Shown here: piece by piece, positions 1 through 38,965 of the stretch | Layout: each line of letters begins with the position of its first letter | Numbering within the stretch: the stretch's first letter is position 1 | NCBI GenBank assembly: GCA_035764005.1 | Contig: DASTZZ010000121.1 | Coordinates: 1-38,965 of the forward strand | From: Terriglobales bacterium | GTDB taxonomy: Bacteria > Acidobacteriota > Terriglobia > Terriglobales > Acidobacteriaceae | Reading direction: 5' to 3' | DNA length: 38,965 bases | Program-made: the position numbers and the translations under genes | Notes under the pieces: generated by a model | Told to the model about the DNA's origin: nothing | The model's database searches: none | Seen by the model: the letters and a program-made list of their open reading frames with translations, nothing else

Positions 1-1
1 G

Positions 2-1156
2 ACGCACACCAGCGACTTTTCGCGCGATGGCATCGAGCGGCTGGTCTCTGGAGCGATTTCCCTGGCGCGGGCGACTTCTGAAGATCCCGCTGCTGGATTA
101 CCTGAAGCGGAGAGCCTCGGCTCGCTGAAGCAGAACCTGGATCTTTACTACGACGACGTTTACTCCCTCTCGACCGCCGACCGCATCGACTATGCCCGTC
201 GCTGCGAGGCCGCAGCGCTAGCAGCTGATCCGCGAATCACCAACTCGGAGGGCGGCTCGTTCGACGCCGCGACCGGATACAAGGTACTGGCAAATTCGCA
301 CGGTTTCGTCGGTGAGTATCGGCGCTCCTACTGCTCTGTTTCTGCAGTGCCCATTGCGCAGGCTGACGGAGCCGCGATGCAGCGAGACTATTGGTACTCG
401 GCTTCGCGCACGCTGCAAAAACTGGAGTCGCCCGAATCGGTTGGTCGCAAAGCTGCCGAGCGCACTCTCAGGAGAGTTGGCGCAAGGAAAGTAGCAACCC
501 AGAAAGTTCCCGTCATCTTCGACCCCATGGTCGCGCGCGGGTTGATCGACCACATCTTCGACGCTATTAACGGAGACGCGATCTATCGTCATTCTTCGTA
601 CCTCACCGGGAAGCTAGGTGAGCAGGTTGCGGGGGAGAACATCACCATCATCGACGATGGCACGATGGTCGGTGGTTTTGGTTCGTCGCCGTTCGACGGC
701 GAAGGTGTGCCGACCCGGCGCACGGTCGTGATCGAACGCGGCGTGCTCAAGAGCTATCTGCTGAACACCTACACTGCGCGCAAACTCAAGCTGCAGACGA
801 CCGGCAATGCGGCACGCGGTCTAACGGGAAACCCTGGGATCGGTTCGGGAAACTTCTTCCTGCAGCCTGGCGGCAAGGCGCCCCACGACATCATTCGCAA
901 TGTTCGCAGCGGACTGTATGTAACCGAGTTTCTCGGCTTCGGCGTGAACCTGGTCACTGGTGACTTCTCACGTGGCGCTTCGGGGTTGTGGATTGAGAAC
1001 GGCGAGTTCGCTTTCCCTGTTGAGGAAATTACCGTTGCCGGAAATTTGAAAGACATGTTCAACAACGTTTCCGAAATTGGGAACGATCTGGAATTTCGCA
1101 GCTCCATTGCGGCCCCTACTTTGCGCATTGATGGCATGACGGTTGCGGGCGAGTAG
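2..1156 (+). CDS. pmbA: TldE/PmbA-type metalloprotease-related protein (3' part, 5' end outside window)
   Basis: The frame is open from base 2 to the TAG at 1154-1156, so the N-terminus is missing. The visible 384 residues match the C-terminal two thirds of the TldD/PmbA fold: an N-S-E-G-G-S-F segment, then D-G-x-x-M-Q-R-D-Y-W-Y, V-I-F-D-P-M-V-A-R-G, and D-D-G-T-M-V-G-G-F-G-S-S-P-F-D-G-E-G with V-P-T-R-R. The HExxxH zinc motif of TldD is not in the visible part, and the wording is closer to the TldE/PmbA subunit. In the known system TldD and TldE form a heterodimeric protease that degrades unfolded peptides and processes modified peptides such as microcin B17. A tldD partner would be expected just upstream, outside the window. 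Family confidence is high; the TldE rather than TldD choice is moderate because the N-terminus is not seen. Confidence 0.9.
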   Translation, partial: THTSDFSRDGIERLVSGAISLARATSEDPAAGLPEAESLGSLKQNLDLYYDDVYSLSTADRIDYARRCEAAALAADPRITNSEGGSFDAATGYKVLANSHGFVGEYRRSYCSVSAVPIAQADGAAMQRDYWYSASRTLQKLESPESVGRKAAERTLRRVGARKVATQKVPVIFDPMVARGLIDHIFDAINGDAIYRHSSYLTGKLGEQVAGENITIIDDGTMVGGFGSSPFDGEGVPTRRTVVIERGVLKSYLLNTYTARKLKLQTTGNAARGLTGNPGIGSGNFFLQPGGKAPHDIIRNVRSGLYVTEFLGFGVNLVTGDFSRGASGLWIENGEFAFPVEEITVAGNLKDMFNNVSEIGNDLEFRSSIAAPTLRIDGMTVAGE

Positions 1157-1198
1157 GGCTTCAGAACTGCCTCGCTTAGAACTGCGGCGCAAACTCGT

Positions 1199-1242
1199 GT
1201 GGACGCTGTGGACTTGGTGGACTTAGTGGAATGGTGGACATT
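1199..1242 (+). repeat. Tandem 9-bp words (GTGGACTTA type)
   Basis: Five consecutive copies of a 9-bp word beginning GTGGA (one copy is 8 bp) lie between the pmbA stop and the next gene. The same word builds the inverted repeat at 25384-25500, 24 kb away. No inverted partner is visible nearby, so this may be a half element. The rest of 1157-1358 shows no convincing promoter or terminator. Confidence 0.8.
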
Positions 1243-1358
1243 CGCGGACAATCTGCGGGCACTGCAAGTTTCTGTTTTAGCAATCCCGGGTGGCGCTTGG
1301 CTTCGAAGGGTGTTAGAAATGTCTTTCCGTAACTTCTCGAGGTAACCCTCCCCCAGCT

Positions 1359-1901
1359 ATGCCCATTCAAGATCGAGTTGCCGCCGCCAGACGCATTGAC
1401 GAGGTCCTTCGTCGCACACTCCAGCTTGGCGGATTTCGTTTGAAGTACCGCATTAGCGCCAATCCGCCGGTCACGACGGAAGTTGGCGACAGCCCTGAAC
1501 TTACAGTGGATTTCACTGGACCTGACGGCCCACTGCTCGTCGAACGCAACGGCGAACTGCTGCGCTCGCTCGAGCACGTTGCCCTGAAGGTTCTGCGGCT
1601 TGAATCGGACGAGCACGACAAAGTCAGCTTCGACTGCATGAATTTCAAGCAGATGCGCGCTGAAGAGCTGCGGCTCGCTGCTCAGGTAGCGGCAGAGAAG
1701 GTTCGCAAGACCGGTCAGCCATATCAATTCGCTCCCATGTCTGCGCGAGAGCGCCGTATGCTGCACTTGGCCATGCGCGACGAAGCCGACCTTCGCACCG
1801 AGAGTTCTGGTGAGGCGCAAGGGCGATTCGTTGTCGTCTATCCCCGCGATTACAAAGGCGCTCCTGTGGCTCCCCTAGCCCGTGGTCGCAGACGCCGTTA
1901 G
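1359..1901 (+). CDS. KH-R3H (Jag/SpoIIIJ-associated-like) RNA-binding protein
   Basis: This 180-residue protein resembles the C-terminal half of Jag. A KH-like part (about residues 45-95) is followed by an R3H domain (about 100-165) with the typical A-P-M-x-x-x-E-R-R-x-x-H and T-x-S-S-G-E signature and a V-V-V-Y-P strand. The N-terminal Jag-N domain is absent. The KH loop reads V-E-R-N-G (61-65) where the family has I-G-K-R-G, so the first glycine of GxxG is lost. Jag proteins bind RNA and usually sit beside yidC/rnpA; here the neighbours are pmbA and hslU. The ATG at 1359 has no clear Shine-Dalgarno sequence. The basic tail G-R-R-R-R may aid nucleic-acid binding. A general role in RNA binding is inferred; the target is unknown. 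Confidence 0.75.
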
Positions 1902-1929
1902 CAACGATAAAGCCCCCACTGATTTCGAC

Positions 1930-2021
1930 AAGCTGCCAGCTACCAGCTTCCAGCGACCAGCCAAAGCCCGAGTAACCGATGTAGATGTGGCTGGTAGCTG
2001 GAAGCTGGCCGCTGGCAGCTT
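1930..2021. repeat. Intergenic inverted repeat, 33-bp arms
   Basis: Arms 1930-1962 and 1989-2021 are inverted copies matching at 30 of 33 positions around a 26-bp loop. Each arm is made of tandem CTGG-x-AGCTGG-type words of about 7-8 bp. It lies in the leader of hslU. The hslU reading frame stays open through it, which gives a spurious N-terminal extension if the upstream GTG at 1882 is taken as the start. Confidence 0.9.
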
Positions 2022-2062
2022 CTGTCGGTCCCGACTGTCGAACGCCGACTGCCTCTTTGTTT

Positions 2063-2068
2063 TACACT
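2063..2068 (+). promoter_or_regulatory. Possible -10 box for hslU (TACACT)
   Basis: TACACT stands 26 bp before the GTG start of hslU and 41 bp after the inverted repeat. No good -35 hexamer is found at the usual distance, so this is weak on its own. The value is that TACACT or TATACT recurs just upstream of several genes in this window. Confidence 0.35.
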
Positions 2069-2094
2069 TGGACGATAAGGAGTCGCAGCACCCA

Positions 2095-3513
<1,419 letters not shown>

Positions 3514-3536
3514 CGCTTGGGCGACGCGCGGAAACG

Positions 3537-3667
3537 GAACCGGCGGCGGTAGCCGGTGGGTCGGAGGTCGCCGAATGGCGAACTCCGAGCGCAGGATGCG
3601 GCCAGAGGTGTGGAAAATCCGCAGCCGCAAGATACGCGGCTGCCCCGCCGCCTACCGGCGGCGGTTC
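3537..3667. repeat. Imperfect inverted repeat with inner hairpins
   Basis: GC-rich arms at 3537-3560 and 3643-3667, made of CCGGCGGCGG-like words, pair imperfectly (16 of 19 in the best core). Between them is a perfect 8-bp hairpin at 3621-3643 (GCAGCCGC / GCGGCTGC) and a smaller one near 3570-3583. It fills most of the 226-bp gap between hslU and the next gene. It could end hslU transcription, but no T-run follows. Confidence 0.6.
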
Positions 3668-3739
3668 TGTTATTCAACGAAACTGTTGACGGCGCAACCT
3701 GAGTACCCGGAGAATAGAACTCCCTGAGGTCATAATCCC

Positions 3740-4261
3740 ATGCTTGCTTATCTGTTCATCGTCATTGCGGTTACGGTTCGGCTACTGCCCCATCCCTGGC
3801 ATCTGACTCCGATTGGCGCTGCTCTGCTGTTCTTTGGAGCCAAGCGGCCAGTGCGCGAATGGATTGCTCCGCTCGCTCTTCTCGCCGCCACTGACGTTTA
3901 TCTCACGACGGTGCAGTACCACATGCACGTTTCCCTGGATCATTTCGTGACTTGGGCTTGGTACTTGGCCGCTTTGGGCATTGGATACATGCTGGTGCGG
4001 AAAGTCGATCCTCTGCGCGTGGTGGGCGCGTCACTCGCTTCCGCGATCTCATTCTTTCTGGTGAGCAACTTCGCCGTGTGGGTTTTCGGCAACATGTACG
4101 CGAAAAGCTTCGCCGGATTGGTGCAGTGCTACACCATGGCGATCCCATTCTTCCGTGGGACGTTTGCTTCTGATCTGATCTATACGCCGGTGCTATTCAG
4201 CGTGCCGTATGCGTTGAAGCTGATCGAGAGGAAGACAGCAGAGGCCCGAGCGAGAGGCTAA
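3740..4261 (+). CDS. DUF6580-like integral membrane protein
   Basis: This 173-residue, strongly hydrophobic protein has about five membrane segments. The N-terminal wording R-L-L-P-H-P-x-x-x-T-P-I-G-A-x-x-L-F-x-G-A and a later S-N-F-A-V-W sequence are typical of the DUF6580 family, whose members resemble substrate-binding S components of ECF vitamin transporters. The substrate is unknown, and no ECF ATPase genes are near. A TGAGG sequence precedes the ATG by about 11 bp. The gene converges on valS with an inverted repeat between them. The family call is from memory of the pattern and moderately sure. Confidence 0.7.
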   Translation: MLAYLFIVIAVTVRLLPHPWHLTPIGAALLFFGAKRPVREWIAPLALLAATDVYLTTVQYHMHVSLDHFVTWAWYLAALGIGYMLVRKVDPLRVVGASLASAISFFLVSNFAVWVFGNMYAKSFAGLVQCYTMAIPFFRGTFASDLIYTPVLFSVPYALKLIERKTAEARARG

Positions 4262-4368
4262 AACGTGGAGCCGGCCGCCCTCGGCCGCGTGTTGTCCGAC
4301 CAGCCTTCAATGGATTTCGTTCTGCAACCTCACTGTAAAACCCGGGCGAGGGCGCCCGGCTCCACGTT
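4262..4368. repeat. Inverted repeat between convergent genes
   Basis: Arms 4262-4284 and 4346-4368 match as inverted copies at 21 of 23 positions, with a 61-bp loop. It lies exactly between the stop of the DUF6580 gene and the stop of valS. A transcript from either side could fold into the long stem, but no T-tract is present, so a terminator role is only possible. Confidence 0.85.
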
Positions 4369-4372
4369 GCGA

Positions 4373-7177
<2,805 letters not shown>

Positions 7178-7295
7178 AGGAAAGCCTTAGAAAACGATAG
7201 CACGCCGAGAAGAACGCAGACCGGAGCTGGCCGATGCTACCCCGTGAAAATGCGAAAGGAAGTCCGCGAAACAACAGAATTTTCCGAGCGCCTCT

Positions 7296-8675
7296 CTAGC
7301 TGCTTGCTTTGCTCTTCGCAGCTCCCGCTCCGTTCTGGTCCAGGAAACGCTCCATGAATTTCGTATCGAATCGGGCGACCTGAAAATCAGCGTTCTGCAT
7401 GATGCGCCGATGGAGAGGAATAGTGGTGTGGATGCCCTCGACAATGAACATCTCCAGGGCTCGCGACATGCGAGCAACTGCCTCGGCGCGATCTTTTCCG
7501 TGTGTGATGAGCTTTGCGATTAGTGAATCGTAATACGGTGGGATCACACCTTCGGTATAGGCAGCCGTATCGACGCGCACACCTGTGCCACCGGGCATAT
7601 TGAAAGCCGTGATCTTGCCCGCCGACGGTGTGAACTTTTCGGGATGCTCCGCGTTTATGCGGCACTCGATGGAGTGACCGCGTATCTCGATCGGAGCGGT
7701 AATGATGTCGCTTAGTTTCTCGCCGGAGGCGATCCTGATTTGCGCCTTCACAAGATCGACTCCGGTGACCATCTCCGTAACCGGGTGCTCGACCTGAATA
7801 CGCGTGTTCATCTCGATGAAGTACAGGCTGCCGTCTTCGTCCATGAGGAACTCGATAGTGCCTGCGTTGACGTATCCGATCTCACCCAGGCAGCTTTCAA
7901 GTTTGTCGCTAATCTCCTTTCGGAGTTTTGGCGTAACTTTCGTCGAAGGCGATTCTTCAATGAGCTTCTGATGTCGCCGCTGAATGCTGCACTCACGTTC
8001 GCCCAGCGTCATCACTTTTCCATGCTCATCGGCGATAATTTGAAACTCGATGTGGCGAGGTCTCTCGATGAACTTCTCCATGTAGAGATCGCCATTCCCG
8101 AATGCGGCTGCGGCCTCGGAATGCGCTGCTTGGTACAGCTTCGGCAGTTCTTCTGCCGACCGTACCACGCGCATACCTCGACCACCACCTCCGGCTGAGG
8201 CCTTGAGAATTACCGGCAATCCGACCTGCCTGACCCACTGCAGCGCGTCATCCTCGCTCTGGATTATGCCCTCGGACCCAGGCAAGATGGGCACGCCAGC
8301 TTTCTTCATCGCTACGCGCGCTTTTTCTTTTTCGCCCATTAGGCGCATGACCTCAGGCGGCGGTCCGATGAACTTCAGGTGTGACGTTTCGCACACCTCT
8401 GCAAAGTTAGCGTTTTCGCTCAGGAGGCCATATCCCGGATGAATGGCTTCAACATTAGCGATTTCAGCGGCGCTAATGACTGCTGGAATGTTGAGGTAAC
8501 TCTCGGCAGAGCGGGGAGGACCAATGCAGATGGCCTCATCGGCAAAGCGGACGGGGAGCGAATTGCGGTCGGCCTCGCTGTAGACTGCGACAGTTTGGAC
8601 GCCCAACTCCTTGCAGGCGCAAATCACGCGCAGTGCAATTTCCCCACGATTGGCAATCAGGATCTTCTTGAACAT
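7296..8675 (-). CDS. accC: Biotin carboxylase subunit of acetyl-CoA carboxylase
   Basis: This 459-residue protein opens with [14 protein letters not shown], the classic AccC start. The ATP-grasp glycine loop [11 protein letters not shown] is present, as are [20 protein letters not shown] and the [10 protein letters not shown] metal and catalytic segment. It carboxylates biotin on AccB with bicarbonate and ATP, the first step of malonyl-CoA synthesis. It follows accB by 25 bp in one operon. The carboxyltransferase genes accA and accD are not in the window. Confidence 0.97.
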
Positions 8676-8700
8676 TCTCGAGACTTGCGCGTTCAGAACC

Positions 8701-9168
8701 TCAGCGCGGACGAATACTGAATAGAGGCTGTCCGTATTCGACGGGCTGTCCGTTGTTGACCAGCCGCTTCACGATCTCACCGCTGGCATCGGCTTCGATT
8801 TCGTTCATCAACTTCATGGCTTCGATAATGCAGAGCACTTGGCCGGCTTCCACCGTGTCTCCCGGCTTAACAAATGGTGGCGATCCGGGAGACGGCGATT
8901 CGTAAAACGTTCCCACAATGGGAGACTTCACCTGATGCAATCCTTCATCGGCTGATTTAGGTGTAGATGGAGCCGCGGGCGGCGCAACTGGTGGAGATCC
9001 CACCGCGGTAGAAACGGTTGGGGCCGAAATGGGCAACTGGATAGGGGCAATCGCCACTGGCGTCCCGCGCTTGATGCGTACCTTTACGTCGCCGCGCTCC
9101 AGCTCGAATTCAGCGATGTCCTGTTCTTTAAGAAACTCGATCAGCTCTTTGAGCTCTTTTTGATTCAT
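8701..9168 (-). CDS. accB: Biotin carboxyl carrier protein of acetyl-CoA carboxylase
   Basis: This 155-residue protein has three parts: a helical N-terminus, an Ala/Pro-rich linker (about residues 35-75), and a biotinyl domain (about 78-155). The biotinylation site is E-A-M-K-L with the lysine at about 119. The flanking S-P-I-V-G-T-F-Y and P-F-V-K-P-G-D-x-V are also conserved. It carries CO2 between AccC and the carboxyltransferase. It lies 22 bp after the peptidase gene and directly before accC, as in many bacteria. Confidence 0.97.
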
Positions 9169-9190
9169 GGATTCTCGTAGGTGCCGCAGC

Positions 9191-10294
9191 TCAGAGGACT
9201 AAGAACTCCTTCGGAGTTGGAGTGAGCACTTCACACCCCGTTTTCGTAACCAGCACCATGTCTTCGATTCTTACGCCGCCCTTACCCGGAATGTAAACGC
9301 CCGGTTCGATGGTCACGACCATCCCGGGCTCGAGCTTCTGAGTTTGTCCCTTCGCCAGCCGCGGAGCCTCATGGATTTCCAGGCCAACTCCATGGCCAAG
9401 CGAGTGAGTAAAGTATTTGTCCAGCTTATGTTTGCGCAGCACGTCGCGCGCCGCCCCGTCGACCGCCTGCGCCTCGACTCCAGGAGCCACAGCCGCAATA
9501 GCTGCAAGCTGCGCTTCGAGCACCGCCGAGTATCTCTGCCGCGCTTCCCCGGTCGCGCGACCCACCCAGACGGTGCGCGTCATGTCGGAACAATAACCGG
9601 CGAGTATAACACCGTAATCGAGGACTACGAATCCGCCCCCGATCTTGCGGCGTGTGGGTCGTGCGTGCGGCAAAGCTGAATTGGGCCCGGAAGCGACAAT
9701 CGTCTCGAAGCTCATTTTTTCGGCGCCGCCGCGACGGGCGAGAAACTCGAGTTCTGCAGCAACTTCGTTCTCGCTGATCGAAGACGTTATCCGCCGGAGG
9801 AGATCGGGCAAAATGCCGGAGGCGAGCCGGACGGCATTGCGAATCTGCTTTATTTCGCCTTTGTCCTTCCTGATCCGGAGATTCTCGACGAGATTCGTGG
9901 TTGGGACTACCTGATATCCGGAGCGACGCAGCGAAGCGCGCAGCGCCGAATCAATACGCTTCTCTGTCGCGAAGCTTACGTGCTCCCCTTCGATGCCGAT
10001 CCTGGCTGTCGGTCTTTTCCCGATGCGTTCGGCGATCCATCGTGCGGCGCCAATTGCCGGGGAATGCGAGCCGATCTGGACGGACGCGCCTTTTACCTGA
10101 CGCTTCGCTTGTTCAGTGTATCGACCATCCGTGAAGAACATCCACCTCTCTCTTGCGTTAGCAAGAGCGCCGGAACTGCCTGTAAACCCGCAGAGGTATC
10201 GGATATTGGGCAAACTGGTTATCAGAATGGTATCGAGGCCTTCTTGCCCGATCGACGCTTCCAGCAACAGCTGCCGGTTGTTTGCAACCATCAT
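9191..10294 (-). CDS. pepP: M24B family Xaa-Pro aminopeptidase/dipeptidase
   Basis: This is a creatinase/aminopeptidase-P type protein of 367 residues. The five metal ligands of M24 are visible: D in L-D-Y-G, D in S-D-M-T-R-T, H in H-S-L-G-H-G-V-G, and E in T-I-E-P-G-V-Y and in R-I-E-D-M. It removes the N-terminal residue before proline. The frame is open to a TTG at 10327. I prefer the ATG at 10294 because a promoter-like pair ends 5 bp before it and there is no Shine-Dalgarno sequence at either start; the second ATG at 10291 is also possible. The order peptidase-accB-accC is common in bacteria, where efp usually lies between; efp is absent here. The symbol is by family only. Confidence 0.9.
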
Positions 10295-10299
10295 TGTCG

Positions 10300-10327
10300 A
10301 GTGTAAATGGCAAGAGACGTATCTCAA
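10300..10327 (-). promoter_or_regulatory. Promoter-like pair for pepP-accB-accC, possibly leaderless
   Basis: On the minus strand TTGAGA (10322-10327, 5 of 6 to consensus) and TACACT (10300-10305, 4 of 6) are separated by 16 bp. The ATG begins only 5 bp after the -10 box, so transcription would start at or next to the start codon. This fits the lack of a ribosome binding site. Confidence 0.45.
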
Positions 10328-10359
10328 TCATCACAGAAATATCTTGCGTAAATAAGTTC

Positions 10360-10387
10360 GGCCTCCAACACGGCAGTGCTGGAGGCC
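10360..10387 (-). terminator. Stem-loop after pilQ
   Basis: A perfect 8-bp stem GGCCTCCA / TGGAGGCC encloses a further CAC/GTG pairing and a GGCA loop. It starts 19 bp after the pilQ stop. The T-tract on the minus strand is weak (AACTTATTT), so termination is likely but may be incomplete. Confidence 0.6.
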
Positions 10388-10405
10388 TTTCAGTCCAAAA
10401 ACCCA

Positions 10406-12847
10406 CTATGACTGCAGGATTCTCGGTGTAATGAAGAAGATCAGCTCCTGGGTGGATGTGCTGACTGCCTTCCGGCGGAAAAGATTTCCCAATACAGGAA
10501 CATCTCCGAGGAAGGGCACTTGATCGCGCGTAATGCTATCGGTGGTCTGAATGACGCCACCTATTACAACTGTGCCCCCATCGCTTACAAGAACCTGAGT
10601 TGTAGCCTGCTGAGTGATGAGTTCAGGATTACCTGAAATCTGAACGGCGAAGTTAGGCGTCGTGTTCTCAACATCGACGTTCAGGAAAATTGTATTCTCC
10701 GCCGTGATCTGCGGAGTCACCTGCAACCGCAGAAAGGCGTCGATGTAAGTCGTCGTGGGCGGCCCGCCTAACTGTGCTGCCGTGACGATCGGAATGCGAA
10801 CGCCCTGACGAACCAGAGCAGGCGCATTATTCTGCGTCACGACTCTTGGACGGGAAAGTATTTTCAGCAACCCACGCGTCTCAGCCGCTGTGAGGATCAC
10901 GTCCAATCGATAGTTGTTAGTCGCATTCACGACGGTGAGAGCACTGGTGGGACCGGTCACGCCAAGGTTGCTGAATAAAGGAATTTGGTTCGTCCCGACG
11001 ATGATGTAATGAGGCGTCTGTGGGCCACCGGCTTGAATGTCCGACGTTCCTGCCGAAGTATTGCCGCCGACAGCGAAGACATTGTTTCCGACTCCAAATC
11101 CAACCTGCGTCCCGAGATCACGGGCAAAGCTTCGAGTCGACGCAACGACACGCGCCTCAATTTCCACCTGCTGCGATTTCCGATCGAGTTCTTTGATGAG
11201 TCGATCAATTCCTGGAATAACGCTGGGGATGTCCTGAATAATGATCGAATTCGTGCGGTCGTCGGCAATGATGTCGCCCCGCTTTGATAGAAACGCCTTC
11301 AGAGTGGGCACAACGTTCTTGGCGGTTCCATAGCTAAGATACCGCGTTACGGTGACGCGATCTACGGCCAGGGCTTGAGCTTCTTGCGTAGCACGGATTG
11401 CATCAGCTTCCTTGCGCAATGTATCTGGAAGTGCAATTCGCAGTACATTGCCGTTCAATTGGCATTGCAGCGAATTGTTCTGCAGGACGATTGCGAGCGC
11501 CTGGTCCCACGGCACATCGTCGAGCACAATCGTCAACGTTCCATTCACGCCTGGGTCAAGCACAACATTCAGCCCGCTGATCTCATGAATGAGCCGGAAG
11601 AAATCCTTGAGGTCGACATCTTTCAGGTTTACCGAAATTGGCTCACCTGTGTAACGACCGGTATTGCAGTTGGTTGTGCTTGCCAGAGCACTGACCGCCT
11701 GAGAACTGCTCGAACTTTGTGCAGCCTGCATCATCGCCGCTTTCATCAACTCCGGCTTCATCTCCGCCGACGTTTTGCTGGTGAGCGGAATCTCCACGGG
11801 AGGAGCTGCGCCAAGGATCTTCGCGGCCGCGCTCGCCTTTTCTGCCGGCGTGGAAACGTCATCATCGCTGGAATGGGCTACGCGGTGATATTCCGGATCG
11901 ACTACGACGTAATGCTGCGCTGCGTGTTGGAGAGCAACATTGGCCGCCAGCTTGGGCGTGCTCGAAGCTGCGGCCGGCTTGGGAACTCCGGAGTTTGCCG
12001 TGCTCGCAACCGCTTCGGCGGCCACAAGAGGATGAAGGCTGACGATGAGCTTATTGTTCATCTTCGCGAGCGCGAAGCCCTGGGGGGATTTGAGGTCGAG
12101 CACTACTCGCGTGGTCGGGGGATTTGCCTGAAACTGCGACATGCGAACCATGTTGAGATCAGTCGCATGCACAGGGATATTGTGTGTGCGTGTTTCCGGC
12201 ACGGCGTTCGGCAAATCAATTACAAGCCGGTCCGGCGACTTCAACGTCAAAACCTTGGGATTGAGCGGACCCGTTGCGCGTATTTCTACATCGGTTCCAT
12301 CATGACCACGCACGATCGAGACGCCTCGTACTTGCACGCGCTGCGCTTCTCCGCGGAACTGTACCGCCTCTGCCCGCGCTGCAAGCGACTGGGTCGCGGA
12401 GGCAATTGAAGCTGCCGGCTGATTGCTATCGGTAGCGTCGACGTTCGCCGCCTTCTCAGCTTCTGAACTCACACGGAGAATCAAAGCATTGGCTTGCTCT
12501 GAAAAACGGATGTTTGTGTGCGGGGCGAGCGCAAACTCTACTCGAGCCACCTCGCTACCATTGGCGGCCTTATACGAATGAACTTGATATGAGCTGATTC
12601 CGGGAATGGTCACCGGATGAGGATTCGAGTCCAGAGCACCCACCTTCGCTCCCGGAAAATCTACCAGGAGCAAGTTGTCTGCGGGTCTGTACTCGTTGTG
12701 CGTGAAAGTGCCGTTCGCATGAATGGTGACCACAGCAGCGCCGCGGTCGTTCTGCACGCTGATGTTGGTCAACTGCGAGTCGGCGAGAGCAAGCGTTGTA
12801 AAAAGGGGCAACGCCAGCCCACCACATAGAAGTTGCTTCAGCCTCAT
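10406..12847 (-). CDS. pilQ: Type IV pilus secretin PilQ
   Basis: This 813-residue outer-membrane secretin forms the pore through which the pilus exits. A signal peptide (about 1-22, ending A-L-A) is followed by two AMIN domains that bind peptidoglycan (about 25-110 and 175-280) and a low-complexity linker. The secretin N domains come next (I-S-V-N-L-K-D-V-D-L-K-D-F-F and V-T-R-Y-L-S-Y-G), then the C-terminal secretin domain with V-P-F-L-G-D-V-P-V-L-G-N-L-F and ending P-R-I-L. The frame is open to 12907, but the ATG at 12847 has GAGGAG 7 bp upstream and gives the signal peptide at the very start. It is the last gene of the pil block, with a 314-bp gap before it. Confidence 0.96.
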   Translation of the reverse strand: MRLKQLLCGGLALPLFTTLALADSQLTNISVQNDRGAAVVTIHANGTFTHNEYRPADNLLLVDFPGAKVGALDSNPHPVTIPGISSYQVHSYKAANGSEVARVEFALAPHTNIRFSEQANALILRVSSEAEKAANVDATDSNQPAASIASATQSLAARAEAVQFRGEAQRVQVRGVSIVRGHDGTDVEIRATGPLNPKVLTLKSPDRLVIDLPNAVPETRTHNIPVHATDLNMVRMSQFQANPPTTRVVLDLKSPQGFALAKMNNKLIVSLHPLVAAEAVASTANSGVPKPAAASSTPKLAANVALQHAAQHYVVVDPEYHRVAHSSDDDVSTPAEKASAAAKILGAAPPVEIPLTSKTSAEMKPELMKAAMMQAAQSSSSSQAVSALASTTNCNTGRYTGEPISVNLKDVDLKDFFRLIHEISGLNVVLDPGVNGTLTIVLDDVPWDQALAIVLQNNSLQCQLNGNVLRIALPDTLRKEADAIRATQEAQALAVDRVTVTRYLSYGTAKNVVPTLKAFLSKRGDIIADDRTNSIIIQDIPSVIPGIDRLIKELDRKSQQVEIEARVVASTRSFARDLGTQVGFGVGNNVFAVGGNTSAGTSDIQAGGPQTPHYIIVGTNQIPLFSNLGVTGPTSALTVVNATNNYRLDVILTAAETRGLLKILSRPRVVTQNNAPALVRQGVRIPIVTAAQLGGPPTTTYIDAFLRLQVTPQITAENTIFLNVDVENTTPNFAVQISGNPELITQQATTQVLVSDGGTVVIGGVIQTTDSITRDQVPFLGDVPVLGNLFRRKAVSTSTQELIFFITPRILQS

Positions 12848-13161
12848 CTCGTTTCTCCTCACGGTCCAGCGTTTTCCTGGACGCGCGCGGCACGAAGGCT
12901 CCGCCATTCAACTGCCGAGGGCGGACATCCTACTGCCGCTTTTGGAATTTGCCCACTGCATTCACATCGGCAACGATGTCAATGCAGATACTGCTAACCC
13001 GTGAACCCGGCCCGAAATGGAACGACTTTTACTGCAACCGCCTTGAAAGCACGCGTGCACACGATATGCTCGCGCGTTCGCCTGCTGTGTACTACCTGGA
13101 TTCGGCCCCATCGTCCACACGGGGACATGAGAGCACTCTTACATACTTGATGCCTGTCCGG
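12848..13161. other. 314-bp non-coding gap inside the pil block
   Basis: No convincing gene is present on either strand. A small hairpin GTCAGT/ACTGAC overlaps the pilP stop codon at about 13156-13173. The gap is unusual in an otherwise tightly packed operon, so pilQ may have its own promoter here. I could not pick a clear -35/-10 pair. Confidence 0.5.
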
Positions 13162-14058
13162 TCAGTAAACTGACGGGGCGGTAACTTTCTTGACAACCTC
13201 TCGCGAAACAGGCCGTCCGAGAATATCTTTGCTTTCCTCACGAAACGTCACACTGTCGCCGCTGATCTTCACCACGCTGCCGTCGTAAAGAACGTCGTTC
13301 TCATGAAGCGGGTACGAATGTTTGCCGGCGTTTTCTACAAGCGCCAAATTGCCCTCTTTCATCTGCACCACACCCTTTAACACAATCTGGTCGACAACCA
13401 AGCAGCGTTTGCCTGTAGTGCAACTGGAGTCCCGAGTTCCTGCAGCGACTAGTGGATTCAAGAACGGATCGCGCTTGCCTGGACTCGGCAGCTTCATAGG
13501 CTCGTTCTGTACGACAGCAGGAGCTGGAGGCGCAGGTTTCGTTTCCGGTTCCGCCGGCTTTGCTTCCGCCTTGGCTTGGACCGGCGCGGCCTTTGCTTCT
13601 GATTTCTTTGGTTCCGGTTTTGGTTCCTGTTTTGCCAATTCTTTCTTGGGCTTCTGTGTTTTGGGAACAGCCGGCGTTACACCTTTTGGCTCCGTTTTGG
13701 CCTGAACTGCTTTGGCCTGAACTGCCTTGGTTTGAACTGCCTTGGCCTGAACCGGGGAACTGTTCTTGGGCTTGGCAGCCGTTTGCGATGGGGAAGCCTT
13801 ATGCTGGTTCCCACTTTGGGCCTGAACCGGTTTAGCCGTCGTTTTTTTCGTCTTGTCTGCATTCTCTGCAGCTGCCAAGGTAGCCTTCGTCTTTGGAACG
13901 AACGGATTCTTTCCCACGACCTTAGCTGTTGTTTTCGCCGCCTTCGCGGGTTGCTGGGGACTGCTGCTAACCGTCTGAGAGGCTGGGGCATTCTGCGCCA
14001 CCGCCAATCCGGCCAGCAACGCCGTACTCAGAATGTAACTGGGTACTCGCATAATCAT
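13162..14058 (-). CDS. pilP: PilP-like type IV pilus assembly protein with long repeat linker
   Basis: This 298-residue protein has three parts. A signal peptide (about 1-22) comes first. A very long Ala/Lys/Pro/Gln-rich linker (about 25-190) follows and contains tandem V-Q-[AT]-K-A units at 103-121. The C-terminal PilP domain (about 193-298) begins G-K-R-D-P-F and continues V-D-Q-I-V-L-K-G-V. PilP links the PilN/PilO inner-membrane complex to the PilQ secretin. Two points are odd: there is no lipobox cysteine after the signal peptide, although many PilP proteins are lipoproteins, and two cysteines (in S-S-C-T-T-G-K-R-C) may form a disulfide. The alternative ATG at 14052 has better spacing to an AAGGA sequence. 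Confidence 0.85.
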   Translation of the reverse strand: MIMRVPSYILSTALLAGLAVAQNAPASQTVSSSPQQPAKAAKTTAKVVGKNPFVPKTKATLAAAENADKTKKTTAKPVQAQSGNQHKASPSQTAAKPKNSSPVQAKAVQTKAVQAKAVQAKTEPKGVTPAVPKTQKPKKELAKQEPKPEPKKSEAKAAPVQAKAEAKPAEPETKPAPPAPAVVQNEPMKLPSPGKRDPFLNPLVAAGTRDSSCTTGKRCLVVDQIVLKGVVQMKEGNLALVENAGKHSYPLHENDVLYDGSVVKISGDSVTFREESKDILGRPVSREVVKKVTAPSVY

Positions 14059-14063
14059 TTTCC

Positions 14064-14723
14064 TTAACTCGCCTGTTTCACCGGTTGGCCGGGAGCCGTA
14101 GTCGCCGGCTTCGCAGCCGACCCGTGGCTGAAGAATGTTTTGGCGGTACAGGAGACTACGACCGTCTCTCCGGGCGCATACTGATACTTGCGCTTAACCA
14201 CGGATGGAGCCTTGCTCCCGATGCCCGACATCTTCAAACCATCGATGTTCACGATGCGCTCCATCGTGCCAACTTTTTCGAAGAAGTTGAGCATCGCGAA
14301 GTACGGGCCGTCCACCTCGATGTCGAACGGAACTTCGGTGTAATACTGCTTGGCATTTTCCGGTTTTGACACATAACTGCGAATCTCAACACCGGTCTCC
14401 TGAGCGTCGTTCTGCAAATCGCGGATGAACTGATCGGCACTCTTGTCTTCAGGAACGATCTCCTTCTGTCGTTCCATCTGCCGCTGCAGAGATTCGATTT
14501 GCACTTCGAGCTGCTTAAGCTGTCCCTCGTAGGGCTTCAGCCGGGCATTGTCTGCTTCCTGAGCCTTGACTTTTTCCATGGCCGCGTCGTTCGCCGCCCG
14601 CATCGCCGCCAAACCCGTCATGTTCGGGATAAAACCGTACCAAGCGGCAGCGAAGATCGCCGCGCCCGCCGCGATCAGTACTCCGAGTCGCGCAATGAAT
14701 GGAAGTTCGTTGAATTTCGCCAT
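14064..14723 (-). CDS. pilO: Type IV pilus inner-membrane protein PilO
   Basis: This 219-residue bitopic protein has a short cytoplasmic N-terminus, one membrane helix (about 10-32), a coiled coil (about 40-95) and a periplasmic ferredoxin-like domain ending near residue 190. The wording P-F-D-I-E-V-D-G-P-Y-F-A-M-L-N-F-F is typical of PilO. It pairs with PilN in the alignment complex. It starts 16 bp after the pilN stop and ends 5 bp before pilP, so the genes are co-transcribed. Confidence 0.93.
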   Translation of the reverse strand: MAKFNELPFIARLGVLIAAGAAIFAAAWYGFIPNMTGLAAMRAANDAAMEKVKAQEADNARLKPYEGQLKQLEVQIESLQRQMERQKEIVPEDKSADQFIRDLQNDAQETGVEIRSYVSKPENAKQYYTEVPFDIEVDGPYFAMLNFFEKVGTMERIVNIDGLKMSGIGSKAPSVVKRKYQYAPGETVVVSCTAKTFFSHGSAAKPATTAPGQPVKQAS

Positions 14724-14739
14724 TGAATACTCCCTACAG

Positions 14740-15351
14740 CTACGATTTCTTTCCTGCGTTCACGGATTGCTTTTCGCAGATCAGGCTGAAGTTGAAGGCC
14801 TGAATTTTCGTCTGTTGTTCATCCTGATATGTTTCTTTGATTTCGACCGACTTGAAATAACCAGTCTTCATCAAGTTCGTCATCAGGTTAGCGACGCCAG
14901 TTGTGCTGAGCGCCACACCAGACACATCTACCTTGTCGCCGGCGTCGGTCATCGCGTTGAGCCAGACCTCATCGGTTTTGTTTACCGTCGCGCTGACCAT
15001 GGTCATCAAATCAACCGGGCCGGTTTGGGCTGCGCGCAACGAATCGATCACCTTTACGCGGCCTTCATATTCGTCCCTCACCGCCTGGCGCTGTTGGAAT
15101 CGAGCCTTTGTCTCTGCGAGCTTTTGCGCTTCCTGCTGCGCTCGATTCATCTGCGCTTTGATCCGGGCCGCTTCAGACGTTAGCTGCCCCTGATACCACC
15201 AGATCGCTGCGCCAGTCACGGCCAGAACGATGATGGCCGCAAGTGCGTTGACGGAATTCGGCGACCCTGTCGCTTCGAATTCGAGTCCGGTGGCTGCAGC
15301 CGAACGTTTGGTTTTCGATTTCGGTTTGCCGAGCAGATTGATGCGAATCAT
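14740..15351 (-). CDS. pilN: Type IV pilus inner-membrane protein PilN
   Basis: This 203-residue protein begins M-I-R-I-N-L-L, the short cytoplasmic motif by which PilN binds PilM. A membrane helix (about 35-54), a coiled coil and a periplasmic domain follow. The start overlaps the pilM stop as ATGA, indicating translational coupling. An unusual Thr/Gly-containing stretch separates the N-terminal motif from the membrane helix. Confidence 0.93.
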   Translation of the reverse strand: MIRINLLGKPKSKTKRSAAATGLEFEATGSPNSVNALAAIIVLAVTGAAIWWYQGQLTSEAARIKAQMNRAQQEAQKLAETKARFQQRQAVRDEYEGRVKVIDSLRAAQTGPVDLMTMVSATVNKTDEVWLNAMTDAGDKVDVSGVALSTTGVANLMTNLMKTGYFKSVEIKETYQDEQQTKIQAFNFSLICEKQSVNAGKKS

Positions 15352-16406
15352 AGCGTCTCAAAACTCCTGAGGGCGAGGCCGACCGCTACCGCCAACTGGC
15401 CTGCATTTCTTTCAATGAGTTCCATGTTGGAACTGCTTCCGTTGCGCTGAATTCGTTGGAACGGATTCAGAATCTCTACCGGCATCGAGAACTCCTGGCG
15501 CAAGGCTTCAGTGAGTCCGGGAACAATGGACGAACCACCTGCCAGGTAAATTTTCTCGATGTGCTGCCCCGCGGCTGTCGCGCGGAAAAAGTCGAAAGTC
15601 TTCTGGATTTCCAGGACAATGATCTCGGTCACCTGCTGCAACACCGGCAGCTTGGCATCGTCGCTGACTTTGGCAACCTTCTCACCCAGCTTGAAACCTT
15701 CGGCATCGTCGAAGCTGAGATCGAGTTCCTTCTGCAGCGCGTCGGTGTACTGATTTCCGCCAACGCTGACGTCGCGGGTAAATAGCGGCGTGCTGCCCTT
15801 GACGATGTTGATGTTCATCACGCTCGCGCCCAGATTCAATAAGGCAACAGTCGAAGTAGGAGATGGCTCGTAGTTGTACTCATAGCAGTTCTGCAACGCG
15901 AAAGCGTCGATGTCAACGACCTCAGGAACCTTGCCCGCGAGCGAGAGCACGTTCGTATAGTTCAGAATTTTGTCTTTCTTCACTGCGGCGAGGAGCACAT
16001 CCATCTGCGGCTCGTCCGGGTTGTCGGAAAGGACCTGGTAGTCGATATTCACGTCGTTCATATCGAATGGGATGTATTGCGCCGCTTCGGTCTGCAGAAT
16101 ATCCGGAACTTCCTCTTCCGGAACTGTCTGCATAGCGATCTTCTTGACAATGACCGAGTGACCGCTCACCGCTGTCGCGACCAGCTTCGAGCTGAACTTG
16201 CGCTCGCTGAACAGCTTCGAGATGGCACTCGATACGCTGCCTGAGTCGACGATCATCGAGTCCACGACAATATCCGATCCCAGCCTCTCAAGCCCAATAT
16301 GGGAAACGTGGACTTCGCCTTTGACCTTCTTCAGCTCGACAGCCTTGATGCTGCTCGAACCGATGTCCAGGCCGACAATTGATTTTTGCGATCCGAATCC
16401 GAACAT
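15348..16406 (-). CDS. pilM: Type IV pilus assembly ATPase-like protein PilM
   Basis: This 352-residue cytoplasmic, actin-like protein shows V-G-L-D-I-G-S-S-S-I-K-A-V-E at the N-terminus (phosphate loop 1), L-N-L-G-A-S in the middle and the adenosine motif L-A-G-G-S-S-I-V-P-G-L near residue 290. It binds the PilN N-terminal peptide and forms the cytoplasmic ring of the pilus machine. It follows the HTH gene by 16 bp and overlaps pilN by 4 bp. Confidence 0.96.
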   Translation of the reverse strand: MFGFGSQKSIVGLDIGSSSIKAVELKKVKGEVHVSHIGLERLGSDIVVDSMIVDSGSVSSAISKLFSERKFSSKLVATAVSGHSVIVKKIAMQTVPEEEVPDILQTEAAQYIPFDMNDVNIDYQVLSDNPDEPQMDVLLAAVKKDKILNYTNVLSLAGKVPEVVDIDAFALQNCYEYNYEPSPTSTVALLNLGASVMNINIVKGSTPLFTRDVSVGGNQYTDALQKELDLSFDDAEGFKLGEKVAKVSDDAKLPVLQQVTEIIVLEIQKTFDFFRATAAGQHIEKIYLAGGSSIVPGLTEALRQEFSMPVEILNPFQRIQRNGSSSNMELIERNAGQLAVAVGLALRSFETL

Positions 16407-16422
16407 TTGCTACGCCTCGCTA

Positions 16423-16662
16423 TTAAGCCCCTGCGGCAGCCCGCGCCGCCCTGGGCTTCTTCTTGGTGCTCTTGGTTTCCCCAGCCGTGCTTTTCTCTTC
16501 CATCCACTGGTCGAGGATGGTTTTCTTGAATTTCCAGCGGTTGCCGAGCTTGAACGCGGGGATCCGTTCCTCAGAAACGTACTTGTAGAGCGTGTCGGGA
16601 CTAACGCCCAGGTACTGCGACGCCTGGCGGATGTTCATCACTTCACGCGAATCTGCTGCCAT
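16423..16662 (-). CDS. Excisionase-type helix-turn-helix protein at the head of the pil operon
   Basis: This 79-residue protein has an HTH_17/excisionase (MerR-like) domain at about 9-55: I-R-Q-A-S-Q-Y-L-G-V-S-P-D-T-L-Y-K-Y and later A-F-K-L-G-N-R-W-K-F. A Lys/Ala-rich basic tail (about 58-79) follows. GAGGAAAGGG lies upstream of the ATG. Because it is the first gene of the pilM-Q transcript and no integrase is near, a transcriptional or DNA-architectural role in pilus control is more likely than phage excision; this is inference. Its target could be the repeats in its own upstream region. Confidence 0.85.
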   Translation of the reverse strand: MAADSREVMNIRQASQYLGVSPDTLYKYVSEERIPAFKLGNRWKFKKTILDQWMEEKSTAGETKSTKKKPRAARAAAGA

Positions 16663-16826
16663 AGATGCCTAGCCCTTTCCTCGAAAAAATCTGCCCAAGC
16701 GGGTTCTCGCTTGACTCTCAACAGCTTTCGCCTGATCGGAGCATTCGCGGGAATTCGCTTCTGGCCGGGGCCTCAAATTAGAGGAAGAATCCTCTGCTTT
16801 CTCGGGGGGAAACTTAAGGTAGCCGT

Positions 16827-16857
16827 GTTATACCTCGGTTCGTACCCGGTGTGTCAA
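16827..16857 (-). promoter_or_regulatory. Sigma70-type promoter of HTH-pilMNOPQ
   Basis: On the minus strand a perfect TTGACA (16852-16857) and TATAAC (16827-16832) are 19 bp apart, slightly longer than ideal. The predicted leader to the HTH gene is about 155 nt. Confidence 0.6.
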
Positions 16858-16867
16858 GGCAGAGTTG

Positions 16868-16917
16868 CCGGTTTCTTCGGGTTTCTTCCGGTTTTCTCCG
16901 GAAATTAGTACATGTAC
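16868..16917 (-). promoter_or_regulatory. Phased 10-bp direct repeats and a palindrome upstream of the pil promoter
   Basis: Three and a half tandem decamers of the type CCGGTTTCTT occupy 16868-16901, beginning 10 bp upstream of the -35 box. The perfect palindrome GTACATGTAC lies at 16908-16917. Repeats spaced by exactly one helix turn in this position are typical of an activator binding site. The binding protein is unknown. Confidence 0.55.
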
Positions 16918-17104
16918 CTTGGTGTTATTTGCGAGATGATGTGTCGCTCGGCTTTTAAGAACACAAGGGATTGTGGTGTTGATGCAGATGGGGCGAAATT
17001 ATGACCGACACTTTCGTAAGGAGCGCGTAGGGGCAAAAGAAAAAGGCCCTAGTTCTTTCCTCAATTGCGATTTCCGACGCGGCTGGAAGGTTGCAGTTAT
17101 CCAT

Positions 17105-17494
17105 TCAGCGGCCCACGTATTCACGAGCGGTAATCACACGAATGCCTCTGTATTGCCGGACGTCGAGGATGTCCCGATCGCCCGAGATGATCACGCTAGC
17201 CCCTGCTCGCAGAGCGCATTCGAAGATCATGTCATCTTTCGGATCCCGGCAGACATTGTGCAGGTCGCCTTTGAGTGCCACGTGCTTCGCTGCGACAAGA
17301 TAGCTCCGTAAGATTGAGCGAATGTCCCGATCAGTCCAGCCAAACTTAGAGGCTAGGATGATAGATATCTCCGATACAATCTCGTCACAAAAACCAATCT
17401 GGTCGTAGATATAGGCTTGGTCAAGCGCTTGAAGAGGTACGCCGCCAAAATGAAATCCTGAGATCCAGATTCCTGAATCCAGGACCACGATCAC
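17105..17494 (-). CDS. PIN-domain toxin (COG1569-like) of a type II toxin-antitoxin pair
   Basis: This 129-residue protein fits a PIN ribonuclease. The first Asp is in V-V-L-D-S, a Glu follows in C-D-E-I-V-S-E, and Asp residues lie in R-D-P-K-D-D and S-G-D-R-D-I, the acidic cluster that holds the metal. Such toxins cleave RNA. Translation starts at a GTG that overlaps the antitoxin stop (GTGA), so the two genes are coupled. It is the last gene of the lysS-decarboxylase-antitoxin-toxin series. Confidence 0.85.
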   Translation of the reverse strand: MIVVLDSGIWISGFHFGGVPLQALDQAYIYDQIGFCDEIVSEISIILASKFGWTDRDIRSILRSYLVAAKHVALKGDLHNVCRDPKDDMIFECALRAGASVIISGDRDILDVRQYRGIRVITAREYVGR

Positions 17495-17763
17495 TTGCGT
17501 TTCCTTTTCGGAACGCGAGATCTAAGTTCATCGACAAGACGTTCCACATCCGTCTCGCCTAGACCCAGCTCGCCATCCGAGTTGGCCCGCACTCGCTCAA
17601 GGCGCCGGTGAATACCTTCCAATCTGTAAAGGCGAAAGGCCTCTCGAAACAGCTCACTGATACTGCGGCTCTCTCGGCGCGCGATTTGATCCACCTGTCG
17701 AGCCAAACCTTCCGGAAAGCTAACGGAGAAAACTCTCGACCTGCGACCTTGAGAAATGTTCAT
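17491..17763 (-). CDS. Ribbon-helix-helix antitoxin
   Basis: This 90-residue protein starts with a RHH DNA-binding fold: V-F-S-V-S-F-P-E-G-L-A-R-Q-V-D (ribbon and first helix) and S-R-S-I-S-E-L-F-R-E-A-F (second helix). A charged C-terminal arm that would wrap the toxin follows. The frame is open to 17817; I chose the ATG at 17763 because the RHH fold then lies at the N-terminus, as in the family. The upstream part between 17764 and 17817 is the probable promoter region. Confidence 0.82.
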   Translation of the reverse strand: MNISQGRRSRVFSVSFPEGLARQVDQIARRESRSISELFREAFRLYRLEGIHRRLERVRANSDGELGLGETDVERLVDELRSRVPKRKRK

Positions 17764-17817
17764 GCATCCATTATCGCAGATCGTATGAATTTGTAATACA
17801 GCTTCAAATAAGCTCAT

Positions 17818-19227
17818 TCATCGTCGCGCGGCCCAATCGAGGCGATTGAGGAGTTCCTGTAAATGTGACTGCTGCGTGAGATAGCTGATGATCATCACGC
17901 GGATCACAGTCTGGCCGTTCACTCGCGTGGTTGAGATCCAATGTTTGCCCTCCCGCGTTACCTCGCCGACAATCCGCTCCAACCGCTCGGTCTGATCTCC
18001 TGAAAGCTTCTTCAGGCGGAGGTTAAAAATCGGAAGCATGGGTTCGCAAAATAGCTCAAAGCTGGGGGAGCGGCGAACCTGATCGGCAAACCAGCGGGCA
18101 AGCTGTATCTGATTATCGATGTGCTGCTCATAAGCTTCACGTCCGTGGATGCGCAACGTGAGCCACAGCTTGAGCGAGTTCATACGGCGCGTCCACTGCG
18201 TACTGATAGCGAAGTTGTCGGGAGGAAGTTGTGCCGTCCCTTTGGGCATGTAGGGAGTCGTGACCGCGAATGCAGATTTCAGAGTTTCCGGGTGGGAAGT
18301 GAGAATGACTCCTGCGGCAAAAGGCATAGCCAGCCACTTATGAGGATCGACGGTGACGGAATCTGCGAACTCGATTCCGCGCACCAGGTCGCGATGACGA
18401 TTGCTGAAAATTGCCGCAGCCCCGTAAGCACCGTCGACATGCATCCAGATGTCGTTTTTGCGGCAAATCTTCGCAACAGCAACTAAATCGTCAATTGCGC
18501 CGGAATTCGTAGTGCCCGCAGTCGCAACCACGCAGAATGGAAGCTCCCCCCTGCTCTTGTCCTCCTGAATCGCGCGCTCGAGCTCATCGAGTTCAATTTG
18601 AATTCGTGCCGTAACCGGAATCCGGCGGACTGCTTTACGGCCGAGCCCTAGCAGACCTGCAGATTTATCCAGCGAATGGTGAGCTTCTGATGAGGCATAA
18701 GCAACGGGTTGGCCTTGCAGAGAGCGGACGCCGTGATTCATCACGTCGGGAAATTTCGAGGCGAGAGCCAAGGCCAGCGCGGAATAATTCGCTTCATTGC
18801 CACCGCTCGTAAATGTGCCGCTAAATGGGCCGTTCCATCCGACTCGTTCCCCGATCCAGCGCACCGTCTCCAGCTCGATCTTTGACGCGAGTTGCGAGCG
18901 GGCCAACGTCGCCAGTTGCGGATTCAGTGCAGCAACCAGCGCCTCGGCAAGCACGCCGATGTACGTAGGAGTCGGGTTCATCAGCCCGAAGTAGTTGGCG
19001 CTGGGAACGTGAAAGCCTCGATTAACCAGCTCACGGCAGACGTCATCGAGGACTCGGACTGCATCGGAGCCCATTTCGGGAAGGGAGTTGTGCAACTCCT
19101 CGAAACTGCGCTCCTCCTCCGGCAACTGCACCGGCCGGGTGTGCAGCGTCTCGAAATAACGGTCGATATGATTGATTAGGTTGTAGCCGAGCCGGCGACG
19201 TTTTTCCGAATCGAGTTCGAAGCCCAC
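17818..19227 (-). CDS. Group II PLP-dependent amino acid decarboxylase
   Basis: This 469-residue protein belongs to the aromatic/glutamate/diaminobutyrate decarboxylase family. The PLP lysine is in D-P-H-K-W, with S-S-E-A-H-H-S-L-D-K-S upstream and A-T-A-G-T-T-N-S-G-A and H-V-D-G-A-Y-G-A in between. The substrate cannot be read from sequence: aromatic amino acids, glutamate or diamino acids are all possible. It starts at a GTG only 2 bp after the lysS stop, so it is translationally coupled to lysyl-tRNA synthetase. That raises lysine or a relative as a candidate substrate, by context only. Confidence 0.9.
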   Translation of the reverse strand: MGFELDSEKRRRLGYNLINHIDRYFETLHTRPVQLPEEERSFEELHNSLPEMGSDAVRVLDDVCRELVNRGFHVPSANYFGLMNPTPTYIGVLAEALVAALNPQLATLARSQLASKIELETVRWIGERVGWNGPFSGTFTSGGNEANYSALALALASKFPDVMNHGVRSLQGQPVAYASSEAHHSLDKSAGLLGLGRKAVRRIPVTARIQIELDELERAIQEDKSRGELPFCVVATAGTTNSGAIDDLVAVAKICRKNDIWMHVDGAYGAAAIFSNRHRDLVRGIEFADSVTVDPHKWLAMPFAAGVILTSHPETLKSAFAVTTPYMPKGTAQLPPDNFAISTQWTRRMNSLKLWLTLRIHGREAYEQHIDNQIQLARWFADQVRRSPSFELFCEPMLPIFNLRLKKLSGDQTERLERIVGEVTREGKHWISTTRVNGQTVIRVMIISYLTQQSHLQELLNRLDWAARR

Positions 19228-19229
19228 GT

Positions 19230-20783
19230 TTATCCGCCCGTGCCGGTCGCTTCTTCAGCGATTTCTTCCTGCTTCTGGGGACGCAGCAGCGGAAATAGGA
19301 TCACGTCGCGGATCGACTTCGAATCGGTGAGAAGCATCGTCAGGCGATCAATGCCGATCCCTTCTCCTCCTGCCGGGGGCATTCCGAATGACAGGGCGCG
19401 AATGTAGTCTTCGTCCATCGCATGCGCTTCTTCGTCGCCGCGCTCTCTCTCGGAAAGTTGCTGCTCGAATCGGCGACGCTGCTCTTCTGGATCGTTCAAC
19501 TCGCTGAATGCATTCCCGAGTTCCAGTCCACCGATGAAAATCTCGAAGCGTTCGACCCAATCCGGCTCGTCTTTCTTATTCTTCGACAGCGGCGAAATTG
19601 CGACCGGGAAGTCATAAAGAATCGTCGGTTGCCAAAGATGTTCCTCAGCGACGGTTTCGAACATGTTTGCGATCGTCTTACCGGCAGGCTCTGCCGGATC
19701 GTAGGGCATATGCGGCGTGTGCGTCGCATTCAAACGATCAACCAGTTTGCGAACCGAAGCAGCGTCGGCGAAATCGCTCATCTGGGGAGCAGGCGCAGAG
19801 TTCTCCGGCCAATATTTAATAATGGCTTCGCGCATCGACAGGCGCTGCCAATTCCCAAAATCGATCTCGCGTCCCTGATAACTCACAACTGTGCTTCCAT
19901 TCACTTCACGAGCAACGTGCGCGAGCATCTCTTCGGTCAGAGACATCAGGTCGTGATAGTCGGCATATGCCTGGTAGAACTCGAGCATCGTGAACTCGGG
20001 ATTGTGCTGCGTCGAGATTCCCTCATTGCGAAAGTTTCGATTGATCTCGTACACGCGATCAAGCCCGCCGACGATCAGGCGTTTTAGATAGAGTTCCGGA
20101 GCAATACGCAGGTAGAGATCGATGTCGAGCGTGTTGTGGTGCGTAGTAAATGGACGCGCCGCCGCCCCGCCCGCGATCGGCTGCATCATCGGCGTCTCTA
20201 CTTCGGTGAATCCGCGCGCGTCGAGAAAGGAACGAATGGCCTTCACCACCTTACTGCGCGCGACGAACACATCGCGAACCTCTGGATTCATCGTGAGATC
20301 AACGTATCGCTGCCGATAGCGCAGCTCGACATCCGACAATCCGTGATACTTCTCAGGAAGCGGCAGCAGATCCTTGGCAAGAAACGTAATGTGTTCGACA
20401 TGGACAGAGAGCTCGCCTGTGCGTGTGCGGAACAGATAGCCGCTCACGCCGATGAAGTCGCCAAGATCGAGCAGCTTGTAAAGCTGAAATCCTTTTTCGC
20501 CGACGAAGTCGAGCTTCACATAAATCTGCAGACGCTTGCCCAATTGCTGCAGATGAGCAAATCCAGCCTTTCCCTGGCCGCGAATCGACATCAGTCGCCC
20601 TGCAACTCGCACATTTGAGCGATCGCGTTCGAGCTCCTCGCCGGTGGCTGCTGAATATTTCTCGAGAATCGCTGGAATGGTATGAGTAAAAGCGAATTTA
20701 TGTGGGTAGCTCTCCTGTCCGAGAGCCTCAATCTGCTTCAGCTTTTCGCGACGAAGCTGGTATGTGTTTTCTTCAAATGACAC
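19230..20783 (-). CDS. lysS: Lysyl-tRNA synthetase, class II
   Basis: This 517-residue protein has an N-terminal OB-fold anticodon domain (about 55-165). The class II core shows motif 1 around F-L-D-A-R-G-F-T-E-V-E-T-P, motif 2 F-R-N-E-G-I-S-T-Q-H-N-P-E-F-T-M-L-E and motif 3 G-I-G-I-D-R-L-T-M-L. It charges tRNA-Lys in the cytoplasm. The start is a GTG at 20783 with a TATACT box 6 bp before it and no Shine-Dalgarno sequence, so the mRNA may be leaderless. The C-terminal tail after L-L-R-P-Q is a short acidic extension. No lysine riboswitch is visible upstream. Confidence 0.97.
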   Translation of the reverse strand: MSFEENTYQLRREKLKQIEALGQESYPHKFAFTHTIPAILEKYSAATGEELERDRSNVRVAGRLMSIRGQGKAGFAHLQQLGKRLQIYVKLDFVGEKGFQLYKLLDLGDFIGVSGYLFRTRTGELSVHVEHITFLAKDLLPLPEKYHGLSDVELRYRQRYVDLTMNPEVRDVFVARSKVVKAIRSFLDARGFTEVETPMMQPIAGGAAARPFTTHHNTLDIDLYLRIAPELYLKRLIVGGLDRVYEINRNFRNEGISTQHNPEFTMLEFYQAYADYHDLMSLTEEMLAHVAREVNGSTVVSYQGREIDFGNWQRLSMREAIIKYWPENSAPAPQMSDFADAASVRKLVDRLNATHTPHMPYDPAEPAGKTIANMFETVAEEHLWQPTILYDFPVAISPLSKNKKDEPDWVERFEIFIGGLELGNAFSELNDPEEQRRRFEQQLSERERGDEEAHAMDEDYIRALSFGMPPAGGEGIGIDRLTMLLTDSKSIRDVILFPLLRPQKQEEIAEEATGTGG

Positions 20784-20789
20784 CTGAAA

Positions 20790-20795
20790 AGTATA
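20790..20795 (-). promoter_or_regulatory. Possible -10 box of lysS (TATACT)
   Basis: TATACT on the minus strand is 6 bp upstream of the GTG start and 2 bp from the edge of the large inverted repeat. No -35 consensus is found; that position lies within the repeat. Transcription would start at about the GTG. Confidence 0.45.
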
Positions 20796-20797
20796 TC

Positions 20798-21038
20798 GGG
20801 TGATCGGTCCATGTCGTGATCCGGCCGACCAAATGCAAAACCCGACGCGGATTCCGCGGATGGGACGCGGATCACGCCGAAGTTTTGGGTCAAAGAAATG
20901 TGGGTGCTTTTCAGCGCTCCAAATCTCTGGAAAGGTTTTCTCCCCCGATCCTTCCGCGTGATCCGCGTCCCATCCGCGGAATCCGCGTCGGGTTTCGTTC
21001 TTGGTTCAAATGTTTCCGTGTCCGATGGCCGATCACCC
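20798..21038. repeat. 241-bp nested inverted repeat
   Basis: Inner arms 20839-20880 and 20953-20994 match at 41 of 42 positions as inverted copies, with a 72-bp loop. Outer arms 20798-20812 and 21025-21038 match apart from one inserted base. The inner arms consist of tandem words of the type ACGCGGATTCCGCGGATGGG, while the outer arms use the ATCGGGTGATCGG word also seen at 32396. It fills most of the 316-bp space between lysS and the next terminator. Nothing else is seen in that gap. Confidence 0.95.
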
Positions 21039-21043
21039 AACAA

Positions 21044-21078
21044 CAAAAAAAACGCCCGGAACTCGCGTCCCGGGCGTT
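21044..21078 (-). terminator. Intrinsic terminator of the secreted low-complexity protein gene
   Basis: A perfect 9-bp stem (21051-21059 with 21070-21078, AACGCCCGG / CCGGGCGTT) with a 10-bp loop is followed on the minus strand by seven T residues. It lies 22 bp after the stop of the 21100-21876 gene. This is a textbook rho-independent terminator. Confidence 0.92.
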
Positions 21079-21099
21079 TGGTTTGTACTGCTCGTCAGC

Positions 21100-21876
21100 T
21101 TACTTGCGGAAGCGGGCGATCAGGCCGGTGAAGAATGAGCCGAGGCCAAGCAGGCTGAGCAGCGGCAGAATGGAAGCCGTTTGCGGCAGACCATTCGCGT
21201 TGCCTTGTCCCTGATTGGCAGCATTCGCATTGTTCGCGTTCGCAGCGTTCTGATCCGCGCTGGCCGCGCCCTGATCAGCAGCGTTGCTTCCCGTGCTGCT
21301 GCTGGTTGCGCTCTGCGCATTCTGATCTGCAGCCGGCGCCGGAGTCGTTGCAGCCGCGCCGCTCTGGGCGTTCTGATCGGTCGTGCTGGTCGCGTTGGAC
21401 GATGCCGCCGAGCTGGAAGCTGGAGCCGTCGAGCTCTGGTTGTTGATGTCACCGGAGGTCGCGTTCGAGTTCGAGCTGGGAGCAGCGGTCGTCGAGCTGG
21501 AGCTGGCAGTTCCTGGAGCCGTCGCCGCGTTCTGATCAGTCGTGCTGGACGGAGCCGCGGTTGGGTTTGCCTGGCCCGAGGTCTGGTCGGTCACGCCCGG
21601 GGTCGTCGAGGTCTGGCCATTAGTTGCGCTCGGGGCCGTGTTATCGGCTGGTGCGGTGGACTGGCTGGAGCTCGCCGGAGCTGCAGTCTGATTCATGTCG
21701 GAGCTGCTGCTCGAAGCTGGAGCGGTGGACGACTGGCTCGAGCTGCTCGCGGGAGCAGTCGCGCTCGGCGTCTGATTGTTCTGACTGTTGGGGTCGGTGG
21801 TTGTGCTGGATGTCTGGGCCACAGCTATTCCGGCCGACAGCAGCAGTGCTGAGCATGTGTAAAGAAACTTGTTCAT
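21100..21876 (-). CDS. Secreted Ser/Thr/Ala/Gln/Asn-rich protein with LPxTA-type C-terminal sorting tail
   Basis: The 258 residues have three parts. A signal peptide covers about 1-20 (ending A-V-A). The body (about 21-228) contains almost only S, T, A, Q, N, P, G and D. The tail reads L-P-Q-T-A (about 230-234), then some 20 hydrophobic residues, then R-F-R-K. This tripartite tail resembles sortase or exosortase-like sorting signals: motif, membrane anchor, positive end. The body is probably disordered and could be glycosylated or cell-surface exposed. AGGAAGAGGA lies upstream of the ATG and a strong terminator follows, so it is a single-gene unit, probably well expressed. No sortase is in the window. 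Function unknown. Confidence 0.85.
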   Translation of the reverse strand: MNKFLYTCSALLLSAGIAVAQTSSTTTDPNSQNNQTPSATAPASSSSQSSTAPASSSSSDMNQTAAPASSSQSTAPADNTAPSATNGQTSTTPGVTDQTSGQANPTAAPSSTTDQNAATAPGTASSSSTTAAPSSNSNATSGDINNQSSTAPASSSAASSNATSTTDQNAQSGAAATTPAPAADQNAQSATSSSTGSNAADQGAASADQNAANANNANAANQGQGNANGLPQTASILPLLSLLGLGSFFTGLIARFRK

Positions 21877-22125
21877 GGGCTGTTCCTCTTCCTCCTGCCC
21901 GGTGGTTCAAGCCGGGATTCGTGAATGTTTGCGAGTTGCACACGTATCCACATGTGAAACTCGTCCACTTCGGCAGTTAGAGAAGAGTTAACAGCCACGG
22001 GTTTCCCAGATCGCGAGAATAATGCGGAGTTGCCGGAAAACCTACCTCCGTTTAACAGCAGGGGCTTCGTAGCTGCTGCCAACTGCCACCCAGCCGGAAC
22101 TTTCCTTTGTGTATGCTCTAGCACT

Positions 22126-23616
22126 ATGTCCAGCTACATAGGAGCCATTGATCAGGGAACTACCAGCACGCGTTTCATCGTCTTCGATCGCTCAGGCCGC
22201 ATCGTCTGCTCGGCACAGCGTGAGCACGAGCAGATCTATCCACGAGCCGGATGGGTGGAGCACGATGCCGAAGAAATTTGGCGGCGTACGCTGCAGGTAA
22301 TCAACGAAGCGGTCGCGGAACGCGCGCTACGGCCCAAGGACTTCGCTGCGATCGGCATTACCAACCAGCGGGAAACAACGGTGCTGTGGGACCGCAAAAC
22401 TGGTGCACCGGTCGCGAATGCTCTCGTCTGGCAAGATACGCGTACCGAGTCCTTGCTGAAGCGATTCTCTGCCCACGAAGACGCGATCCGGCACAAGACC
22501 GGCCTGCCGATCTCGACCTACTTCAGCAGTCTGAAACTGATATGGCTTCTCGAGAACGTTCCTGGACTTCGCGAAAGAGCGGAAGCCGGCGAGATCCTGT
22601 TTGGCACCATCGACAGCTTTCTTGCCTGGCGGCTGACCGGCGGCAAAGATGGAGGCCAACACATCACCGATGTCACGAATGCCAGCAGAACACAGCTGTT
22701 TGATCTGGAAAGCTGCTCGTGGAACGATGACCTCCTGCAAACCTTCGGCATTCCCAAACCGGTACTCCCGCGCGTCTGCTCGAGTTCAGAAACATACGGA
22801 ACGGTTTGCCACAAGACACTGGATGGAATTCCGCTGGCAGGCATTCTGGGCGACCAGCAGGCGGCGCTCGTAGGACAAACTTGCTTTACCCCGGGAGAAG
22901 CAAAGAACACGTATGGTACCGGCTGCTTTCTATTGCTCAACACCGGCGCACAGAAAGTAACGTCGAAACACGGCCTCCTAACTACCGTCGCCTACAAATT
23001 CGGCAAAGGACCGATCCACTACGCGCTCGAAGGCAGCGTGGCGATTACGGGCGCTTTGGTGCAGTGGCTGCGTGACAATTTAGGAATTATCAAGACCAGT
23101 CCAGAAGTGGAAGCGCTGGCGCGAACTGTTAGCGACAACGGCGGTGTGTACTTTGTGCCCGCATTTTCAGGGCTATATGCACCATATTGGCAAGCGAATG
23201 CGCGAGGCGTTATTGCCGGCTTGACGCGGTATGCGAATAAAGGACACATGGCGCGTGCCGCGCTCGAAGCGACCGCCTATCAGACCCGCGAAGTGCTGGA
23301 AGCGATGGAGCAGGATTCCGGCAAGCCAGTCGGCATCGTGCGTGTCGATGGCGGCATGGTAGCCAACGACTTGCTCATGCAATTCCAATCCGACATCCTG
23401 AATCGGGAAGTCGTGTCGCCTCACGTGAAGGAGACCACGGCTCTTGGCGCGGCGTTCGCTGCAGGCCTGGCGACAGGGTTCTTTCAGTCGCTCGATGAAT
23501 TGAAAGCTACGTGGAAGGTCGACCGCAGCTGGAATCCTGCAATGGAATCAGCTCAACGCGATCGGCTGTACTCGCGTTGGAAAAAAGCTGTAACCAGGTC
23601 CATGGACTGGGAATGA
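22126..23616 (+). CDS. glpK: Glycerol kinase
   Basis: This 496-residue FGGY-family kinase starts [14 protein letters not shown]. It contains [10 protein letters not shown] and W-Q-D-T-R, the glycerol-binding segment around T-D-V-T-N-A-S-R-T, and G-D-Q-Q-A-A-L, Y-G-T-G-C-F and D-G-G-M-V-A-N-D near the end. It phosphorylates glycerol to glycerol-3-phosphate in the cytoplasm. The frame is open to 22030, but the protein family starts at the ATG at 22126. TATGCT lies 8 bp before that ATG and no ribosome binding site is present, so a short or absent leader is possible. glpF and glpD are not adjacent. Confidence 0.96.
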
Positions 23617-23648
23617 ACCGGATCCGATCCTCCCATTTTTCTACTGTC

Positions 23649-23711
23649 ATCCCTGCGAGCGCCGGGAGATAGTCAAGGTCGTATGCGAATCGGGTTTGCG
23701 CTCGCGGGGAT
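23649..23711. repeat. Short inverted repeat between convergent glpK and oxyR
   Basis: Arms 23649-23662 and 23698-23711 (ATCCCTGCGAGCGC type) match at 13 of 14 positions with a 35-bp loop. It may act as a shared transcription end, but no T-run follows. It resembles the ATCCT-type arms near 38684. Confidence 0.7.
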
Positions 23712-23737
23712 CTGCTGTTGAAAGCGAACAGAAGCAT

Positions 23738-24637
23738 CTAAGCTGACCGTTGAGCCACATTCTTTGCCGAAGCCTTCTGTAAATGCTCCAGAACAGCCAG
23801 CTGAGCGCGCGTCGGGTATCGATACTTCAAACGCGCGACTCCAATCGTGCGGCGGATAGATTTATCCGCAATCAGCACGAAGCGGCAGCCGCTCGTCTCT
23901 TTGACTGCCATTTCGGGAACCACTGACACGCCCATACCCGCCGAGACCATCGCCAGAATCGTCGCAAACTGTCCGCTTTCGAATACCACATTGGGATTCA
24001 CCTGCGATTGACGACACGCCTGCAGCGCATTCTCGCGAAAGCAATGTCCTTCTTTCAGAAGAAGAAAGGGCTCGCTGCGAATCTGGTCGAGCGTCACCGT
24101 GCGGCGTTTCGCCAACGGATGCCGCTCGGGCAAAACGGCGAACAGCGGCTCCTGTATCAGTTCGGTTGTAATTAATTCTTCGCTTTGGATGGGCAAAGCG
24201 AGCAGCGCAAGATCAAGAGATCCGTCATGAAGTCTCTCCAGAAGCGTAGGGGTAATTTCCTCGACTACGCTGACCGATACGCTGGGATGCCGGCGCGCAA
24301 AGCTGCTCAGCATGCGGGGAAGCAAGTAAGGAGCGATCGTCGGAATGGCCCCGAGCACAACTTCTCCACTCTCCGCGCTCGCCATCTCTCGAATCTCAAT
24401 GCGCGCCTCGCCAATCTGGCGCAGGATCGCTTGCGCTTTGGGCAGAAAAGCTTTCCCGAATTGGGTCAGACGGGCGGAACGCGGCAAACGATCGAATAAC
24501 TTTGCCCCAAGTTCGTCTTCGAGTTTATGAATCTGCTGCGACAGTGATGGTTGAGAAATACGCGTCGCCTCGGCGGCACGGGTGAAATTTCCCGATTCGG
24601 CAACTGCACAAAAATAGCGGAGCTGATGAACTTCCAT
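23738..24637 (-). CDS. oxyR: OxyR, hydrogen peroxide-sensing LysR-type regulator
   Basis: This 299-residue LysR-family protein has the N-terminal winged HTH (about 1-60, with S-Q-P-S-L-S-Q-Q-I) and a C-terminal regulatory domain. The peroxide-sensing pair is conserved: E-G-H-C-F-R-E-N-A-L-Q-A-C places cysteines at residues 199 and 208, the same numbers as in E. coli OxyR. This strongly supports OxyR rather than a general LysR protein. It is divergent from the Dps-like ferritin gene, with a 101-bp shared region that holds an OxyR-like operator. AAGGA lies just before the ATG. Confidence 0.93.
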   Translation of the reverse strand: MEVHQLRYFCAVAESGNFTRAAEATRISQPSLSQQIHKLEDELGAKLFDRLPRSARLTQFGKAFLPKAQAILRQIGEARIEIREMASAESGEVVLGAIPTIAPYLLPRMLSSFARRHPSVSVSVVEEITPTLLERLHDGSLDLALLALPIQSEELITTELIQEPLFAVLPERHPLAKRRTVTLDQIRSEPFLLLKEGHCFRENALQACRQSQVNPNVVFESGQFATILAMVSAGMGVSVVPEMAVKETSGCRFVLIADKSIRRTIGVARLKYRYPTRAQLAVLEHLQKASAKNVAQRSA

Positions 24638-24650
24638 TCAATCCTTACCA

Positions 24651-24687
24651 ATCCGTTTTGCCTATGAAAAACATAGCAACGATATAT
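24651..24687. promoter_or_regulatory. OxyR-type operator between oxyR and the Dps-like gene
   Basis: Four tetramers spaced by exactly 7 bp (ATCC, CTAT, ATAG, ATAT at 24651, 24662, 24673 and 24684) match the OxyR pattern ATAG-N7-CTAT-N7-ATAG-N7-CTAT at 13 of 16 bases; the two central tetramers are perfect. A -10-like TATATT for the rightward gene overlaps its right end (24683-24688). Confidence 0.7.
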
Positions 24688-24738
24688 TAGACCTATCATC
24701 GTACCGGCTTTTAGTCTTCTTGCCTGGAGGACAAATCT

Positions 24739-25350
24739 ATGGCAAAAGGCGGAGTCGTCAAGCACGGCGACCTCAGCGCTCGTGTCGGCGTGGAAGTGAT
24801 TCGCGCGCGCGGAGTCGATGTCGAAAAACTCATCAAGATGCTCATCGCCAATGCGGCGGCGGAGTTCGCGAGCACCTATTACTACTACACGATCCTGCGC
24901 ATGCATCTGGCGGGTCATGAAGATTACAAAGAGATTTGCGAAGACGCGCGCCTCGAAGATCGCGCGCACTGGGAGCTGATCGTCCCACGCATCTATGAAC
25001 TCGGCGGCGAACTGCCGAACGATCTGCCCGCATTCCACGATCAGGCCGGATGCGAGGCCGCGAAGCTGCCCAATCCGCCAACCGTCGTAAACATCCTCAC
25101 GCTCCTGCTCGAATCCGAGCGCTGCGCCATTCGAAGCTGGAGCGAGATCTGCGACATGACTTTCGGCAAAGATCCCCGGACGTACGATATGGCGGCTCGC
25201 ATTCTGAACGAAGAGGTAGAGCACGAAGCCTGGTTCATTGAACTGCTCGCGCACGAGCGTGACGGCAAATCGATTCCTTCAGGCCACTTCCGCCGCGGGG
25301 AGCCTGGCGAGGCGCCGTATAGCAAGAATCGCCGCTTCTACAACCCATAG
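24739..25350 (+). CDS. Dps-like (DPSL/thioferritin) peroxide-protective ferritin
   Basis: This 203-residue four-helix ferritin-like protein has likely di-iron ligands E42, E73/H77, E125 or E127, and E159/H162 (in E-E-V-E-H). Cysteines C105 and C129, close to the metal helix, resemble the conserved pair of DPSL proteins, also called thioferritins. Those proteins oxidise and store iron using hydrogen peroxide and protect DNA. A GGAGG sequence at about 24726 precedes the ATG. Divergence from oxyR with an operator between them fits peroxide induction. It is not a classical Dps by sequence. Confidence 0.85.
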
Positions 25351-25383
25351 TTGACCGGAGTGAGGAGAAAGCTGCTAAAAATC

Positions 25384-25500
25384 GTGGACTGAGTGGATTT
25401 CGTGGACATTGTGGACAGGGGCTGTTTTCGAGTGCTTACGCCCACAAAGTCCACTCAGTCCATTTTGTCCACTGAGTCCATTTTGTCCGCTAAGTCCACC
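25384..25500. repeat. Inverted repeat made of tandem 9-bp words
   Basis: The left arm 25384-25416 contains four 9-mers of GTGGACTGA type. The right arm 25449-25500 contains about six 9-mers of the complementary GTCCACTCA type. The word is shared with the tandem array at 1199-1242. It lies between the convergent Dps-like and mpg genes. Confidence 0.9.
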
Positions 25501-25531
25501 TGCAAGGATGAAGATCCTTTGGCCCTAACTT

Positions 25532-26218
25532 TCAGGCCTTCGCTCCTCTCCGTGCCCTCTGTGCCTCCGTGGTGAAACTCATCGGTTTTCCCGAAACGAA
25601 ACCATTCCCGGCTAAGAAATAGCGCAAAGGCATATCAGAAGATTTCGTAATTCCGATGCGGGTGCTTTCGCCAATATCATCAGAGCGCGTTCCGTCATCC
25701 ACAATCTTCAAAGGAGACTTCTCGCGATAGAGTTCCTGCCCATTTAATCGTTCTCGTGTGATGCTCAGTGCCTCGCAGACTCGCCCGGGTCCGCTGGTAA
25801 GAAGTTTCAAACCCGAAGCCGAGTGCAGCCGCTCGCGACGAACCCCTCGTGCTTTCGCCATCGCCGCAATTCCTTCCAGCGGCTCGAGGGCGCGCAGGAG
25901 CACGCAGCCCGCCTGACCTTCCGGCAAACAGGAAAAGTTCAGGCAGTAATGCACGCCATAGATGAAATACACGTAGGCGTGACCGGGAGGACCAAACAGA
26001 ACTTGATTGCGCGCAGTTTTTCCTGCGGCGGAGTGAGCGGCAAGATCGCCTTCGCCTAGGTAAACCTCGACCTCCACGATCCTGCCCGTAAGCCGCTGCG
26101 CTCCCGCACGGTTGGACAATGTACGAACGAGCACCTTACCCAGTAGTTCTCTCGCGACCAGGCGCGGATCGCGCGCATAAAATGTCTGGGGCAGGACGCG
26201 CTCTTTCATTCGCGGCAT
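25532..26218 (-). CDS. mpg: 3-methyladenine DNA glycosylase, AAG/MPG family
   Basis: This 228-residue protein carries the AAG motifs: the catalytic Glu in V-E-V-E-V-Y, then A-A-H-S, G-K-T-A-R-N, and the strongly conserved F-G-P-P-G-H-A-Y-V-Y-F-I-Y-G-V-H-Y-C-L-N. R-A-L-E-P follows. It excises alkylated purines such as 3-methyladenine and hypoxanthine in base excision repair. The family usually ends near G-N-x-F-V-S; here about 17 further residues (F-T-T-E-A-Q-R-A-R-R-G-A) are appended. Their DNA (25532-25578) looks like a repeat word, not a conserved domain. The start could also be the ATG three codons downstream. Confidence 0.95.
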   Translation of the reverse strand: MPRMKERVLPQTFYARDPRLVARELLGKVLVRTLSNRAGAQRLTGRIVEVEVYLGEGDLAAHSAAGKTARNQVLFGPPGHAYVYFIYGVHYCLNFSCLPEGQAGCVLLRALEPLEGIAAMAKARGVRRERLHSASGLKLLTSGPGRVCEALSITRERLNGQELYREKSPLKIVDDGTRSDDIGESTRIGITKSSDMPLRYFLAGNGFVSGKPMSFTTEAQRARRGAKA

Positions 26219-26320
26219 TTACTTTTAGATTACCCGCTGCGAAGGTTTTTGCGATCTGTTCCACAATTGGATTGGGCTCACGCCGCCAGTCCGTCACAGG
26301 CAAGCAGTTCAGGAGGGATT

Positions 26321-26887
26321 ATGAAAGGCAAGATAGCCTTAAATTTCGCTGCGTTCCTGGTCATCTCACTGTCTCTGAGCGCGGCAACCATTCCGTCAGG
26401 CACGCACGTCACCGTGCGCACCGGTTCGTCGCTTTCATCAGGAACTGCGAAAGCCGGACACTCGTTCAGATGTTCCGTTGCGCGCGACGTTGTCGTAAAC
26501 GGCAAGACGCTCGCCAGAACCGGCGACCCAGCGAAGTGCCGAGTAACTTCAGCGAAGTCCAGCGGACGGCTTCACGCTCCGGGCGTCATTTCGGTACGCC
26601 TCACGGAAGTGAACGGTCAAGCGGTAACAACCGGTTCCCATACGTTCCATGGGAAGAGCCATAAAAAGAGCAACGTCACCAAGATTGGCGGCGGTGCGGC
26701 CGCCGGAGCCTTGATCGGCGGAATCGCAGGTGGAGGCAAAGGCGCGTTGATCGGCACTGCTGCGGGCGGCGCGGCAGGCACGGGAGTCGCGGCTGCTACG
26801 GGAAAAGAAGAAGCCGTGATACCAGCGGAGACTGCGATGACCTTCACCGTGAGAGGCACATCGAGTTCCAGCAAACGTCATCGCTAA
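26321..26887 (+). CDS. Exported glycine-zipper protein
   Basis: This 188-residue protein has a signal peptide (about 1-21), a beta-rich part (T-I-P-S-G-T-H-V-T-V-R-T, about 22-108) and a glycine zipper (about 120-160) with repeated G-G-x-A-A-G-A-L-I-G-G-I-A-G-G. Glycine zippers usually associate with membranes. AGGAGG at 26311-26316 fixes the ATG at 26321 rather than the upstream start at 26249. Function unknown. A strong terminator follows about 110 bp downstream. Confidence 0.8.
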   Translation: MKGKIALNFAAFLVISLSLSAATIPSGTHVTVRTGSSLSSGTAKAGHSFRCSVARDVVVNGKTLARTGDPAKCRVTSAKSSGRLHAPGVISVRLTEVNGQAVTTGSHTFHGKSHKKSNVTKIGGGAAAGALIGGIAGGGKGALIGTAAGGAAGTGVAAATGKEEAVIPAETAMTFTVRGTSSSSKRHR

Positions 26888-26996
26888 CCAGATTGCCAGT
26901 CACTGCGATTCCTTCTAGTGAGAGGCCGTCGCAATCTCGCTCAGCAATGATTCCGCAGTCGTTATCTCGACAGCCTAGAATGCATCTCCAATAAAG

Positions 26997-27029
26997 AAGG
27001 GCAGCCGTTTCTGGCTGCCCTTTTGTTTT
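26997..27029. terminator. Bidirectional intrinsic terminator
   Basis: The stem AAGGGCAGCC / GGCTGCCCTT with loop GTTTCT is followed by TTTTGTTTT on the plus strand. It serves the glycine-zipper gene; on the minus strand it is 12 bp after the ftsH stop and is followed by a T-containing CTTCTTTATT, so it probably serves both. Confidence 0.9.
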
Positions 27030-27040
27030 CCTTAGAATGC

Positions 27041-28948
27041 TTAAGCGGGCGACGGATGTCCCGGAGCCAGGCCTGGCTGTCGTGACGGTTCCGGCTTCAG
27101 CACCTGCTGCACGCCACCATCACTGCCGCTGGACGGCATCTTGATTGGCGGAAGGTCTTTGCCTTCGATGATCATTTTGATCTCGTTGGCATCGAGCACC
27201 TCGCGCTCCAGCAAAGCCGCCGACATGCGATGCATGATGTCCTTGTTATTTGAGAGGATATCCACCGCCGACTGATAACCCGCATCGACCAACTGACGAA
27301 CTTGTTTGTCGATCAACTGCGCGGTTTCTTCGCTGAAGTCACGATGCTGATTGATTTCGCGGCCGAGGAAGATCTGCTCTTCCTTCTTGCCGAACGTGAT
27401 CGGCCCGAGAGAACTCATGCCGAACTCGCATACCATGCGGCGAGCGAGATCGGATGCCTGCTCGATGTCGTTACCGGCACCGGTCGTCATTTGACCGAGG
27501 AAGATCTCCTCAGCAACGCGACCGCCCATCATGATGGCCAAGCGCGTCTCGAGATATTCCTTCGTGTAAGTGTGCTTATCGTCGATCGGCAACTGCATGG
27601 TTACGCCCAGCGCCATTCCGCGCGGGATGATCGTGACCTTATGCAGAGGGTCGGCGTGCTCGCGCATGGCTGCCACGAGCGCGTGTCCGGCCTCGTGGTA
27701 AGCCGTGACCTTTTTCTCATGGTCGGAGAGCAGCATCGACTTGCGCTCCGCCCCCATCAGCACTTTGTCCTTCGAGACTTCGAAGTCGTACATATACACC
27801 GCTTTGCGGTTCTGACGAGCGGCGTTCAGTGCGGCCTCGTTGACCATGTTGGCCAGATCAGCTCCGGAGAAACCCGGCGTGCCGCGAGCGAGGATCGAGA
27901 GATCGACATCATCTCCGATGGGAATCTTGCGCGTGTGTACGCGGAGAATCTCTTCACGTCCGCGGACGTCGGGACGCGCGACCACTACGCGACGATCAAA
28001 GCGGCCAGGACGCAGCAGCGCGGGATCAAGCACGTCAGGACGGTTCGTAGCGGCGATGAGGATCACGCCTTCGTTCGATTCGAAGCCGTCCATCTCAACG
28101 AGCAACTGGTTGAGTGTTTGCTCGCGCTCGTCGTGTCCGCCACCTAGACCAGCACCGCGATGGCGTCCGACAGCGTCGATTTCGTCGATGAAAATGATGC
28201 AGGGAGCGTTCTTTTTGCCCTGCTCGAACAGATCGCGTACGCGGCTCGCGCCGACGCCGACGAACATTTCGACGAAATCAGAACCTGAAATCGAGAAGAA
28301 CGGAACGTTGGCTTCACCGGCTACTGCACGGGCAAGCAGAGTCTTTCCCGTTCCGGGAGGTCCGACGAGCAGTACGCCCTTCGGAATGCGTCCTCCGAGC
28401 TTTTGGAACTTCTGCGCCTCGCGCAGGAACTCAATAATCTCGCGCAGCTCTTCTTTGGCTTCGTCCACGCCGGCGACGTCCTTAAACGTGACTTTCTTCT
28501 GCTGCATCGAGAGCAGGCGTGCGCGGCTCTTGCCGAACGAGAGAGCTTTGTTGCCACCGGTCTGCATCTGGCGGATCATCACGAACCAGAGCGCCGCGAA
28601 GAGGATGAGCGGGGAAAGATTCAGCAGGTAAGTCGGCCAGCCATTGCCGGAATTGTCCTTCACGGTGATGTTGACGCCTTTATCGCGAAGGTCCTTGATC
28701 ATGTCCGGATAATTTGCCGGAACCGTGGTCTGGAATCCGCCTTTGCCGCTCTTGTACTTGCCATGAACTTCGGTGCCGATCATCGTCACGTCATTGACGT
28801 CGCCATGGTCCACGTCCTGCATGAACTGCGAGAACGAGACTGGTGTTTCTTTGGCACCGGCGCCACCGGCCTGAACTACCTTCCAGAGCAGTACTCCCGA
28901 AAGCAGAATGACCAGCCAGAACGCCACGGTCTTAACGGTTGAATTCAC
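27041..28948 (-). CDS. ftsH: ATP-dependent zinc metalloprotease FtsH
   Basis: This 635-residue membrane protease has two membrane helices (about 7-26 and 108-127) flanking a periplasmic domain. A AAA+ module follows with Walker A G-P-P-G-T-G-K-T (196-203), Walker B I-I-F-I-D-E-I-D and the second-region-of-homology arginines. The zinc site H-E-A-G-H is at about 418-422. It degrades misfolded membrane proteins and some regulators. The frame is open to a TTG at 28954, but AGGAG is only 2 bp from that codon and 8 bp from the GTG at 28948, so I chose the GTG. It is the last gene of tilS-hpt-ftsH, with a 524-bp gap before it. Confidence 0.97.
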
Positions 28949-29472
28949 TCTCAATGCTCCTAAACCTACCCTCTAGGACTCCGATACGCGGCCGCATGCC
29001 GCCCGAAAAAGTCCCAAATGCGATATCAAAACTACTCATTCGAGCCTTCCAAACGGCCCAAACTGCTGGTCCGATCTTCCCATACACCAGCCGACTCATA
29101 CATCAAAACGGGGGAGATTGGACGCGAATAGTCCTACCCCTCCATTGTGCTTAGATGCCGAAGAAGGGATTTCGACCCCTTACTCGTAACCTAAATTGTA
29201 TATGGTTTCCCGGCCGTAAACCTCATCCAAAGTAATGCCAATTACCAGAGCTTCCAATCCATTAGACACCGTGGTTCGGGCTAAGGTGGGGAACACCGGC
29301 TGTCGGCATTCGGCTGTCGGCGCTCGGCCGACCACCTTTCTTGGTTTTGCTGCGATTGAGCTTTTAGACGGTCTGCCCGCGAGTTTGATTACGGAGTTTT
29401 AAGTCTAATTGGCCCGAACCGCCACCCCATCAGCTGGCCGAAAGCCGAGTGCCGAATGCCGAGTGCCGCTTT
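28949..29472. other. 524-bp region between hpt and ftsH
   Basis: No gene is supported. It holds the inverted repeat at 29297-29468 and, near 29150-29215, a small hairpin that is not a tRNA. The ftsH promoter is probably here on the minus strand, but I found no -35/-10 pair good enough to annotate. Confidence 0.6.
29297..29468. repeat. Inverted repeat, 33-bp arms of GCCGA words
   Basis: Arms 29297-29329 and 29436-29468 match at 27 of 33 positions as inverted copies with a 106-bp loop. The mismatches fall in the variable positions between GCCGA words. The right arm ends 4 bp from the hpt stop codon. Confidence 0.88.
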
Positions 29473-29985
29473 CTATTTTCCCTCGCTCTGAATATGCGGC
29501 AGATTACGTCCAAATTGGGGATTTCCGAGCCCATACCCAACGATATAGGTTTCCTCGACGATGAATCCCATGTAATCGGGCTGGAGGGGGACTCGGCGGG
29601 CGGTCTGCTTGTCGATCAGCGCGGCGAGTTTTACCGAATTAGCACCCCACCCCTGGATGGTACGCATGAGGAATTCGGTGGTCTGTCCAGACTGAATCAC
29701 GCCTTCGACGAACAGAACGTCTTTGCCCTTCACGTCGATCTCAGGGCCATAGTGGATCTGAATTTGGGATGCCGCACCATTCATTGCTTTTCTTTGCGGC
29801 TGTACAAAATGGAGAATCGAGGCGACATTGATGGCGCGAATGAGATCGGCGCAGAACACAAAACCATTGGGCAGGACACAGATCAGCGTGAGGTTCTTCC
29901 CCGAATAGTCCCGGGAAATCTGCTGACCCATTTCTCTTACACGTCGCTGAATCTGCTCGGCGGTGAGCAGGACTTTTTCTGACAT
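29473..29985 (-). CDS. hpt: Hypoxanthine phosphoribosyltransferase-like protein, probably inactive
   Basis: The 170 residues align along the whole length with bacterial Hpt: S-E-K-V-L-L-T-A-E-Q-I at the start, F-C-A-D-L-I-R-A-I, D-K-Q-T-A-R-R, and Y-I-V-G-Y-G-L with R-N-L-P-H-I at the end. Key residues differ. The PRPP loop, normally E-D-I-I-D-S-G, reads E-G-V-I-Q-S-G (94-100). The L-K-G loop reads L-P-N-G (38-41), the S-S-Y-G flexible loop is lost, and G-L-D-Y reads G-L-G-N (152-155). Purine salvage activity is therefore doubtful. The location after tilS and before ftsH is the classical one. The frame also opens from a TTG at 30033 overlapping the tilS stop; the ATG at 29985 fits the family start. 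Confidence 0.88.
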   Translation of the reverse strand: MSEKVLLTAEQIQRRVREMGQQISRDYSGKNLTLICVLPNGFVFCADLIRAINVASILHFVQPQRKAMNGAASQIQIHYGPEIDVKGKDVLFVEGVIQSGQTTEFLMRTIQGWGANSVKLAALIDKQTARRVPLQPDYMGFIVEETYIVGYGLGNPQFGRNLPHIQSEGK

Positions 29986-30029
29986 TCGCGTTGGGTACTG
30001 CTTTGAAGTCTGACCCCGAAGGGCGGCTT

Positions 30030-31478
30030 TCAATCCGTGCTTTCTTCAATCACGATCTGCTGACCATTCGAGGCTAGCAACGCCGGCGCCTCGATGCCAC
30101 GTACCCAGACAATACGCTGGCCGGCAACGACAACCGGCCAAACCCGCTTTTCTTCCGCGCTGAGGTGCAGCGGGTACAGTAACTCCTTTACACGCTTTTC
30201 TGACCTGTGGCGCGCAGCTCGAAAATAATCTCCGGCGCGCCAGTTCCGCACGCGCAGCTTCGAACCCGAAGACAATTCGAAAGCGTGTGCCCGATTATAA
30301 GCTGCCGAGATAACAGAAGCGTTATCTTCCGAGATGCGCGCGCGAATTGTTGCGCCAAGCTCCGGAATCCGGCTCTCACCAGGAACAGATAACGCATATT
30401 CGTAGTCGGTGGTCGCCTCTTTGGATTCTGCGGAGGCTCTGGAGGGGGTGCGCTCGATCCGCAGTTCGCGAAAGAGAAGCCGCGCGTTCCACCCGTCCGC
30501 GATCTGGACTATCTTGCTTTGCGTACCGCGCGTCTGCCGCCGAGAAATCAGATCGAGCATCGCGTGAACGTGCTCAAAGTCGAGACTGCAGCCGATCTGC
30601 TCTGCGGCTGCGCGGAGCAGCCGGCGCTGAACAGCAAGCGGTTGTTGCTCCAAAGCTAGAAGTTCGACTGCGATCGCCCCGGCCGACGTTTGTCTGCGTC
30701 CGCCGCCGCGAGCAGGTTCTCCGGGCTTGCACACGAGCGGTAGAAGGCGTTTTGTCTGCTCTGTCCAATACTCTTCCTCAGCACGAGAAATTTCCGCCAA
30801 GTGCGCCAACGAAGTATCCGCCGCTGGGTTCAACTCATCGCGCAGCACAGGCAGCACGCGCGCACGCATACGGTTGCGAGTGATCGTCAGGTCAGCATTG
30901 GTGACATCTTCACGCCAGGACTGCTGCAGATCGCGCAAATACGCGCGAATCTCCTCGCGGCGAATCCCCAAAACAGGACGCACAATACTGCCCCGCCCAA
31001 GCCGCTGCTCCGGAAAGATGCCGGCCATGCCGCGCGTACCCGCCCCGCGTACGACCTTCATCAGCACCGTCTCAGCCTGGTCATCGACCGTATGGGCAGT
31101 AGCGATTCGTTTGACGTTATTCGACAACAGCGACTCGAAGAATTCATGCCGCAGTTGCCGGGCTGCTGTCTCGATACTGATTTTTTTCTGAGCTGCGTAT
31201 GCCCGGGCATTCCCTCGGTTGACGTGAGACTCCAGCCCGAACCCGCTGGCCAATTCACTGACGAACTTCTCGTCAGCATCCGCATCGGCTCCGCGAATCC
31301 CATGATGAAAATGGGCCACGCTGGGCACGATACCTAGTTCCTCTCGCAGCTCGAGGAGAATACGCAGCAGCCCAACCGAATCTGCCCCGCCGGATACGGC
31401 AACAGCGACTCGGTCCCCCGCACCCATGAGTCCGCGCTCGCGAATATAGCGCGCGACACGTTGGCCTAGTGAGAGCAC
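30030..31478 (-). CDS. tilS: tRNA(Ile)-lysidine synthetase
   Basis: TilS modifies C34 of tRNA-Ile(CAU) to lysidine, using ATP and lysine. The 482-residue protein has the PP-loop V-A-V-S-G-G-A-D-S near the N-terminus, then H-F-H-H-G-I-R-G, A-T-A-H-T-V-D-D-Q-A-E-T and R-G-x-G-T-R-G-M. Substrate-binding and C-terminal domains follow (R-N-W-R-A-G-D-Y-F). The start is uncertain: the frame opens at a TTG at 31544, but the first 15 or so codons are then encoded by an inverted-repeat arm. The GTG at 31478 gives a family-like N-terminus; neither start has a ribosome binding site. Confidence 0.93.
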   Translation of the reverse strand: MLSLGQRVARYIRERGLMGAGDRVAVAVSGGADSVGLLRILLELREELGIVPSVAHFHHGIRGADADADEKFVSELASGFGLESHVNRGNARAYAAQKKISIETAARQLRHEFFESLLSNNVKRIATAHTVDDQAETVLMKVVRGAGTRGMAGIFPEQRLGRGSIVRPVLGIRREEIRAYLRDLQQSWREDVTNADLTITRNRMRARVLPVLRDELNPAADTSLAHLAEISRAEEEYWTEQTKRLLPLVCKPGEPARGGGRRQTSAGAIAVELLALEQQPLAVQRRLLRAAAEQIGCSLDFEHVHAMLDLISRRQTRGTQSKIVQIADGWNARLLFRELRIERTPSRASAESKEATTDYEYALSVPGESRIPELGATIRARISEDNASVISAAYNRAHAFELSSGSKLRVRNWRAGDYFRAARHRSEKRVKELLYPLHLSAEEKRVWPVVVAGQRIVWVRGIEAPALLASNGQQIVIEESTD

Positions 31479-31503
31479 GAGAACATGATTGCACGGGAAG
31501 GGG

Positions 31504-31644
31504 GCTGCTGGCCGCTGGCTACTGGCTTCCGGCAATCTATCCAAGGACAGCGAGACGCGATATCTGACTACCGCGAGCGAGATAGGGGCGAATGTTTCAG
31601 CAACTCCGCAAGCCAGTTGCCAGGGGCCGATAGCCAGTAGCCGC
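31504..31644. repeat. Imperfect inverted repeat between tilS and ispD
   Basis: Arms around 31504-31534 and 31608-31644 share an exact 11-bp inverted core (GGCTACTGGCT) and imperfect flanks. They are made of CTGGC-type words resembling those at 1930-2021. It lies in the divergent promoter region of tilS and ispD. Confidence 0.75.
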
Positions 31645-31651
31645 TTTGATT

Positions 31652-31657
31652 TATACT
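31652..31657 (+). promoter_or_regulatory. Possible -10 box of ispD (TATACT)
   Basis: TATACT is 9 bp before the ispD ATG and 7 bp after the inverted repeat. The -35 position falls in the repeat arm and has no consensus. There is no Shine-Dalgarno sequence, so the transcript may have an almost absent leader. Confidence 0.4.
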
Positions 31658-31666
31658 TCGCTTCCC

Positions 31667-32404
31667 ATGAAAGTGGTGGTCATTATTCCGGCTGCGGGAC
31701 TCGGAACGCGCATGGCAGCGCACTCCGGCGCGCGCGCCGGACAGCCCGCCAAGCAGTTCGCCGAAATCGCCGGTAAGCCGATCCTGCTGCACACATTAGA
31801 AAAGTTTTCTGAGGTGCCGGAGGTCACGGATATCTACATCGCCGTTCGCGAGAGTGAGAGTGGACGTGTGCGGGACTTCCTGGCTGGACAAAAGCTTCGT
31901 CCCAAGATGCATGTAGTGATCGGGGGCGATCACCGTCAGCAATCGGTAGCGAATGCTTTGGCCGAATTTCGCGCGAATGAGGACGACATTGTTCTAGTGC
32001 ACGATGCGGTGCGTCCGTTTGTAGAAGGTGAGGTTATTCGCAATGTGATCGAGACCGCCGCAGCTCAAGGCGCCGCCATTGCGGGCCTCCCTGCCGTCGA
32101 TACCATCAAGCAAGTCGAGCGCACCGCGAGCGGGGCAATCATTACGTCCACGGTACCGCGGGAACGAGTTGTAATGGCGCAGACCCCGCAGGGATTCCGC
32201 TACGCGGTGATCAAATGCGCTTTCGATGAAGCCGCTCAGGATGGATTTGTCGGTACCGACGAGGCCTCTCTGGTAGAACGATCGGGACATCAAGTGGCAG
32301 TGGTGATGGGCTCTGCGCGAAATATCAAAATCACAACACCCTCGGACCTCGAACTCGCAGAGTTCCTTTTTCACCACGGAGATACGAAGAAAGCTATCGG
32401 GTGA
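31667..32404 (+). CDS. ispD: 2-C-methyl-D-erythritol 4-phosphate cytidylyltransferase
   Basis: This 245-residue enzyme of the MEP isoprenoid pathway transfers CMP from CTP to MEP. The nucleotide-binding start I-I-P-A-A-G-L-G-T-R-M is followed by K-Q-F, V-I-G-G-D-H-R-Q-Q-S-V, V-H-D-A-V-R-P-F, Q-T-P-Q-G-F-R and G-T-D-E-A-S. I chose the ATG at 31667; the upstream ATG at 31646 would add seven residues encoded next to the repeat. The last codons and the stop lie inside the arm of the next inverted repeat, so the C-terminus A-I-G is repeat-derived. ispF follows 118 bp downstream. Confidence 0.95.
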   Translation: MKVVVIIPAAGLGTRMAAHSGARAGQPAKQFAEIAGKPILLHTLEKFSEVPEVTDIYIAVRESESGRVRDFLAGQKLRPKMHVVIGGDHRQQSVANALAEFRANEDDIVLVHDAVRPFVEGEVIRNVIETAAAQGAAIAGLPAVDTIKQVERTASGAIITSTVPRERVVMAQTPQGFRYAVIKCAFDEAAQDGFVGTDEASLVERSGHQVAVVMGSARNIKITTPSDLELAEFLFHHGDTKKAIG

Positions 32405-32489
32405 TCGGGCCATCGGGTCATCGGGTGATCTGCACGCATGGCCATTCGGTTTTACTTCACCCGATGACCCGATCATCCGATCGCCCGAT
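32396..32489. repeat. Inverted repeat of tandem 8-bp words between ispD and ispF
   Basis: Arms 32396-32428 and 32457-32489 match at 29 of 33 positions with a 28-bp loop. Each arm holds four tandem 8-mers of the type ATCGGGTG. It contains the ispD stop codon, and the right arm ends 3 bp before a -10-like box for ispF. Confidence 0.93.
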
Positions 32490-32492
32490 TGC

Positions 32493-32498
32493 TACACT
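32493..32498 (+). promoter_or_regulatory. Possible -10 box of ispF (TACACT)
   Basis: TACACT follows the inverted repeat by 3 bp and precedes the ATG by 24 bp; AGAGGA lies before the ATG. No -35 consensus is found, because its position is occupied by the repeat arm. ispF may therefore be transcribed separately from ispD. Confidence 0.35.
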
Positions 32499-32522
32499 TT
32501 CCTAGATTGCTAGAGGAACCGA

Positions 32523-33116
32523 ATGAGGATTGGGTACGGTTGGGATTCACACGAGTTCAAGAAGGGCGTGCCGCTGAAGATCGGTGGCATAACGCTCGAG
32601 CACACCCACGGGCTGGCTGGTCACTCCGACGGAGACGTGCTGCTGCATGCGCTTACCGATGCATTGCTCGGCGCCGTAGCCGCCGGTGACATAGGCGGCT
32701 ATTTTCCTCCGTCGGACCCAAAATGGAAAAACGCCGACTCGTCTCTGTTCGTCGCTGTTGCATTGGCAAAAGTAAAAGAAGCGGGGTACCAGGTCTGTAA
32801 CGTAGATTCCACGCTCGTTCTTTCCGAACCGAAGGTTGGGCCCGTTGCTAACCGCATTCGTCAGCGCGTTGCCGAGCTGTTGGAGATTTCGCCGCTAGAA
32901 GTCGGTATTAAAGCCAAAACACCCGAAGGCATGGGCACGGAAAAAGCAGCGATCGCCCACGTGGTTGTGCTGCTGGAGAGACAAGACGATCACAAGAAGC
33001 TAGAGGTGGCGGCCGCGATGCTCGAGGCCGACAAGCACGTCGATGAGGTTGTGAAGGGTCTTATCAGCGACGTGAAGATCGAGAAGAAACCGCGCCGTGA
33101 AAAGGTGCGGACCTAG
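32523..33116 (+). CDS. ispF: 2-C-methyl-D-erythritol 2,4-cyclodiphosphate synthase with C-terminal extension
   Basis: IspF cyclises CDP-ME-2-phosphate in the MEP pathway. The metal ligands are visible: D and H in W-D-S-H near residue 8-10, and H in A-G-H-S-D-G-D-V-L-L-H-A. I-G-x-x-F-P-P-S-D and K-A-K-T-P-E-G-M-G are present. The family is about 157-160 residues; this protein has 197. The extra 37 or so residues (from about 160) are charged, rich in K, E and D, and would form one or two helices. The gene converges on the TonB-like gene, 1 bp apart. Confidence 0.95.
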   Translation: MRIGYGWDSHEFKKGVPLKIGGITLEHTHGLAGHSDGDVLLHALTDALLGAVAAGDIGGYFPPSDPKWKNADSSLFVAVALAKVKEAGYQVCNVDSTLVLSEPKVGPVANRIRQRVAELLEISPLEVGIKAKTPEGMGTEKAAIAHVVVLLERQDDHKKLEVAAAMLEADKHVDEVVKGLISDVKIEKKPRREKVRT

Positions 33117-33117
33117 G

Positions 33118-34017
33118 TCAGTAAAGCCGGAAACTAACTTCGATCTGGATGGCGACATTGACTTTCCGGCCGTCTTTGACTGCCGGTTCAAACAGCCACT
33201 GATTCAATGCCTCGAGAGCCTTCTCGTCCAGGCCAAGCCCTAGCGCACGAATCACGCGAGGATTGTGAATCCTGCCATCAGCACCAACAATCGCTTCCAC
33301 CAGAACAGTACCCTGATGTTTGGCTTTACGAGCTTCTTCTGAGAACTCAGGCTCGGTTTGGTACTTGATGCGTGGCGGAGAAACTCCGCCGCCGACTTGG
33401 AACACTCCACCGCCGATTCCCGCTGTATCGCCCGGACCAACGCCACGTCCGCTGCCATCACCCACGCCGCCGCAACATCCAGCACCGATGCCGGATCCGT
33501 AACCGGTTCCATTCGAGGGCACGCTCAATACGCTGGTGAGTGATCCAACTGGACCCTGCTGCGTGATCTTCACTTGCGGTGGGACCATCACGGTCTGCTC
33601 AACCGCGAGCTTCGGCGCGTCGTTGCGGATCACCACCGTTGGAGGCGTGATCTGCTGCATGCTGAACTTCGGCGGAGCCCCATGGCTGACTTCGAGTTTG
33701 TCGCGATCTCCACCGCCACCGCCGCCACCTACATGTTTTGCTGCGCTGGGCAGGGGAATGTAAGCTCCGATGTCGACCACCGGCCCAAGGGCCTGCGCAA
33801 TCTGAGCACGATGCTCGATCACCTGATGAGTTAGAAAAAGAACAAGCGCAAGTACTACGGTGTGCAAAATGATCGATGTATAGAAGTTGCGTGATTGAAC
33901 CGCGTAGGTTCCATATCCATCGCCGAACAATGTAGGCAGGATGTCGTGTGGCTCCCGTGGAGTGGGGATGTTTCCCGACGGTAGCGGAGAGGCCGGTTGC
34001 GTGGCCGAGGTAGCCAT
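33118..34017 (-). CDS. TonB-like energy-transducing protein
   Basis: This 299-residue protein has a cytoplasmic N-terminus, one membrane helix (about 46-70), a periplasmic linker and a TonB C-terminal domain (about 215-299) with E-F-S-E-E-A-R-K-A-K-H-Q-G-T-V-L-V and W-L-F-E-P-A-V-K-D-G. It would pass proton-motive energy from ExbB/ExbD to outer-membrane receptors; no exbBD genes are near. The linker is Gly-rich with an unusual C-C pair (G-A-G-C-C-G-G). I chose the ATG at 34017, which has GGAG 7 bp upstream; the frame is open to 34050. Confidence 0.88.
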   Translation of the reverse strand: MATSATQPASPLPSGNIPTPREPHDILPTLFGDGYGTYAVQSRNFYTSIILHTVVLALVLFLTHQVIEHRAQIAQALGPVVDIGAYIPLPSAAKHVGGGGGGGDRDKLEVSHGAPPKFSMQQITPPTVVIRNDAPKLAVEQTVMVPPQVKITQQGPVGSLTSVLSVPSNGTGYGSGIGAGCCGGVGDGSGRGVGPGDTAGIGGGVFQVGGGVSPPRIKYQTEPEFSEEARKAKHQGTVLVEAIVGADGRIHNPRVIRALGLGLDEKALEALNQWLFEPAVKDGRKVNVAIQIEVSFRLY

Positions 34018-34577
34018 GTGTCTGCTCCACAGTATAGACCGCCAGCACACAAAATGTTCCCGATTTCTCGGGCACTGCGCCGGCGCGGCGAGCTTGAACT
34101 GGAGTACGCCAATCTCGAAGCCGGTGCCAGCAGCTACTCTAAAACGTTACAGCGCAGTGGCTTGCACAAGCAGCGAGGGAAACGACAATAACACGTCACC
34201 TACATTCCTGCTAGTCAAAATGGGACGAAAATCGGTAGTTGCGGAGACGCACTGTAGGTTGCCATTTACGTGCGGCGTGCGTGAGAGGCGGCGATTACAC
34301 AGCACGGAGGCGATGCTCTAATCTGCTATCAAGCCACAGAAACATTCCCCGGCTAAAGATCCCCTTCGCGCAGGTGTTTTCGCCATCACGAACGTGGTAG
34401 ATACTTCGGGAGACTCGCACACCGCAACTGAACTCTAGATAGGAGGCGGCCCAAATCTCCTGTCCACTCTGCTTTTACGAAATTCCTGAAACGGACCCGA
34501 TAATTTGCTGCCAACCCTCCTTCAAATCGATGGAATCTCACACCTGAGGAGAATCCAGAAGGAGGCAAACTCAACTC
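34018..34577. other. 560-bp divergent intergenic region
   Basis: No gene is supported on either strand. The short open frames here have no ribosome binding site or recognisable domain. The region must contain the promoters of the TonB-like gene (leftward) and the DUF6496 gene (rightward). A GGAGG at about 34561 is the ribosome binding site of the latter. Confidence 0.5.
34031..34036 (-). promoter_or_regulatory. Possible -10 box of the TonB-like gene (TATACT)
   Basis: TATACT on the minus strand is 13 bp upstream of the ATG. A transcript starting there would have a leader of about 6 nt. No -35 consensus is found. Confidence 0.35.
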
Positions 34578-34979
34578 ATGGCCACAAGACATCGTTCCAC
34601 TTCGCGAAGAAGCAGTTCATCGCGCAGCAGAAGTCGACGCAGCAGCGGAAGCTCACGGCGGCGGAGTTCCGCCCGCAGCCGGCGTAGTGCTTCGGCACGC
34701 AGTTCGCATCGCAGCACTTCACGCTCACGTCGGAGTTCATCTTCGCGCGGACGCAAATCGAGCTCCCGCCGCAAGTACAGCCCAAGCGCAGGCAAGAACG
34801 TCGAGCGTGAAATGCACGAGTTCAAACGCGGCCGTCTCAAGATGGGCCGCAGCGGCAAGAAAGTGAAGAGCCGCAAACAGGCGATCGCGATTGGCTTGTC
34901 GGAAGCTCGTCGCGCCGGCAAGAAAGTTCCGTCGAAGAAGAGCAGCTCATCATCGTCTTCCCATCGCAAGGCAGCCTGA
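34578..34979 (+). CDS. RS-rich basic protein with DUF6496 domain
   Basis: The 133 residues have two parts. The first 66 are almost only Arg and Ser (R-S, S-R-R-S and similar), like an SR or protamine-like tail. Residues about 67-115 form a DUF6496-like domain: G-K-N-V-E-R-E-M-H-E-F-K-R-G-x-L, then S-R-K-Q-A-I-A-I-G-L-S-E-A-R-R-A-G. A Ser-rich end follows. The strong positive charge suggests nucleic-acid binding; this is inference. GGAGG is 12 bp upstream of the ATG. The function of the family is not known to me. Confidence 0.82.
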   Translation: MATRHRSTSRRSSSSRSRSRRSSGSSRRRSSARSRRSASARSSHRSTSRSRRSSSSRGRKSSSRRKYSPSAGKNVEREMHEFKRGRLKMGRSGKKVKSRKQAIAIGLSEARRAGKKVPSKKSSSSSSSHRKAA

Positions 34980-34988
34980 TTTACTTCC

Positions 34989-35016
34989 GCGGGCCGTAGC
35001 CTTCCGCGCGGCCCGC
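34989..35016 (+). terminator. GC-rich hairpin after the DUF6496 gene
   Basis: A perfect 8-bp stem GCGGGCCG / CGGCCCGC with a 12-bp loop lies 9 bp after the stop. There is no T-tract, so termination is uncertain. Confidence 0.4.
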
Positions 35017-35228
35017 CGCCATTCCATTCCTGCTCCGACGACACACTCCATGCCAGACCAGCGCCCCTCGTCTTTGCCTTTCCTGACTCGGTGCTAAACT
35101 GTCCCTGCGTTAAGGGCGCATCCGGTCCGCGGGAAGGACAGAAGTCCACCTGATTCAAACAACTGGTTGTACGAACTTACTTTCTGCCCGTCAGACGCGG
35201 ACCTCGGGCGAGTGAAAGGAAGTTCGTC

Positions 35229-36326
35229 ATGCCCACAAGAGTTCTCCCGCCCAATCCCAATCTGGATCACCTCAAGCACCAGGCAAAGGACCTTCTGAAA
35301 GATCATGCAGCGCGCGATCGCGCAGTGGCGCAGCGCATTCGCGAATTCCATCCGCGCTTCCGCGAAGCTGCAGATGGTGAAATCTTTGCAACGCATTTGA
35401 ATCTGAGCGATGCGCAGCTCGCGATTGCTCGTGAATACGGATTCCCAAGTTGGACCAGATTGAAGCGCTGGATCGAGCGCCCAGGCGCGATTGACGATCT
35501 AAATCGTCCTCATCACGAGCGCATTGAAGATCCGGTCTTTCGCCGTGCGGTGGATCTGGCCGATGCCGGAGATCTGGCGGGATTGCGAGCGCATCTGGCG
35601 CAACATCCGCAGGTAGTAAATCAGCAGCTAACCTTCGAGGGAGGCAATTATTTTCGCAATCCGACTCTCCTGGAATTCACCGCAGAAAACCCGGTTCGAC
35701 ATCGCAGGCTGCCCAAAAACGTCGTGGACGTGATGAAGGTAATTCTGGATGCCGGAGCTAACATGTGGTCGAGGGAGCAAACGCTCGGACTAGTTTGTTC
35801 CGGCTGCGTGCCTCGCGAATGCGGAGTTCAGACCGCGCAGATCGACCTGCTGTGCGATTACCGAGCGAGTCCCGATTCGGCGATGCAAACCGCGCTGGCG
35901 CACGGAGAATTCGAAGCGGCAAACGCTTTGCTTCGACGCGGCGCTCATGTCAGCCTGCCGGTCGCGGCTGCTCTGGGGCGAGTCGAAGATGCGCGGCGCT
36001 TACTCCCAGCATCAGATTGCGATCAACGACACAAGGCGCTCGCGCTCGCATCGCAATTCGGACACTTGGAAATAGTTCGCCTGCTCCTCGATGCAGGCGA
36101 AGACCCAAATCGGTACAGCCCGATTGGCCTGCACTCGCATTCAACGCCCTTGCATCAGGCGGCCGCCGGCGGACACGCCGAAGTCGTTCGCCTGCTGGTT
36201 GAGCGAGGCGCGACGCCGGAAGTGAGGGACACGCTGTTCGGCGCTACACCGGTGGATTGGGCAAGGCATGAAGGTAAGAAGGAGATCGAAACATATCTTA
36301 GGGAGCGACTGACGCAGCAAACGTAA
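35229..36326 (+). CDS. Ankyrin-repeat protein
   Basis: This 365-residue protein has no signal peptide and is probably cytoplasmic. The N-terminal 90 residues hold the P-N-L-D-H-L-K-H-Q-A-K-D-L-L and E-Y-G-F-P-S-W segments common before ankyrin repeats in Acidobacteriota and related soil bacteria. Ankyrin units follow, clearest at about 265-350 (G-H-L-E-I-V-R-L-L-L-D-A-G and T-P-L-H-Q-A-A-A-G-G-H-A-E-V-V-R-L-L). Ankyrin repeats bind other proteins; the partner is unknown. Four cysteines near 195-215 (C-S-G-C and C-G near V-P-R-E) are unusual for this fold. Confidence 0.85.
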   Translation: MPTRVLPPNPNLDHLKHQAKDLLKDHAARDRAVAQRIREFHPRFREAADGEIFATHLNLSDAQLAIAREYGFPSWTRLKRWIERPGAIDDLNRPHHERIEDPVFRRAVDLADAGDLAGLRAHLAQHPQVVNQQLTFEGGNYFRNPTLLEFTAENPVRHRRLPKNVVDVMKVILDAGANMWSREQTLGLVCSGCVPRECGVQTAQIDLLCDYRASPDSAMQTALAHGEFEAANALLRRGAHVSLPVAAALGRVEDARRLLPASDCDQRHKALALASQFGHLEIVRLLLDAGEDPNRYSPIGLHSHSTPLHQAAAGGHAEVVRLLVERGATPEVRDTLFGATPVDWARHEGKKEIETYLRERLTQQT

Positions 36327-36328
36327 TT

Positions 36329-36386
36329 GATAGCACGACCAGGTCACACTTGGCAGCGAGCGGCCTTGTCTTGGTCGTTGCCTATC
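36329..36386. other. Hairpin between convergent ankyrin and M28 genes
   Basis: GATAG-C-ACGACCA pairs with TGGTCGT-TGC-CTATC around a 30-bp loop. It reaches into the M28 stop region. It may end both transcripts, but there is no T-run. Confidence 0.35.
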
Positions 36387-38550
36387 GGTAGCTCTCCAGT
36401 ACTCCAGCAGCGCGATTGAGTGCCTCTGCGAGCACTGCGATCTGCTCATGGAGGCGACTCATATCACCTGCGTCAATTGCTTCGTTGACGCCGGGAATAA
36501 CGACTGCTGCGTATCCGGTGTAAACGCCTGGTGCGTAGATGGCGTGCCGAAACCACGGTCGATTTGGCAGTCCCTGCGGAATGAGCAGCGCGCGCTCGGC
36601 GTTATTCAACGTGCGATTCAAGCGAACGAGATCTGACGTGGAGGAACTCTGCGCCTGTCGAATCTGCGCTCCAGCACGCTGGAACCGCTGCGCCGCGGCG
36701 ATGGCGTCGGCGAACTCTGGAGTCGGAGCGCCGAAATTTTGCTGCGCCTTCGCTTGCGCCTGCTGGACATAGGACAAGATTTCGCGGCCGTAGAGTTCGT
36801 AGTCTTCTGGATAGTAGTCGGCGCCCGCCATGTGCAGCATCTCGATGCCGAAGACGCGCGCCATCTCCTGCTCGTACTTGAAATCGGGATCGCCGAACTT
36901 CATGAACCAGGCGAAGTCGTCGAATGCCGAGTGATAGACGCCGTATGGTCCGCCTGAGCCGATGTCAGTCGAAGGCACCCCGAGCCGCTGGAGGAAAACG
37001 GAGTAATCCGAGCCGCTTCCCAGATCCCCAACTTCAACGTCGGTCTCCACCTTCGCGACCGGCGGCCGGTTCTGCGATCCTCCCAAATCGGGAGAAATGT
37101 TCTTGACGCGCTCCCGCTCTCGCGCATTCCTCCAGACGTCGTACACGGTCCCGCCGCGAGGGCTGGGCACTTGCTTGCTCACGTCGCGAACGAACTGTTT
37201 CAAAGCGGGAACGGCGCTTGCGCCGAAGTTGGGTCCGGCAACACCGACGTCCATGTTGAAGTACGCGGCAGCTCGCTCCAGGTCGCGCGCATGCTGCTCA
37301 CCCCACTCGGTTGAGCCGATCATGCCTTCTTCTTCGCCGTCCCAACTGCAGAAAACCAGTGTCCGTCGCGGCTTCCAGCCGCTCTTCAGCAAGTCGCCGA
37401 TGCCGTGAACCGCTTCCAGCATCGCTGCCCCGCCGCTGCTGGGGTCTACTACGCCGTACACCCAGGCATCACGATGATTGCCCCCAACCACCCACTCGTC
37501 GGGCAATTCGCTGCCGCGTACGGCGCCGATCACATCCCAAATGGTTTTGTAGGGCATGTCCATCTTGAGGTGCATCTTCACCCGAACCGGTCCTGGACCG
37601 ATGTGATAGGTGAAAGGCAATGCCCCCTGCCACTCGCGCGGCGACTCCGGCCCGGTGAGGTTCTGCATGATGGGGCTCGCATCGCCGAACGAGAGAGGCA
37701 TGGTGGGAATCTTCGGCAGGTCTGTAGCTGATGTCGGAGGCGTGCGTTGAGAGTCCGGCAGGTTCGGTACGGAAGCTATGCCGGGCGTCGTAGGATCCCC
37801 TGCATAGTAGAACGTGTAATCAACCGATCCGCGCTGCACTCCTGTAGGCGGACGGAACGGACCTTTGGGATACATGTCGCCGCGATAGTAGCCATCATCA
37901 ATGGGATCGGAGTAGATAATCACTCCTGCAGCGCCGTGCTCCTGCGCCACCAGGCTCTTCACACCCCGATAATTTCCGCCATAGCGAACGATCACCAACT
38001 TGCCTCGTACATCAACCTTCATCGCCTCAAGCTGCTTGTAATCCTGCGGACTACCGTAATTCGCATAGACGACGTCGGCTTCAACATCGCCGGAAGGAGA
38101 GTACGCATTGAACGCGGGCAGAATACGGGGATCGTTCTGATATGGATCGTCGCCAACCTGCTCGCGGCTTGGCCCGTGCATCTTCACCGTAGATGGAGCA
38201 GTGACGTCGATGCTGACTTCCTGCGGAAACGACAACAGCACCTTGTACTCGACGATCTGCGTATCGAGCCCTGCCTCGCGAAACGTCTGGGCTACATACT
38301 CAGCCGTCTTGCGATCTTCGGGAGAACCCGCAACATGCGGAGCCTGCGTCAGCGTGCGCAGATGCTGCTCGGCAAGCTTGGGATCGGGAGACTGATTGAA
38401 CTTACGATCGATCTCAGCCTGGCGTGAAAAGTCGCGGAAGCCGAATACCTGTTGTGCGCTGTTTGAAGTCTGTGGACCTGATCGAAATCCGGTAAGAACA
38501 AAGAATGCACCTACAGCAATGGCAGCAATCCGCCGTCGAGAAGAAGACAA
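36382..38550 (-). CDS. Exported M28B metallopeptidase, glutamate carboxypeptidase II-like
   Basis: This 722-residue protein has a signal peptide (about 1-25), a PA domain (about 150-290), the M28 catalytic domain (about 335-560) and a C-terminal TFR-dimerisation-like helical domain (about 600-720). The zinc ligands follow the spacing of human glutamate carboxypeptidase II: H359, D369, E406/E407, D434 and the H in V-Y-H-S-A-F-D-D. It probably trims C-terminal acidic residues from peptides in the periplasm or outside the cell. The start is a TTG at 38550 with GGAG 9 bp upstream. The specificity is inferred from family only. Confidence 0.93.
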   Translation of the reverse strand: MSSSRRRIAAIAVGAFFVLTGFRSGPQTSNSAQQVFGFRDFSRQAEIDRKFNQSPDPKLAEQHLRTLTQAPHVAGSPEDRKTAEYVAQTFREAGLDTQIVEYKVLLSFPQEVSIDVTAPSTVKMHGPSREQVGDDPYQNDPRILPAFNAYSPSGDVEADVVYANYGSPQDYKQLEAMKVDVRGKLVIVRYGGNYRGVKSLVAQEHGAAGVIIYSDPIDDGYYRGDMYPKGPFRPPTGVQRGSVDYTFYYAGDPTTPGIASVPNLPDSQRTPPTSATDLPKIPTMPLSFGDASPIMQNLTGPESPREWQGALPFTYHIGPGPVRVKMHLKMDMPYKTIWDVIGAVRGSELPDEWVVGGNHRDAWVYGVVDPSSGGAAMLEAVHGIGDLLKSGWKPRRTLVFCSWDGEEEGMIGSTEWGEQHARDLERAAAYFNMDVGVAGPNFGASAVPALKQFVRDVSKQVPSPRGGTVYDVWRNARERERVKNISPDLGGSQNRPPVAKVETDVEVGDLGSGSDYSVFLQRLGVPSTDIGSGGPYGVYHSAFDDFAWFMKFGDPDFKYEQEMARVFGIEMLHMAGADYYPEDYELYGREILSYVQQAQAKAQQNFGAPTPEFADAIAAAQRFQRAGAQIRQAQSSSTSDLVRLNRTLNNAERALLIPQGLPNRPWFRHAIYAPGVYTGYAAVVIPGVNEAIDAGDMSRLHEQIAVLAEALNRAAGVLESYR

Positions 38551-38683
38551 GGATGGAAGCTCCGGGCACCGAAGTTTGAACCAAACGAGGGTAACACGGT
38601 GATTTCGTCGACCCGGAGTGTTTGACCTCTTTGGGTCGAATGTTTCATTTCGGCTCGAATGCTCTCAAGGCCCTGTCATCCTG

Positions 38684-38840
38684 AAGCGCTTCTTTTGCGC
38701 GAAGGATCTCCCGCGATGCTGCCGACTTACTTGCACCTTCCTGGCTCCTGCAGCAGAAGCCTGGAATGTGCGGGCCAAAGAGCCTAGCAAGAGCCTCAAG
38801 ATAGAAATATTCCGGCAGATCCTTCGCAAAAGAAGCGCTT
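38684..38840. repeat. Inverted repeat near the IS110-type gene
   Basis: Arms 38684-38709 and 38817-38840 are exact inverted copies over 24 bases, apart from a 2-bp insertion in the left arm (AAGCGCTTCTTTTGCG...AAGGATCT). The loop is 107 bp. The gap 38551-38924 holds this repeat and no gene. The M28 promoter must lie at its left side. Confidence 0.93.
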
Positions 38841-38924
38841 TGATTACATAACCACGACGGCTCCAGACGCCAAGTAGACTGAGGTTGCTTAAAGACCAAG
38901 TCGCTCGGGCGAAAGGAGCCAGTC

Positions 38925-38965
38925 ATGTGGATTATAGGCTGTGATTTTCATCCGAGTGGTCAGCA
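38925..38965 (+). mobile_element. Start of an IS110-family-like transposase (first 13 codons)
   Basis: AAAGGAG lies 7 bp upstream of an ATG that opens M-W-I-I-G-C-D-F-H-P-S-G-Q and runs off the window. I-G-x-D at the N-terminus is the first acidic residue of the RuvC-like DEDD domain of IS110 recombinases, and the I-I-G-C-D-F-H-P-S wording is known from IS110-like elements of Acidobacteriota. Only the start is visible, so the assignment is provisional. Confidence 0.6.

Follow-up and report, generated by a model that had tools for sequence, protein, structure and literature searches.

In Bacillus subtilis, TilS and HprT have been reported to form a complex that activates ftsH and is bound at two inverted repeats of its promoter (Lin 2014, via PMC8152036). 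HprT is in that system a working enzyme that moonlights. Phosphoribosyltransferase (PRT) folds with altered functions have been described elsewhere. The regulator PurR of Bacillus is described as using a PRT-fold pocket without enzymatic activity for regulation, next to an N-terminal winged-helix domain (PMC8789054). Human PRTFDC1, an HPRT homologue, has been suggested to lack typical catalytic activity (PMC12737788); another account leaves the presence of activity open (PMC3144895). In T. brucei, the adenine PRT is duplicated, with one isoform alone reported as kinetically active (PMC8836349).

The window analyzed here, meaning the whole stretch of 38,965 nucleotides from a Terriglobales bacterium (contig DASTZZ010000121.1), carries the same three genes in the same order as B. 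subtilis, namely tilS-hpt-ftsH. The likeness extends to a TilS-Hpt fusion in two species and, in one subclade with Sulfotelmatobacter-type genomes, to a palindrome upstream of the ftsH promoter that recalls the two inverted repeats reported in B. subtilis (PMC8152036). The two systems differ in that the enzyme part appears to be gone here. As in PurR, a PRT pocket may have turned purely regulatory; unlike PurR, the protein is a PRT domain alone, which places it outside that family. PRTFDC1 shares the suggested loss of catalysis but is a vertebrate paralogue with no operon context, and the T. brucei pair shares the duplication but concerns an adenine PRT in a eukaryote. Searches of the open-licence PMC literature found no description of a catalytically inactive bacterial Hpt within a tilS-hpt-ftsH operon.

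The Hpt-Like Gene and Its Neighbours

The reading frame of the hpt-like gene, whose product is referred to as P0001, is uninterrupted. It begins 44 nt past the stop codon of tilS, to which it is unfused in this genome, and is separated from ftsH by approximately 520 nt (Table 1). The PRT domain profile of Pfam (PF00156) recognizes P0001 with 69.8 bits against a cut-off of 26.3, and this single domain fills the 170 amino acids, with no DNA-binding domain found by Pfam. The NCBIfam HGPRTase profile TIGR01203 matches P0001 over its full length, which bears out the similarity to HprT noted in an earlier sequence-only reading, though the score of 131.4 bits lies below the equivalog cut-off of 150. 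A few altered copies in relatives reach this cut-off, e.g., the copy of G135 with 158.7 bits. In fold, length and operon position P0001 resembles the bacterial HGPRTs (hpt/hprT), but it falls outside TIGR01203 both by score and by the absence of the HGPRT motifs E-D-x-x-D-[ST]-G, L-K-G and G-L-D, which are also present in the canonical copies read here.

The solved structures closest to P0001 by sequence are HGPRTs (best 3acb, E 7e-33). Human PRTFDC1 (2jbh), in which the catalytic Asp is replaced, matches at E 4e-21. A structure model built from 52 sequences (mean pLDDT 75.6, pTM 0.73, with residues 152-170 poor) led Foldseek to the HGPRT fold; the best match was again 3acb (E 1.9e-14), and the best 50 matches listed were all HGPRTs. 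The sequence profile and the fold together assign P0001 to PRT fold type I. An identity as PyrR was rejected, with a best NCBIfam score of 38.7 against a cut-off of 138 and a separate PyrR on contig C75, and the NCBIfam scores also ruled out another PRT.

Table 1. Positions of the genes, active-site elements and conserved blocks in the window.
Feature	Position	Strand	Basis
hpt-like gene (P0001), 170 aa, with an HGPRT fold but no catalytic or metal residues	29473..29985	-	translation, profiles, motif comparison
tilS, tRNA(Ile) lysidine synthetase, upstream neighbour of P0001	30030..31544	-	open frames and profile matches
ftsH, membrane AAA protease, downstream neighbour of P0001	27041..28954	-	open frames and profile matches
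Loop I, residues 38-41, L-P-N-G (canonical L-K-G)	29863..29874	-	motif alignment; Asn40 in 81/81 rows
Loop II region (canonical S-S-Y loop), residues 62-74, without S-S-Y	29764..29802	-	alignment
PRPP loop (loop III), residues 94-102, E-G-V-I-Q-S-G-Q-T (canonical E-D-I-I-D-S-G-x-T)	29680..29706	-	alignment
Lys126, retained (relatives have Lys or Arg); corresponds to Lys131 of B. anthracis Hpt-1, which contacts the base	29608..29610	-	
Gly154, replacing the Asp of G-L-D	29524..29526	-	alignment
Arg160, corresponding to Arg165 of B. anthracis Hpt-1, kept	29506..29508	-	
hpt-ftsH gap with genus-conserved blocks	28955..29472	-	six genomes aligned
Conserved block GGTGTCTAAT	near 29261-29270	-	six genomes of the genus aligned
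Conserved block TATACAATTT	near 29190-29206	-	six genomes of the genus aligned
Conserved block GGCATCTAA	near 29151-29159	-	six genomes of the genus aligned

Active-Site Residues

When P0001 is aligned with a canonical copy, L-K-G becomes L-P-N-G, the S-S-Y-G loop aligns with Q-R-K-A, E-D-I-L-D-T-G becomes E-G-V-I-Q-S-G and G-L-D becomes G-L-G. These are the four changes on which the sequence-only reading was built, and they are real: as the same substitutions recur in dozens of separate assemblies of relatives, misassembly, frameshift and sequencing error were rejected as their source. P0001 lacks the Lys-Gly of loop I, the Asp of the PRPP loop, the catalytic and metal Asp residues and the SSY loop, and it retains Glu94, Ser99-Gly100-x-Thr102, Lys126 and Arg160. 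The Asp of the G-L-D motif has a metal role in HGPRTs.

In B. anthracis Hpt-1, the reported contacts of ppGpp, mostly shared by PRPP, include Glu99, Asp100, the backbone of Asp103-Thr107, Lys131 and Arg165 (PMC6783271). P0001 keeps the Glu, the S-G-x-T part, the Lys and the Arg of this set, whereas the equivalents of Asp100 and Asp103 are gone. Because of this pattern, the 5′-phosphate site may survive while the metal-dependent chemistry should be lost. The loop that binds PRPP and ppGpp had previously been called lost. Two of its acids are indeed replaced, but with the 5′-phosphate loop, the Lys and the Arg remaining, it is better described as altered.

A search of the source genome (5.1 Mb, 97.5% complete) for a second, canonical hpt located one on contig C68, with 209.7 bits for TIGR01203. 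The genome also encodes Apt, PyrR, PyrE, PurF, PrsA and a ComF-like PRT.

Distribution within Terriglobia

Copies of the P0001 type are present in 24 of 37 genomes of the same family, the source genome included. The relatives share 47-77% identity with P0001, and the copies in other families of the class 36-43%. The gene lies between tilS and ftsH in 28 of 30 such loci, with one further copy adjoining ftsH only and one adjoining neither. The copy that is away from tilS is that of locus L029 (G033), and the one away from both tilS and ftsH is that of locus L019 (G026).

A scan of GTDB genomes found 150 relatives of P0001, of which the best 80 were kept as named loci. By title, these 80 are all Acidobacteriota MAGs (Sulfotelmatobacter, Acidobacteriaceae, other Terriglobia and one Korobacter). 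The order tilS-hpt-ftsH is found in 69 of them; the remaining 11 miss one neighbour in the stretch read, some, but not all, being at contig ends. Among the best 80 of 150 together with P0001, there is no variation at Asn40, Glu94, Gly95, Ser99, Gly100, Thr102 and Arg160. At position 98, 79 sequences have His and two have Gln; at position 154, 78 have Gly, two have Ser and one has Ala.

Every P0001-type copy read has other residues in place of the Lys of loop I and the Asp of the PRPP loop. Within the class, none of the 64 copies linked to tilS or ftsH in whole-genome loci, a count separate from the named loci, keeps the PRPP-loop Asp or an acid at position 95, and no canonical hpt was found in the operon among these 64 copies. 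The replacement of catalytic residues is class-wide, and the observation of the sequence-only reading, which is upheld, reaches much further than first described. The nine Hpt copies read from family f6 are unlinked and canonical. Three order relatives of family f2 (G037, G039 and G040) gave no match to P0001 at E <= 0.001 though 97-98% complete, so members of this order may be able to do without Hpt itself.

Linked and Unlinked Copies across the Phylum

In whole-genome loci across the phylum, all four acids are present in 105 of 111 unlinked copies as opposed to 16 of 96 linked ones. The six unlinked copies without all four are those of L019, L183, L186, L190, L200 and L303. In state A, the sole Hpt is in the operon with its acids intact; this is seen in nine families (f17, f18, f21, f25, f35, f39, f44, f51 and f61). 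In state B, a canonical Hpt is unlinked and tilS and ftsH are adjacent without hpt, as in families f27, f28, f34, f36, f37, f41, f42, f46, f57, f59 and f60 and in the handpicked Acidobacteriaceae L201-L204, L206-L208 and L211-L213. State C combines an unlinked canonical copy with an altered operon copy. It is found in f1, f3, f5, f7, f9, f10 and f11 of the class, and in f20, f29, f30, f38, f47, f48, f53, f56 and f58 of other classes; f8 also belongs here, the operon copy of its sole canonical-bearing genome (G100) not being among those read.

Several cases run counter to a clean division into these states. Family f24 has a single, mildly altered linked copy and f32 has one acid changed, while the linked copy of f52 keeps its acids alongside a canonical one. 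In f26 there are two acid-bearing copies, each adjoining a tilS-like gene. An altered Hpt lies away from tilS and ftsH in f45 (L183, L186), with none found between those two genes. Two Hpt copies are both beside ftsH in G445 (L196, L333) and both beside a tilS-like gene in G438 (L195, L407).

The linked copies of Terriglobia and of several other lineages have lost the PRPP-loop acid pair, and most such lineages also carry the unlinked enzyme. In Terriglobia the Lys of loop I, the catalytic and metal Asp residues and the SSY loop are usually missing as well. Where the linked copy is the sole Hpt, it is usually intact. Both states are known in 61 genomes: 40 have an altered linked copy and a canonical one, 8 an altered copy without, 12 an intact copy without and 1 an intact copy with (Fisher p 8e-7). 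An unlinked canonical Hpt is therefore present in 40 of the 48 genomes with an altered linked copy and absent from 12 of the 13 with an intact one. On the FtsH tree the altered or intact state changes only 3 times, giving 1-3 independent contrasts, and for this reason the association is not independent evidence. Second copies were first inferred from search matches and then read, and 15 of 16 proved canonical and unlinked; the 16th (G438, outside the 61) is canonical but adjoins tilS.

No other HGPRT at E <= 1e-20 accompanies the altered operon copy in 14 of 30 handpicked genomes. Seven of these 14 are at least 90% complete and their operon copies were all read; of the other 7, four operon copies are unread. 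The same holds for G432 and G442, with an altered operon copy and no second HGPRT. Because of the seven more complete genomes, the altered copy may possibly have a residual enzyme role. The tilS-linked gene is itself dispensable, since relatives keep tilS and ftsH without it: of 13 handpicked Acidobacteriaceae in which tilS was matched, 10 have it next to ftsH with no hpt, the other 3 having no ftsH in the stretch.

In a tree built without the active-site columns, the canonical unlinked copies fall into a single group (SH-aLRT 99) that includes the f24 copy, and the other linked copies, intact and altered, lie outside it. With all columns, one group (81) unites the f45 copies with linked copies from Terriglobia and several further families, and a second group (98) consists of the linked copies from f29, f38, f47, f53 and f58. 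The deep branches are poorly supported, and the number of catalytic-residue losses is accordingly uncertain.

TilS-Hpt Fusion

In G357, of genus g62 in the same family, a single frame of 704 amino acids (L131:1909-4020) contains TilS (residues 26-495) and an altered Hpt (529-690), and is followed by ftsH. A search of 80 relatives of this genome found a second fusion in G536 of the same genus (L414:1345-3594), with 750 amino acids, no stop and ftsH again following, which is 66% identical to the first over residues 10-697. Its presence in two species makes a sequencing error unlikely. The linkers are 32-33 amino acids long with partly conserved letters, and ATG is absent from both, other possible start codons being present. 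The fused Hpt motifs are altered as well (V-L-E-N-G, [DE]-G-I-V-S-S-G and G-F-G-L-G). The other two species of the genus have separate overlapping genes (G537) and no hpt between tilS and ftsH (G538). The fusion is the best evidence here that TilS and the altered Hpt would work together.

Selective Constraint

In close pairs (0.05 < dS < 0.7) the altered Hpt has a median dN/dS of 0.072 (43 pairs), compared with 0.218 for TilS (19) and 0.044 for FtsH (12). The 17 pocket positions, which were handpicked, have a median entropy of 0.14 against 0.53 for the rest (Mann-Whitney p 0.0027). Among the re-specified positions, Asn40 and Gly95 are invariant, but 39, 98 and 154, near the 34th-42nd entropy percentile, do not stand out. 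These values point to strong purifying selection on the altered copy, whose pocket is conserved and re-specified. Decay of the altered Hpt was rejected by its dN/dS.

The Region Upstream of ftsH

The gap between hpt and ftsH carries conserved blocks (Table 1) and is probably the ftsH promoter region. The three tabulated blocks perhaps mark several promoters, one of which resembles an ECF-type -10 element. The palindrome TGACTTAAGTCA is absent from the genus of the source genome, which has these other blocks instead. In 51 Sulfotelmatobacter-type gaps of 130-195 nt, TGACTTAAGTCA or a near-match is conserved, and it is followed on the 3′ side by a T-rich block, a TAGAAT-like hexamer, the blocks ATCCAAA and GGCATCTAAT, and the start of ftsH. 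It occurs with at least 10 of 12 identities in 54 of 76 named loci versus 11 of 400 random windows, the latter coming from the same loci and possibly including the palindrome site itself. The palindrome lies upstream of the -10-like hexamer, its centre being 42 nt away in 45/60 and 41-43 nt away in 53/60. Of 49 loci, 33 have the palindrome across the stop codon of hpt, which makes it partly coding in one lineage, and in the other 16 it starts at or after the stop. The exact 12-mer is present once each in G014, G027, G286 and G337, just after hpt, and is absent from the other 8 of 12 genomes. None of 26 tilS-ftsH loci without hpt, from other lineages than the palindrome bearers, has TGACnnnnGTCA in the 700 nt before ftsH.

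The pattern fits what a local regulator with few targets would leave. Use of the palindrome by a global factor was considered and rejected, as TGACTTNNGTCA has 110 matches in 12 genomes against 72 for a control pattern, a modest excess; a few further TGACTTNNGTCA sites beyond ftsH are possible. In the source genome, the two-element pattern ATCCAAA..GCATCTAA had no match as a regulon. A structured RNA in the gap was likewise rejected, with no Rfam match in 27000-32000 and no consensus fold from RNAalifold for the 51 gaps.

Proposed Function of the Altered Copy

It is proposed that the gene encodes an operon-bound HGPRT paralogue that has given up catalysis and acts as a dedicated, ligand-sensing partner of TilS in the control of ftsH, to which we assign a probability of about 0.56. 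The gene would descend from the hpt of an old tilS-hpt-ftsH operon, and the unlinked canonical lineage would have taken over salvage and freed the operon copy. The altered copy would then no longer make IMP or GMP, but would still bind a phosphorylated ligand through its S-G-x-T loop, Lys and Arg. It would survive through the non-catalytic half of the role of HprT in B. subtilis, by acting with TilS on ftsH; such control is the best-supported guess for its job. The sequence-only reading had called this Hpt a pseudoenzyme and a possible dedicated regulator. The class-wide replacement of catalytic residues, the second canonical copy and the purifying selection argue strongly for the former at the level of sequence, loss of activity being what we infer from them. 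As to the latter, the fixed synteny, the fusion in two species and the palindrome of one subclade speak in its favour, and the lack of the palindrome in the genus of the window and the loss of the gene in relatives speak against it.

A more specific version is tentative and has clearly less than an even chance. Here a moonlighting enzyme would have been split in two across the phylum, with catalysis in the free Hpt and the operon copy as a ligand-gated TilS partner controlling the ftsH promoter alone. Nucleotide or alarmone state and tRNA modification would thereby be linked to membrane proteolysis, in one genus through a single polypeptide, and in Sulfotelmatobacter-type genomes the TGACTTAAGTCA palindrome, located where hpt ends with its stop codon, would serve as the operator.

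The altered Hpt might instead work at the protein level only, with no contact to DNA, by stabilizing TilS or sensing a ligand for it during tRNA lysidine synthesis, or by partnering FtsH in this way. The fusion, the conserved synteny and the strong constraint on the altered Hpt would suit such a role, as would the TilS-HprT complex reported in B. subtilis (PMC8152036). The palindrome near the ftsH promoter in one subclade, itself a putative site, suggests transcriptional control there. We regard a purely protein-level role as unlikely, at a little over one chance in five. A diverged phosphoribosyltransferase or related nucleotide enzyme that uses a different substrate or coordinates metal differently is improbable too. 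It would account for the conserved pocket with new invariant residues, the kept 5′-phosphate loop, Lys and Arg, and the seven fairly complete genomes in which no canonical HGPRT was found beside the altered copy. A single catalytic-Asp mutation need not abolish HPRT activity, and the Foldseek list includes solved structures in which an invariant Asp is mutated to Ala or Glu. In P0001, however, loop I, the PRPP acid and the metal Asp are replaced together, the score falls below the HGPRT equivalog cut-off, and the PRPP-loop Asp is kept in 0/64 linked copies of the class.

HPRTs assemble as dimers or tetramers (PMC6783271), and the altered copy could form mixed oligomers with the canonical Hpt and tune purine salvage, as its co-occurrence with the canonical enzyme in 40 of 48 genomes would allow. 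This is very improbable: the altered copy persists where fairly complete genomes have no canonical Hpt, and in nearly all loci read it is tied to tilS and ftsH and not to the canonical gene. The lost catalytic residues and the absence of the gene from some relatives could also suggest a decaying pseudogene, an explanation that is scarcely credible given the dN/dS, the new invariant residues and a single in-frame stop (in the relative G240) among the matches listed.

Under the preferred reading of a regulatory TilS partner, the side job of a purine-salvage enzyme became its sole job in many Acidobacteriota, as suggested by the loss of catalytic residues under strong selection and by the fusion to TilS in two species. 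The genomes separate the roles naturally, with intact operon copies, altered ones beside a second enzyme, fusions and clean losses, and so bear on how general the TilS-HprT control of ftsH is and on its need for HprT catalysis. The short palindrome, at a near-fixed distance from the -10-like element of ftsH, provides a concrete DNA target. Annotation calls for caution here, as genes of this kind will probably be labelled hypoxanthine phosphoribosyltransferase.

Tandem Arrays in the Window

Paired short tandem arrays with units of 7-14 nt, inverted relative to each other, are present at 1926-2020, 29297-29468 and 32396-32489. They are predicted to form long hairpins, with energies of about -69, -84 and -66 kcal/mol, respectively, for the stretches folded.
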